This document shows positions 1-42,545 of a stretch of DNA of 42,545 bases, piece by piece; positions within the stretch are counted from its first letter, which is position 1, and each line of letters opens with the position of its first letter. Both the position numbers and the translations under genes were made by a program. The notes beneath the pieces are model-generated. The model saw nothing but the letters and a program-made list of their open reading frames with translations. It made no database searches and was not told where the DNA came from. The stretch is from Candidatus Woesearchaeota archaeon (lineage in GTDB: Archaea > Nanobdellota > Nanobdellia > Woesearchaeales > UBA10216): assembly GCA_016180105.1 (NCBI GenBank), contig JACPBZ010000005.1, forward strand, positions 1 through 42,545. The letters run 5' to 3'.

Positions 1-366
1 GTGAGGAATGCATTTTTTAAAATCGCCGCTGAAGTAGAGGTCATCTCCCATAAGGGCGAGAAACTTTTTTTCGCCGGCCAGGAATTTCTCAGCCTGCAAG
101 AGCGCGTGTCCTGTTCCGAGCTGCTCTGTCTGGAATGCGTAGGCCAGCTTTATCTTGCCGTAGTGGTTGCCGAACTTTGTCATTACCTCTTCGCTGCCGA
201 AGCCTACGACGATTACCGCTTCGTCAATTAGCTTCGTTTGTTGAAGCTGCTGCAAATTATATTCGAGAATTGTCAAGTTTGCTACAGTCAGCATTACCTT
301 TGACCTGTTGACTGTCAGTGGGTGCAGCCTTGTTGACTTGCCTGCCGCGAGTATTACTGCCTTCAT
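1..366 (-). CDS. Sugar-phosphate nucleotidyltransferase (GlmU/UDP-sugar pyrophosphorylase-like), 3' end outside window
   Basis: This gene is missing from the ORF track because it runs off the left edge; 122 residues are visible from an ATG at 366. The N-terminus MKAVILAAGKSTRLHPLT is the nucleotide-binding signature of NTP-dependent sugar-1-phosphate nucleotidyltransferases (LAAGxGTRLxPLT), and GTGHAL plus LMGDDLYF match later motifs of that fold. The usual PK of the sugar-binding loop reads SK here. The ATG overlaps the stop of the upstream cofD-like gene in ATGA, so the two are probably translationally coupled. Last position in a glmS-led operon suggests the UDP-GlcNAc branch, as in archaeal bifunctional GlmU-type proteins. 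Family is confident; the substrate is inferred. Confidence 0.85.
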   Translation of the reverse strand, partial: MKAVILAAGKSTRLHPLTVNRSKVMLTVANLTILEYNLQQLQQTKLIDEAVIVVGFGSEEVMTKFGNHYGKIKLAYAFQTEQLGTGHALLQAEKFLAGEKKFLALMGDDLYFSGDFKKCIPH

Positions 367-1322
367 TTTGCCAGCTCCATTATTGCGGCCGCGACCTTGT
401 CGCTGTCATACACAACTTGGCCGCTTTCTTTCAGCAGGTCCTTGCCAATGAACTTTGCCGCATTTAAGCCTTTGCCAATCCTGACAGGCTCAAGCTGTGC
501 TGGCTCCTCTTTTTTATGGGCTTCGAGTCGTTTTGCGTCAGGCAGTTTGGTGTTGTACAGGACATAGTCCAGCTTGCCTGCGTATTTTTCCGCTTCTGCC
601 GCGAAATCCTCGACTGTGAACCCTTGTGTTTCGCCAAGCTTTGTCATGGCGTTGCAAACAAGGATTTTTTTTGCTTTGCTGGCTTTTATGGCTCCGGTTA
701 TGCCTTGCGGGAGGAAGCAGGGCAGTGATGACGAGTAAAGGTCTCCTGGGCCTATTGCTATGATGTCAGCCTCTTTTATTGCACTTACTGCTTGTGGGTA
801 AGCTGTTGCTTCCGGTTTTACGAATATTCTCTTGATTTTCAGGCTTGGATTGTGCTTTCTGGGCACGTCAATTTCGTCCTCGCCTTCAATTGTCTGGCCG
901 TTTTCAAGCTCTGCGTAAACATTTATCTTGTCTGTTGTTGCCGGCAGGCATCTTCCGTGGACTTCAAGGAAGTCGTGTGCTATTTCCAGGACTTTTCCAT
1001 AGTCCCGTAATGAGTTCTCAAGCCCTGCGAGGAAGGCGTTGCCGAAGCTATGCCCCCTGTGGCCCTGGTCAAAGACCTCGTGCCCGAACCTGAATGCGAA
1101 CAGGTCTTTTTTCCATTGGGGAGCTCTTGACAATGCCAGCAGATGCCTTCTTATGTCTCCAGGCGGCAGCACGTTGAAGTCCTTCCTGAACTGGCCGGTA
1201 GAGCCGCCATTGTCAACCATCGAGGTTACTGTTGTTATTTCCACTGGAAGCTTCGTCAGGCCTGCAAGGAGTGCCTTTGGCATGGCGTTCCCCCCTCCGA
1301 ATGCGACCAGTTTCAATGTCAC
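363..1322 (-). CDS. YvcK/GlmR-like (CofD superfamily) protein
   Basis: A 319-residue protein of the CofD/YvcK fold. The start VAFGGGNAMPKALLAGL, then SMVDNGGSTGQ and LPPGDIRRHLLALS, are the glycine-rich and nucleotide-binding motifs of the YvcK branch rather than of the F420-pathway CofD. In Bacillus, YvcK (GlmR) binds UDP-GlcNAc and stimulates GlmS when UDP-GlcNAc is scarce. Here the gene shares an operon with glmS, a NagB domain and a nucleotidyltransferase, so a role in sensing amino-sugar flux is a reasonable inference. It overlaps both neighbours by 4 bp. A 2-phospho-L-lactate transferase role is less likely, as no F420 genes are present. Confidence 0.82.
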   Translation of the reverse strand: MTLKLVAFGGGNAMPKALLAGLTKLPVEITTVTSMVDNGGSTGQFRKDFNVLPPGDIRRHLLALSRAPQWKKDLFAFRFGHEVFDQGHRGHSFGNAFLAGLENSLRDYGKVLEIAHDFLEVHGRCLPATTDKINVYAELENGQTIEGEDEIDVPRKHNPSLKIKRIFVKPEATAYPQAVSAIKEADIIAIGPGDLYSSSLPCFLPQGITGAIKASKAKKILVCNAMTKLGETQGFTVEDFAAEAEKYAGKLDYVLYNTKLPDAKRLEAHKKEEPAQLEPVRIGKGLNAAKFIGKDLLKESGQVVYDSDKVAAAIMELAK

Positions 1323-2887
1323 TCTTTCACCTTATCCAGCACTGCCTTGACTATTGCCTTGTTCCCGGCGATTATGCCGTTTTCCGTGAATGGCGTCCAT
1401 TCTTTTCCGTTTATGTCCAGGGCCAATCCTCCTGCCTCTCTCACTAAGAGGGTTGACGCGGCATAGTCCCACGATTTGCTGCCGTAGTGAATGTAGCACT
1501 CTGCGTTGCCAGCGGCAACTTCGCACGTCTCTAGCGCGCCGCTTCCCTTGTGCCGTATGCTTTTGGCTTCTGTCAGTTTTGAAAGGGTGTTTATCATTTT
1601 TTTTCTTCTGTCTGTATGGTAGCCGAAATCGCAGTAAATGTATGATTCCGTGAGGGCGCTAATGCCCGAGACTTTTAGGCGCTTGCCATTGAGGTATGCG
1701 CCGTTTCCTGCTGTCGCTGTCCACAATTCATTGTTGAGCGGGTCGTATATTGCACCCACAAGAAGGTCATTGCCTTTTGCCAGGGCTATTGAAACGCAAA
1801 AGTATCTTCCTTTTCTGCTGTAGTTCGTGGTGCCGTCAAGCGGGTCAACGTACCAGGTGAGGCCGTTGCCTTTTACTGGCTCGCTTTCCTCGCTTACTAT
1901 GCCGTATTCTGGGAATTCCTTGAGAAGTTTTTTCGTTATGGCCGCATCGCATTCCTTGTCGGCATTGGTGACTATGCTCCTGATATTGTTATTCTTGAAG
2001 TCTATCTGGAGCTCTGACTTATAGTGCCTTAAAAGTATGTTGCCCGCTTCTTTTGCTGCGGCAATTGCTACGTCCAGGGCCTTGTTTAGGAACCCTTCAG
2101 TTTCCAATTTGCCAGCGGCTTCCCTGTCCAGCAGGATTTCTGTTTTCTCCATGGCATTCCAAAGGAAGGTGATGGGCCATTGCTTATCGAACTTTCTGGC
2201 AGAAAGAAGCCTTTGGGTGATTTTGGCCTTGCCCTCTCCGAAAGCTATGAAAATGAGTTTTCTTGACTTTAGAATCGTGGATAATCCGATGGAAACCCCG
2301 AATCTTGGGACATTGTTAATATCATTGTCAAATTCTTTTTTCATTTTTTCAAAATTATATTCAATCACAGTCTTTGGAAGTGCAAGAACCCTTGTTCCCA
2401 AGCTTAGGGGCGTGCCAGGGCCGTTCTGTGCAACGTGGCCGTCGTGTGCGCCTGTCGCAATTATGAAAATGTCCACTCCGCCAAGGCTGTCAATCAATGA
2501 CTCGAACCCTTGGGGGTCATTTGGGTCTGGAAAATGCGTGTTTTTGCGAAACTGAGCAGCCTGCTTTGAAGGGAGCTTTTTCAGGAGGTCTTTTTCCCAA
2601 TGGTAGCGGCCTGACACTGGCCAATTGAGGTCAACGAAGGAGTATGTTGAACCTGACTTAACAACATATTCGTCCATCATGACTGCGTGAAAGTTTGCAA
2701 GGTCTATCTGCTCGTCTTTGACAATTTTGGCAAAAGCATCAAGAATGGGAACTGGCGTGGTTCCCCAGGGAATTCCCAAGACTAGTTTGCCTTTCTGCTT
2801 ATATTCAGCGATGATTTTTTCAGCTGCCGCCTTTCCAAGCTCTTCGGGATTATCGAAGACTCTTATTTTTGGAGAGGTAAAAACCAT
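1319..2887 (-). CDS. Fusion: glucosamine-6-phosphate isomerase/deaminase-like domain + inositol-monophosphatase-family phosphatase
   Basis: A 522-residue two-domain protein. Residues 1-260 are NagB/6-phosphogluconolactonase-like: MDEY (71-74) and TGAHDGHVAQNGPG (about 145-158) match the catalytic MDEY and GxGxDGHIAFNEPG motifs of glucosamine-6-phosphate deaminases. Residues from about 268 are a full IMPase-family phosphatase with the metal-binding SEES (332-335), DPLDGTTNY (348-356) and a late WDYAAS. The two families are normally separate proteins. Together they could interconvert GlcN6P and Fru6P and dephosphorylate a product (FBP, inositol-1-P or similar); the substrate is not shown by the sequence. 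The stop overlaps the cofD-like ATG by 4 bp. There is no frame disruption at the join, so the fusion looks real. Confidence 0.88.
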   Translation of the reverse strand: MVFTSPKIRVFDNPEELGKAAAEKIIAEYKQKGKLVLGIPWGTTPVPILDAFAKIVKDEQIDLANFHAVMMDEYVVKSGSTYSFVDLNWPVSGRYHWEKDLLKKLPSKQAAQFRKNTHFPDPNDPQGFESLIDSLGGVDIFIIATGAHDGHVAQNGPGTPLSLGTRVLALPKTVIEYNFEKMKKEFDNDINNVPRFGVSIGLSTILKSRKLIFIAFGEGKAKITQRLLSARKFDKQWPITFLWNAMEKTEILLDREAAGKLETEGFLNKALDVAIAAAKEAGNILLRHYKSELQIDFKNNNIRSIVTNADKECDAAITKKLLKEFPEYGIVSEESEPVKGNGLTWYVDPLDGTTNYSRKGRYFCVSIALAKGNDLLVGAIYDPLNNELWTATAGNGAYLNGKRLKVSGISALTESYIYCDFGYHTDRRKKMINTLSKLTEAKSIRHKGSGALETCEVAAGNAECYIHYGSKSWDYAASTLLVREAGGLALDINGKEWTPFTENGIIAGNKAIVKAVLDKVKE

Positions 2888-2903
2888 TTTCTTCAGCCAA
2901 ACC

Positions 2904-3566
2904 TTATTTTATCTGCTGGCCGAGCTTTGCCCAGTCGTCGAGGAATTGCTTCAGGCCTGCGTCAGTCAATGGGTGCCTGTAAAGCTGCTCTATTACCTTG
3001 AAGGGGATTGTGGCTATGTCCGCGCCTATCATTGCGGCTTGCTTCACGTGCACCGGGTTTCTTATGCTTGCGACAAGGATTTTAGTCTCGAACTCATAGT
3101 TGTCGTATATTTCCCTTATTTCCTCAACAAGTTCAATGCCGTCGTGGCCCGCGTCATCAAGCCTTCCTATGAATGGGCTTATGATGTATGCGCCTGCTTT
3201 TGCCGCCAGCAAAGCCTGGTTTGCGGAGAAGCATAGCGTGACGTTGGTCCTTATGCCTTCTGCCTTGAGCGTTTTCACTGCCTTCAGGCCATCAGGTGTC
3301 AATGGGACTTTCACGACAACATTTTTGTGGATTTTGGCTAGTATCCTTCCTTCGTGAAGTATGTCTTCGTATTTTGTAGCCACTACTTCTGCAGAAATGT
3401 CGCCGTGGACTATCTCGCATATCTCCTTCACTATTGCCTTGAAGTCCTTGCCCTTGTCCTTTTCCTTCGCGACAAGGCTCGGGTTTGTCGTGACCCCATC
3501 AAGTATTCCCCAGTCATTTGCCTGCCTTATCTCATCAATGTTCGCTGTGTCAATGAATATTTTCAT
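2904..3566 (-). CDS. tal: Transaldolase / fructose-6-phosphate aldolase family (TalC-like)
   Basis: A 220-residue protein with the N-terminus [16 protein letters not shown] and [10 protein letters not shown] typical of the short single-domain transaldolases. [15 protein letters not shown] carries the Schiff-base lysine, and [17 protein letters not shown] is the conserved segment after it. It would move a dihydroxyacetone unit between Fru6P and sugar acceptors, linking hexose and pentose pools. Its place between the HAD phosphatase and the NagB fusion fits a Fru6P-centred operon. A G-rich Shine-Dalgarno-like stretch lies just upstream of the ATG. Transaldolase versus Fru6P aldolase cannot be settled from sequence alone. 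Confidence 0.92.
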
Positions 3567-3590
3567 TTTCTTTCCCCCCCTTCATTGGAT

Positions 3591-4274
3591 TTAATTGCGC
3601 TGGTGGCTGTTTTTATTGTTTGTGCTCAGCAGTTCGAGGTTCGCGTTCATCAGTTCTGAAAGGCTGCTCACAGTCGTGTTTGCAATTGAAAGGTCGTGGT
3701 TCCTCGTCGAATCTGTTTTTAGTGCGACACAGGCCATTCCGGCAGATTTGGCCGCGGTTATGCCTGGCTTGGAATCCTCGATTACGAGGCATTCTGCTGG
3801 CTGAAGGCCAAGCTTCCTTGCAGCGAGGAGGAAAACATCCGGGGCTGGCTTTCCGTTTGTCACGTCCTCGCACGAGACTATGTGGTTGAAATAGTTGCTT
3901 ATCTTGAGCTTGGCAACGACGGCATCAATCACTTTCCTGTATTGGCCTGATGCAATGGCTAGTTTGTAGCCCTTTTTGCTGAGCAGCCCAAGTAGTGGAA
4001 TTAGTCCCTCGCTTGGCTCAATGCCGTCCTGTTCAATCATCCTTATCACAGTGTTGGTCTTTTCTTCGGCAAGCCACTGCGCGGCTTCAGGGATTTTGAA
4101 CGTCTCCTTGAACAGTTCCCAGCTTTTCAGGGTGGACACGCCAATGAGCTCAGAATTCTCTTTTTCGGAAACGTGCGCCCCGTATCTTGCAAGCACGGCG
4201 TTGTCGGCCTTGGCGTGCAGCGGCTCTATGTCTGCTATGACGCCGTCGTGGTCAAAGATGATTCCCTTTATCAT
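3591..4274 (-). CDS. HAD-superfamily sugar-phosphate phosphatase (beta-phosphoglucomutase-like)
   Basis: A 227-residue HAD hydrolase. IIFDHDGVIADIEPLH gives motif I; the usual DxD reads DHD, so nucleophile and acid/base aspartates are present. LAIASGQYRK is motif II, and the lysine of GKPAPDVF with VIEDSKPGI provides motifs III and IV. The cap insertion after motif I is of the small alpha-helical type, as in beta-phosphoglucomutase and sugar-phosphate phosphatases. It overlaps glmS by 4 bp (ATGA), so it is co-translated with the committed amino-sugar enzyme; a hexose- or hexosamine-phosphate substrate is inferred. Confidence 0.85.
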   Translation of the reverse strand: MIKGIIFDHDGVIADIEPLHAKADNAVLARYGAHVSEKENSELIGVSTLKSWELFKETFKIPEAAQWLAEEKTNTVIRMIEQDGIEPSEGLIPLLGLLSKKGYKLAIASGQYRKVIDAVVAKLKISNYFNHIVSCEDVTNGKPAPDVFLLAARKLGLQPAECLVIEDSKPGITAAKSAGMACVALKTDSTRNHDLSIANTTVSSLSELMNANLELLSTNNKNSHQRN

Positions 4275-6082
4275 TTCACTGTCACGCTTTTTGCGAGGTT
4301 CCTGGGGTAGTCTGGGTCCCTTCCCAGGAGCAAGGCTATGTTGTACGCGAGTATCTGCACAGGGATAATGTTGACGATTGGCGATGCATTTCCGGCGTCA
4401 GGCACTTTCACCCAAAAGTCAAACACCTCGTCGTTTTCAGGTGAAATCCCTATTATGAAGCCGCCGCGGGCCTTGACTTCTGATGCGTTGTTCAGGATGT
4501 CCTGTTTCGCATCATCGTTTGCCACGAGGACTATGCACGGTGTGTCCGGGCCAACCAGGGCCAGAGGCCCGTGCTTTAGCTCACCGCCCGCAAAGCCCTG
4601 GGCGTGGATGTTGCAAGTCTCTTGCAGCTTTATTGCGGCTTCCAGTGCTATTGGGTAGTTCAGGCCCCTTCCGATGATGAAGATGTCTTTCTTGTCCTGA
4701 AGTATGAGGGCCAGCCTTTTCAGGTGTTCTTCATATCTTGGGTTTAGCATATCGTTGACTGAGCTTGCGGCATTCATTAGCAGTAGTTTCCCTTCCTGCA
4801 GCCGTCCGGCTGCCGCGTAAGCAAGGAGGCTTAGGACTGCGAGCTGCGCCGTGGTTGCTTTCGTGCTGACAACTGCCCTTTCGGCACCGGCGTTTGTGAT
4901 GAAGAAGTCATCGCTTACTCTCATCATCGTAGAGCCAAAGACATTGAGAAGCGAGACTATTTTTGCGCTCTTTGATTTCGCAATCTCTATGGCTTCGAGC
5001 ACGTCTGCTGTCTCCCCGCTTTGCGAGACTGCAACTACGAGTGTTTTAGGTGTCAGGTAATGCTGGTAGCCTGAAAATTCGGATGCGACCACGGAGTTCA
5101 CGTGCTTCTTTGCGATTTTTGAGAAAAGGTATTCCCCGGTCATGCAGACCTTTCCGGCAGTTCCGCACCCCACTAGGAAGGTGCCGAATGCCCCCTTGAT
5201 TGCGTCGGCGACATCTTGTATTTTCTCATCGTCCTGGTTTATTGCCGCGGCAATGGTGTACTTTTGTTCCATTATCTCTTTTATCAGGAAATGGTCATAG
5301 CCTTCCTTTTCCAGGTTTGCCTTGCCGTGCCAATGTATGTCAACCACCCGTTTCTGCTTAGGCGCCCCTGTTTCTATGTCAAAGAAGTCTATCTTTCCGT
5401 TTGATATGGACAATCCCTCGTTGTCATCAAGGTACATTACCTTGTTTGTGTGGTCAAGGAATGCTGTCAAGTCGGATGCGATGAAGAATTCTTCGCTGTT
5501 GTTCTCGTGTATGCCCACGATAAGGGGCGCTCCCTTCCTGGCTGCGAACATCTGGCCTGTTTCTGAGTTGAGCGCGACAAAGGCTGACCTTCCCTTGATG
5601 AGGATTGCCGCCTTTCGCGCGGCGGTCAGGAAGTCGCAACCCTCCTTTTGCATCAGGTGCTCGATGTAGTGGGGTATGACTTCCGTGTCGGTCTGCGACT
5701 TGAACTCGTGTGCTTCGCCCGGGGTGTTGAGGCTGTTGCGTATGCCTTGGTAGTTCTCGATAATGCCATTGTGGACGACTGCTATGGTAAGCCGGCAGTC
5801 CAAATGCGGGTGGGCATTCTGCTCTGTCACTCCCCCGTGCGTGGCCCATCTTGTGTGCGCGATTGCCATGTGGTTTTGTTCGGGAATTGCTTGCTTGACG
5901 AATTCGCTGTTAGTGGCGCCAATCTTTCCGACTTTCTTTATTACCGAGAAGGCTTTTTTTCCATTGGCCAGGAGCGCAGCGACGCCCCAGGAATCGTATC
6001 CCCTGTATTCGAGTTTTTTCAGGCTTTCAAAGGCGAGGATGGCTGCATCCCCTTTTCCAGAATATGCAATTATTCCGCACAT
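4271..6082 (-). CDS. glmS: Glutamine--fructose-6-phosphate aminotransferase (isomerizing)
   Basis: A 603-residue protein that makes glucosamine-6-phosphate from Fru6P and glutamine, the first step to UDP-GlcNAc. MCGIIAYSG places the N-terminal nucleophile Cys directly after the start Met, and YRGYDSWG and TRWATHGG complete the class-II amidotransferase domain. Two SIS domains follow, with GCGTAGKV and SQSGETADVLEAI, then the C-terminal PRNLAKSVTVK signature. Length is normal for the family. It is first in a six-gene minus-strand operon. A TATA-like element (reverse of tgtttatc, 6103-6110) lies about 26 nt upstream of the ATG, so the message is probably nearly leaderless and no long riboswitch leader is expected. 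Confidence 0.97.
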   Translation of the reverse strand: MCGIIAYSGKGDAAILAFESLKKLEYRGYDSWGVAALLANGKKAFSVIKKVGKIGATNSEFVKQAIPEQNHMAIAHTRWATHGGVTEQNAHPHLDCRLTIAVVHNGIIENYQGIRNSLNTPGEAHEFKSQTDTEVIPHYIEHLMQKEGCDFLTAARKAAILIKGRSAFVALNSETGQMFAARKGAPLIVGIHENNSEEFFIASDLTAFLDHTNKVMYLDDNEGLSISNGKIDFFDIETGAPKQKRVVDIHWHGKANLEKEGYDHFLIKEIMEQKYTIAAAINQDDEKIQDVADAIKGAFGTFLVGCGTAGKVCMTGEYLFSKIAKKHVNSVVASEFSGYQHYLTPKTLVVAVSQSGETADVLEAIEIAKSKSAKIVSLLNVFGSTMMRVSDDFFITNAGAERAVVSTKATTAQLAVLSLLAYAAAGRLQEGKLLLMNAASSVNDMLNPRYEEHLKRLALILQDKKDIFIIGRGLNYPIALEAAIKLQETCNIHAQGFAGGELKHGPLALVGPDTPCIVLVANDDAKQDILNNASEVKARGGFIIGISPENDEVFDFWVKVPDAGNASPIVNIIPVQILAYNIALLLGRDPDYPRNLAKSVTVK

Positions 6083-6301
6083 GCAATTGACCCCAAAAGG
6101 CTTGTTTATCTAGCTTTTGCTGTTAAGATTTCAGGCGGCGAGCGCGAATTCTTCGAGGTGTTGAGGCTAGAAGCGTGACACCCGCCACCTTTAGAGTGCA
6201 ACGATGCCCATATTTAAAAGTATTGCTAAAATGCTAATAGAACCATTAAAGATATATTTGTAATAGAGCCTATATATGGCGGTTGCGATAGTGCTGCCAG
6301 C
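6083..6301. promoter_or_regulatory. Divergent promoter region between glmS and the DUF99 gene
   Basis: This 219-bp gap separates two genes read outward. On the plus strand TATATA at 6271-6276 lies about 28 nt before the ATG at 6302. On the minus strand GATAAACA (6103-6110) lies about 26 nt before the glmS ATG at 6082. The A+T-rich middle holds further TATA-like stretches (tatttaaaag near 6211) but no open reading frame that I trust. Confidence 0.6.
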
Positions 6302-6862
6302 ATGAAAAGGGAAAGCCGGATTTTGGGCATTGACGACAGCCCTTTTGACAAGTTCAGGGATAAGCGCGTTCTTCTGATAGGCGTTTTTTTCCGCGGCGGG
6401 AGCAGTCTGGACGGCGTCATGACGACAACTGCTGCAGTTGACGGCAGCGATGCAACAGCAAAAATAGCTGCCCTGGTAAAGAAGAGCCATTTTTACACCC
6501 AGATAAGGGCAATAATGCTGAATGGGATAGCCGTCGCCGGTTTCAATGTTGTGGATATTCAAAAATTGGCGGCCGTGACTGGAATTCCGGTTATTGTCGT
6601 GATGCGCGGCTATCCAGAGGTTGACAAGATGAAGTCCACGCTTCTTAAGCTTGGCATGAAAGGCAAGGCAAGGCTTATGGAAAAAGCAGGGATTATTCAC
6701 AGGGTGGGCAATATTCACGTCCAGTTCTCAGGCTGCAGCCTTCAAAGGGCAAAAGAGTTTCTCAGGATATCCTGCACGCGCTCCAACATTCCTGAGCCAG
6801 TCAGGGTGGCACACCTCATCGCTGCTGGCGTGAGGCTTGGGGAAAGCAAGGGAAGAGCCTAG
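6302..6862 (+). CDS. DUF99 family protein (UPF0215)
   Basis: A 186-residue protein. The N-terminal RILGIDDSPF, followed by a GVFFRGG strand and the DG(V)MTT segment, is diagnostic of the archaeal DUF99 family, which has an endonuclease V-like RNase H fold. The acidic pair in GIDDSP and the later MLNGIAVAGFNVVDI strand agree with that fold. The biochemical role is not established. Its stop overlaps the convergent methyltransferase gene by 4 bp. Confidence 0.85.
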   Translation: MKRESRILGIDDSPFDKFRDKRVLLIGVFFRGGSSLDGVMTTTAAVDGSDATAKIAALVKKSHFYTQIRAIMLNGIAVAGFNVVDIQKLAAVTGIPVIVVMRGYPEVDKMKSTLLKLGMKGKARLMEKAGIIHRVGNIHVQFSGCSLQRAKEFLRISCTRSNIPEPVRVAHLIAAGVRLGESKGRA

Positions 6863-7920
6863 AAAACAAAAGGTATAAACCGGTATTTTACTTTTTTGCA
6901 GTATTCCTGGTATTCCTTGTCGGCTATGAGGTGCCGCTCTTCGGTCACTGCCCTGAGAAAGTAGATGAATGCCCACGCGCCTGTTGTCGCGATTATGATA
7001 GCGCTCTGAATGGGGTTCGTGAATGACAGCAATGGCAGCACTGTGACTGCCCAGGCGAGGTTCTTTGAAACGTATGCCGGGTGCCTCACGAACCTGTATG
7101 GGCCTCTCGAGACGATTCCCCTGTTTGTCAGGTTGGAGCATTTTGCGCCAAGGGCCAGGGTTGCCCACACGTATATCAGGAAGAAAATAATGACGAGGAT
7201 TCTCAGCACGAGGGTGAGCCCTTCTGTTGGCATCCGGGCATAGTCATTCGCGTACCAGCCAAGATAGTTCCCGAGGAAGCTGTTGAAAGGAGGGTAGCAA
7301 ACCAGGGTCACTATCCAGCCAAGGAAGGTTGGTTCGACGGATCGTACTGTGTTGCGCAGCCAGGAAGATTCTATCGCATAGCCAAAAGTAAAATAAGCAG
7401 TGTCAACCGCGAAAAGGAGTGAAATAATGGCAGGATATGCCAGGTAATTGAGGGATTCTGCCGTGAGTGCGAACCCGCGGGCTTGCCAGCTCCCAAGCGT
7501 GCTTTGAAGGTCGTAAAGGCTGCCGAACAGGAAGTTTATCATCAGCGGCAGGAAAAAAATCTTTACAAGCACGAAAAGCAGCACTGTTTTCTCATACGGG
7601 TCTATTCTCGGCAGGGGATGGCCTGGATTCAGCGTGAAGTTTGCAATGTATGCTTTTGTTTCGCGGGAAAGCCGCCAAAGCGTTTTTATGAGCGTGGCTC
7701 CCTTTGATTCGCGAACCTGCCCGAATGGCAGGACGATTTGGAACAGGAAGCCAAGCGCCGTGTATGCGATTGCCATCCACAGGAGGACTTGTTGTGTTTC
7801 AGGCCTGAGGAAGCCGGCATAGTAGCTGTTTGCGCGGTAAAATGCCAGGGCAAGCCATATGAGCGCCAGGTTGGAGACGTATGATTCAGCCCTGTGCCGA
7901 AGCCCTGAGTGAGCTAGCAT
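6859..7920 (-). CDS. Multi-pass membrane methyltransferase of the isoprenylcysteine/phospholipid methyltransferase family
   Basis: The track start (8205) is too early because it overlaps the divergent gene. I choose the ATG at 7920, which has a TATA-like tttataaat about 25 nt upstream; this gives 353 residues. The N-terminal part has several hydrophobic spans. The C-terminus RGPYRFVRHPAYVSKNLAW is the signature of the ICMT/PEMT-type fold (G-PY-x-RHPxY), followed by two more membrane segments and EERHL...YQEYCKKVKYRFIP. The substrate could be a lipid or small molecule; archaea normally lack prenylated CaaX proteins, so protein carboxyl methylation is not assumed. Confidence 0.8.
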   Translation of the reverse strand: MLAHSGLRHRAESYVSNLALIWLALAFYRANSYYAGFLRPETQQVLLWMAIAYTALGFLFQIVLPFGQVRESKGATLIKTLWRLSRETKAYIANFTLNPGHPLPRIDPYEKTVLLFVLVKIFFLPLMINFLFGSLYDLQSTLGSWQARGFALTAESLNYLAYPAIISLLFAVDTAYFTFGYAIESSWLRNTVRSVEPTFLGWIVTLVCYPPFNSFLGNYLGWYANDYARMPTEGLTLVLRILVIIFFLIYVWATLALGAKCSNLTNRGIVSRGPYRFVRHPAYVSKNLAWAVTVLPLLSFTNPIQSAIIIATTGAWAFIYFLRAVTEERHLIADKEYQEYCKKVKYRFIPFVF

Positions 7921-8122
7921 CACGGGACTGCCCTGAAGGAAATTTATAAAGTCTGCGCTTTTCCCATGCAAGAATATTTTCCGCCTTTTCCGTTTTTTTT
8001 CCAGGAATTTGGCGTTTTTGGGCAAAGTTTCCGGCTGCTGCCGCAACTGATTCGGAGATGCCGGAATTCCGACGGCAAATTGGCAGAAAGGCATTTTAAT
8101 TCTGAATTTCAGAGTTTGCCGT

Positions 8123-9364
8123 ATGACAAGAAAGTTTATGATGGCGGCAGCGGCGATTCTGTTGCTTTTCCCCGTGATCGTGGCAGCCGAGAATGCAGTC
8201 ATCATCTCACAGGTGATTTACAGTCCTTCAGGCACCAATTCCGGCGGGGAGGCGGTAGAGCTTTACAACCCCCTGGCTTTTTCTGTAAACATCAGCAATT
8301 GGGTTGTGGCAACCGAAACCTCCCTAACGGATGCGATGCTTCCGCAGGGAGCGATGATTTGCGGCGGATGTTATTATCTTGTCGCTGACGCCAATTGGTC
8401 AAATGCGAAGGATGATGCTGGCTGGCCAAATGCGGATTATGAGGAGGCGATTACCCTGGCTAATTCAGATGCAGGCGTCGCCCTCAAGGACTCAAATGGC
8501 ACGGCAATGGACGCCGTGGGCTGGGGCAATCCCGCAGGCATAGGCTCCGGCCTCTTTGAGGGCTCACCCCACTCTGGCAGCAGCGCAGGCAATTCCCTTA
8601 TGAGAAAGACTGTAAATGGAAGCTATGCTGACAGCAGCAACAATTCAGGGGATTTCATCGACTCTGCTCCAAATTTCCGTAATTCGAGCTCTGTTTCTGC
8701 AGCCGCCAAAGGCGGGGAAATAGCAGTTATGATTGTGGTCGGCGGTTCGGCACCTGTCATCAGTTCCCTTGCCATCTTGGTAGATGATGATTCTTTCATT
8801 ACAGGAAATCAGATTGTCCCTGTTCCGGGAAATAACAGGACAGTAAGCATTGAAGCAACTGTGCACGATTCCAATGGCGCTCCTGACATTGCATCCGTGG
8901 CAATTGCGTTCAACGGCTCTGTCTTCGCAATGTCGAAAAAGGCTGAAGTCAACTCGACTGCGGCAGTTTATTCTGCATCCCTTAATCTTTCAAGCAGCTT
9001 TCCGGCAGGCAGTTACGCCGCAGAACCCGGCGGGACCTATGAGATATCGGGCGACGACTCAGTCTCCACGGTGTCAAACATTACTCTCACTAATGAGGGG
9101 AATGTTCTGTTGGATTTCAATATCTGGGCCACGAATTTCACTTCCGGAAGCAGCCTCATTGAGGCTTCAAGGTTGAGGTATGCCTTTAATGGCAACTACA
9201 ATGATGCCAGCAGTGCAGGTGTGATGTCGAATTCGAAAGTGCAGAAGGACATTAACCTTAAGCCAGGTGCCCGCACGGGCCTGAGCCTTATGCTGGACGT
9301 GCCAATGGCAGCTTCGTCCGGGAACTACTCTGGGAGGATATCGCTGGTCGCGGTGAATGGGTAA
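8123..9364 (+). CDS. Exported protein with lamin-tail (LTD) domain
   Basis: A 413-residue protein with a signal peptide (MTRKFMMAAAAILLLFPVIVAAE). Residues from about 25 to 140 form a lamin-tail domain: VIISQVIYSPSGTNSGGEAVELYNP, then SNWVV, ALKDSNGTAMDAVGWG. Beyond it lies a beta-rich, Ser/Asn-rich region with many N-x-S/T sequons, consistent with a glycosylated surface protein, and no obvious anchor. The next gene starts within its stop codon (taatg), so the pair is one operon. LTD domains are common in exported prokaryotic proteins and often mediate surface or DNA binding; the ligand here is unknown. Confidence 0.8.
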   Translation: MTRKFMMAAAAILLLFPVIVAAENAVIISQVIYSPSGTNSGGEAVELYNPLAFSVNISNWVVATETSLTDAMLPQGAMICGGCYYLVADANWSNAKDDAGWPNADYEEAITLANSDAGVALKDSNGTAMDAVGWGNPAGIGSGLFEGSPHSGSSAGNSLMRKTVNGSYADSSNNSGDFIDSAPNFRNSSSVSAAAKGGEIAVMIVVGGSAPVISSLAILVDDDSFITGNQIVPVPGNNRTVSIEATVHDSNGAPDIASVAIAFNGSVFAMSKKAEVNSTAAVYSASLNLSSSFPAGSYAAEPGGTYEISGDDSVSTVSNITLTNEGNVLLDFNIWATNFTSGSSLIEASRLRYAFNGNYNDASSAGVMSNSKVQKDINLKPGARTGLSLMLDVPMAASSGNYSGRISLVAVNG

Positions 9365-9873
9365 TGAATTTCAGCTTTCTTATTTATTTTTTTCTTTTGC
9401 TTGTTGCAACAGCGGGTAATGCCGGTGCTGCTGGCTTTGGCGTTTCACCTTCCAGCCTTGAATTCAGCCTGAGTGAAGGCTCGGAAGCGTCGCGTCAGCT
9501 CGTGATATTCAACACAGGCAAGGATTCTGTTGATTTCAGCATCTTGGCCTCTCCAAGCATTCGCGTCCGGCCTGAAAGCGGCGAGATAGGGGGCGGGAAA
9601 GCTGCCGCCGCGACAGTAACAGTGATTGGCACAAAAGCTGGTGTTGCAAATGGCGAATTGGCAGTGAGCCTTGGCAGCAGCCGCAATGCCGAAAACCGGG
9701 TGAGCCTTTCATTGGGAACTTCAGTGCCGGTCACGGTGCGTGTTGTCAAGGGCGTGCCGGCCGCAAGCGCTTTTGTTGGCATTCTCGTCTCGGTAGTGAT
9801 TGTTGTTGCCGGATTGGGGGTGTGTATTCCTCTAAGGCAGAATTTGCTTGGCAGGGCCGCAAGGTTTATATAG
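9364..9873 (+). CDS. Exported membrane-anchored beta-sandwich protein
   Basis: A 169-residue protein with an N-terminal signal segment ending near AGAAG, a single Ig-like domain (FGVSPSSLEFSLSEGSEASRQ, typical of NEW3/ASPM-like beta sandwiches) and a C-terminal transmembrane helix (SAFVGILVSVVIVVAGLGVC) with basic residues after it. The topology is therefore outside-domain, membrane, short cytoplasmic tail. Its ATG overlaps the stop of the LTD gene by one base, so the two probably act together at the surface. Function unknown. Confidence 0.75.
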   Translation: MNFSFLIYFFLLLVATAGNAGAAGFGVSPSSLEFSLSEGSEASRQLVIFNTGKDSVDFSILASPSIRVRPESGEIGGGKAAAATVTVIGTKAGVANGELAVSLGSSRNAENRVSLSLGTSVPVTVRVVKGVPAASAFVGILVSVVIVVAGLGVCIPLRQNLLGRAARFI

Positions 9874-9896
9874 ATATTCATATGTATATCTATATT

Positions 9897-10142
9897 ATGG
9901 CGAGGACTATAATGATTGCTGACAGGGTTTATGAGGAACTGAAGAGGGCTAAAGGCAGTGATAAGAGCTTCAGTGAGGTTATAGCTGAGGCGCTTGAGGC
10001 GTCAAAGCCTAAAAAAACCATAGCTGGAGTTTTGAAGTATGCTGGCATCCTTAAGGGTGATACAGAGTACGACGAACTGATGAAGTGGTCAAGAAAGAGA
10101 TGGAAAGAATGGCAGGACAGATCATGGAAAAAATCTGTTTAG
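9897..10142 (+). CDS. VapB-type antitoxin
   Basis: I choose the ATG at 9897 rather than the track start, because a TATA box (TTTATATAG, 9865-9873) lies about 28 nt upstream; this gives 81 residues. MARTIMIADRVYEELKRAKGSDKSFSEVIAEAL is a ribbon-helix-helix-like N-terminus of the archaeal VapB/DUF217 type, followed by a tail (LKYAGILKGDTEYDEL) that would wrap the toxin. It overlaps the downstream PIN toxin gene by 19 bp, the usual toxin-antitoxin layout. An AT-rich near-palindrome (atattcatatgtatatctat) between TATA and start may be the autoregulatory operator. Confidence 0.85.
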   Translation: MARTIMIADRVYEELKRAKGSDKSFSEVIAEALEASKPKKTIAGVLKYAGILKGDTEYDELMKWSRKRWKEWQDRSWKKSV

Positions 10143-10498
10143 ATATCTCCGTATGCATTGATTTGATAAAACGAGGCAATGACGAGGCATTATCTTCTTT
10201 TTCAGCTGCTGAAGCTTTTTTGAGTTCGATGACTCTTTTTGAGTTAAGGCTTAGGACGCGCAACTTGGAAGAGGCCGAATTATTCATTAGTGCATTCGAA
10301 ATATTGGCGTTTGACAAGAAAGCAGCCGAGGAGGCGAGCAACATAGAAAAAGACTTGAAAGAAAGGGGCGCACTGATAGGACGCCAGGACATCTTCATAG
10401 CCGCAACTGCTATGGTAAACAACTGCGCCCTTGCCACATTAAAAGTCAAGGACTTCTCAAGGATTAAGGGGCTCAAGCTAGTTAAACTTCAAGAATAA
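10124..10498 (+). CDS. VapC-type PIN-domain toxin
   Basis: Starting at the ATG at 10124 gives 124 residues (MEKICLDISVCIDLIKRGN), matching the usual N-terminus of VapC with its first catalytic Asp in LDxS. SSMTLFELRLRTRN supplies the conserved Glu, GRQDIFIAATAM the third acidic residue, and ALATLKVKDFSRIKGLKL is the late VKDFxRIxGLK motif. PIN toxins are Mg-dependent RNases that often cut tRNA or rRNA. Its 3' end overlaps the convergent ABCE1 gene by 10 bp. Confidence 0.87.
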   Translation: MEKICLDISVCIDLIKRGNDEALSSFSAAEAFLSSMTLFELRLRTRNLEEAELFISAFEILAFDKKAAEEASNIEKDLKERGALIGRQDIFIAATAMVNNCALATLKVKDFSRIKGLKLVKLQE

Positions 10499-12276
10499 TA
10501 GTATTTGCCTTCCGCTTTCTGTTCCCTGTCGAGCCTGGAGTCTGGCGTGTTTATCCTGGGCCTGTTGGAGTCCTTGTCCCTTCTCAGGGTGATGTTGAGG
10601 CTTTTCAGGAAGTGGTTCATTCCAGTCTCCATCTGGAAGGGGCCGTGCGCTTCCCCATTGACTGCGGGCTCGCCTGAAAACACCATTAGCGTGTCTGAGA
10701 CGTAGTCTATGAGGAGCAGGTCGTGGTCAACCACCACTGCAGTTTTGCCCTGCAGGCTCATCCTTTCCCTGATTGCCTTTGATGCGGCGATGCGCTGCTC
10801 AACGTCGAGGTATGCTGATGGCTCGTCCAGGAGGTATAAGTCTGCATCCTCGGCCAGGCACTTTGCTATCATGACGCGCTGAAGCTCGCCTCCGGAGAGT
10901 TCCTTGAATTTCTTGAGCAGGAGGGGCTCTATTTCAAGCCTTGCCATCAGCTGGGTGTCATTTTGCGCCTTGTCCAGGAAGTTTGTCACCTGGTCTTCTG
11001 GGTTTTGGATGGCTGCGTTTATGTACTGCGGCTTGTATGAAATCGTGACGTTTGCATTCACGTTTCCGGAATCTGGCTTTATCTCGCCCGTAAGCAGCTT
11101 CACGAAGGTTGTCTTGCCAAGCCCGTTTTCGCCCAGTACGCCTGTGACGTGCTTCTTGGGCAGCTCCCCTGCTGGTGCGAGGAGAGTGAATTTTCCAAGT
11201 TTTGTTCTTATGCCATCCCATTTTACCAGGCTCTCCCTCCCGCCGAGTTTTTCTGGTGGCTTTGACTCGAATTTTATTTCGTGCTGCCTGAACCTCATGT
11301 TCTCATCGCGCAAGAATCCCTCGAGGTATGCGTTTATGGCGTTTCTTGTGGGCTTGGGCTTGCTAACTATGCCGTATGCTCCTGATTCGCCGTACATTAT
11401 GTGCACGGTATCGGCCAGGTAATCGAGTATTATGAGGTCGTGCTCTGCCGCCACAACCGAATTTTCCGGCTTGACCAGCGCCCTGATGAATTTTGCCGTG
11501 CTTATTCTTTGCTTTATGTCAAGGAATGATGTTGGCTCGTCGAATATGTAGACGTCTGGGCTCGCGTTGTCTTTTAGCGCGGCTGCGGCGATTGCTATTC
11601 TCTGGAGCTCTCCGCCTGAGACTTTGCTTATGTCTGTGTCAAGCACGTTGGTGATTCCAAGCTCGGCAGTGATTGCGGACGTTTTTTTCTCGTCCTTGCA
11701 CACTGCCTGGAGGAGTTTTTTGGCAGTTCCCTTGAACGTGGCTGGAATTGAGTCGACGGCTTGTGGCTTGACTGAGACTTTCAGTTTGCCATCTCGGATT
11801 CTTTCAAAGAATGCCTGGGCTTCTGACCCCCTGAACATCTGGATAAGGGCGTTAATGCTTTCGGCAGCGCTCTTTTTTTCAGTTGCTTTCCCGAAGTTGG
11901 GCTGCAGCATCTGCGCTATGACTTTTATTGCTGAGCTTTTTCCTATCCCGTTGATGCCCAGTATGCCGTTGACTTGGCCAAATAATGGCGCGGGCAGGCT
12001 GAAGAGCTCAAAGCCGTCTGTGCCGAATCGGTGTATGGGCTTGTCCGTGAGTTTCTCCGGCAGCTTGACCATGTGGATTGCGTTAAACGGGCATTTTTTT
12101 ACGGTGATTGATTCTGCATCAGTGCAGACTTCCTCGTTGACCTGCGCCTTGCCATCCGGGCCTATGACGAAGACTTCCTTGCCCATCCTGTTTCCAGGGC
12201 TCACCCTAAGGCAGAGATAACCTCCGCATCCCTGCGGGTTGCACTTGTCCTTCTCGATTACGGCTATGCGTCTCAT
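10489..12276 (-). CDS. ABCE1/Rli1 ribosome-recycling ATPase with a reduced Fe-S domain
   Basis: A 595-residue twin-ATPase that splits terminated ribosomes and bridges to re-initiation. NBD1 has GINGIGKSS, SGGELQRIAIAAA and FDEPTSFLD; NBD2 has GENGLGKTTFVK, SGGELQRVMIA and LDEPSAYLD. The N-terminal domain normally holds eight Cys for two [4Fe-4S] clusters. Here C12, C17, C22 and C62 remain (ligands I, II, III and VIII, by ferredoxin rules cluster 1). Ligand IV is Ser26 in LRVSPGN and ligands VI and VII are lost in VCTDAESITVKKCP, leaving only C51 of the second set. The reading frame is intact and all ATPase motifs are normal, so the gene looks functional with one cluster. See findings. Confidence 0.95.
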   Translation of the reverse strand: MRRIAVIEKDKCNPQGCGGYLCLRVSPGNRMGKEVFVIGPDGKAQVNEEVCTDAESITVKKCPFNAIHMVKLPEKLTDKPIHRFGTDGFELFSLPAPLFGQVNGILGINGIGKSSAIKVIAQMLQPNFGKATEKKSAAESINALIQMFRGSEAQAFFERIRDGKLKVSVKPQAVDSIPATFKGTAKKLLQAVCKDEKKTSAITAELGITNVLDTDISKVSGGELQRIAIAAAALKDNASPDVYIFDEPTSFLDIKQRISTAKFIRALVKPENSVVAAEHDLIILDYLADTVHIMYGESGAYGIVSKPKPTRNAINAYLEGFLRDENMRFRQHEIKFESKPPEKLGGRESLVKWDGIRTKLGKFTLLAPAGELPKKHVTGVLGENGLGKTTFVKLLTGEIKPDSGNVNANVTISYKPQYINAAIQNPEDQVTNFLDKAQNDTQLMARLEIEPLLLKKFKELSGGELQRVMIAKCLAEDADLYLLDEPSAYLDVEQRIAASKAIRERMSLQGKTAVVVDHDLLLIDYVSDTLMVFSGEPAVNGEAHGPFQMETGMNHFLKSLNITLRRDKDSNRPRINTPDSRLDREQKAEGKYYYS

Positions 12277-12355
12277 GGTGTTTTTCGGAAGTTTGCGCCT
12301 TTTTAAATTAATTGTGGGCAGTAGATTTTTATATTCCTTCCAGGCATAAGGGCGT

Positions 12356-13246
12356 ATGAAGCGCTCCTTGATGGATCAGGTTGGCATTCTGCTGCTGAGG
12401 CACGGCTATACTGTCAAGACACTGACTGGCAGCAGCTTTGACATTGTCGCAAGGAGGGATGCCCAGGTAATGCTGATTAAGGTGCTGGAAGACGCGAACA
12501 GCATTACAGAGGACTTCGCGGTCTCGATGCGCAACCTGAGCAGCCATATTGATGCTGCTCCTGTAATCATTGCGGAGAAGGCAGGGCGCAAGCTTGAGGA
12601 CGGTGTTGTTTATTCGAGGTTTGGTGTTTATGCTTTCAATTACGGCACTTTTGGCAGCTGCCTTGCGAGCAGGTTCCCTATCGTGATAAGCACCCGAGCC
12701 GGCTTCACGGCGTCTGTTGTGGGCGAGAAGCTTCGCCATCAGCGTGAAGCGAGAGGTTACTCTCTCGGCGCATTATCCAGGAAGGTAGGCGTTTCAAGGA
12801 GGATGATTTCAAAGTACGAGTCTGACCTCGCCGATGTTTCCCTGAGGAGTGCCATTGCGCTTAACAAGCTTTTTGGTTCTGGCATTTTCAATAAGGTTGA
12901 TGTTTTTGCTGCCGCAAGGGACTCCATTGAAGGGAAGCCCTCCCAGATTGCGCGCAAGTATGGCGAGCTTGGCTTCAGGGCGGCTGACACCAGCAAGGCG
13001 CCCTTTGATGTCGTGGCAAGGCTGCAGCACGAGCTTATCTTGACAGAAGTATCCCCGAGGGTCAATCCCAATCTCGAGTCAATCCAGCAGCTTCTTGGGG
13101 CTGATGCGCTGCTCATAGTTGACCGAAAGTCTGAGTCAAGGGTTCCCAAGGCACAAAAGGCGCTTCCCCTGATTCAGAAGGGCGACTTCCTGGAGATGAA
13201 GTCTGCCAGGGAGCTTATCAGGTTCTTGAGGGAGTTTGAGGACTGA
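12356..13246 (+). CDS. Archaeal HTH-type transcriptional regulator (COG1395-like)
   Basis: A 296-residue protein. The N-terminal 110 residues have a restriction-endonuclease-like look (SFDIVARRDAQVMLIKVLED). Residues about 121-175 are a Cro/CI-type helix-turn-helix: EKLRHQREARGYSLGALSRKVGVSRRMISKYE. This arrangement is the archaeal 'putative HTH-type transcriptional regulatory protein' family. A T-rich TATA element (tttttatatt, near 12327-12336) lies about 25 nt before the ATG. The following gene starts immediately after its stop, so they are co-transcribed. Target genes are unknown. Confidence 0.82.
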   Translation: MKRSLMDQVGILLLRHGYTVKTLTGSSFDIVARRDAQVMLIKVLEDANSITEDFAVSMRNLSSHIDAAPVIIAEKAGRKLEDGVVYSRFGVYAFNYGTFGSCLASRFPIVISTRAGFTASVVGEKLRHQREARGYSLGALSRKVGVSRRMISKYESDLADVSLRSAIALNKLFGSGIFNKVDVFAAARDSIEGKPSQIARKYGELGFRAADTSKAPFDVVARLQHELILTEVSPRVNPNLESIQQLLGADALLIVDRKSESRVPKAQKALPLIQKGDFLEMKSARELIRFLREFED

Positions 13247-13636
13247 ATGAAGCAGGATTATGTTGCCGGTCAGCACGGCCATGTTTTTACATTGACCGGA
13301 GTCGCGAAGGATGGCCTGGACGCCGTGGTTGAGGGGTTGGCGCCAGTAATCGAGATGGCGTCAGTGAGGGATGACGGACGGTCCGTCAATTATCATCTCA
13401 GTGGCAGGGTTGGAAGGAATGGCGAGGGCCATTTTGACCTGACTATCCTGCATAGGAAAATCCCGCAAGTGCAGAATACGATGGTAATGGTCACGTCTGC
13501 TTCTGTCAGGGCAGGAAGTTACGTTGTGGGCAGGGTGAGGCAGGCATTGTCAGATGTTAAGGAGCTCAATATGCCAAGTGACGTGTACTATAGTGAGCAT
13601 GTGCGTGGATTGTTCAACCCTAAGAAAGCTTTATAA
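13247..13636 (+). CDS. Conserved-looking hypothetical protein in operon with the HTH regulator
   Basis: A 129-residue soluble protein whose ATG directly follows the TGA of the regulator gene. I do not recognise the family. It has alternating hydrophobic strands (HVFTLTGV, SVNYHLSGRV, FDLTILHRKI, NTMVMVTSASV), suggesting a small alpha/beta fold, and no signal peptide or membrane segment. Codon use resembles that of its neighbours. Confidence 0.6.
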   Translation: MKQDYVAGQHGHVFTLTGVAKDGLDAVVEGLAPVIEMASVRDDGRSVNYHLSGRVGRNGEGHFDLTILHRKIPQVQNTMVMVTSASVRAGSYVVGRVRQALSDVKELNMPSDVYYSEHVRGLFNPKKAL

Positions 13637-13659
13637 AAACAATTCTTTTGTGCCAGTTT

Positions 13660-15513
13660 ATGGCAAAATCCTCAAGCAAGGGAGAGAGGATAGAAAAGCT
13701 TGTTCCCGACACGTCAGTAATCATAGAGGGTATGGTGAGCCGGAAGATAAAGTCCGGTGAGATTAAGCCCGCAACAGTTCTCATTCACGAGGCCGTGATT
13801 GCCGAGCTTGAGCACCAGGCCAATATGAACAAGACCATTGGCTTTCTTGGCCTTGACGAAATCAAGCATCTGAAGGAGCTTTCTGCGAAGTTTGAGTTTG
13901 AGCTTGCTTTTGCAGGGTTGAGGCCTCACGCTTCTGAGATAAGGAATGCTAGGCTTGGCGAGATTGACGCCCTGATAAGGCAGCTTGCCTTTGAGCAGGA
14001 CGGCACGTTGCTGACTGCTGATAAGGTCCAGGCTGAGGTTGCAAGGGCAAAAAACATTCCTGTCATCTTCGTTGAGATTGAGCAGCTGCAAAGGACCATA
14101 CGCCTTGAAGGCTATTTTGATGATTCCACGATGAGCGTTCACCTTCGCGAGAATGTCGTGCCCAAGGCCAAGAAAGGGATGCCGGGCAACTGGACGTTTG
14201 TCGACATAGGGCCTTCCCAGCTTGCAAGGGAGGAAGTGAAGGAGATGTCCAGGGAGATTATCGAGGAAGCTGGAGTGAGGAAGGATGGCTTTGTGGAGAT
14301 TGAGCGCCCAGGCTCCACCATTGTTCAGCTCGGGGCTTACAGGATTGTCATCACCAGGCCTCCGTTGTCTGATGGCTGGGAGATTACGGCTGTTCGGCCT
14401 GTGAAAAAGCTTTCTATGGATGATTACAAGCTTTCTGACAAGTTAAGGCACCGCATTAAGGAGCAGGCTGAAGGCATACTCATTGCAGGAGCTCCGGGAA
14501 TGGGTAAGAGCACGTTCGCCCAGGCCCTTGCAGAGCATTACGCCGAGCAGGGCAATATAGTGAAGACGGTTGAGGCTCCCAGGGACTTGATGCTGCCTGA
14601 TAACATCACTCAGTATGCCATCAGCCACGCCACGCCGCAGGAAATTCACGACATCCTTCTCTTGTCGAGGCCGGACTACACCGTATTTGATGAGATGCGC
14701 AATACTGCTGACTTCCAGCTTTTTGCAGACCTTCGCCTGGCAGGCATTGGCCTTGCCGGTGTGGTGCACGCGACCAACCCGATTGATGCAATCCAGCGCT
14801 TTGTGGGCAGGATTGAGCTTGGCGTCATTCCCCAGATTGTTGACACCGTGATTTTCATAAGGAACGGCTTTGTCGGAAAGGTCCTCAGCCTGAAGATGAC
14901 TGTCAAGGTGCCGGAGGGCATGACCGAGGCAGACCTGGCGAGGCCGGTTGTCGTGGTGAATGATTTTGAGACAGGCAAGCTTGAGTACGAGCTTTACAGC
15001 TATGGCGAGGAAACAGTTGTGATTCCGGTAAGCAGCCTTGCCAGGAGCAAGAGCCCTGTCCAGCAGTTTGCGGCTTCCGCCATTGAGGCGAAAATGAAGG
15101 AATACGTCAGCAATGCCAAGGTCGAGATGGTATCTGACAGCAAGTGCATTGTTTACGTTCCCGAAAACGAGATTGCGAAGCTGATTGGCAAGGAAGGCAA
15201 GAACATTGCCTCAATTGAGGACCGCCTTGGTGTTGGGATTGACGTGCAGGCCCTCGGGAGCAAGATGGCTGCCGAGGGGGAGGAACGTGACATTGCCTTT
15301 GATGCCAAGATAAGCAAGAAGCACATTGTCTTTTCGGTTGACGGGATTTTCGCTAACAAGAATGTCAATGTCTATGTTGATGGCGATTATGTGATGACGG
15401 CCAATGTTGGCAAGGACGGGGTTTTCAAGATTTCCAGGAAGAACAAGATTGGAAAGCTAATCACCGACGCGGCCAGCACGGGAGATGGGTTGAAGGTTAC
15501 GGTTTCTGGGTGA
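13660..15513 (+). CDS. PIN domain-ATPase-KH domain protein (COG1855, PilT/VirB11-like)
   Basis: I choose the ATG at 13660 (MAKSSSKGERIEKL) because a TATA box (tttataaaaa, 13630-13639) lies about 26 nt upstream; 617 residues. Residues about 10-150 are a PIN nuclease domain (LVPDTSVIIEGM, then VIAELEHQ and LLTADKVQAEVA). The middle is a secretion-type ATPase with Walker A GAPGMGKSTFAQAL and Walker B-like DYTVFDEMRN. The C-terminal part has a KH RNA-binding motif, NEIAKLIGKEGKNIASIEDRLG. The combination is a widespread archaeal family of unknown job, probably RNA processing or ribosome linked. The 3' end overlaps the convergent phosphorylase gene by 17 bp. Confidence 0.9.
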   Translation: MAKSSSKGERIEKLVPDTSVIIEGMVSRKIKSGEIKPATVLIHEAVIAELEHQANMNKTIGFLGLDEIKHLKELSAKFEFELAFAGLRPHASEIRNARLGEIDALIRQLAFEQDGTLLTADKVQAEVARAKNIPVIFVEIEQLQRTIRLEGYFDDSTMSVHLRENVVPKAKKGMPGNWTFVDIGPSQLAREEVKEMSREIIEEAGVRKDGFVEIERPGSTIVQLGAYRIVITRPPLSDGWEITAVRPVKKLSMDDYKLSDKLRHRIKEQAEGILIAGAPGMGKSTFAQALAEHYAEQGNIVKTVEAPRDLMLPDNITQYAISHATPQEIHDILLLSRPDYTVFDEMRNTADFQLFADLRLAGIGLAGVVHATNPIDAIQRFVGRIELGVIPQIVDTVIFIRNGFVGKVLSLKMTVKVPEGMTEADLARPVVVVNDFETGKLEYELYSYGEETVVIPVSSLARSKSPVQQFAASAIEAKMKEYVSNAKVEMVSDSKCIVYVPENEIAKLIGKEGKNIASIEDRLGVGIDVQALGSKMAAEGEERDIAFDAKISKKHIVFSVDGIFANKNVNVYVDGDYVMTANVGKDGVFKISRKNKIGKLITDAASTGDGLKVTVSG

Positions 15514-17281
15514 CTGCCTGGGTTAGGTGGCCATTGCGCTCAAGAGCAGCATTGCCGTGAGTTCCATTTGCGGAATTGGTTTCTTTAATTCTCCAGGCAA
15601 CAGTCATATATTGCCGCAGCATTCTGGTGCTGTGGTACGTTGGTCCAAGTGTGCTTACAATGTATGGCGCCATAGCTTGTTGTCTTCCGGATGAAAAGGC
15701 TTCCTCAGCTCTTCGCAGGCTGGCAACTGTTTCCACGGCATCGTGCCTGTTGTCGCCATTTGTGCTTATGGTGAAGCCCGTGACCCCGTCAATAAGTGGC
15801 CCTTCGAACAGCCATCCTTCCCTGGGGCTGATATTTGGGAGGCCGTTTAAGGCGCCTTTCATGCCGCTTGTGCCTGAAGCTTCCCTTCCAGGCGCCGGAA
15901 ACTGAACTCGGCCATCAACCGCCTTTAATTGGAGTTGGGAGTTTGCTATGCCGTATTCAGGAAGAAACACGTAGGTTATTTTGCCTCCTGTCAGCCTGGT
16001 CAGGGATGCTCCTGCCTCTTGTGCCCTTTGAAGCGACTCCCTTCCTGCAACGTCATTGGGATGCGCTTTTCCGCCCTGAATCACGTTTAATGGCCTGCTG
16101 AGGTTGTCAGCGAGGTATTGCACGAAATCAGGGTTGAATAGTAGGTCGTGCCTCTTGTAAGGTGTTGCCCTTCGTGCGATGTCCACTGTGAACGCATCAG
16201 GGTTTAGATGGATTCCTGTCAGTTCTTGGATTTCCATAAGCGCAGCTTCTTTGCCTTTCACGTGCGCATTCCACATATCAGCCGGGCTTATCCTGCCTGC
16301 AGCCACAAGCGCATCAGGGTCATCGCGCCATCCAGGTCCAATCTTGCTGTCATAAAGCTCAGCCATCTCAGGGGTTACCCAGGTCGGCGGATGAACTGCG
16401 TTGGTTATGTGTCCAAAGTTTCTTCCCGGAAACAGTTGGTTTAGGATAAGCGAATGCTGAAGCGATACTCCAAAGCTGGCCCTGCTGTGGCGCGCGGCCA
16501 GCCAGTTAGTTACCAGGTTTCCGTTTTGGACGCATTCCCAAACTGTTTTGTGGCCATTCATTAGCTGGGGAACTTTCGACCTAAGCATCTCAGCAGAGAC
16601 CATTGGCATTGTGGCTTCCTCAATGCTGTGGTTGAAGAAAATGTTTCGTTCTATCACGTCATCCAGGCTGCCTGATTCCATTAATTGCGGCAGCACAAGC
16701 AACCCTGAATGCCCTTCATTCATGTGATACGTGGCAACCTGAATTCCCAGCCTCTGGAGCATTTTAAAGCCGCCCACTCCAAGCACCAGGCGCTGCAAGT
16801 CACCAATGCTTACACCATTGACTGAGCCATTGTCGTATAATCTATCCGTTATCCTCTTTGCCCAGTCTGGGTTGCCATCAACATCTGTTGTAAGGAATAG
16901 CGTCGTGACCTTGGAACCCTTGCCTGGGATGCCACTTTTAATTTCCAACGTGTATGCGCCGACTTTGAGCTCTGTGCCATCAAAAGGCACGCTTACTATT
17001 TCGGGCTGCTTTACAAGCCCTTGCTCTTCCAGAATCCAGTCTTGGGGCTCTCCAGATTGAGTTGCGTAGCCTTTCTTGGAAAGTTGCGTGAGAAAAATCA
17101 CGTCTGCGCCGTTGTCTGCTGCAGCCTTTTCCGTGTCCCCGGCCAAGATTCCAAGGCCGCCGGCGTAAGTGGGAATCCCCTGCTTAAGGCCTATTTCCTG
17201 GCTTAAGTAAGCTACCGTCATTTTCCCCACAGACTCACTTCTGTCCTTTACGCCACTGCTTGTTTTATAAAATTTGCGCAT
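15497..17281 (-). CDS. Alpha-glucan (glycogen/maltodextrin) phosphorylase, GT35 short archaeal type
   Basis: I choose the ATG at 17281 (MRKFYKTSSG); the track start at 17509 overlaps serS. A second candidate is the Met of MTVAYLSQEIGLKQG, 20 codons in. The protein is 594 residues, shorter than the roughly 800 of classical enzymes but usual for the archaeal/bacterial short form. TYAGGLGILAGDTEKAAAD and YHMNEGHSGLLVLP are active-site motifs, RRATPYKRHDLL binds phosphate, and EASGTSGMKGALNG carries the PLP-lysine region. It releases glucose-1-phosphate from glucans and could feed the sugar-phosphate operon at 1-6 kb. It is divergent from serS with a shared TATA element. Confidence 0.9.
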   Translation of the reverse strand: MRKFYKTSSGVKDRSESVGKMTVAYLSQEIGLKQGIPTYAGGLGILAGDTEKAAADNGADVIFLTQLSKKGYATQSGEPQDWILEEQGLVKQPEIVSVPFDGTELKVGAYTLEIKSGIPGKGSKVTTLFLTTDVDGNPDWAKRITDRLYDNGSVNGVSIGDLQRLVLGVGGFKMLQRLGIQVATYHMNEGHSGLLVLPQLMESGSLDDVIERNIFFNHSIEEATMPMVSAEMLRSKVPQLMNGHKTVWECVQNGNLVTNWLAARHSRASFGVSLQHSLILNQLFPGRNFGHITNAVHPPTWVTPEMAELYDSKIGPGWRDDPDALVAAGRISPADMWNAHVKGKEAALMEIQELTGIHLNPDAFTVDIARRATPYKRHDLLFNPDFVQYLADNLSRPLNVIQGGKAHPNDVAGRESLQRAQEAGASLTRLTGGKITYVFLPEYGIANSQLQLKAVDGRVQFPAPGREASGTSGMKGALNGLPNISPREGWLFEGPLIDGVTGFTISTNGDNRHDAVETVASLRRAEEAFSSGRQQAMAPYIVSTLGPTYHSTRMLRQYMTVAWRIKETNSANGTHGNAALERNGHLTQAVTQKP

Positions 17282-17307
17282 ATAGTTTTCCCAAGTCTTC
17301 TGCAAAA

Positions 17308-17319
17308 GATTTATAATTG
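17308..17319. promoter_or_regulatory. Shared TATA element of the divergent phosphorylase and serS genes
   Basis: GATTTATAATTG reads as a TATA box on both strands (GATTTATAAT and CAATTATAAATC). Its centre is about 27 nt from the serS ATG at 17340 and about 32 nt from the phosphorylase ATG at 17281, both the distance expected for leaderless archaeal transcripts. The start codons are only 58 nt apart, so TBP/TFB binding in one direction probably competes with the other. Confidence 0.55.
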
Positions 17320-17339
17320 CCCTTCCAGCAACAGAATGA

Positions 17340-18620
17340 ATGCTCGATATCAGGTTTGTCAGGGATAACAGGCAGCTCGTCAAGAAAGACCTCGAGAAGC
17401 GCAACGACAGGGAGAAGCTTCCCTGGGTGGATGAGGCTGTTGAGAAGCACGAGGAGCTCACGGGGATAAAAGCTGAGATCGATAAGCTCAGGCACAGCCG
17501 CAATCTCATCAGTCAGGAGATTAATAGGCTTCAGAAGCAGAAAAAGGACATTTCCTCAAAGGTTAAGGAAGTTAAGGAGCTTCCCGGAAAGATTGCTGCA
17601 GCTGAAGAAAAATTTCAGAAGGTGGAAGATCGCATTAAATTTATTCTTCGAAGGTTGCCTAATGTTCTTCACGAGTCTGTCCCTGTTGGGAAGGACGATA
17701 CTGAAAACAATGAGGTTAAGCGCTGGGGCGCCATCAAGAAGCCCTCATTCCAGTTAAAGCCTCACGGCGAGCTTCTTGAGCAGCTTGGCCTTGCGGATTT
17801 CGAAAAGGCAGCTGAGATTTCCGGCACGGGCTTTCATTTTCTCAAGGGCGACCTCGTGAAGCTTGAGCTTGCCCTTATCAACTTCGCAGTTTCTGCAATG
17901 GAAAAGAAGGGCTTTACCCTTGTCGAGCCTCCTTTGATGCTTCGCCGTGAGCCATACGAGGGAGTTACCGACCTTGCCGCCTTCGAGAGCGTTATGTACC
18001 GGATTGACGAAGGCAAGAATGAAAACGAGAGCAGCTATCTCATCGCGACGTCCGAGCATCCCATTGCGGCAATGATGACCGGCGCTGTCCTGGATGAAAA
18101 GCGGCTGCCTCTGAAGTTTTGCGGCATAAGCAATTGCTTCAGGAGGGAGATTGGCAGCCACGGCATAGATACCAGGGGCTTGTTCAGGGTTCACCAGTTC
18201 AGCAAGGTTGAGCAGTTTGTGTTTTGCAGGCCTGAGGACTCCTGGAAAATTCACGAGGAGCTGTTGAAGAATTCAGAGGAGCTTTTGCAGCAGCTCAAAA
18301 TCCCGTACAGGGTCGTGAATGTCTGCACTGGCGACATTGGAGCCGTTGCAGCAAAAAAGTACGACATTGAGGCGTGGTTCCCGAGGCAGAACAATTACCG
18401 TGAGGTGGTCAGCTGCAGCAACTGCACTGCCTATCAGTCTACTGCCCTGAATATCCGCTTTGGCAACGGGAAGGCGTACGTCCACACCCTGAACTCAACC
18501 GCCATCGCGACTGGCAGGACAATGGTCGCCATCATCGAGAACTACCAAAACCAGGACGGCACTATAACTGTGCCTGATGTTCTCGTGCCTTACGTTGGAA
18601 AGAAGGTTATTGGGAAGTAG
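17340..18620 (+). CDS. serS: Seryl-tRNA synthetase (standard, bacterial-like type)
   Basis: A 426-residue class II synthetase that charges tRNA-Ser. Residues 1-105 form the long coiled-coil arm that binds the tRNA variable arm (MLDIRFVRDNRQLVKKDLEK to EKFQKVEDRI). The catalytic core follows: motif 2 FRREIGSHGIDTRGLFRVHQF, the serine-binding TSEHP, and motif 3 ATGRTMVAIIENYQ. It is the common type, not the rare methanogen SerRS. A TATA box lies 27 nt before the ATG. A ridA remnant begins one base after its stop, probably once co-transcribed. Confidence 0.97.
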   Translation: MLDIRFVRDNRQLVKKDLEKRNDREKLPWVDEAVEKHEELTGIKAEIDKLRHSRNLISQEINRLQKQKKDISSKVKEVKELPGKIAAAEEKFQKVEDRIKFILRRLPNVLHESVPVGKDDTENNEVKRWGAIKKPSFQLKPHGELLEQLGLADFEKAAEISGTGFHFLKGDLVKLELALINFAVSAMEKKGFTLVEPPLMLRREPYEGVTDLAAFESVMYRIDEGKNENESSYLIATSEHPIAAMMTGAVLDEKRLPLKFCGISNCFRREIGSHGIDTRGLFRVHQFSKVEQFVFCRPEDSWKIHEELLKNSEELLQQLKIPYRVVNVCTGDIGAVAAKKYDIEAWFPRQNNYREVVSCSNCTAYQSTALNIRFGNGKAYVHTLNSTAIATGRTMVAIIENYQNQDGTITVPDVLVPYVGKKVIGK

Positions 18621-18621
18621 A

Positions 18622-18859
18622 ATGAAAAAAGTGATTAGCTCAACAGGGGCTCCAAAGGCGGCAGGGCCTTATTCCCAGGCAGTTCTGACTGATGCCAGAT
18701 ACGGGATGGAATTATCTGGGCAAGCTGGTTGAGGGCGGCATTGAAGCTGAGACAGGGCCCGAGAATCCGCCTGCGAGGGTTGCAGTTGCAGTAACGCAGC
18801 TTCCATTGGGCGCACTTGTCGAGATTGAATGCGAAGCGGCAGGCGACAAGATATCATAG
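18622..18859 (+). pseudogene. ridA (2-iminobutanoate/2-iminopropanoate deaminase) pseudogene
   Basis: The start MKKVISSTGAPKAAGPYSQAV is an unmistakable RidA N-terminus and continues to MELSGQ. The frame then breaks (SGQAG-stop). A frame shifted by one resumes with GKLVEGGIEAETG and ENPPARVAVAVTQLPLGALVEIECEA, the C-terminal RidA signature with the catalytic Arg. About 7 residues are missing after SGQ and about 40 after AET, so there are two deletions, one causing the frameshift; total length is 238 nt, not a multiple of three. Loss of the central trimer core makes a working protein very unlikely. It overlaps the convergent DUF1328 gene at 18854-18859. Confidence 0.88.
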
Positions 18860-19009
18860 AAGCCTTCTCACCAGCGAGAACAGGAACAGTATCAGGAATA
18901 TTATAAAAAGTATTTTTGCAATGTCTGCGGCAATTCCTGCTATTCCGCCGAATCCAAGCACTGCTGCAACAATTGCAATAATCAGGAACAGAATGGCGTA
19001 GTCAAGCAT
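18854..19009 (-). CDS. DUF1328 family small membrane protein (YtjA-like)
   Basis: The track ORF is over-extended; from the ATG at 19009 the protein is 51 residues, [20 protein letters not shown] onward. Two hydrophobic helices separated by [12 protein letters not shown] are the hallmark of DUF1328/UPF0391 proteins, which are normally 50-60 residues long. A GGGAG ribosome-binding site lies a few bases upstream. These proteins are common in bacteria and of unknown function, often stress-linked, so this may be an acquired gene. Confidence 0.85.
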
Positions 19010-19205
19010 TTTTCTCCCAGCAATCTTATGTTGTTTTATTTCGTCTTTTCGTTTTCTCTCGGTGGCAACGTTTAATTCCCCCAACGGCCTATTCAAGATG
19101 TTTAAATTGATAAGGCTTTCTTTAAAGATTATATAGAAAGATGGATGATGGCAAATTGGCCGCCTCACGAAAAACTATATATACCTTCCATCCGCTGCTG
19201 GCTTT

Positions 19206-20267
19206 ATGGCTTTTTTTGAGACAGGCGGCAGGTCCTTGTTCAGGAACCCGATTGGCTTGGATTATGATTACCAGCCTAAAGTGGTGAAGTATCGCGAGAT
19301 GGAAATGAGGCAGGTTGCTGCTGCTATTAGGCCGCTCTTCCAGAAGAGAAGCGGCAGGAATGTTTTCATTTTCGGCCCTTCCGGGGTTGGCAAGACCGTG
19401 GCGGTCAGGAATCTGCTCAATGAGCTTGAGCAGGAAACTGATGAAATCACCCAATTTTACATAAACTGCTGGAAGAGCGACACCACCTTCAAGGTCTTGA
19501 TTGAGCTTTGCAATACCATCAACTACAAGTTCACGCAGAACAAGAGAACCGAGGAATTGTTTGACATCGTGAAGAAGGATGTCAACAAGGGCGCTGCCGT
19601 CTTTGTCTTTGACGAGGTTGACAAGCTTGATGACATTGACTTCCTTTACAGCCTTGTCGAGGACGTTTTCAACAAGTCAATAATACTCATTACTAACCAC
19701 AAGGATTGGGTTGTGAATCTTGACAGCAGGATTAAGTCCAGGCTGACTGCCGAAATGCTTGAGTTCAGGCCATACGACCTTACCGAGACAAGGGGCGTGC
19801 TTCAGGAGAGGCTGGAGTTTGTCTTTGGGCCGAACGTGTGGGATGCCGATGCCTTTGAGGCAATTGTCCAGAAGGCTTTTTCTGCCCAGGACATTCGCTC
19901 TGGCCTTTACCTTATGAAGGAGGCTGCAAGCATCGCTGAGGAGCGAAACTCTGGCCGGGTAGAGGCTTCTGATGTCGCATCCGCAATGGCAAAGCTTGAT
20001 GAGTTCAGCATCAAGAGGACGGATGAGCTTGAGGACGAAAGCCGCTTTGTGCTCAATATAGTGAGGAAGAATAGTGGCAGGAAGATTGGTGAGGTTTACA
20101 ACGCCTACAGGGAGGCTGGCGGTGAGATGGTTTACAAGACATTCCAGAGGAGGATTACGAAGCTTGAGGAGGACCGCTTCATAGTCACCGAGAAGATAAC
20201 CGGCGGCGTGGAAGGGACTACTACCCTTGTGAAGTTCGGCTCGGAGAAGAAGCTGACTGAATTTTAG
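19206..20267 (+). CDS. Orc1/Cdc6-family replication initiator
   Basis: A 353-residue AAA+ protein that binds origins and loads MCM. Walker A is GPSGVGKTVAVRNLL, Walker B is AVFVFDEVDKLDD, sensor 1 is IILITNHKDW and the box VII arginine lies in LDSRIKSRL. The last 90 residues are a winged helix (KIGEVYNAYREAGGEMVYKTFQRRITKLEE). A TATA box TATATATA (19175-19182) precedes the ATG by about 27 nt. In archaea an origin often lies beside this gene. The 19010-19205 gap is AT-rich, but I could not identify ORB repeats in it. Confidence 0.93.
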   Translation: MAFFETGGRSLFRNPIGLDYDYQPKVVKYREMEMRQVAAAIRPLFQKRSGRNVFIFGPSGVGKTVAVRNLLNELEQETDEITQFYINCWKSDTTFKVLIELCNTINYKFTQNKRTEELFDIVKKDVNKGAAVFVFDEVDKLDDIDFLYSLVEDVFNKSIILITNHKDWVVNLDSRIKSRLTAEMLEFRPYDLTETRGVLQERLEFVFGPNVWDADAFEAIVQKAFSAQDIRSGLYLMKEAASIAEERNSGRVEASDVASAMAKLDEFSIKRTDELEDESRFVLNIVRKNSGRKIGEVYNAYREAGGEMVYKTFQRRITKLEEDRFIVTEKITGGVEGTTTLVKFGSEKKLTEF

Positions 20268-20557
20268 GAATATCTTATGTCAAATCCGTCAAATTCGCCG
20301 GTTGCCTGTTCTTCTTTCATCTGGACGTCTGTCACGAAAGCCATTAGCGGCCCTTTCCTGAATTTTTTTTCAAACTCGCCCAGTTTCCTTGCTTCCCCTT
20401 CTGCTACTATCTCGACGCTTCCGTCCTTGAGGTTGCGCACGAATCCCGACACGCCAAGGGTTTCAGCTTCCCTCCTTACAAATTCCCTGTAGAAAACGCC
20501 CTGCACCTTGCCTTTTATAATTGCCTGGACTCTCCCTGTTGCCATTTTCTCGCGCAT
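20264..20557 (-). CDS. acyP: Acylphosphatase
   Basis: A 97-residue protein (93 if translation starts at the second Met, position 20545). KGKVQGVFYREFVRREAETLG contains the phosphate-binding loop and catalytic Arg, and GFVRNLKDGSVEIVAEGE the catalytic Asn. It hydrolyses carboxyl-phosphate bonds such as acetyl phosphate or carbamoyl phosphate. TTTAAAT (about 20571-20577) is 28-30 nt from the second Met and 15-20 from the first, so the second start fits a leaderless transcript better. It overlaps the convergent orc1/cdc6 by 4 bp. Confidence 0.93.
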   Translation of the reverse strand: MREKMATGRVQAIIKGKVQGVFYREFVRREAETLGVSGFVRNLKDGSVEIVAEGEARKLGEFEKKFRKGPLMAFVTDVQMKEEQATGEFDGFDIRYS

Positions 20558-20622
20558 GGCTCCCGCCGATTTAAATTTTTCGGCCGTAATTTAATGGGGG
20601 AGCGATAATGTTTTAAACTCCA

Positions 20623-20778
20623 ATGCCCACGGCTCTTTTGTGGGATTTTATGGAGCTTGTGAGTTGCATCAGCTGTGGGATGGAGACGCCAAAAGGCATT
20701 CGCTATCCAAACCTGTGCCGGATGTGCGAGCGCTCGATGAGTGAAGAGGAGATTATCGCCATGATGGATTCCATCTGA
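20623..20778 (+). CDS. Small zinc-ribbon protein (two CxxC pairs)
   Basis: Too short for the ORF track. From the ATG at 20623 it is 51 residues; an in-frame ATG at 20650 gives 42 (MELVSCISCGMETPKGIRYP). SCISCG and LCRMCER form two CxxC knuckles 14 residues apart, a treble-clef or zinc-ribbon-like metal site, followed by an acidic helix (SMSEEEIIAMMDSI). It lies between the divergent acylphosphatase and a thioredoxin-fold gene. Many archaea encode such mini zinc fingers; function unknown. Confidence 0.65.
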   Translation: MPTALLWDFMELVSCISCGMETPKGIRYPNLCRMCERSMSEEEIIAMMDSI

Positions 20779-20831
20779 AAGGGGCACTAAAAGTAAATTA
20801 TATATAGCCAATTGACGGGTTTTTCTTCATC

Positions 20832-21923
20832 TTGAAAAAGGGCAAAGAACTGAGATGGCTTGTTGGCCTCGTGGTTTCGGCGGTTTTCCTGCCGCTTGCA
20901 ATGTTTGCAGGGAATCTTGGGGCTGAAGGGCAGGAAGGGGGGCACGATGAAGCTCCTGAAACAGAATCATTTCCTGTTGCGCCTGAGCTTGCGGGCATTT
21001 CCGGCTGGATAAATTCAGGGCCATTGGCGATTTCCGAATTAAGGGGGAAAGTGGTGCTGGTTGACTTCTGGACTTACAGCTGCATAAACTGCATCCGCAC
21101 CCTGCCATACCTTAACTCGTGGAATGAGAAATACGGCGACAAGGGACTGGTAATAGTTGGCGTTCACTCTCCAGAATTTGGCTTTGAGAAGGACATTGAA
21201 AATGTAAAAAAAGCAGTGGCAAAGTACGGAATAAAATACGCTGTCGCCCTTGACAATGACCACTCAACCTGGAGAGCATTCAAGAATAACTACTGGCCAA
21301 GAAAATATCTCATCGACGCTAACGGAAGAATGCGTTATGACAGGATTGGTGAGGGCGGCTACGAGGAGACTGAAAAAAAGATGCAGGAGCTGCTCAGGGA
21401 GAGGTCTTCAAGGGTCAGGCTGCCTGATGAGATGGCTGTTCCAGTCAATGCAGTAGCCGTGAATTACTCTGCCATAGCCACTTCTGAAGTTTATCTTGGC
21501 TACGAATATGCCAGGGTTAACCTTGGCAATGAGGAGGGCTTCAAGCCAGGCAAGGATTTCAGTTATGCTCTCCCTCCCTATGACAGCCTTCGGAAGAACC
21601 TCGCTTACGTTGGCGGCACCTGGAAGGCCCATCCCGACGGCCTTGAGCTTTCATCTGATGAGGGCAGGATTGTCCTTAAATACACGGCAAAGGATGTCAA
21701 CATTGTCGCTTCCCCAGGAGGCCAGCCTTCCGAGCTGCAGGTAATCATTGATGGTGACTTTATCAGCGAAGGCGACAGTGGCAGTGACGTTGATGGTTCT
21801 ATGGCTGTCGTTAGTGAGCAGAGGCTGCATAACCTTGTTAGCGGCAAGGACTATTCAACCAGAACACTGGAAATCAACATAAGGGGAAAAGGATTCAAGA
21901 TGTACACGTTCACGTTTGGATAA
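20832..21923 (+). CDS. Exported thioredoxin-fold protein, DipZ/TlpA-like, with C-terminal beta domain
   Basis: A 363-residue protein starting at TTG, about 26 nt after a TATA box (attatatata, 20797-20806). An N-terminal signal/anchor (LRWLVGLVVSAVFLPLAMF) puts it outside the membrane. The redoxin domain has the catalytic CxxC in VDFWTYSCINCIRTLPYL, the hallmark of the DipZ/NHL-redoxin branch, and WPRKYLIDANGRMRYDRIGEGGY with the cis-Pro region. The last 150 residues resemble the beta-sandwich attached in DipZ proteins. It probably handles thiol-disulfide exchange of exported proteins such as the Cys-rich protein at 39.3-40.9 kb; that link is inference. Confidence 0.85.
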   Translation: MKKGKELRWLVGLVVSAVFLPLAMFAGNLGAEGQEGGHDEAPETESFPVAPELAGISGWINSGPLAISELRGKVVLVDFWTYSCINCIRTLPYLNSWNEKYGDKGLVIVGVHSPEFGFEKDIENVKKAVAKYGIKYAVALDNDHSTWRAFKNNYWPRKYLIDANGRMRYDRIGEGGYEETEKKMQELLRERSSRVRLPDEMAVPVNAVAVNYSAIATSEVYLGYEYARVNLGNEEGFKPGKDFSYALPPYDSLRKNLAYVGGTWKAHPDGLELSSDEGRIVLKYTAKDVNIVASPGGQPSELQVIIDGDFISEGDSGSDVDGSMAVVSEQRLHNLVSGKDYSTRTLEINIRGKGFKMYTFTFG

Positions 21924-21981
21924 AGTAGAAAAGAAAAAATAAAGAAAGAAAAAAATACTACACTAGGAACGTAAAGGCTTA

Positions 21982-22125
21982 TTATCGCCTTGGAGTTCTG
22001 TGCTTTGCGTAGCAGTCCCTGCAATATACAGGCCTGCCTTCTGCGGGCTTGAAAGGCACTTCTGACTGTGCTCCACATTCAGAGCAAGTTATTGTGTGCA
22101 TTTCTCTCGGTCCACCGAATGCCAT
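21982..22125 (-). CDS. Small CxxC-CxxC zinc-binding protein
   Basis: Not in the ORF track; 47 residues from the ATG at 22125 to the TAA at 21982. ITCSECGAQSEVPFKPAEGR then VYCRDCYAKHR is the 'CxxC...EVPFKP..GRPVYCRDC' zinc-ribbon motif found as a stand-alone small protein or a tail in many archaea and bacteria. A GGTG ribosome-binding site lies upstream. The function of stand-alone forms is unknown. The 21851..22078 track ORF is a shadow in another frame. Confidence 0.85.
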   Translation of the reverse strand: MAFGGPREMHTITCSECGAQSEVPFKPAEGRPVYCRDCYAKHRTPRR

Positions 22126-22245
22126 GTGCGATACACCTACTAATTGCTATTATCTGGTCTTTTTAGGACGTCTATAGCTTATTCTTCTCTACACGACCCC
22201 CACGATACTACTGTGAGACATTCTGTATGCTACTGTTGAACCAGC

Positions 22246-22398
22246 CTCGGTATATAAAGGTGATGGTTTTTGGAAAGGTTCGCTTAAGTCACTGGACACT
22301 GGACATTTGCCCGGACAGGGTATTTAAAGGGGTAAAGGTCGTTTTTGGTCAAGCTTTTGTTCGCCCGCAGGCGAATAAAAGGTTGTGAGGTGATTAGG
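22246..22398 (+). promoter_or_regulatory. Tandem promoters and hairpin leader of the 47-residue ORF
   Basis: Two TATA-like elements occur, tatataaagg (22251-22260) and gtatttaaagg (22320-22330). Between them are the 12-mer GTTCGCTTAAGT (22278-22289) and three GGACA motifs (22294, 22301, 22313). Transcripts from the second TATA would have a leader of about 50 nt that holds a perfect 6-bp hairpin, TTCGCC-CGCA-GGCGAA (22360-22375), then a strong ribosome site GAGGTGAT (22388-22395). Long SD-bearing leaders are uncommon in this window, so translational control is plausible. Confidence 0.5.
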
Positions 22399-22542
22399 AT
22401 GGGAATGCCAACTACATTCAGCGTGGGTATGGTGAACGACCTTTTTTTCAATCACGTGAAGGAGCTCAGCATCAGGAGCCTGAAGGAGCTCAGGGAAGGC
22501 AACCTGAGAAGGGAGATCAGGCTCGTTAAAGTCCACCTCTGA
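22399..22542 (+). CDS. Small hypothetical protein (47 residues)
   Basis: The track ORF begins earlier, but the ATG at 22399 has a near-perfect GAGGTGAT ribosome site. The protein, MGMPTTFSVGMVNDLFFNHV onward, has a basic amphipathic second half (KELSIRSLKELREGNLRREIRLVKVHL). I recognise no family. The strong SD and the hairpin leader support translation; composition suggests a nucleic-acid or protein-binding helix. Confidence 0.5.
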   Translation: MGMPTTFSVGMVNDLFFNHVKELSIRSLKELREGNLRREIRLVKVHL

Positions 22543-22628
22543 GGATTTCTGCACTGCTTCAGTTGCGGAGCCACCAACTATTTCTTTCCGCAACAAATTT
22601 TTTATACGATTTCAGCAATGTTCGTGGT

Positions 22629-23201
22629 ATGAGGGTAATCCAGAAGGAAGAGTTCCTGCTGCAGGAAGCAGCTTACCTGAGGCAGGTAAGGCAGGGTGCT
22701 GTCTTTATCCATCCAACAGACACTATTTACGGCATTGGCTGCGATGCGACGAATGAAGGTGCTGTCCAGCGCATTCGGGATGCGAAGCAGCGCGCCTCTA
22801 TGCCTTTTTCAGTCATTGCTCCTTCAAAAAAATGGATTCTGGACAACTGCGAAGTTTCCGGTGAAGCCAAAGAGTGGCTTGAAAAGCTTCCCGGGCCGTA
22901 CACTTTGATTTTCAAGTTAAAGAACAGGTCTGCCGTTGCCGCAGCCGTGAATCTTGGCAGTGACACGCTTGGAGTGCGCATTCCGGCTCACTGGATTTCT
23001 GAGGCGGTTGCCGATTTAGGCATCCCAGTAGTGAGCACCAGTGCGAACATCACCGGCCAGCCCTATATGACATCAATTGATGACCTTGATGGCAGCATTA
23101 AGGAGAAAGTCGACTTCGCCATCTACGAGGGCGAAAAGGAAGGAAGGCCTTCAACGATAGTGAAGCTGTTCGAGAATGAAGTTCAGGTTGTGGAGCGCTG
23201 A
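22629..23201 (+). CDS. Threonylcarbamoyl-AMP synthase (Sua5/YrdC/TsaC)
   Basis: The ATG at 22629 (MRVIQKEEFLLQE) is preferred because a TATA box (ttttttatac, 22597-22606) is about 27 nt upstream; 190 residues. FIHPTDTIYGIGCDATNEGAV is the YrdC signature, and KLPGPYTLIFKLKNR, GVRIPAH and PVVSTSANITG complete the KxR..SxN ATP and threonine site. It makes TC-AMP for t6A37 of tRNA with the KEOPS complex. It is the short YrdC-only form without the Sua5 C-terminal domain. A 42-nt piece of its 3' part recurs downstream (see the repeat at 23624). Confidence 0.94.
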   Translation: MRVIQKEEFLLQEAAYLRQVRQGAVFIHPTDTIYGIGCDATNEGAVQRIRDAKQRASMPFSVIAPSKKWILDNCEVSGEAKEWLEKLPGPYTLIFKLKNRSAVAAAVNLGSDTLGVRIPAHWISEAVADLGIPVVSTSANITGQPYMTSIDDLDGSIKEKVDFAIYEGEKEGRPSTIVKLFENEVQVVER

Positions 23202-23202
23202 T

Positions 23203-23601
23203 TCAGGCAGTTGATTGTGCCTGCATTGCTTTTCCCTCATAAAGTCTGGCAAAAGCGGCGTCGGTTGGTGTTACGTTAAGTACGTGATCATAAAGCTCTG
23301 TATCAACACCACTCTGGCCGGGAATCACTAGCTTAAAAGGCGCTTTCCTTGCAGCGCTCTCATAAAGCATCAAGGCAGTAGCAGCAAGAATCAATCCTTT
23401 CCGTGCCATGACTTCCTGAGGTGCTGTTCCGATTTGTATTGCTTGCCCATAATCGTGCTGAAGCTTTCTTAATCCTGGAATCATTTCAAGCGTGATGCCA
23501 AACCTGCCAGCCAATGCCTTGGCCTCTTGACTTACAAGACCGTCAATGGAATCAACAGGTTGAATTCCAAGGTCCCTGTCGTGCTGTGTTAATTGTGCCA
23601 T
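23203..23601 (-). CDS. Hypothetical protein within the duplicated segment
   Basis: A 132-residue soluble protein, MAQLTQHDRDLGIQPVDSID onward, with mainly helical character and one hydrophobic helix (KGLILAATALMLYESAA). I recognise no family. A good promoter precedes it: GATTTAAATAG (minus strand, about 23624-23634) roughly 26 nt before the ATG, nearly identical to the promoter of the lipoprotein gene at 24307. It is convergent with sua5 (1-nt gap). Confidence 0.6.
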   Translation of the reverse strand: MAQLTQHDRDLGIQPVDSIDGLVSQEAKALAGRFGITLEMIPGLRKLQHDYGQAIQIGTAPQEVMARKGLILAATALMLYESAARKAPFKLVIPGQSGVDTELYDHVLNVTPTDAAFARLYEGKAMQAQSTA

Positions 23602-23623
23602 AGCCTGCTTGTCTGAAGGCGTA

Positions 23624-23796
23624 CTATTTAAATCTTTCTATTTTTCACTACTCAAAAGTAATCATTTAGCTGCTGCGGTGAGTTTATTAGTTACAATTCT
23701 TCTGCCAAAAGTTATGAGGACTTACGGCAGGCTGCACAACGACACAAGCCATTGATGACCTTGATGGCAGCATAAAAAAGAAAGTCGACTTCTACT
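23624..23796 (+). repeat. Decayed tandem-duplication junction (metallophosphoesterase 5' end joined to sua5 3' segment)
   Basis: Three pieces match distant positions in order. CTATTTAAATCTTTC at 23624 equals 24329. CGGCAGGCTG-CACAACGA at 23725-23742 matches the metallophosphoesterase start at 24433-24454 apart from a 3-nt gap. The 42 nt from 23751 (ATTGATGACCTTGATGGCAG...) match sua5 at 23076-23117 with 39 identities. The distance from the promoter block to ATGA is 90 nt here and 91 nt in the intact copy. The order (MPE start, then sua5 tail) is what a tandem duplication junction leaves. Confidence 0.8.
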
Positions 23797-23797
23797 G

Positions 23798-24307
23798 TCA
23801 AGCTCTATTGCGGGAATCTTGAGGTATTGGAACGTTAAGTGGTCCGCGCACATAACCGCAAGGCGGGTTTACCTCAAAAGTTTTTTTAAGATCAGGCACA
23901 TTCAAATCCAGGACTCCGCCTTTGACCCAGGAAATCATAACTTGATATGGGCCTGGAAAGTCAGGAGTTATGGTTAATTCCATAGTTGCATTTCCTGAAG
24001 GATTAAGAGGCGCACTGGTAACTTCAGTTAAAGTAACACCATCAGGGTATGTTACCGTGGTAGCAAGATGGTATTTTTTGCCGCTTTGGCCAGAAAGGTG
24101 CACCCTGACATACAAGGTGTTCATATCATTTTCGCAGGCTAGGACGCCATCATCAATGAAGCCTTCCAAGTCCTGGACTGGTGTTGGGGTGGTTTTTGCA
24201 GGGATTGTTGGCGATGGCAGTGGTGCTACGGTTGGCGCTACAACTGCTGGCGAACAGGACGCAGATATCAAAGTCCCTGCTATAAGCGCTAACAGTGCTC
24301 GTCTCAC
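23798..24307 (-). CDS. Exported lipoprotein with proline/threonine-rich linker
   Basis: A 169-residue protein starting at GTG. The signal peptide ends in a lipobox-like LISASC, after which comes a Pro/Thr-rich spacer (VAPTVAPLPSPTIPAKTTPTPV) and a beta-sandwich domain (LYVRVHLSGQSGKKYHLATT to DLKKTFEVNP). It is therefore probably a surface lipoprotein. The promoter GATTTAAATAG is about 26 nt upstream, in a block duplicated at 23624. The low-complexity linker and its location between duplicated ends suggest an acquired or fast-evolving gene. Function unknown. Confidence 0.7.
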   Translation of the reverse strand: MRRALLALIAGTLISASCSPAVVAPTVAPLPSPTIPAKTTPTPVQDLEGFIDDGVLACENDMNTLYVRVHLSGQSGKKYHLATTVTYPDGVTLTEVTSAPLNPSGNATMELTITPDFPGPYQVMISWVKGGVLDLNVPDLKKTFEVNPPCGYVRGPLNVPIPQDSRNRA

Positions 24308-24419
24308 GATTTTTGTTAGCCTTGAGCTCTATTTAAATCTTTCCATTGTAGCTACTGTCCAGTGGTTGTTTTACTGAAACATCGATGCATTTATATAGTC
24401 TGCAATAATCACTTGCACG

Positions 24420-25022
24420 ATGAAAATACTCGCGGCAGGCTGCCTGCACAACGATGCCACCTTGATTGGGGGCTTGGCTGAGCAGGCTGAGAGGGAAAAT
24501 GTTGACTTGGTGGTGCTCTGCGGCGACCTTACGATGGGCGAGCAGACTACTGAGAACATAATTGGCCCCTTTGCAAGGAAGGGCAAGAAGGTTGCTCTTG
24601 TCCCAGGCAATCACGAGACTATTGCAACGGCTGATTTTCTTGCGAAGAAGTATGGCGCCACGAACCTTCACGGTTATGGCCTTACTCACGGCGAGGTTGG
24701 CCTTTTTGGCTGCGGCGGCGCAAACATCGGCCTTTTCCAGCTTTCCGAGGATGAGATTTTTTACCACTTATACAGGAGCCACAAGTATGTGAAGGACGCG
24801 AAAAAGCGAATAATGGTTACTCACGTTCACCCTGCAGAGTCTTTGATGGAGCAGTTTTCTGAGTTTGTGAGGGGCAGCACTGGCGTCACCAAGGCGATTG
24901 AGATGCTCAAGCCTGACCTTTTGCTGTGCAGCCACGTTCACGAGGCCTCCGGCCTGGAAGAGACTATTGGCACAACGAGAGTGCTTAACGTCAGCAAGAT
25001 TGGCAAGGTTATTGAGATTTAG
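24420..25022 (+). CDS. Calcineurin-like metallophosphoesterase with Cys in place of the first metal Asp
   Basis: A 200-residue protein. LCGDLTMGEQ, LVPGNHETI, MVTHVHPAE and LLCSHVHEASG are the metallophosphoesterase motifs (GDxx, GNHE, H, GHxH-like). The first motif, normally DxH, reads AAGCLHND: His10 is kept but Asp8 is Cys (codon TGC). This may alter metal choice or activity. A TATA box (atttatatag, 24390-24399) lies 26 nt before the ATG. It was probably once adjacent to sua5. Natural substrates of this branch are often small nucleotides or phosphodiesters; not determined here. Confidence 0.88.
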   Translation: MKILAAGCLHNDATLIGGLAEQAERENVDLVVLCGDLTMGEQTTENIIGPFARKGKKVALVPGNHETIATADFLAKKYGATNLHGYGLTHGEVGLFGCGGANIGLFQLSEDEIFYHLYRSHKYVKDAKKRIMVTHVHPAESLMEQFSEFVRGSTGVTKAIEMLKPDLLLCSHVHEASGLEETIGTTRVLNVSKIGKVIEI

Positions 25023-25023
25023 T

Positions 25024-25665
25024 TTAACGCCCGCTTGCCAAAATCTTCTCTTGCATGCGCATTGTGGCGTATTTCGCCAGTTCGAATGTTTTCAGTTCAG
25101 CTTCGCCCTTTGCGCTGCCTATTGTGCCGAGTGTGTAGCTGACAAAGGGTTCTTTGCCAGTGACAGTTCTATGGTTTCTTGTGTAAACGATGCCCAGTTT
25201 CCCGAGGAGCGTGTCGTACATTTGCGAGAACAGGTTTATTTCGCGTATTGGGAGCAGGAGTTGGCCGGTAAGGCTGGCTCCTTCGAGTTCCTCTCTCTGT
25301 GCCCTGCCGACTACCACTGCGTGCACTATGTAGTTTTGCTCTGACTCAGTGTAAACTATCCTGATGAGTCCCCTTTGCTTTTGTTCGGGAATTGTTTCTG
25401 CTCTTAGTGCGTGTTTGGCCTTGTCGTCTATGGCTGTGTGGTATTGTCTCAGGACAGCGTTTATGGCATTTTCGATGTTGCTGTTTGTTTTTTGCTGAGG
25501 GCGCTTGCTTTTGGCTGCTGAAGGCCCAGGCAAGGAGTCAAGCAGCTCCACAAACGCAGGGTCAGCGTATAGTTCTTCAAGAATTGGGTGTTCAGAAAGG
25601 CCTGCAACTTTTCTTGCAAATTCAGGGTCATCGTATAGCTCCTGAAGAATCGAGTCAACGGACAT
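25024..25665 (-). CDS. Hypothetical protein with N-terminal tandem motif
   Basis: A 213-residue protein. The N-terminus has two copies of an I(L)xELYxDPxFxxxxxxL motif (ILQELYDDPEFARKVAGL and ILEELYADPAFVELLDSL), then a Ser/Lys/Gln-rich linker and a domain with strands IRIVYTESEQNYIVHAVVVG. I do not recognise the family. A TATA box (aatataaag, minus strand near 25690-25698) about 27 nt upstream sits in the 3' end of rtcB, so the gene has its own promoter. It is convergent with the phosphoesterase, with 1 nt between stops. Confidence 0.65.
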   Translation of the reverse strand: MSVDSILQELYDDPEFARKVAGLSEHPILEELYADPAFVELLDSLPGPSAAKSKRPQQKTNSNIENAINAVLRQYHTAIDDKAKHALRAETIPEQKQRGLIRIVYTESEQNYIVHAVVVGRAQREELEGASLTGQLLLPIREINLFSQMYDTLLGKLGIVYTRNHRTVTGKEPFVSYTLGTIGSAKGEAELKTFELAKYATMRMQEKILASGR

Positions 25666-25699
25666 TGGAAAGTGGGAACTTCAGAATGCTTTATATTTT

Positions 25700-27184
25700 T
25701 TACCCCTTCACTACGCCCAGTGGCACAAGCCGCGCAACAAGTTTTCCGAGCTTTGCCTCGTTTGAGACCCTGCAGACTTCGTCAACGTCCTTGTATGCGG
25801 GGATGTTTTCTTCCGCGATTCCTTTCCAGCTTGCTGCTTTTACGAGTATGCCGCGCTGCTCCAATTCCCGGGCAACTGTTTCTCCCCGGTATCTTTTTAT
25901 GGCTTCTGCCCTGGACATTTCCCTTCCGGCGCCGTGGGCGGTTGAGCCCCAGCTTTTTTCCTCTGACTCGTTGGTTCCGACAAGGACGTAGCTTGCTGTT
26001 CCCATCGTGCCAGGTATGAAGACTGGCTGTCCTGTGCTGCGGTAGAGCTCGTTGACTTCTTCCCTTTCGGGGCCAAAGCTTCTTGTCGCGCCTTTCCTGT
26101 GGACGCATAACTCTTTCATCTCGCCGTCAACCTTGTGCTTCTCTATCTTGCCGATGTTGTGGCACACATCGTAAACCTGCCGCATCCCATCATCCGAGCC
26201 CATTACTTTCTTGAAGCTGTCCCTTATCCAGTGGACTATCATTTGCCTGTTTGCGAAGGCGTAGTTCATTCCGGAGCACATTGCCTTGAAGTATTTCTGG
26301 CCGAGCTCTGACTGGAATGGCGCGTTGATGAGTTCCCTGTCCGGGATGTCGGCAAAGCCGTATTTTTTTTCCATATCGCGGATGTAGTCTGATGCGACTT
26401 GGTGTCCCAATCCGCGAGAGCCGCAGTGGACCATTACCGTGACTTGGCCTTTTCCTGTTATGCCAAAGGCGGCTGCTGTTTTCTCGTCGTAAACAGAGTC
26501 GACAGCTTGAATTTCAAGAAAGTGGTTTCCTGCTCCAAGTGTGCCGAGCTGCGGCTTGCCGCGCGCGATGGCCGTTGTAGAGACGCACTCCGGGTCTGCT
26601 TCTTTCATTGAACCGTAATCCTCTGTTGTTGCCAGGTCATCCTTGGTGCCGTAGCCCTGCTCCAGGCTCCACTTGCTTCCCTTTGCGAGTATCTCTTTCA
26701 TTTCAGAATCTGACAGCCTTGTGAGCCCTCCTCTTCCAACTCCTGAAGGCACTTCAGCGAACAAAGTATCGAGAAGCTGCTTCAATTTCGGATTGATGTC
26801 ATCAATAGTCCAGTCTGTACGGATGAGACGCACGCCGCAGTTGACATCATCTTAGGGAACAGAAGCCAGAGCTTCTAGTTCAATCCTATGCCACCTGGGC
26901 TGATAATTCCATCCTCGGTATCGAACGCTGCCACACCCCCTATTGGAAAGCCGTCAAAGGCCAAGCCAGCCTTAGCTGGACTGGAATCCTTCGTGGGCGT
27001 CTGGCATTACGTACGAGTACTTCTGTATGCCTTTTAAGTGGGCCACATTTGCAGCCTGCATCAAAGTCCTGTCCTGCTGAATCTTCTTCACCAGCTTTTC
27101 TGATGCGAAAATTCTCGCAGGCACTTTCATGCCGCCGTGCTTTGGTATTTCCCACTCGTATTCAGAGATTTTCTTGAGTTCCAT
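25700..27184 (-). CDS. rtcB: RtcB RNA-splicing ligase, gene interrupted by two BHB introns
   Basis: The track splits this gene. Joining 27184-26986, 26954-26883 and 26850-25700 gives 474 codons, a 473-residue RtcB of normal archaeal length. The chosen ATG ([18 protein letters not shown]) has a GGAGGTGA ribosome site 11 nt upstream. Exon 1 ends at MPDAHEG, exon 2 encodes [20 protein letters not shown], and exon 3 starts with DVNCGVRLI holding the metal-binding Asp/Cys. Later motifs are [22 protein letters not shown] and the guanylylated-His loop [12 protein letters not shown]. RtcB joins 2',3'-cyclic-phosphate and 5'-OH ends in tRNA splicing. Both junction codons restore Tyr (67 and 91). Archease lies two genes upstream. 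Confidence 0.93.
26851..26882 (-). other. rtcB intron 2 (32 nt), bulge-helix-bulge type
   Basis: On the minus strand the 5' site lies in TAGG-AT^T and the 3' site in CCTA-AG^A. TAGG pairs with CCTA (4 bp); ATT and AGA are the 3-nt bulges. The intron arm is GAAC(T)AGAAGC-TCTG-GCTTCTGTTC, ten pairs with one bulged T. Excision joins GGA-T to AT-GAT, giving Gly-Tyr-Asp-Val-Asn-Cys, the conserved GGIGYDxNCG motif. Unspliced, TAG follows three codons after Gly. The exon-side outer helix is weak, rich in G-U pairs. Confidence 0.87.
26955..26985 (-). other. rtcB intron 1 (31 nt), bulge-helix-bulge type
   Basis: On the minus strand the 5' site lies in AAGG-AT^T and the 3' site in CCTT-TG^A. AAGG pairs with CCTT to give the 4-bp helix; ATT and TGA are the 3-nt bulges, each cut after its second base. 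The intron arm is CCAGTCCAGC-TAAG-GCTGGCTTGG, ten pairs with one mismatch and one G-U. The exon-side outer helix is weak (about 2 bp). Excision turns GGA-T and AC-GGC into Gly-Tyr-Gly, as expected in HxGYGFPIGG. Unspliced, translation stops at TAA five codons after Gly66. Confidence 0.87.
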
Positions 27185-27195
27185 TGCCTGAGTTT

Positions 27196-27236
27196 TCACC
27201 TCCGCAGCATTTGGCGGTTGCAACTCTTTAAAAAGT
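27196..27236 (-). promoter_or_regulatory. rtcB promoter and ribosome-binding site
   Basis: ACTTTTTAAAGAG (minus strand, 27236-27224) is a TATA-like element that begins at the stop of the hydrolase gene. About 26 nt downstream is the GGAGGTGA ribosome site (27203-27196), 11 nt before the rtcB ATG at 27184. rtcB may therefore be expressed both from the archease operon and from its own internal promoter. Confidence 0.5.
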
Positions 27237-27970
27237 TATTCGAGTGCAGAAATCACGGACTCCGCGAATTTCCTGGGATGGTGGAATGGCCAGTAGTGGT
27301 CGCCTTCCACTGTTATGAGGTTGGAGCCTTTTATCAGGCCATTGAGCGTCGGGGCGTGCGACACCGGGAACATGAAGTCGTCTTTGCACCAGATGAGCGT
27401 TGTTTTTGCGGGTATGTTGCCGAAAATGTGGCAGCCGTGGGTTTTCGCGCTTGCGCTTATTTCCCTGAAAAGGCTTCTTTTTTCAGGGCGTCGCAATGAT
27501 GCAAAGAAAGTTAATGATGCCCCGAATCTGTTGGCAACGTGCCTTAGGTCTCCGTGGAGCAGCATAAAGCCTGAGCTTCTTAGCAGGTTAACAAGCATTT
27601 TTGCGAATGAAGCGCTCCTTGGAACCCCTGCAGGGTTGACGAGCACCAGTCTCGAGACAAGTTTTTCCCTGGCGAGAATGCCGGCTATGGCTCCCCCAAA
27701 GGATGTGCCGACAACAATCACGTTTTTCAGGCCGAGCTTCTCAGTCAGTTCCCTGACGCATTTTGCGATGCAGAGCGTGTTGCCGCATTTCCCGTCGAAC
27801 AGGTAGGGGGCGTATACGGTGTAGTGCTGGGCAAGTGCCTTGAGCGAGGCTTCGTAAAGGTGTGGTGTTGTTGGCCAGCCGTGAAGGAAAATAAGCGTTT
27901 TTCCAGTTCCTCCTTGCAGGTACCTCATCTTGCAGCCGTTGACGATTGCTGTTTTTCTTTGGAGGATCAT
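27236..27970 (-). CDS. Alpha/beta-hydrolase fold protein
   Basis: A 244-residue hydrolase. LIFLHGWPTTPHLYEASLKAL contains the oxyanion HGW motif, VVGTSFGGAIAGILA the nucleophile elbow (GxSxG as GTSFG), CKDDFMFPV the acid and VEGDHYWPFHHP the catalytic His. It belongs to the broad esterase/haloperoxidase-like family and its substrate cannot be told from sequence. It overlaps archease by 4 bp (ATGA) and precedes rtcB by 51 nt, an unusual partner in an RNA-repair operon. Confidence 0.88.
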   Translation of the reverse strand: MILQRKTAIVNGCKMRYLQGGTGKTLIFLHGWPTTPHLYEASLKALAQHYTVYAPYLFDGKCGNTLCIAKCVRELTEKLGLKNVIVVGTSFGGAIAGILAREKLVSRLVLVNPAGVPRSASFAKMLVNLLRSSGFMLLHGDLRHVANRFGASLTFFASLRRPEKRSLFREISASAKTHGCHIFGNIPAKTTLIWCKDDFMFPVSHAPTLNGLIKGSNLITVEGDHYWPFHHPRKFAESVISALE

Positions 27971-28389
27971 ATGTCAATCACGACCTGGACTGTCCATTGC
28001 GGTCCTTCCTGCTTCACGAACATGCTGTTGTATGTGCACGCCTTTACCTGTGGGCCTATTGTCTCGTAGTTCCGGGCCTCATCGCCCATCACAACGGCAG
28101 AAAGGGAGTATTTCCCTTTGCGGTTGCTGATTTTTATTTTCCTGATTTTTGAAAGGAAGAAATTGTCAGTGTCGAGCAGTATGATGAACTGCTCAAGGAA
28201 CTGCTGCAGCAGGGATGGAAGGTCTTCGCCTTCTGCTTCTATGTCTTTCTTCACGACAGCCTCCACCTTGCTTGTCTCGACCATGACGTTTGATAGGGCA
28301 AATGCCGCATTGGAGAAAGCCTCCTCGAGTGTTTTCCCGTACGCCTTGAACTTCACGTCTGCCGTGTGTGGCAGGTATTCGTATTTCAT
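27967..28389 (-). CDS. Archease, RtcB activator
   Basis: The ATG at 28389 is preferred over the track start (28596), which would run through the divergent promoter; 140 residues. MKYEYLPHTADVKFKAYGKTLEEAFSNAA is the archease signature, with the metal-site residues HTAD and DTDNFFL and the C-terminal PQVKACTYNSMFVKQE...VVIDI. Archease speeds RtcB turnover by aiding His guanylylation. The gene leads the archease-hydrolase-rtcB operon. This supports rtcB being an active gene despite its interruptions. Confidence 0.93.
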   Translation of the reverse strand: MKYEYLPHTADVKFKAYGKTLEEAFSNAAFALSNVMVETSKVEAVVKKDIEAEGEDLPSLLQQFLEQFIILLDTDNFFLSKIRKIKISNRKGKYSLSAVVMGDEARNYETIGPQVKACTYNSMFVKQEGPQWTVQVVIDI

Positions 28390-28494
28390 GCTGGCGGTGA
28401 TTCCCGCCTTCTTTTTTAATGTTTGCTGAAAGCGTGGGAAAAACGCAAAAATTAATAAACAGCAGTGATGGAATGGGAAGTAAAAGTGGTGTGA

Positions 28495-28779
28495 ATGAAA
28501 ATAAGCATAGACACGAAAGAGGATTCTCCTGAGGAGATAAGGAAGCTCATAAGGATGCTTTCCGCCCTGGTGGGCGACCCTGTGGATTTCCAGCATTCCC
28601 CTCCAGCTTCAGGTGAGGGCCTGTTTGATATGTTTGGCGACCCCCAGGCCTCGACTTCAGAACAGCAGCAGCTTGGAAAGCCTGGAGACGGCGGCACGGA
28701 CATCAATGATTTTCTTGACGGGGCAGATTCACGGCAGGATGCTGAAAGCAATGATGACATTAAGGTAGTGCCTTACTGA
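28495..28779 (+). CDS. Small acidic hypothetical protein
   Basis: A 94-residue protein. MKISIDTKEDSPEEIRKLIRML is a strand-helix start seen in short archaeal proteins of unknown role; the rest is a disordered, acidic, Gly/Gln-rich tail (PPASGEGLFDMFGD, DINDFLDGADSRQD). A TATA-like tta-ataaa (near 28452) and a GGTG ribosome site precede it. It is followed after 2 nt by the RNase HI gene and is probably co-transcribed. Confidence 0.65.
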   Translation: MKISIDTKEDSPEEIRKLIRMLSALVGDPVDFQHSPPASGEGLFDMFGDPQASTSEQQQLGKPGDGGTDINDFLDGADSRQDAESNDDIKVVPY

Positions 28780-28781
28780 AA

Positions 28782-29204
28782 ATGGCAGTTGAAATTTTCT
28801 TTGACGGCTTGTGCGAGCCCCAGCCGGGCGGCATTGGGACTTACGGCTACGTCATTTACCGTGATGGCAAAAAAGTCCGGGAGCACTGCGCATTCATTGG
28901 GAAGGGCGCGGGAATGACGAATAATGTTGCGGAGTATTCTGCCATAGTCGCTGCCCTGGAATGGGCAAGGGCTCACGACTTGCTTAAGGGAAAAGTGGTT
29001 GTGAAGGGCGACAGCCAGCTGGTGATAAGGCAGCTTCAGGGTGAGTACAAGGTAAAGTCGCTTACTTCCAAGAAGTTCTTTCCGGTGATTCAGAAGCTTG
29101 CGGAAGGAGCTGACATACGGTATGAGTGGGTGGCCAGGGAGGAGAATGGCGAGGCTGATTTTCTTAGCAAGAAGGCTCACAGGGAGTACGTTGCTTCCCG
29201 CTAG
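28782..29204 (+). CDS. Ribonuclease HI (archaeal type)
   Basis: A 140-residue RNase H-fold protein. The catalytic set is visible: Asp in IFFDGLCEPQPGGIGTYG, Glu in NNVAEYSAIVAALEWA, Asp in VVKGDSQLVIRQLQG and the last Asp in NGEADFLSKKA. It lacks the basic protrusion, as do archaeal and retroviral-like type 1 enzymes. It removes RNA from RNA:DNA hybrids. It overlaps the convergent membrane-protein gene by 4 bp. Confidence 0.93.
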   Translation: MAVEIFFDGLCEPQPGGIGTYGYVIYRDGKKVREHCAFIGKGAGMTNNVAEYSAIVAALEWARAHDLLKGKVVVKGDSQLVIRQLQGEYKVKSLTSKKFFPVIQKLAEGADIRYEWVAREENGEADFLSKKAHREYVASR

Positions 29205-29590
29205 TCTTTCGCCCAGTAGTATAGCCTTACTATTTGCCTTGTTGAATTTGTCGTGTTACCTGCTATCATTATGGCATTGGCGTATATTCTTTTTTGCGGG
29301 AGCTGCGGGAGGGCAGAAACCCTGCTTTCAGAGACATTTGCCTTGAAGTCGTACTTGTCTTCCAGGTGGCTGTCGATGGTCTGGTTTATGCAGGTGTAGT
29401 TTTGCATTAGCACGCAGTTCCTGAACACGTCATTTCCTCCAAGGTTTCCGAGGACGCTTGGCGGCGCGGCGGGAAATGCCTGCTCTCTTTGTTGGGGTAT
29501 GAAGATTATCAGGAAGATGAATGTGATGAAGATTGCCATCAGGGCCTCAAGCGTGCGGATGATTGCAGTCTTGCTCTCGACGAGTTTCAT
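29201..29590 (-). CDS. Membrane-anchored hypothetical protein (pilin-like start)
   Basis: A 129-residue protein with an N-terminal segment ESKTAIIRTLEALMAIFITFIFLIIF, a single transmembrane helix directly after a short basic leader, as in archaeal pseudopilins or TadE-like proteins. The outside part has several N-x-S/T sequons (NYT, NQT, NTT, NST). It lies 1 nt after the larger membrane protein gene in the same operon and probably forms a complex with it. No clear family. Confidence 0.6.
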   Translation of the reverse strand: MKLVESKTAIIRTLEALMAIFITFIFLIIFIPQQREQAFPAAPPSVLGNLGGNDVFRNCVLMQNYTCINQTIDSHLEDKYDFKANVSESRVSALPQLPQKRIYANAIMIAGNTTNSTRQIVRLYYWAKD

Positions 29591-29591
29591 T

Positions 29592-30896
29592 TCACCAGCC
29601 TCTGATTCTCAGCCTGTGCCTTGACTTTATTCCGTACTTGTCAAGGATAAACACCTCGCTTTCCTTTGCGAAAACATTGGTTGCCCCGGCAAGCTGCGGC
29701 TGATAGTTGAAAACCGTGCCCCCGGTGTCGTTAAGGAGAGTGAAGCTGAAGTCTCTTGAGGAAGGGTACCTGAAGGCCGACTTTAGGGTATCGTAAGCAG
29801 TCTCATTTAGCTTCCTGTAAAGCGGTGTTGAAACTCCAGTGAGGTTTTCAATGGCTCCGAATGCTGTCCTGTATGGGGAAACATACCTCGTTGTCGCGTT
29901 ATGGTCTCCGGGATGGAATATGATGTCGTACCTGGACTCGTTTTGCAGGGCGAACTGGATGCCCATCCTTACGGTGCTGTTGCCTATGCAGAAGCTGAAG
30001 TTGCTGCCTTCGGGCGTGACGAAGGTGACTCCGCTTACGCCGTCGTTGAAGTCGATGTATCTGGAGGAGCCGCTTGTGCAGCCTCCTGCAGTATAGTTGA
30101 TGGTTCCTGAAAGGGCGTTAGTTACGTGGAAAAAAGTGTAGTTCCGCACGGTTGCTGAAACAACAATGTCGTGCGACTCCTTGGCGTCAGTGCCGACGTA
30201 ATTGAGTATCCTTGAAAATCCGGCAACGACGAAAGCCGTGTGGTTCGCCTGGGGATAGACCAGCTTGTATTTTGCCGACAGTGCGGAAATGTTGGCTTCC
30301 GTGCTGGCTGTTTCCGGCTTCAGTACAATGCCTGAGATGCTTATGTTGAACTCGTCAAGCCTTTCCTTGTCAAAGTGGCTTGCCCTTGAAAGGAATGCGT
30401 TGCTGAACTCCGCATTGAACCTCTGCGAGTCAATGGATGCTGCCGAGGGGCTTGCCTCAAGGTCAAAGTCCTCGCTGGGAAGGGTGTAGTTCTCGCCTGA
30501 GCTGGCGATTTCCAGCACGTTTTTTCCCTGGATTAGCTGCCTTGGGAATACAAGCTTGCTGTCCTTGATGTCAAAGCTGTGGTTGTCCTCAAATGTGAAA
30601 TTCTTCCAGTCGTACGGGAAATTTATTATCATTGGCTCCTTGCCTGAGATGTTTGAGTTTATGAACAGCGGAACCCTCTGCACGTTCCAGCTTGCCCTGT
30701 CAACTATGCCATCGTGCACGTTATCCAGGAGAGAGTCTGCTGGCGAGTCCTGGCCCGGTAGCTGCCTTATGAACACGAAAAAGGCGCCAAGGTAAATCAG
30801 GAACAGGCCAAGGCTTATTATCCAGTCGACGTCTATGGCAACCGCCTTCTTTGACAGCCCTATCTTTGGCATCCTCCTCTTTTTCCCGGCAATCAT
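29592..30896 (-). CDS. Membrane-anchored exported protein of a possible pilus/surface operon
   Basis: A 434-residue protein. After a basic N-terminus (KKRRMPKIGLSKKAVAI) comes one transmembrane helix (WIISLGLFLIYLGAFFVFI), then about 370 residues of extracellular beta-rich sequence with many N-glycosylation sequons. The SKKAVAIDVDWIISLGLFL start is like those of surface proteins encoded beside pilin-like genes in DPANN archaea; this is recalled, not shown. The promoter overlaps that of the divergent SurA-like gene. Function unknown. Confidence 0.65.
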   Translation of the reverse strand: MIAGKKRRMPKIGLSKKAVAIDVDWIISLGLFLIYLGAFFVFIRQLPGQDSPADSLLDNVHDGIVDRASWNVQRVPLFINSNISGKEPMIINFPYDWKNFTFEDNHSFDIKDSKLVFPRQLIQGKNVLEIASSGENYTLPSEDFDLEASPSAASIDSQRFNAEFSNAFLSRASHFDKERLDEFNISISGIVLKPETASTEANISALSAKYKLVYPQANHTAFVVAGFSRILNYVGTDAKESHDIVVSATVRNYTFFHVTNALSGTINYTAGGCTSGSSRYIDFNDGVSGVTFVTPEGSNFSFCIGNSTVRMGIQFALQNESRYDIIFHPGDHNATTRYVSPYRTAFGAIENLTGVSTPLYRKLNETAYDTLKSAFRYPSSRDFSFTLLNDTGGTVFNYQPQLAGATNVFAKESEVFILDKYGIKSRHRLRIRGW

Positions 30897-30920
30897 CTGC
30901 AGTTGAAACTTCTGAGGGAA

Positions 30921-30932
30921 ATTATTTAAAGG
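30921..30932. promoter_or_regulatory. Shared TATA element between divergent surface-protein and SurA-like genes
   Basis: ATTATTTAAAGG serves as a TATA box on both strands. It is about 28 nt from the plus-strand ATG at 30954 and about 30 nt from the minus-strand ATG at 30896. The start codons are 57 nt apart, the same geometry as at 17308. Confidence 0.5.
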
Positions 30933-30953
30933 TTGTGCGGATTCTGGTTTTTC

Positions 30954-31589
30954 ATGAAAGCTTATGGGTTTTTGGCTGTGGCCATTGCTGCAACGGTTGT
31001 TGCTGCATTTTTGGGCGGATGCTCAAATGGAACAGGGAGCTCAAGCAGGGAAGTTGCCGCTCTGGTCAATGGGGAAAGGATTTACTTTGATGACGTTAAT
31101 GAGGAATACGCCTCTCTCTCCACTGAGCAGCAGGAGAGCATTACAAGGGCGGATGCTCTCTCGTTTCTCATTGAGCGGGAAATCCTTGCCCAGGAAGCGA
31201 AAAGGCAAGGCGTGACAGTATCAGAGAAGGAAGTTGAAGACGAATATGAATTCCTGCTTTTAGTGAGCAACCTGACAGGGCCAGGCTTGGAACTTCAGCT
31301 CAGGGCAAGAAACAGCTCGCTTGAGAAGTTCAAGGCAACCGTGAAGAAGCAGGTGATGATAGGCAAGCTTCTTGATAAGGCAGTCCCCAGGCAGTTTATT
31401 ATCAAGCACGACGATGTGGAAAGAATTTACAATGCCAGCAATTATGCTTCCCTTGGCATCACGTTCGAGCACGCGGAGAAAGCCATCGTTGACCTAATCA
31501 CTGGTCAACGGCAGGCATCTGAACGCGCCGCCTACATCGAGCGCCTCAAGGGAGAGGCTGACGTGCTGATAGTGGCTGTGCCTGGCTGA
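30954..31589 (+). CDS. SurA-N-like exported chaperone lipoprotein
   Basis: The ATG at 30954 fits the TATA spacing; 211 residues. The signal peptide MKAYGFLAVAIAATVVAAFLGGC ends in a lipobox (LGGC), so it is lipid-anchored. VAALVNGERIYFDDVNEEYASL followed by DALSFLIEREILAQEAKRQGVTVSEKEVEDEYE is the SurA/PpiD N-terminal chaperone pattern. The parvulin peptidyl-prolyl isomerase domain that normally follows is absent. It likely assists folding of exported proteins, perhaps the neighbouring surface proteins. Bacterial origin is possible. Confidence 0.8.
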   Translation: MKAYGFLAVAIAATVVAAFLGGCSNGTGSSSREVAALVNGERIYFDDVNEEYASLSTEQQESITRADALSFLIEREILAQEAKRQGVTVSEKEVEDEYEFLLLVSNLTGPGLELQLRARNSSLEKFKATVKKQVMIGKLLDKAVPRQFIIKHDDVERIYNASNYASLGITFEHAEKAIVDLITGQRQASERAAYIERLKGEADVLIVAVPG

Positions 31590-31591
31590 GT

Positions 31592-32983
31592 TTACAGTTC
31601 GCTCAGCGTCGCAACCGCAAGCCTCGTTTCTTCTGGCCTTATCTTGCTGTCCATCGCGACAACGCATTTCACGTTGGCCATTTCTGCAGCCTTTGCAAGC
31701 TCTCGGTCTATTGAGCCATCAAGGACGATTGCGTAAACATTATTCAGGCTTCTCAGTGTTGATTGCAGTTCAGCCAATGGGACTTTTCCGAGCACGTTGA
31801 GCTTTTCGTCAAAGAGGTATGCTCCTCGTGTGCCTATGAGTGTGCCTGAAATTTCCCGGAATACTGCTTTCTCGTTCTGGGAAAGCTGCTTCGGTTCCCT
31901 CGGCCCCCCGTCAGGCTGGGCTTCGAATCTTGGCTCCCTTGGCGGCAGTCTTCCGCGACTTTGCACCATTGGCGGTCTCCTGAAGCCGCCAGGTTGCTGC
32001 ATTGGAGGCCTCTCCTGCCTGAACTCCTCTCGCGGCCTGAATTCTGTTCGCGGCCTGAAATCTTCCCTTGGAAGCTGCGGGGATTGGCTGCCTGGCTGTG
32101 CAGCGGCTTCTGCCCTGTCAGCAGCCCTGCTGTCCTGCCGTTCTATCCTTTCTGCTTTTTCAAGCCTGAGCTGTTCAGGGACAACCCTGGAACGAAGTGC
32201 CTTGTGAATTTCCTTTTTCTCAAGCTCCTCGACTTCCTTTCCATCCGGGGCTTTGGTCACGTAATCGACTTCGGCAACATCGATGAGTTCCTTGAGTATC
32301 AAGTCCCCTCCGCGGTCGCCGTCAACGAATGCCGTGAGCACTTTTTTCTTGCTCAGCTCAACGATGGTCTGGGGCACGGATGTGCCGTTCATTCCTATTA
32401 CGTTCTTGAAGCCGTGCTTCAGAAGGTTCATTACGTCAGCCCTTCCCTCGCAGACTATTACTTCCTCGCTGTCCTCGATTCCAGGGCCTGCCGGGAGCCT
32501 GTCTGTGCCGTATTCAATGGCTTCCATTACCCTGACTGCCTTTGATACCTCGTCAGCGAGCTCTTGCGAGTCTGGCATTACTGTGTCGACCATTGTCTTG
32601 AGGAGTTCCTTTGCCCTGTCAATGACAAATGCGCGCTTGCTTGTCCTGACATCCTCAATGCTGTCGACCTTGAGCCTTGCGTTGCACGGCCCTATCCTCT
32701 GGATTATTTCCAGGGCTGCCGCGATGATTGCAGTCTCTGCCTTGTCCAGTGAGGAAGGGATGGTTATTGCGCCGGAGGTCTTTCCGCTTCTTATTTCCGT
32801 GTCGACCTCTATCCTTCCAATCCTTCCTGAGCGCTGGAGCTCCCTGAGCTCAAGGTCTGACCCGAGTAGGCCTTCTGTCTGGCCGAATATTGCGCCTATG
32901 ACGTCCGGCCTGTCAACAACACCTTCTATCTGGATTGTGGAGTGTATTATGTACTTTGCTGATACTGGACTAATCTTTCCCAT
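31592..32983 (-). CDS. dnaG: Archaeal DnaG-like primase (Toprim)
   Basis: A 463-residue protein. MGKISPVSAKYIIHSTIQIEGVVDRPDVIGAIFGQTEGLLG is the archaeal DnaG N-terminus. The Toprim core has the Glu in EEVIVCEGRADVMNLLKHG and the DxD-like LTAFVDGDRGGDLILKEL. Residues about 285-370 are a disordered Arg/Pro/Gln-rich linker with repeats of FRPRxEFRPREEFRQE, before a conserved C-terminal domain. Archaeal DnaG makes short oligonucleotides and binds the RNA exosome as its adaptor. It is convergent with the SurA-like gene (2-nt gap). Confidence 0.94.
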   Translation of the reverse strand: MGKISPVSAKYIIHSTIQIEGVVDRPDVIGAIFGQTEGLLGSDLELRELQRSGRIGRIEVDTEIRSGKTSGAITIPSSLDKAETAIIAAALEIIQRIGPCNARLKVDSIEDVRTSKRAFVIDRAKELLKTMVDTVMPDSQELADEVSKAVRVMEAIEYGTDRLPAGPGIEDSEEVIVCEGRADVMNLLKHGFKNVIGMNGTSVPQTIVELSKKKVLTAFVDGDRGGDLILKELIDVAEVDYVTKAPDGKEVEELEKKEIHKALRSRVVPEQLRLEKAERIERQDSRAADRAEAAAQPGSQSPQLPREDFRPRTEFRPREEFRQERPPMQQPGGFRRPPMVQSRGRLPPREPRFEAQPDGGPREPKQLSQNEKAVFREISGTLIGTRGAYLFDEKLNVLGKVPLAELQSTLRSLNNVYAIVLDGSIDRELAKAAEMANVKCVVAMDSKIRPEETRLAVATLSEL

Positions 32984-33099
32984 TCAAATCGCCTCGTGTT
33001 AGGCACGGCCAGAACTTTCTCAGAACAAGTCACAACTACGCTTTGGCCTTTGGTAGGGCCCTGCTAATCATGATAGCTTAACCAATGATGAATGTGAAT

Positions 33100-33450
33100 T
33101 GCTGATTTTCGTGACGGCTTTTGCCGTTTTTACAAGTTGTGCCTTGTCTTGTTTTTTCTGGCACTGTGTGCCTTTAATCTTGCTTATGGTTCCAATGGAA
33201 CCGTTATGATAGTGAAAATGTGGCCCGACACTAACCCCCGAATTCCTGGCCAGCCATTGGGCGAGCTTGTCCGGGTAACTCTGAGTCGGGCTGCGGAACA
33301 TTGTGGCTCACAGGCCTTGCCTGTGCCCCAATCGACACGTGTCAATGTGGGCCCGTTTCATCCGCGGCCATCGCGGCCGAGTCACGGAAGGACCGAAAAC
33401 GTCCGCGTGAATGACGTATCCTTGCAGAGTGGCAAGCTTATTAATAAACT
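33100..33450 (-). ncRNA. Possible structured RNA in the 0.54-kb gap upstream of dnaG
   Basis: No convincing gene occupies 32984-33526. The stretch is dense in inverted repeats: CACAGGC-CTT-GCCTGTG (33309-33325) inside ACATTG...CAATGT; GGAC-cgaaaac-GTCC inside CACG...CGTG (33384-33410); GGTTCC-aat-GGAACC (33186-33200); and ACGGC-tttt-GCCGT (33114-33127). On the minus strand a TATA-like GTTTATTAATAAGC (about 33437-33450) could start a transcript near 33420. I could not match RNase P, SRP RNA or tRNA signatures. The strand is a guess. Confidence 0.28.
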
Positions 33451-33526
33451 TTTGTGTAAGCGAGTATTCACTTAGAAGTGACAATAATAGAAAGATTTAT
33501 AAATAAGCTGTTTTCTTGCTTTGGTA

Positions 33527-33853
33527 ATGGCAGATTTGTACCTTCAATGCGTTGTCATTCCTGAGCGGCCAGGCTACCATCCGCAGTTTATTGTGGGCGA
33601 GCCAGGCATAACTGACCAGTTCGGCTTTCGGAGGAGAAACAAGGTACTTGTCCAAGGCGTGGTTGGAGTGACTGTCGAGTTTAACACGAGGCCGGAAGCT
33701 TTCAGGAAAGGGGTCGAAGCCATTGTCAGTGAGTTGGGAACACAGGTGACCCTAGACGACATTGCTGCTCGGCTTGAGCAAAGAGGCTATTCTACGCACG
33801 TTATTCCAGCGATGTATCACTTGAGTGGCCAGCCTCGAAAGGCAGGTAATTGA
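33527..33853 (+). CDS. Hypothetical protein upstream of rio1
   Basis: A 108-residue protein, MADLYLQCVVIPERPGYHPQF onward, from the ATG at 33527; a TATA box (atttataaataa, near 33495-33506) lies about 27 nt upstream, better than for the track start at 33521. Alternating strands and helices (VLVQGVVGVTVEFNTRPEAFRKGVEAIVSEL) suggest a small alpha/beta domain. No family recognised. RIO1 follows after 44 nt with its own promoter. Confidence 0.6.
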   Translation: MADLYLQCVVIPERPGYHPQFIVGEPGITDQFGFRRRNKVLVQGVVGVTVEFNTRPEAFRKGVEAIVSELGTQVTLDDIAARLEQRGYSTHVIPAMYHLSGQPRKAGN

Positions 33854-33897
33854 ATCCCTGCGAAAACTCTATAAACCAGGCTCTTTAGTTCTCGGTT

Positions 33898-34623
33898 ATG
33901 GCAAAGAAGCACCCTGAGCGGTTCAAGACCCTTAATGACGTCTTTGACCAGTTCACCATTCGCAACCTTTACGTTCTTACAACAAAGGACCATTTCGTGG
34001 ATGGCACGCTTGCTCCCTTGTCGATTGGGAAGGAGGCTAACGTCTTCAGTGCTGAGAGGAAGGACGGCAGCCGCGCAGTCGTGAAGATTTACAGGCTTGA
34101 GACTGCTGACTTTAACAGCATGTACAGCTATCTTGCCCTTGACCCCAGGTATCCGAGCATCAAGAAGAAGCAGCGTGACGTGATTTTTGCCTGGTGCCAG
34201 AGGGAGTATCGAAATTTGCTTGCTGCGCGGGAGGCTATGGTCAGGGCTCCCCTTCCCTTTGCATTCCTGAAGAACATCCTGGTAATGTCGCAGGTTGGCG
34301 ATGAGCAGCCTGCACAGAAAATCAAGGATGACATTCCTAAGCATCCGCAGAGGTTCTTCAACGAGATAGTTGGCGAGATGAAGAAGCTCTACCGCTTCGG
34401 CTTCATTCACTCTGACCTTTCCAAGTTCAACATCCTGAACCTTGACCAGCACCCTGTTTTGATTGACTTCTCCCAGATGCTGCCGGCGAATGCTGCCGGT
34501 GCGGAAGACTTTCTCAGGCGCGATGTGGAAAATGTTTCTGGGTTCTTCAGGAAGCTCGACGTGATGATTGACAACGAGAAAGTGCACAAGGAGATAGTTG
34601 CAGTCGGGACTAAGAAAGCTTAA
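33898..34623 (+). CDS. RIO1-type serine protein kinase
   Basis: A 241-residue RIO kinase. LSIGKEANVFSAERKDGSRAVVKIYR is the RIO P-loop (SxGKEAxVF) with the catalytic Lys, GFIHSDLSKFNILNL the catalytic loop and PVLIDFSQ the metal-binding loop. RIO1 acts in late maturation of the small ribosomal subunit. A TATA box (ctctataaac, 33867-33876) is about 27 nt before the ATG. It overlaps the convergent PIN toxin gene by 4 bp. Confidence 0.94.
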   Translation: MAKKHPERFKTLNDVFDQFTIRNLYVLTTKDHFVDGTLAPLSIGKEANVFSAERKDGSRAVVKIYRLETADFNSMYSYLALDPRYPSIKKKQRDVIFAWCQREYRNLLAAREAMVRAPLPFAFLKNILVMSQVGDEQPAQKIKDDIPKHPQRFFNEIVGEMKKLYRFGFIHSDLSKFNILNLDQHPVLIDFSQMLPANAAGAEDFLRRDVENVSGFFRKLDVMIDNEKVHKEIVAVGTKKA

Positions 34624-35030
34624 GCTTCGTAGAATTCAACGGCAGCCGCCGCTTTTTTCTTGATTTCCTCGTCAAACGTGACAAGCTTTGAGCTGGTTTG
34701 TTTTGCGGCGTTCACAATAACCGCATCTGCTCCTTTTAGGGCTGTTGAAACGGCCAAGTCGCTTGCCAGAGAGGCATCAGGATTGCTTATCGGGATTATG
34801 CTGATAATTTCCTCTCCAGCTATATCTTCCACAATGTTCTTGACTTGTGCTGCTTCCGCTTCGCCTTTGTTCCTCCTTATGACACCACAAAGCTCTACCA
34901 GTGACAACGCTGAAATGACTCCTCTGATTTCACGCCGAAGTATCCTGTCCCTCACCACTCTTGCCTTTTCGTGATGTGCGTCTGATATGAAAAAAGAAAC
35001 CAGGCAAGAGGTGTCAAGAAGTAAAGTCAT
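34620..35030 (-). CDS. VapC-like PIN-domain toxin
   Basis: A 136-residue PIN protein: TLLLDTSCLVSFFISDAHHEKA has the first Asp, ALSLVELCGVIRRN the Glu, ALKGADAVIVNAAKQT the third acidic residue and KLVTFDEEIKKKA the last (TFDxE). It follows the AbrB-type antitoxin gene by 3 nt. Such RNases are held inactive by the antitoxin and usually cut structured RNAs. Confidence 0.87.
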   Translation of the reverse strand: MTLLLDTSCLVSFFISDAHHEKARVVRDRILRREIRGVISALSLVELCGVIRRNKGEAEAAQVKNIVEDIAGEEIISIIPISNPDASLASDLAVSTALKGADAVIVNAAKQTSSKLVTFDEEIKKKAAAAVEFYEA

Positions 35031-35033
35031 CTG

Positions 35034-35282
35034 TCACCTCCTTTCCCTTCGCACTGCTTCCACGGAATCAAGCCCCTTCGGCCATTTAGCGGAAACTCTG
35101 GTTGCAAGTTCGTCGAATGATTTTATCAGCTTCTCTGCATTAAACGGCTTTATGAGTATCCCGTCCTTGGTCACTTGTGCCTCTACCATTTCCCCTTCGC
35201 GCAGTCCGGCTTCCGCCCTTAGCTTCTTCTTGAGCACAATCTGCCCCTTCGGCCCGATTTTACTTACCGCTGTCAGAGTCAT
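35034..35282 (-). CDS. AbrB/SpoVT-type antitoxin
   Basis: An 82-residue protein. AVSKIGPKGQIVLKKKLRAEAGLREGEMVEAQV is the swapped-hairpin AbrB DNA-binding domain; the C-terminal FDELATRVSAKWPKGLDSVEAVRRERR would bind the toxin. TTAAATATTAG on the minus strand (about 35302-35312) is the promoter, about 25 nt upstream of the ATG. A direct repeat over the start (35281-35304) is the likely operator. Confidence 0.87.
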   Translation of the reverse strand: MTLTAVSKIGPKGQIVLKKKLRAEAGLREGEMVEAQVTKDGILIKPFNAEKLIKSFDELATRVSAKWPKGLDSVEAVRRERR

Positions 35283-35304
35283 ACTAACTGAGAGGTTATA
35301 CTAA
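35281..35304 (-). promoter_or_regulatory. Direct repeat ATACTAA x2 at the AbrB/VapC promoter
   Basis: ATACTAA occurs at 35281-35287 and again at 35298-35304, 17 nt apart, between the TATA-like element and the start codon. A repeat spanning the transcription start is what an autoregulating antitoxin would bind. Only two copies are visible. Confidence 0.4.
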
Positions 35305-35403
35305 TATTTAAGTCTTGCTATGTTTATGGTAGGAAAATAGCTCAATTATGATAGAAGAAGCAAGGCATATCTGACAAGAATTAAGGATTAAAGAGAAAAT
35401 TCA

Positions 35404-35443
35404 GAATAAAAAAGAAAGGTCCCCAAGCTTTGGGCTTGAGGAC
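35404..35443 (-). terminator. Hairpin plus T-tract downstream of ftsZ
   Basis: Read on the minus strand, GTCCTCAAGC-CCAAA-GCTTGGGGAC (9 of 10 pairs) is followed by CTTTCTTTTTTATT, a hairpin plus T-run at the end of the ftsZ unit. Nearer to ftsZ are two further hairpins: an 11-bp perfect stem TTGCCTTCATT/AATGAAGGCAA (35459-35499) and TCACC-tagtc-GGTGA (35505-35519). Together they form a roughly 115-nt structured tail. Confidence 0.5.
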
Positions 35444-35541
35444 GCTGTCTTTCCTTTCTTGCCTTCATTGTTGGTTGTTGGGGGTGGTAATGAAGGCAAA
35501 GAACTCACCTAGTCGGTGAAAATGATTTCTTTGCGCCCTGC

Positions 35542-36627
35542 TCATACTATCTCGATTCCGAGCTCGTCGTCGACCTGTCTCATCCCAAGGGATGGCCTGA
35601 CTCCTGACGCAGCGCGCTTGTCCACTTTTCCGAGTATCCACGGGCTCTTGACGCCTGTGATGATTGTCATCACGGTTATCTTGCCCTTCATTGACTCGGC
35701 TACTCTCGCGCCCCAGATGACGTTTGCGTCCTCATCGAGGCTTTCAGTGACCAGTTCGCCAATCCTGTTTATCTCGTCCAGTGTCATGTCAGGGCCGCCA
35801 GAGACGTGAATCAAGGCTCCGGATGCTCCCTTGTAGCTTATGTCCAGCAGTGGGTTGCTCAGTGCGCCTTGGACTGCTTCCTCAACCCTGTTGTTGGTGT
35901 CAGAGCTTCCTACTCCGATGGCTGCGACTCCTCCGTTGCTCATTATCGCCTTTACGTCCGCGAAGTCGAGGTTGACCAGTGATGGGACAGCTATTGTCTC
36001 GACTATTCCCTTTATCATTGTGGCAATGAGCTCGTTAGCCACCGCGAAAGCCTGTTCAATTGGCAAATTGCCTGCAATCTGGACAAGCCTGTTGTTGTCA
36101 ATCACGATTACTGTGTCTGACACTTGCCTTAGCTGCTGCAGCCCGAATTCGGCCTTGTCAATCCTTGCCCTTTCAATTTTGAAAGGCATGGTTACTGTGC
36201 CGATTACGATTGCGTCATTCTCCTTGGCGACCTTTGCCACGACTGGAGCTGAGCCTGTTCCTGTTCCGCCTCCCATTCCAGCGCAGACAAAGACCATGTC
36301 TGCCCCCTTGAGGGCTTCCTTGATTTCCTGGATTGTTTCCTTTGCAGCCTCTGCGCCCTTTTCTGGGTATCCACCGCAGCCCAATCCGCGAGTCAGGTCC
36401 TTTCCGATGAGAAATTTCTTGTCAGCAGTAGTAAAGTCGAGGTGCTGCTTGTCCGTGTTGCACGCAACGATTTCAGCGCCCTTTATTCCTTTCTTGTAAA
36501 GCCAGGAAACCATATTGTTTCCGGCTCCTCCGGCTCCTATTACTTTTATGTTGGCCTGTCCAACCATTGCCTGGGACACATCCAAATCCTGTGCACTTTT
36601 GAGTGCGTCTTGTACGATAAAGTCCAT
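35542..36627 (-). CDS. ftsZ: Cell-division protein FtsZ
   Basis: The track start is GTG at 36636, but GGGGTG lies 6-11 nt before the ATG at 36627 and fits as its ribosome site; 361 residues. IKVIGAGGAGNNMVSWL and CAGMGGGTGTGSAPVVAKVA are the GTP-binding motifs, and VNLDFADVKAIMSNGGVA the T7 catalytic loop. The C-terminal tail (RPSLGMRQVDDELGIEIV) is short, with an archaeal-style end. It forms the division ring. An unusually long upstream region (36628-37021) holds several TATA boxes and the TGTCCA repeats. Confidence 0.96.
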   Translation of the reverse strand: MDFIVQDALKSAQDLDVSQAMVGQANIKVIGAGGAGNNMVSWLYKKGIKGAEIVACNTDKQHLDFTTADKKFLIGKDLTRGLGCGGYPEKGAEAAKETIQEIKEALKGADMVFVCAGMGGGTGTGSAPVVAKVAKENDAIVIGTVTMPFKIERARIDKAEFGLQQLRQVSDTVIVIDNNRLVQIAGNLPIEQAFAVANELIATMIKGIVETIAVPSLVNLDFADVKAIMSNGGVAAIGVGSSDTNNRVEEAVQGALSNPLLDISYKGASGALIHVSGGPDMTLDEINRIGELVTESLDEDANVIWGARVAESMKGKITVMTIITGVKSPWILGKVDKRAASGVRPSLGMRQVDDELGIEIV

Positions 36628-36770
36628 CTTATCCACCCCGCTTTCGCAGTTTTTTGGCTTTACTTTTTTTCCTCAAACACGCACAACCTGCTTTTTCATC
36701 ATATATTTTTGATAACAACAATGTTTAAATATTACGGTTGTGCATATCTTCAGCTAGAATAAGCGGTTTG

Positions 36771-36865
36771 TGTCCATCAAACTGTGTCCAACAATGATGA
36801 TGTCCGATTAAGGCCGGTCGTTGTCCAGACGAACGGATTTGATCCCGATTTCTGCTTTTTGTCCA
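36771..36865 (+). repeat. Five TGTCCA-type repeats upstream of ftsZ
   Basis: TGTCCA occurs at 36771, 36785, 36822 and 36860, and TGTCCG at 36801, all on the same strand in 95 bp, far above chance for a hexamer. Flanking sequence is AT-rich, with TATA-like elements on both sides (minus strand near 36719-36730 towards ftsZ; plus strand tttaaatatatata near 36920-36933). The 12-mer GTTCGCTTAAGT follows at 36969. It may be a regulator site array or part of an origin. I see no gene in 36628-37021. Confidence 0.5.
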
Positions 36866-37021
36866 GAAAAGCAAAAATTAACTGTTTTCCTGATATTAAA
36901 ACTATTTAAACATTTCGCAATTTAAATATATATACTACACATAATACTACTTTAGGCTTCACGAAAAAGTTCGCTTAAGTAATGCGAAAGGTTTAAAATA
37001 TGCAATATTCTCCAACCTGTG

Positions 37022-37271
37022 ATGGCAATTGATTACAAGGTAGCTGCAATCGTGATTAGCAATGCAATGAAGGGAATTGATTCTTTAGCCGGCGGCCCTT
37101 GGGCGGCTGCAACCCGCGTATGCTTTTGCAAATGCAACGCCTGATCCAGCCATTTACAGAAAGAATCAGCAGCCCAGCATTGATCAACGTTTGGTTGGGT
37201 ACAGTGCCCCTTCCGTATCAGCCAGCCCTATGACTGCTAAAGAGGCGTTGTATAAGCTTCTTATGTTGTGA
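37022..37271 (+). pseudogene. Frameshifted small hypothetical gene
   Basis: A TATA box (ggtttaaaatat, near 36989-37000) precedes the ATG at 37022 by about 28 nt. Translation gives MAIDYKVAAIVISNAMKGID and SLAGGPWAAAT, then runs into Cys-rich nonsense and a stop. One base later the frame reads YAFANATPDPAIYRKNQQ and ends with TAKEALYKLLML. A single extra base near 37120 restores about 82 residues. The protein family is unknown. Natural decay, a sequencing error or a +1 shift are all possible. Confidence 0.4.
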
Positions 37272-37273
37272 GA

Positions 37274-37496
37274 TTACCACGTGAGCTTATTGGCAGAAAT
37301 GTAATGGTAGACCTGATTGATATTCCATCCGCTGGTTGATATTACGCTGCTTTTAATCCATTGGGCGAATTGCTGTGGCTGGTACCGCGTCGCCGAGGTA
37401 AGAAACGCTGTACCACATTCCATTTGGGTGTAGTTTGAAAGGGGCTTGGAATTGGAGGGAGTTGAGAGTGTCAAAGTATTCTTGAGTGTAAGTCAT
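37274..37496 (-). pseudogene. Frameshifted small hypothetical gene, convergent to the previous one
   Basis: An ATG at 37496 with a TATA-like cctttaaatac (minus strand, 37523-37533) about 30 nt upstream opens MTYTQEYFDTLNSLQFQAPF and HPNGMWYSVSYLGDA. The natural-looking continuation, YQPQQFAQWIKSSVISTSG and NINQVYHYISANKLTW, is one base out of frame. Removing one G near 37388 gives 73 residues. The track ORF 37274..37474 catches only the second frame. Family unknown. Confidence 0.45.
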
Positions 37497-37829
37497 AAGG
37501 CGGGATTTGCCTTGTTAATGAGAGTATTTAAAGGATTGCCCGATGAAATGAAGAAAAACTTGGCTTCCAGCTGGCTGATGTCGGTTTTTATGTGGCGCTA
37601 TTTTTGTGAGCTTTCTGTGCGGCCCCGTTTGCGTTTCAGCAAAGGCCGCTATTCGCCCCTTTCGCCACCCGCATCGCTAGGCATATTGCCTGTCGCTTTC
37701 ACGGCTGGTAAGCCTTGTGTCCTGAAATGATTTTTCTCTTGACACTCTGGGCATCACCTCGCGGTATCCTTGTTCAGGACAAGTCATATGGAGCGTTTGA
37801 TTTATTTAAGGCTTTAGTATATACTTGCC
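37497..37829. other. Intergenic stretch without a convincing gene
   Basis: The plus-strand track ORF 37446..37730 has no promoter match at a suitable distance and a composition (RPRLRFSKGRYSPLSPPAS) that does not look like a folded protein. The minus strand has a 25-codon ORF from 37754 that stops at TAG. A TATA-like tttatttaag (37801-37810) near the right end probably serves the structured RNA that follows. Confidence 0.4.
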
Positions 37830-38000
37830 ATACTAAAGCACCACCCATCAAAGACTGGTGTGATTATTAGCTATTGTCAAGTGGTGCTTAGTGCTCAGAA
37901 CTTTCCTCAGTAAAACAACAAATTCTGTCACTAGTCCAAGGCTAGTGGGAAATGCTCAGAAACAGCTGTTTCTGGCACTCAGAAATCTGCGGATTTCTGA
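37830..38000 (+). ncRNA. Probable structured non-coding RNA with four hairpins
   Basis: After a TATA-like tttatttaag (37801-37810) come four hairpins in a row. Hairpin 1: CTAA(A)GCACCAC paired with GTGGTGCTTAG (37833-37891). Hairpin 2: CACTAG-tccaagg-CTAGTG (37929-37947). Hairpin 3: the perfect 18-nt palindrome CAGAAACAGCTGTTTCTG (37957-37974). Hairpin 4: CAGAAATC-tgcg-GATTTCTG (37980-37999). CTCAGAA recurs at 37894, 37955 and 37978, the last two at the feet of hairpins 3 and 4. No ORF fits. I recognise no known RNA class. Confidence 0.45.
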
Positions 38001-38037
38001 TGGTTCTGACATTTGTAACTGCCGCGGTAAGTTGTTA

Positions 38038-38193
38038 TCAGGGTCGTGCTGCTGTCTCTCTCATGAATTTCTCGACAAGCACGTTTGCTGAAAAGCCGTG
38101 CTTCGAGCACCATCTCATGTAGTCGTCATACACTGACCGTTCAACCACTAAGTCAAGCTTTATTTTTGATATTCCTTTTGGGGTTGCTGCCAT
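38038..38193 (-). CDS. Small ribbon-helix-helix-like DNA-binding protein
   Basis: Too short for the track: 51 residues from the ATG at 38193, preceded by GAGGTGATTTG, a strong ribosome site. TPKGISKIKLDLVVERSVYDDYMRWCSKHG has a beta-strand then helix, and FSANVLVEKFMRETAARP a second helix, consistent with a MetJ/Arc-type fold. A TATA-like element (ctattttatagg, near 38226-38237) lies upstream. It could be an orphan antitoxin or a repressor of nearby genes; no toxin is adjacent. Confidence 0.6.
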   Translation of the reverse strand: MAATPKGISKIKLDLVVERSVYDDYMRWCSKHGFSANVLVEKFMRETAARP

Positions 38194-38324
38194 CAAATCA
38201 CCTCAATTGGTTGGCTATGATTCTCCTATAAAATAGCTTGTATTTGGTAAATCATTGCGATAGGGTTAAATATGGGCTTTGGCAGTTTAGTGCTTCTTAA
38301 ATCTGATACTTTTGAAGGTGTGCT

Positions 38325-38639
38325 ATGACTAATGGCTTGAAACTTTCAAAGCACGATCGTTATGTCGAGGAGCTTTGCGCCAGGATTAAGGGCGATTACG
38401 ACTCTGTTTCCAAGCACGTTACCGTGAGGGCAAAGAAGCGAATGCTCGCTGAGGTTGATGTTTTGGCCAAGAAGGGCGAGTCTGTTGACATTTACGAGGT
38501 CAAGTGCTCTCCCCGCGTTGTCAAGGCGAAGAGGCAGCTCAGGAAGCTCAGCCGCTATCTTGGCGGGAGTATGAACATTGCAAACTATTATTTCTATTGT
38601 GGCAGCTCTCACAGCTTAATGACGATATTTCTCAGGTAG
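38325..38639 (+). CDS. Small nuclease-like protein with a PD-(D/E)xK-type motif
   Basis: A 104-residue protein. AEVDVLAKKGESVDIYEVKCSPRVVKAKRQLRKL has the D...(D/E)xK pattern of restriction-like nucleases (Asp in EVDV, then the E-V-K of YEVK), followed by a basic helix. The N-terminal half (MTNGLKLSKHDRYVEELCARIK) would supply the first conserved helix. It resembles minimal Holliday-resolvase or VRR-type cores. I cannot assign a pathway. Confidence 0.6.
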   Translation: MTNGLKLSKHDRYVEELCARIKGDYDSVSKHVTVRAKKRMLAEVDVLAKKGESVDIYEVKCSPRVVKAKRQLRKLSRYLGGSMNIANYYFYCGSSHSLMTIFLR

Positions 38640-38844
38640 CCATTGCTGCGATTATCAGGCCAATAAGGATTCCTATTATCAGTCCCAGAAGGAAGTCAAT
38701 GACGCCTCTTGAGAAGAACAGGTGTGCGGTGTGAGGTCTTTCGACTGAAAAGTAGTCAGCGAGGAATTGCCTTGCCGTGGGCATATGCCCAGGCCTTGAG
38801 AGCCTTATCAGAGTTCTGGAGCCAGTTTTAGCCAGTTTAGCCAT
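38632..38844 (-). CDS. Small membrane protein
   Basis: A 70-residue protein with a basic N-terminal half and a single C-terminal helix (GVIDFLLGLIIGILIGLIIAAMAT) containing a GxxxG-like face. A GAAGGTGA ribosome site sits 6-8 nt before the ATG at 38844. It overlaps the upstream basic protein gene by 37 bp in another frame, suggesting translational coupling. Function unknown. Confidence 0.55.
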   Translation of the reverse strand: MAKLAKTGSRTLIRLSRPGHMPTARQFLADYFSVERPHTAHLFFSRGVIDFLLGLIIGILIGLIIAAMAT

Positions 38845-39263
38845 CTATTCACCTTCTTTTTCCTGATTCTCTTTGCTCCCTTGAGCTTTCTTGTTCGCTT
38901 ATTAACTTTTCTCTTTTGGGCAGCTGTCTTGGCTTTTCTCTTTACCGCCTTCGCCACGATTTTCGAGGCAGACCTCAAGGCAACCGCTTTCCTTGTCGTG
39001 CTCCCGATTGCCTGCGACTGCGCCCTTGCTATTGCGCTTTCGATTTCCTGCCTGGCGGCTAGCGCGTTTTGCACGTGCTTCCCGATGACTGCTGCTGCCG
39101 CGGCTGGAGTCCTTGCCTTCAATATCTCATCAGCCAGCTCAGTGTCCTGGTAGATGTTTCTTATCCAGCTGTGGAAGTCGTTGCTCAGGCTGTGGACTTT
39201 GTGATGAAACGCATAGTGCTCCCTAATCCTTTTCGAAGTAGTCTCTTGTTTTGATTTTCCCAC
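38808..39263 (-). CDS. Lysine/arginine-rich hypothetical protein
   Basis: The track starts at TTG 39287; a GTG at 39263 (VGKSKQETTSKRIREHYAF) has a GAGG ribosome site 9 nt upstream and may be the true start, giving 151 residues. The N-terminal half is helical (FHSWIRNIYQDTELADEILKA); the C-terminal half is extremely basic (KAVKRKAKTAAQKRKVNKRTR), as in histone-H1-like or RNA-binding tails. It is probably a nucleic-acid-associated protein. Family unknown. Confidence 0.5.
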   Translation of the reverse strand: MGKSKQETTSKRIREHYAFHHKVHSLSNDFHSWIRNIYQDTELADEILKARTPAAAAAVIGKHVQNALAARQEIESAIARAQSQAIGSTTRKAVALRSASKIVAKAVKRKAKTAAQKRKVNKRTRKLKGAKRIRKKKVNRWLNWLKLAPEL

Positions 39264-39295
39264 GCTATTTGCCTCTTTTTCCCCCAAGGCCCGAA

Positions 39296-40948
39296 TTATT
39301 TCTTATCCTGGATGAACACCAAAGTGACCAGCTTCACTGGCACGCCAGCGTAGACAACAGGCTTTTCCGTCTTGATGACTTGCGATGCGGGAACATTCAC
39401 CGTTGCCTTCAGCTTCCCATACGGCGCACCCTCGCAGCACACCACAGCCCTGTTTCCGGGAAGGTCAGTGAGGCCGAAAGTGTCATCACAGGCTTGCCTC
39501 GTCTCCTCGCTGAAGAACCAGCAAAGGCCCTTTCCGTGGCAGTTTGACTCGCAAACGTTTGTGCCTACCTTGATGCAGTCGTCCTTGCATTCGCCTGAAG
39601 AGTGAACCAGTACAAAGTTAACAGTCGCAACCCCGCCATCAGGAACCAAGATGCTATTTTCTGTCCTGGCATCATAATCCGACTTGGCAGCAACAATATC
39701 ATAAGTGGTTGAAGGCACATTGTCAATCCTGTAAAAGCCTGTTCCATTGGTGGTTGCCGTGAATGCCGTGCCGAGAATCCTGACCAGGGAGCCCACGACT
39801 GGGCAACCTTCAGCCGGGCACGGTCCCTGGCTGTCAAAAGTGCTCACGTTCCTCACGTAGCCTTCTATGCTTCCTGAAGTGCCAAACCACTCTCCCGGGT
39901 CGCACACTTCCAAACCAGAACTTCCGCCAACGTTAGTGTAAGAGTCATACTTCCCGCCAGTCTGGATGTCAGCCCTCGACAAAGGCTTCGCGTGGCAACT
40001 GCTCAGGGCAACATTCCACGCGCACTTCGGATCATTCTCGCAAGGCGTTTGCTGCTTATTATCACAAACAATCTCAATAGAGGCAGTCTCGGCAGTTATG
40101 GCCACATCAACATCATAGTAGCACTTGTCATTATAAACACAATCCGACGACAGGTCACAACACGCATTATCGTTCAGGTCAGTTAAGCACGCCCCTCCTG
40201 AGCACTCCCTCCACCTGTAAGCTTCGCCGGCATCGTCTCCGCAGCAGGCGCCTCCTGCAACTTCGCCGCCAACACTCCACTTTCCACTGCCCACTGCGCT
40301 GTTGCAGCTTGCTGCTGAGGAGTCGCCGTCGTAGTACTGGCACTGGCTGTTGCACACTCCAGAGAGAACAAATCCGCCGGCAGAGACTTCATCGCACTGG
40401 CTGGCTGCGCCGCAGCTCGCCTCGCACTTCCCGCCGCCGTAACCTGGTGTTGGCTGTGTCTGGACGTCATTGGCGTCGCAGCTCACGCAAACGTTGCTCG
40501 TCGCATCGCACGTGGTTCCTCCGCAGCAGCCGCCCCCTCCGCCGCACGGGTTTCCCGCGGGCTGGCAGTTGACGCACGTTCCGCCGCTGCAGCCCCAGCC
40601 GCTCGGGTTGCATCTGGCACCGTCGCCGGCTGTCGCGCACGTCTTGCACTGCCCACCGTTGCAGAAGTTGGAGCCTGTGCACCCGGCAGGTTGGGAGCCA
40701 TCTGCCAGGTTACTGATTCCGCAGCCGCCTCCTCCACTCCAAGTCTGGCACACGCCAGGACTGGAAGAGCACGGGCGGCATTGAAAGTTGTAGCACTCCT
40801 CGCCTGCAAGGCAGAGAGGGTCACCAACATCTCCACACGTGCGCTTGCCAACATCAAAAGGTCCGGAAGTATACCATCCCTGTGCTGAAGCCTGCAAGCT
40901 AAACAGCACAGCCAAAAGCAATGCAATAAACAGCAACCGCAGCTTCAC
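39296..40948 (-). CDS. Cysteine-rich exported protein with carboxypeptidase-regulatory-like domain
   Basis: I prefer the GTG at 40948, with GAGGG 11 nt upstream and a TATA box (ctatttatatg) that makes the track start too early; 550 residues. The signal peptide KLRLLFIALLLAVLFSLQASAQG is followed by about 300 residues of dense CxxxxC repeats (CNGGQCKTCATAGDGARC, CGGGGGCCGGTTCD), resembling EGF/knottin-like modules. Residues near GTSGSIEGYVRNVS to VATVNFVLV form a carboxypeptidase-regulatory (beta-sandwich) domain. It is likely a disulfide-stabilised surface protein; the thioredoxin-fold protein at 20.8 kb could assist it. Confidence 0.75.
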   Translation of the reverse strand: MKLRLLFIALLLAVLFSLQASAQGWYTSGPFDVGKRTCGDVGDPLCLAGEECYNFQCRPCSSSPGVCQTWSGGGGCGISNLADGSQPAGCTGSNFCNGGQCKTCATAGDGARCNPSGWGCSGGTCVNCQPAGNPCGGGGGCCGGTTCDATSNVCVSCDANDVQTQPTPGYGGGKCEASCGAASQCDEVSAGGFVLSGVCNSQCQYYDGDSSAASCNSAVGSGKWSVGGEVAGGACCGDDAGEAYRWRECSGGACLTDLNDNACCDLSSDCVYNDKCYYDVDVAITAETASIEIVCDNKQQTPCENDPKCAWNVALSSCHAKPLSRADIQTGGKYDSYTNVGGSSGLEVCDPGEWFGTSGSIEGYVRNVSTFDSQGPCPAEGCPVVGSLVRILGTAFTATTNGTGFYRIDNVPSTTYDIVAAKSDYDARTENSILVPDGGVATVNFVLVHSSGECKDDCIKVGTNVCESNCHGKGLCWFFSEETRQACDDTFGLTDLPGNRAVVCCEGAPYGKLKATVNVPASQVIKTEKPVVYAGVPVKLVTLVFIQDKK

Positions 40949-41101
40949 TAGTTTCACTTCCCTCTTTTTTAGGTGCTTATGCAGCCTTGTCATATAAATA
41001 GGTTTTGGAAGGCTTCGGGGCAATCAGGAAGACAAAAACCAAAAAGCTTATATAATCTAAATACACCAAATAGGTTACACATTGAATCCAAGTGATTACG
41101 A

Positions 41102-41620
41102 ATGATTATTTGCGATAGTTCATCGTTGATTTTGCTCGCGAAAATAAGCAGGTTGGAAATCGCGCATAGCTTGTTCGGAACGATTTTGATTCCAAGAGCT
41201 GTTTATGATGAAGCTGTAGTCAGGGGCAAGGAGGAGCGCTACACCGATGCGTTCCTGATTGATAAGCAGGTAGGCGGGCTAGTAATGGTAAGAGAGCTCG
41301 ATAAGGCGCATATGGAAAAGGCTGAAAGCCTTAAAGCAGTCATTGGCAGAGGCGAAGCAGAAGCAATAGCGCTGTGCGCGCAGGAAAAGCAAAAAATTTT
41401 GCTCACGGACGATTTGGAGTCTGTCAGGATTGCAGAGTTGCACGGGATAAAGTGCAGGACGACGTTGGGGGTGCTGTACGAAGCCCTCAAGAAAGGGCTT
41501 CTGCAGCTAAAGGATTATGAGTCTGCCCTGAAGGATTTTTCCAGGAACGCGTGGGTTTCGGCCGAGGTCGTTGCGGAATTTTGGCAGGTGGGACAAAGGT
41601 TAAAGGGTGATAAGAGATGA
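41102..41620 (+). CDS. PIN-like toxin, DUF3368 family
   Basis: A 172-residue protein. MIICDSSSLILLAKISRLE gives the first Asp, GRGEAEAIALCAQEK the central acidic pair and LLTDDLESVRIAE the last; TTLGVLYEALKKGLL is typical of the DUF3368 branch. These PIN-fold proteins are predicted RNases paired with UPF0175-like antitoxins, as here, where the antitoxin gene overlaps by 4 bp (ATGA). The toxin-first order is the usual one is not assumed. A TATA-like ttatataatc lies near 41048-41057. Confidence 0.85.
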   Translation: MIICDSSSLILLAKISRLEIAHSLFGTILIPRAVYDEAVVRGKEERYTDAFLIDKQVGGLVMVRELDKAHMEKAESLKAVIGRGEAEAIALCAQEKQKILLTDDLESVRIAELHGIKCRTTLGVLYEALKKGLLQLKDYESALKDFSRNAWVSAEVVAEFWQVGQRLKGDKR

Positions 41621-41925
41621 AACAGCAAAGGGTAAGCTTGACTTTGCCAAAAAAATTATTGGAAGAAGCGGAAAAAATGGCAGCGCAAAAATTTGAAGAC
41701 AGGTCAACAGCAATAAGGGAACTGCTGGCAATAGGAATAGCCAGTTACAAGGAAAATGAAGCGGTAAAAAACTATGCCGAAGGTAAGCTGTCACTCGGCA
41801 AAGCGGCAGAACTGGCAGGAGTTTCAACGTGGCGCTTAATAGACCTTCTAAGAGAAAAAAAAGTTCCATTGAGGTACGATCTTGATAAGCTAAGAGAAGA
41901 AATTAAAGCCTTAGTCGCCACTTAA
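41617..41925 (+). CDS. Antitoxin with RHH and UPF0175-like domains
   Basis: A 102-residue protein. QRVSLTLPKKLLEEAEKMAA and DRSTAIRELLAIGIASYKEN form a ribbon-helix-helix DNA-binding unit. YAEGKLSLGKAAELAGVSTWRLIDLLREKKVPLRYD is the UPF0175 helix-turn-helix signature. It follows the DUF3368 toxin with an ATGA overlap, so synthesis is coupled. It probably neutralises the PIN protein and represses the operon. Confidence 0.87.
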   Translation: MKQQRVSLTLPKKLLEEAEKMAAQKFEDRSTAIRELLAIGIASYKENEAVKNYAEGKLSLGKAAELAGVSTWRLIDLLREKKVPLRYDLDKLREEIKALVAT

Positions 41926-41982
41926 GCAAAAGCGCATTTTGATCTTGCCTCAGAAAACACTGAAATTCTCGTAAAGCGCGAG

Positions 41983-42102
41983 TTACAACAAAGTAGCAGT
42001 AGCAACAGGCAACTCAGTAGCAGTCGGAGTGGCAACATAAGCCGCACTCGTCGGGGTGGGAGTGTAAGTTACAATAACATTAGGAGATTGGCACGCAGCA
42101 GT
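41983..42102 (-). pseudogene. Possible remnant of a Pro/Thr-rich exported protein
   Basis: A 39-codon open stretch bounded by stops and lacking a start reads TAACQSPNVIVTYTPTPTSA and AAYVATPTATELPVATATLL. Its lipobox-like Cys and TPTPT linker resemble the lipoprotein at 23798. It lies 28 nt beyond the stop of the partial gene at the right edge. No promoter is visible. It may be a truncated lipoprotein or chance; the rest of 41926-42130 holds nothing I recognise. Confidence 0.25.
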
Positions 42103-42130
42103 TTAAGCGACATTTTAAGAAAAAACCAAG

Positions 42131-42545
42131 TTAGTTTTGCAAAACAGGCCTAGGACCAGAGTAATTCAAATCACGATTCATATACTGATTTCCATTCAAT
42201 GATTGCACACCACTTCCAGTAACAATTACAACAGCATGATCGCCTTTAGGCAACAGGGTTGTGTAAGAGCGTACCCCTACAGCCCTCAACAAAGACGTGA
42301 GCCAACTCTCTGTCATCCCACTGCCAGAGAAACCCACTTCCGCCACAGCCCACACAGGAGGATCCATGCTATTTTGCGGAAAAACAGCAGAATAAGTATC
42401 CGCATTTACCCCAGTCACATGCCTCAAGTTCTGCACAGCCCACGCTTTCAAGCCCTCAACCATCTCCACCTCACTCGGAACAGGCTTGCTCTTCCAGCCA
42501 GGACCCTGAACAATCGCCCTCGCCAAAGTGTAAGAGCTGACAAAG
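42131..42545 (-). CDS. Hypothetical protein, 5' end outside window
   Basis: The track starts at an internal TTG, but the frame is open to the window edge (FVSSYTLARAIVQGPGW...), so the gene is truncated by the window. The visible 137 residues include LKAWAVQNLRHVTGVNADTY, PPVWAVAEVGFSGSGMTESW and YTTLLPKGDHAVVIVTGSG, a mixed alpha/beta domain. I recognise no family. There is no membrane helix in the visible part. Confidence 0.55.
   Translation of the reverse strand, partial: FVSSYTLARAIVQGPGWKSKPVPSEVEMVEGLKAWAVQNLRHVTGVNADTYSAVFPQNSMDPPVWAVAEVGFSGSGMTESWLTSLLRAVGVRSYTTLLPKGDHAVVIVTGSGVQSLNGNQYMNRDLNYSGPRPVLQN

Follow-up and report, generated by a model that had tools for sequence, protein, structure and literature searches.

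A natural ABCE1 with a predicted single iron-sulfur cluster in Woesearchaeota, and a mirror-image class in the same order

The ABCE1 locus and its iron-sulfur domain

The DNA analyzed here, called the window, is a stretch of 42,545 nucleotides from a Candidatus Woesearchaeota archaeon whose genome is 0.89 Mb in size and 89% complete. An intact open reading frame on the minus strand (10,489–12,276; 595 amino acids plus stop) encodes ABCE1/RLI and is the sole ABCE1 gene of the genome. The product passed the equivalog-level, full-length test of NCBIfam NF009945 (749.7 bits; cut-off 469), and its structure model matched P. abyssi 3bk7 best in a Foldseek search (E 5.8e-69, 48% identity by structure match). 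A second or canonical ABCE1 was not found elsewhere in the source genome, in which a genome-wide search gave a single strong match, and a hidden canonical copy was thereby excluded. Both nucleotide-binding domains (NBDs) have the Walker A and B motifs, LSGGELQR-type signatures and H-switch expected of ABCE1/RLI, with G107-S114, S220-R226, D246-E247, H279, G385-T389, S461-Q466, D484-E485 and H518 conserved. The Walker A motif of NBD1, GINGIGKS (residues 107–114; 11,935–11,958, minus strand), is intact, and its G107, N109, G110, G112, K113 and S114 are invariant. Convergent with this gene, at 9,897–10,498 on the plus strand, lie genes for a VapB-like antitoxin (PF02697) and a PIN-domain, VapC-like protein; the end of the PIN gene overlaps the 3' end of the ABCE1 gene by 10 bases.

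ABCE1 has been described with eight conserved cysteines and two essential clusters (PMC6088178, PMC8153317, PMC6656783), the clusters being diamagnetic [4Fe-4S]2+ and the domain that holds them a mechanical part (PMC6656783, PMC8153317). These cysteines are numbered here C1 to C8, corresponding to S. solfataricus C11, 16, 20, 24, 51, 54, 57 and 61, and form two ferredoxin-type ligand sets: site A (C1, C2, C3 and C8) and site B (C4, C5, C6 and C7). Domains that have lost the site-B set are termed A-only; those that have lost C1, C2, C3 and C8 and kept C4 to C7 are termed B-only.

The N-terminal FeS domain of the window protein (residues 1–73; 12,058–12,276, minus strand, as are all window positions of this protein that follow) scores above the cut-off of Pfam PF04068 (Fer4_RLI) and is of the A-only type. 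Its predicted [4Fe-4S] ligands are Cys12 (C1; 12,241–12,243), which is invariant in the A-only class, Cys17 (C2; 12,226–12,228), Cys22 (C3; 12,211–12,213) and Cys62 (C8, in a CPF context; 12,091–12,093), the last being lost along with C1 to C3 in the B-only class. One complete four-cysteine set of a ferredoxin cluster is thus present. At site B, Ser26 (12,199–12,201) replaces C4 and is encoded by AGC in 12/12 A-only members of the family that were compared, while DAESIT (residues 53–58; 12,103–12,120) replaces the C6/C7 stretch, and one additional residue lies between C5 and C8. Only Cys51 (C5; 12,124–12,126) remains there, orphaned by the loss of its three partners; it is invariant across the window's A-only family, and other A-only types have I, V, A or T at this position. 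With one of four cluster-B ligands, and with C1, C2, C3, C8 and the orphan C5 as its only canonical cysteines, the protein does not qualify as a two-cluster ABCE1. In a Pfam search, none of the dicluster Fer4 families matched by the Sulfolobus domain matched that of the window, in which Fer4_15 (single-cluster ferredoxin), Fer4_6 and, weakly, a CHHC zinc finger were matched below cut-off.

An AlphaFold2 (AF2) model was obtained from a 20-row alignment (pLDDT 87.4, pTM 0.85, TM 0.86 to 3bk7; pLDDT 76–92 in blocks over residues 1–80); AF2 on the single sequence gave a pLDDT of 36. The model is cofactor-free and was not used for Cys-Cys distances. Together with the PF04068 match it identifies an RLI-type N-terminal domain with a ferredoxin-like fold, and it places a continuous helix at residues 53–61, in the stretch expected to form the site-B cysteine loop. 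The first-pass annotation had proposed an ABCE1 with both ATPase domains intact, with C12, C17, C22 and C62 retained as ligands and with Ser26 and DAESIT in place of C4 and C6/C7, and had called for modeling of the domain. At the level of sequence all of this is borne out, with the ferredoxin-like fold kept in the model; its inventory of cysteines holds for the four ligands of one cluster and needs one small correction, in that C51 is a fifth cysteine, kept and orphaned.

The source genome encodes the core proteins SufB and SufD, which, for this genome only, excludes a missing Fe-S assembly pathway as the cause. A Pelota-like protein is also present. The release factor aRF1 was not found in the source assembly (none in G000, G004 and G006); its presence in five of eight congeners makes assembly incompleteness the likelier reason, and loss of aRF1 was rejected as a cause. 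Elsewhere, approximately 1.5 kb of in-frame sequence interrupts the eRF1_2 domain, with the look of an intein in aRF1, within open frames of 845–885 amino acids (G014:C4:11169-13073, G016:C1:333840-335642, G371:C1:354034-355950 and G398:C50:3004-4911).

Conservation and possible route of the loss

Within the window's family, the A-only pattern is shared by 8/8 genomes of g1, the window's own genus, and by at least four others, namely g3, g5, g6 and g7 (family and genus codes, f and g, are anonymous labels). Comparison of the window gene with same-genus genes gave dN/dS values of 0.015–0.036 for the FeS domain and 0.069–0.099 for the rest of the protein, so that this domain is the best-protected part of ABCE1 and is not decaying. 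At the replaced positions A54, S56 and T58, only synonymous codon differences were found in same-genus comparisons. In a tree built on the ATPase domains alone, the window's A-only group is a single clade (12 rows), as would be expected if the loss happened once within this family.

Sister genera of the window's family carry either eight cysteines with an insertion or seven cysteines (INTERMEDIATES). L012 has all eight and one additional residue between C5 and C6 (CTDACSVC), and L014, L015 and L021 have seven, with C5 lost (A/S/V..DAC.VC). The same seven-cysteine step is seen in families f58 and f60 (L065, L106 and L109; ATDACQVC), and in f58 the seven-cysteine L065 stands beside a full A-only protein, L064 (KKSPLNR..ANDTLQVVVNVCPF). 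These forms suggest a path from insertion through a weakened site B to ligand loss. In the window's family, the one-residue insertion between C5 and C6 would probably have weakened site B first, to be followed by loss either of C5 alone, as in the seven-cysteine sisters, or of C4, C6 and C7. A further oddity was noted in L162 (G280, family f28), in which C6 is replaced by His and one residue is added (CVDAHSIC); its site B is possibly His-ligated or weakened.

Two claims made from the single sequence are sustained by these comparisons. The loss had been called concentrated on one cluster rather than random, and plausibly selected, which the lower dN/dS of the FeS domain and the conservation of the pattern support. 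It had also been stated that close relatives retaining all eight cysteines would refute the proposal; congeners share the loss, and the sister genera hold eight-cysteine and seven-cysteine intermediates.

A mirror-image class across Woesearchaeales

The order was surveyed with profiles for the A-only domain (A1) and for its opposite (A2). Of 353 Woesearchaeales genomes searched, mostly metagenome-assembled and one per species, 311 had a scorable domain. The counts rest partly on profile-score bands, with sequences read for odd cases. A-only ABCE1 was found in approximately 43 of the 311 (families f1, f2, f21, f25, f41, f53, f54, f58, f59, f83 and f88), and B-only ABCE1 in approximately 52 (families f5, f6, f10, f50 and others; for example, L045 and L131), most of the latter marked by a new and conserved motif at the N terminus, DNxKLKDMxxKxHIQSLCPVNR...CIGCGICxNAAP. 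The domain could be read in approximately 165 distinct sequences, and the states seen were eight cysteines, A-only, B-only and, rarely, seven cysteines; loss of both ligand sets was not found among them. Other orders of the class contain a further A-only type, KYDPxNR...TEMHKISAKKCPF (L224 and L227-L233).

Across the order, cysteines were lost as {C4-C7} or as {C1,C2,C3,C8}, never as blocks C1-4 or C5-8, which excludes loss of the linear motifs as units. When the recurrent loss patterns were grouped into eight sequence types, only one of the 35 ways to divide eight cysteines into two sets of four, {1,2,3,8} + {4,5,6,7}, fitted all types. With random losses and types treated as independent of one another, the joint chance of this fit is approximately 1e-11; some types may have a common ancestor, so their independence is not established. 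C12, C17, C22 and C62 had been assigned to a single ferredoxin-type ligand set, and that set does co-vary as a unit across the order; the co-loss pattern is independent evolutionary support for the assignment.

In the ATPase-domain tree (164 proteins; a FastTree run was similar), A-only rows form nine separate groups, and the B-only state needs 19 changes. Judged by their sequences, the B-only domains are too alike for all 19 changes to be fresh inventions. Genus g46 has two B-only proteins among eight-cysteine ones: the NBDs of the B-only L130 and the eight-cysteine L182 are 85% identical and their FeS domains 47%, and L130 shares 70–76% identity in the FeS domain with families to which its NBDs are only 54–62% identical. 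The same mismatch was found in L139 (genus g99) and L146 (family f15). The simplest reading of these identities is that B-only domains spread by recombination within the gene, near the FeS/NBD boundary. A milder mismatch marks the A-only type of f41, f21, f88, f2 and f53; the f41 protein L022 is 50% (FeS) and 70% (NBD) identical to the eight-cysteine L184 and 82% and 66% identical, respectively, to the A-only L100. B-only proteins include L045, L131, L130, L135, L139, L146 and others, some of them among eight-cysteine relatives within single genera. The mirror-image class, which could not be seen from the window alone, is the larger finding.

Interpretation and comparison with known systems

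It is concluded, with a probability of roughly 80%, that the window protein is a functional ABCE1 with just one [4Fe-4S] cluster, bound at site A of the ferredoxin-like N-terminal domain; metal content and activity are inferred. The proposal of a single-cluster ABCE1 is supported as far as sequence can take it, by the ligand set, its conservation and its clade-wide sharing, by the mirror-image class and by several ribosome-contact residues that are kept, and Fe/S content has not been shown. In the proposed mechanism, the cluster would occupy site A (C12, C17, C22 and C62), and the site-B loop would be refolded into a cluster-free helix. The clusters may serve mainly as structural staples that keep the domain rigid, and a rigid FeS domain would be able to swing and push the subunits apart. 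In anaerobic cells, a single staple plus hydrophobic packing might be enough, in which case either cluster, though not both, would be dispensable, and the window protein would still split ribosomes with one [4Fe-4S] as its staple. Considered as a natural experiment, the survey makes it seem that one cluster can suffice, whichever of the two it is. The broader proposition, held with moderate confidence, is that in Woesearchaeales ABCE1 the clusters are individually dispensable and interchangeable, with two opposite versions, one of which moves by intragenic recombination, and that they are redundant staples and not obligatory cofactors.

The alternative that survives best, and that is still unlikely, is pure reductive drift, in which neutral change removed cluster B in a symbiont-like lineage of small population size, with ABCE1 itself on its way out. 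It draws on the small genomes and on the apparent absence of ABCE1, by profile search, from 18 Nanoarchaeia genomes of other families and orders of the class (G371, G486, G359, G398, G375, G379, G391 and others), most of which are at least 90% complete and two of which are single contigs. The best profile matches in these genomes, where there were any, were small ABC ATPases (1e-12 to 1e-21), compared with 7.6e-253 for the ABCE1 of a control genome (G364). In view of such near-complete genomes without ABCE1, recycling may have eroded in parts of the group; a protein with an eRF1/Pelota domain is still encoded by most of the genomes checked. Drift is opposed, however, by the FeS domain being under tighter purifying selection than the NBDs, by conservation of the replaced residues themselves, by stability of the pattern across several genera and by the apparent exchange of B-only domains between lineages. 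Neutral loss followed by re-fixation remains possible and overlaps with the single-cluster reading.

It is distinctly unlikely that loss of cluster B altered the mechanism itself, tuning recycling through iron or redox sensing or through a different energy profile of the swing. Different lineages did lose opposite clusters, and contacts of the K15/N17/E19 type are gone, but there are no functional data, and the core contacts are kept. In S. solfataricus, the FeS domain contacts the 30S subunit through R2, P25, R28, K59, K15, N17, E19 and S29, among which R2 contacts rRNA h5 and hinge 1, and P25 and R28 contact uS12 (PMC7196836). By alignment, the window protein retains R3 (12,268–12,270), P27 and R30, both within P27-G28-N29-R30 (12,187–12,198) beside the lost C4, and K60, equivalent to R2, P25, R28 and K59, respectively. 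Gly, Gly, Leu and Met stand in place of K15, N17, E19 and S29, which tells against the single-cluster reading, though the eight-cysteine relative L020 lacks the same four contacts, so their absence is not specific to cluster loss. The retained contacts, as inferred from alignment, suggest that recycling would be much the same; the changed recycling that had been envisaged for this protein has not been shown.

A third possibility is that the four remaining cysteines hold Zn(II), or nothing, Fe-S chemistry having been abandoned as the first step toward a cluster-free ABCE1. There are no metal data, and four cysteines could hold zinc, for which they suffice, or a [3Fe-4S] cluster, which counts against the single-cluster reading; the weak CHHC zinc finger match and the apparent lack of any ABCE1 in related Nanoarchaeia can be cited in favor of zinc or an empty site. 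Nevertheless, this possibility is very unlikely, given that the cysteines kept, and the CP context around them, correspond to a ferredoxin cluster, that Fe-S families are still matched (Fer4_RLI and, below cut-off, Fer4_15 and Fer4_6), that Suf core proteins are encoded and that no zero-cluster sequence was seen in the survey. An artifact of sequencing, assembly or gene modeling, which metagenome-assembled data in many contigs might invite, is ruled out for practical purposes: the pattern is present in other genera and in eight congeneric genomes that come from different studies, synonymous differences are many, and the open reading frames are intact.

No report of a single-cluster ABCE1 was found in the open-access full-text literature, and ABCE1 together with DPANN gave only unrelated work on release factors there; because only open-licence literature was searched, prior reports elsewhere cannot be excluded. 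It is not yet understood why a mechanical ATPase such as ABCE1 should depend on oxygen-sensitive clusters, and two opposite natural single-cluster versions make the question directly testable without recourse to crippled mutants. The contribution of each cluster is measurable from intact, natural A-only and B-only proteins, and if the reading of the clusters as redundant staples is true, ribosome recycling does not require both as obligatory cofactors.

Canonical two-cluster ABCE1/Rli1 (P. abyssi 3bk7, S. solfataricus 6tmf and yeast 3j16) shares with the window protein its architecture, NBD motifs, FeS fold, cluster-A ligands and the uS12 contacts P27 and R30, whereas the window protein lacks C4, C6 and C7, has one additional residue in the site-B loop and is predicted to have one cluster, not two. 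B-only ABCE1 is the same protein from the same order and also has one intact ligand set, but it is the opposite set, accompanied by the motif KLKDMxxKxHIQSLCPVNR and a domain that looks horizontally swapped. In monocluster bacterial ferredoxins (Pfam Fer4_13/Fer4_15), one cluster of the dicluster fold is kept, with ligands from both halves; a weak PF13459 match spans residues 7–68 of the window protein. These ferredoxins are electron carriers, unlike the FeS domain of ABCE1, which is described as a mechanical part.

A close parallel is archaeal Rpo3 (RNA polymerase subunit D), which has a ferredoxin-like domain with two, one or no clusters, depending on lineage; its single-cluster mutants are viable but impaired, and cluster 2 is the one usually lost (PMC5300874). 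Rpo3 resembles ABCE1 in that a ferredoxin-like domain of a core information-processing protein varies in cluster number, but its domain is accessory and missing from some orders, while the ABCE1 clusters have been regarded as universal and essential.

An experimental parallel comes from yeast Rli1, in which C25S and C61S, affecting ligands of different clusters, are each viable anaerobically and the double mutant is dead (PMC4523923). The authors' reading was that clusters stay bound despite one missing ligand (eLife, PMC4523923), which counts against true single-cluster function as the explanation of their result. The yeast substitutions differ from the natural losses in being laboratory mutants of single ligands and not of a whole set, and in being lethal in air. 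The likeness is that, without oxygen, one ligand of either cluster is dispensable and loss in both is lethal. Woesearchaeota are inferred to be anaerobes (PMC8421398), and the co-loss pattern can be linked to the anaerobic rescue of the single-cysteine yeast mutants: by analogy, the natural losses follow the same logic as anaerobic Rli1, in which either cluster may be affected, but not both.

Follow-up and report, generated by a model that had tools for sequence, protein, structure and literature searches.

The evidence points to the hairpins between positions 37833 and 38011 of the stretch analysed here (the window: contig C37, 42.5 kb, of an 888-kb genome in 49 contigs) being one copy of a dispersed family of gene-free mobile elements in the order Woesearchaeales, that is, mobile DNA and not an RNA gene. 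The element is probably a non-autonomous piece of DNA that works like an 'ends-only' element of the IS200/IS605 type. The family is apparently undescribed so far, since no published description was found in the open literature searched, which is a part of all literature. What is known of target choice by guides in IS200/IS605-type DNA comes largely from in vitro work on a few bacterial elements and from engineered guides; in the present family guide and target change together across a large natural set in uncultured archaea. If the reading is true, many guide-target pairs are available ready-made, the family illustrates how compact an element of this sort can be, and looking for the transposase becomes a defined question. 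The family would also account for some of the broken contigs and of the hairpins between genes in assemblies of Woesearchaeota.

To delimit the window copy we drew its boundaries from the empty sites of other copies and from conserved ends (Table 1); its own empty site was sought in relatives and not found. The covariance model that detects it, CM R1, was built from nine copies with the window copy excluded. A preliminary description had placed a four-hairpin putative RNA at 37830–38000. The stems it listed, the 18-nt perfect palindrome (CAGAAACAGCTGTTTCTG, 37957–37974) and the CTCAGAA repeats (at 37894, 37955 and 37978) are all present, and only chance ORFs of 51–66 aa overlap the region it called free of ORFs. 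The hairpin region is thus real, while the family unit is instead 37833–38011: an outer pairing missing from that list, TCAGAAC/GTTCTGA, closes it, and the upstream hairpin at 37811–37839 falls mostly outside. The TATA box of that description has no support as a promoter (a bacterial sigma-70 scan gave 1 match against 0.8 expected). Stem P1 carries a compensatory change, AAGCACC/GGTGCTT against AAGAACC/GGTTCTT in most copies. Standard copies have AAAA or TATA where the window copy has a guide remnant, and the extra hairpins at 37952–38002, the source of two of the three CTCAGAA repeats, set this remnant apart from the element end. Because the enlarged two-hairpin module recurs in several copies of genome G017 and in G001, it is probably a sub-family that itself spread. 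The bases at 38012–38015 are taken to be host DNA since four other copies have empty sites in which the equivalent bases are already present. The flank at 37811–37832 is absent beside other copies; the hairpin to which it contributes, GCTTTAGTAT..ATACTAAAGC (37811–37839), straddles the 5' end of the element, and its flank half, the reverse complement of the variant end CTAAAGC of this copy, is possibly the remnant of an inverted copy.

Table 1. Parts of the window copy and its immediate flanks (positions are those of the window).
Feature	Position	Strand	Basis or remark
Whole element, type A, enlarged form	37833..38011	+	CM R1 match, 66.3 bits, E 3.6e-14
Element read on the complementary strand: start TGTCAGAA, end ..TTTAG		-	IS200/IS605-like LE..RE reading
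Domain 1: CTAAAG end and stem P1, enclosing inner hairpin H1 and linker	37833..37890	+	
Stem P1, AAGCACCAC/GTGGTGCTT	37836-37844 / 37881-37889	+	
Domain 2: stem P2, enclosing variable part, hairpin H2 and extra hairpins	37891..38011	+	
P2 outer pairing, GTGcTCAGAAC with GTTCTGACA	37891-37901 / 38003-38011	+	
Inner hairpin H2, TCACTAGTCCAAGGCTAGTGG, the copy of H adjoining the guide	37928..37948 (approximate)	+	
Guide remnant GAAAT after GG	37947..37953 (approximate)	+	Alignment to standard copies
Two extra hairpins, TGCTCAGAAACAGCTGTTTCTGGCA and CTCAGAAATCTGCGGATTTCTGA, between guide and end	37952..38002	+	
Putative target tetranucleotide TTTG (family consensus TTTT(A)), inferred host DNA	38012..38015	+	
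Flank GCTTTAGTAT..CATA, can pair with the element 5' end; outside the family unit	37811..37832	+	Inverted repeat

Copies throughout the family follow one plan. The 5' end, CTAAAG (type A) or TGTCAA (type B), leads into stem P1 (AAGAACCACC..GGTGGTTCTT), which encloses hairpin H1 and a linker; a domain junction, AGTGC (type A) or GAGCATGC (type B), is followed by stem P2 (TCAGAATTTTCC..GGAAAATTCTGA), within which lie a variable part and the second H hairpin, H2; and the 3' end is GACA, then TTTT(A). In most copies H1 and H2 have a common sequence, CCACCnGTC-AnA-GACnGGTGG, so that similar subterminal palindromes lie at both ends. Type A has no terminal inverted repeats, whereas type B has TGTCA/TGACA, with a T before GTCA in 44/44. 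Inverted copies of both ends abut mid-element, placing each end within a long stem. With a median length of 152 nt (70 copies) the element is too short to encode a transposase, and there are also minimal, ends-only copies of about 55–60 nt that lack the H hairpins, which tells against the mechanism proposed below. Two-hairpin examples of these with the usual ends lie at about 1470–1530 in locus L024 and about 3470–3535 in L279.

BLASTN over 193 relatives gave matches in 25 genomes, with many copies in several. Further copies in the same genome and a covariance search had been named in the preliminary description as checks: related copies were found, and the covariance model matches 117 of the 353 genomes of the order. 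Among 371 genomes sampled from the phylum, matches occurred in the order and in five genomes of other orders in the same class, and none beyond the class. An exact pattern run over 84,980 species hit 46 places, all 46 in Woesearchaeota or archaea labelled simply 'archaeon', and viral contigs searched with two patterns gave no matches. Copy numbers are lower bounds, and so underestimates, because only nine candidates were scored per genome; one genome, G127, holds about 13 copies within 396 kb. The window's own genome has four covariance-model matches, including one at C11:6895-7103 and a partial one that starts contig C7. On contig C43 a partial related copy (80%) directly follows an alcohol dehydrogenase-like gene and is ended by the contig end. 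Since two of these four copies (G000:C43:30614 and G000:C7:7-82) lie at contig ends, the repeat probably breaks the assembly.

The family is dispersed and has recently been moving. We joined the flanks of each copy and sought the product in sister genomes, which yielded four precise empty sites: TTTATTT^TTTTATTAATC in G005 for a copy of G007, and CGTTT^TTTTGCC, CAATTA^TATTTACGG and AAATA^TATAAATC in G069 for three copies of G127. None shows target duplication beyond one T assignable to either side, and this absence speaks against a MITE of a DDE transposon. The second of these four sites falls in an ORF of about 150 codons, intact in G069 and disrupted by the copy in G127. Such empty and filled pairs reflect insertion or precise excision, which is mobility either way. 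Copies within a genome are up to 97–99% identical, mostly intergenic, and stand in both orientations relative to both neighbours. Of the two possibilities joined in the preliminary phrase 'mobile or regulatory RNA', the mobile one is borne out, by related copies in the same genome and in 100+ others and by the clean empty sites.

Most of the sequence is accounted for by a relation between an internal tetranucleotide and host DNA at the insertion site. Standard copies read H2, GG, a 4-nt guide, TTCTGACA and then host DNA, and the host bases beside this end pre-exist in the empty sites; they are thus the target, 3–4 nt on one side only. Guide AAAA with host TTTT is the combination in most copies. 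The first three copies with guide TATA had host TATA or TATT, and the corresponding prediction was recorded ahead of the wider search, in which the TATA form was found at 77 places in all 353 genomes against 4 for a reversed control pattern; a sample was then fetched. Guide TATA is accompanied by host TAT in 45/49 copies, and guide AAAA by host TTT in 44/50 and by TAT in 1/50 (Fisher p 3e-22 with copies treated as independent; they are not fully so by descent, and their insertion sites differ). Only the AAAA and TATA classes were counted; those with TGGT and GTGG are left ends caught by the pattern and were left out. Three positions fit linear Watson-Crick pairing of guide with target, and the fourth host base is independent of the guide. 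As only one of the three varies between the classes, support is strong at this position, while the other two are consistent with pairing. An exception is the dated empty site CAATTA^TATTTACGG, where an AAAA guide met target TATT. Applied to the TATA class, the crossed pairing known from IS608 does not fit.

This logic of target choice is that of IS200/IS605 peel-and-paste. In IS608 a guide tetranucleotide 5' of a hairpin pairs with the target, and insertion is without duplication (PMC5934647, PMC7290912); in IS608 and its relatives the guide stands at the 5' foot of a subterminal hairpin and the target is one-sided (PMC5934647, PMC7290912, PMC8266576). The Woesearchaeales element likewise has a tetranucleotide at the foot of a subterminal hairpin that selects the sequence flanking one end, and it inserts cleanly. 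Unlike IS608 it is much smaller, has neither tnpA nor tnpB, and its guides are AT-only (AAAA, TATA) with linear 3-nt pairing in place of the crossed pattern. From the shared logic we infer that the element travels as single-stranded DNA through the action of a Y1 transposase in trans. The strand complementary to the + strand would fold when single-stranded, in the layout target(TAAAA) / TGTCAGAA-guide-H2 ... H1-GGTTCTTTAG / (or ..GGTTCTTGACA /), with slashes marking the element's limits. The Y1 (HUH) enzyme, supplied in trans, would bind the similar hairpins H1 and H2, cut both ends and then join them, and the single strand would be re-inserted 3' of a site chosen via guide pairing.

The stems themselves are maintained, as the preliminary description had supposed, and this raises the possibility that selection acts on a structured RNA (a regulatory RNA, a 3' UTR element or a component of an RNA-guided system) that spread with the element. 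Such a reading draws on the fold of 37800–38030 on the + strand, which is better than that of 200/200 dinucleotide shuffles (z -4.0), and on very strong covariation: in a pair of neighbouring stems, both with a hairpin inside, 27/33 pairs have changes on both sides. Over 92 distinct copies the paired cells amount to 94.9%, with a covariation of 0.291 against 0.126 for shuffled and 0.02–0.07 for slid controls; fitting the alignment to the structure gave the structure an advantage, yet the controls are still far lower. The same interval folds almost as well as RNA from the reverse strand (z -3.5), and the reverse strand of the element folded as DNA reaches z -5.7. At one P1 pair 44 copies have G-C and 42 have A-T, G-T or A-C intermediates being nearly absent, and such switches suggest, though not decisively, that the palindrome is maintained as DNA. 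RNA tolerates G-U, whereas stem mismatches show no excess of G-T over A-C at most positions (23 against 25 without seven systematically variable columns; 114 against 72 with them). No Rfam family matched at gathering or permissive thresholds, a tRNA/tmRNA search found none, copies keep no fixed orientation to their neighbours, and the guide-target relation involves host DNA at the insertion site. We thus regard a selected RNA as improbable, and the non-coding or regulatory RNA of the preliminary description is not supported.

More weight attaches to the question of which enzyme is the mover. Mobile DNA moved by something other than Y1 (another HUH enzyme, a plasmid or virus protein), with the guide-target match arising from different chemistry, is a minority possibility. 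Among about 30 Y1 loci from other genomes none has the family ends around the gene; Y1_Tnp had no match in the window's own genome (assembly 89% complete) or in the element-rich G069 and G200; and 80 right ends included no full-length autonomous parent (64 were ordinary composite copies and 16 truncated, minimal or chance ones). The short terminal inverted repeats of type B would also suit such an enzyme, and there is a precedent in Haloquadratum, whose small mobile repeats have inverted ends, no duplication and an unexplained mover (PMC3119063). Against this stands the combination of a guide by a subterminal hairpin, a one-sided target and no duplication, which is the known Y1 signature, and incomplete MAGs can miss a gene as small as that of a Y1 transposase. 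Y1_Tnp is found in 55/117 element-bearing and 70/236 other genomes, a weak association (odds ratio 2.1, p 0.002, uncorrected for phylogeny or completeness). Y1 transposase ORFs of about 190–240 aa occur in many Woesearchaeales genomes (L134 1405-1968 and similar loci) and are longer than the median of the IS200-type subclass, 152 aa. Because a shared transposon end was sought and not found, we have not filed the element as a member of the IS200/IS605 ends-only group. A bolder proposal, which we think unlikely, is that something other than a resident Y1 transposase moves these minimal DNA elements throughout the class, with target specificity switched in nature by a guide change from AAAA to TATA plus its P2 partner strand; this would amount to guide-programmed integration by an undiscovered enzyme. 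Least probable are palindromic repeats of the REP/BIME kind that owe their spread to a domesticated TnpA-REP (RAYT) protein. Many short, dispersed intergenic palindromes and multi-hairpin mosaics recall them, but the GTAG (or CGTC) tag is absent beside the hairpins, where AAAA/TATA and AATC/CATT adjoin H instead; the loci examined have no adjacent tnpA gene and none carrying these hairpins; the family is a fixed two-domain unit with dated insertions; and in a published survey the IS200-type subclass was the sole one found among Archaea (PMC6006769).

Returning to an IS200/IS605-like element moved in trans, the closest relatives in kind are the PATEs of Haloquadratum walsbyi (PMC3119063) and the ends-only IS605 elements of Halanaerobium (PMC7290912), which are likewise gene-free, with similar palindromes near both ends, many copies, strain-specific insertions and no target duplication. 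The gene-free Haloquadratum elements move without an intact transposase, which is the same puzzle (PMC3119063). PATEs share their palindromes with resident IS605-type transposons, whereas no resident transposon shares ends with the Woesearchaeales element; they also lack the terminal inverted repeats of type B and the inverted copies of both ends mid-element. Haloquadratum SMR-A (about 110 bp) resembles the element in its inverted ends, lack of duplication and unexplained mover, but prefers to insert into IS605/PATE palindromes, whereas the target of the Woesearchaeales element is an AT-rich site of 3–4 nt that its internal guide matches.

Around the window copy, PIN + MazE/AbrB-like and PIN + UPF0175/ribbon-helix-helix genes form toxin-antitoxin-like pairs at 34620–35282 and 41102–41925 (Pfam). 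Compared with window 37783–38053, loci L257 and L259 (genomes G004 and G002) carry a 273–276 aa aldo/keto reductase gene between conserved flanks, in the interval that the element alone occupies in the window genome; the gene appears to have been lost or replaced there. In other families of the order there are longer arrays of several different hairpins with linkers such as GGCACTCA and TGCTCAGAAA (L022 1392-1652, L013, L017, L021 and L028), akin in motif to the two extra hairpins found in the window copy. At L061 901-1022, L225, L202 and L190 the right end is followed by TGTCAAAA, the start of a next element, as in tandem or nested insertions. Finally, comparison of L030 with L005 and L006 shows that some copies have the part inside P1 inverted, which looks like a flip of the hairpin loop.
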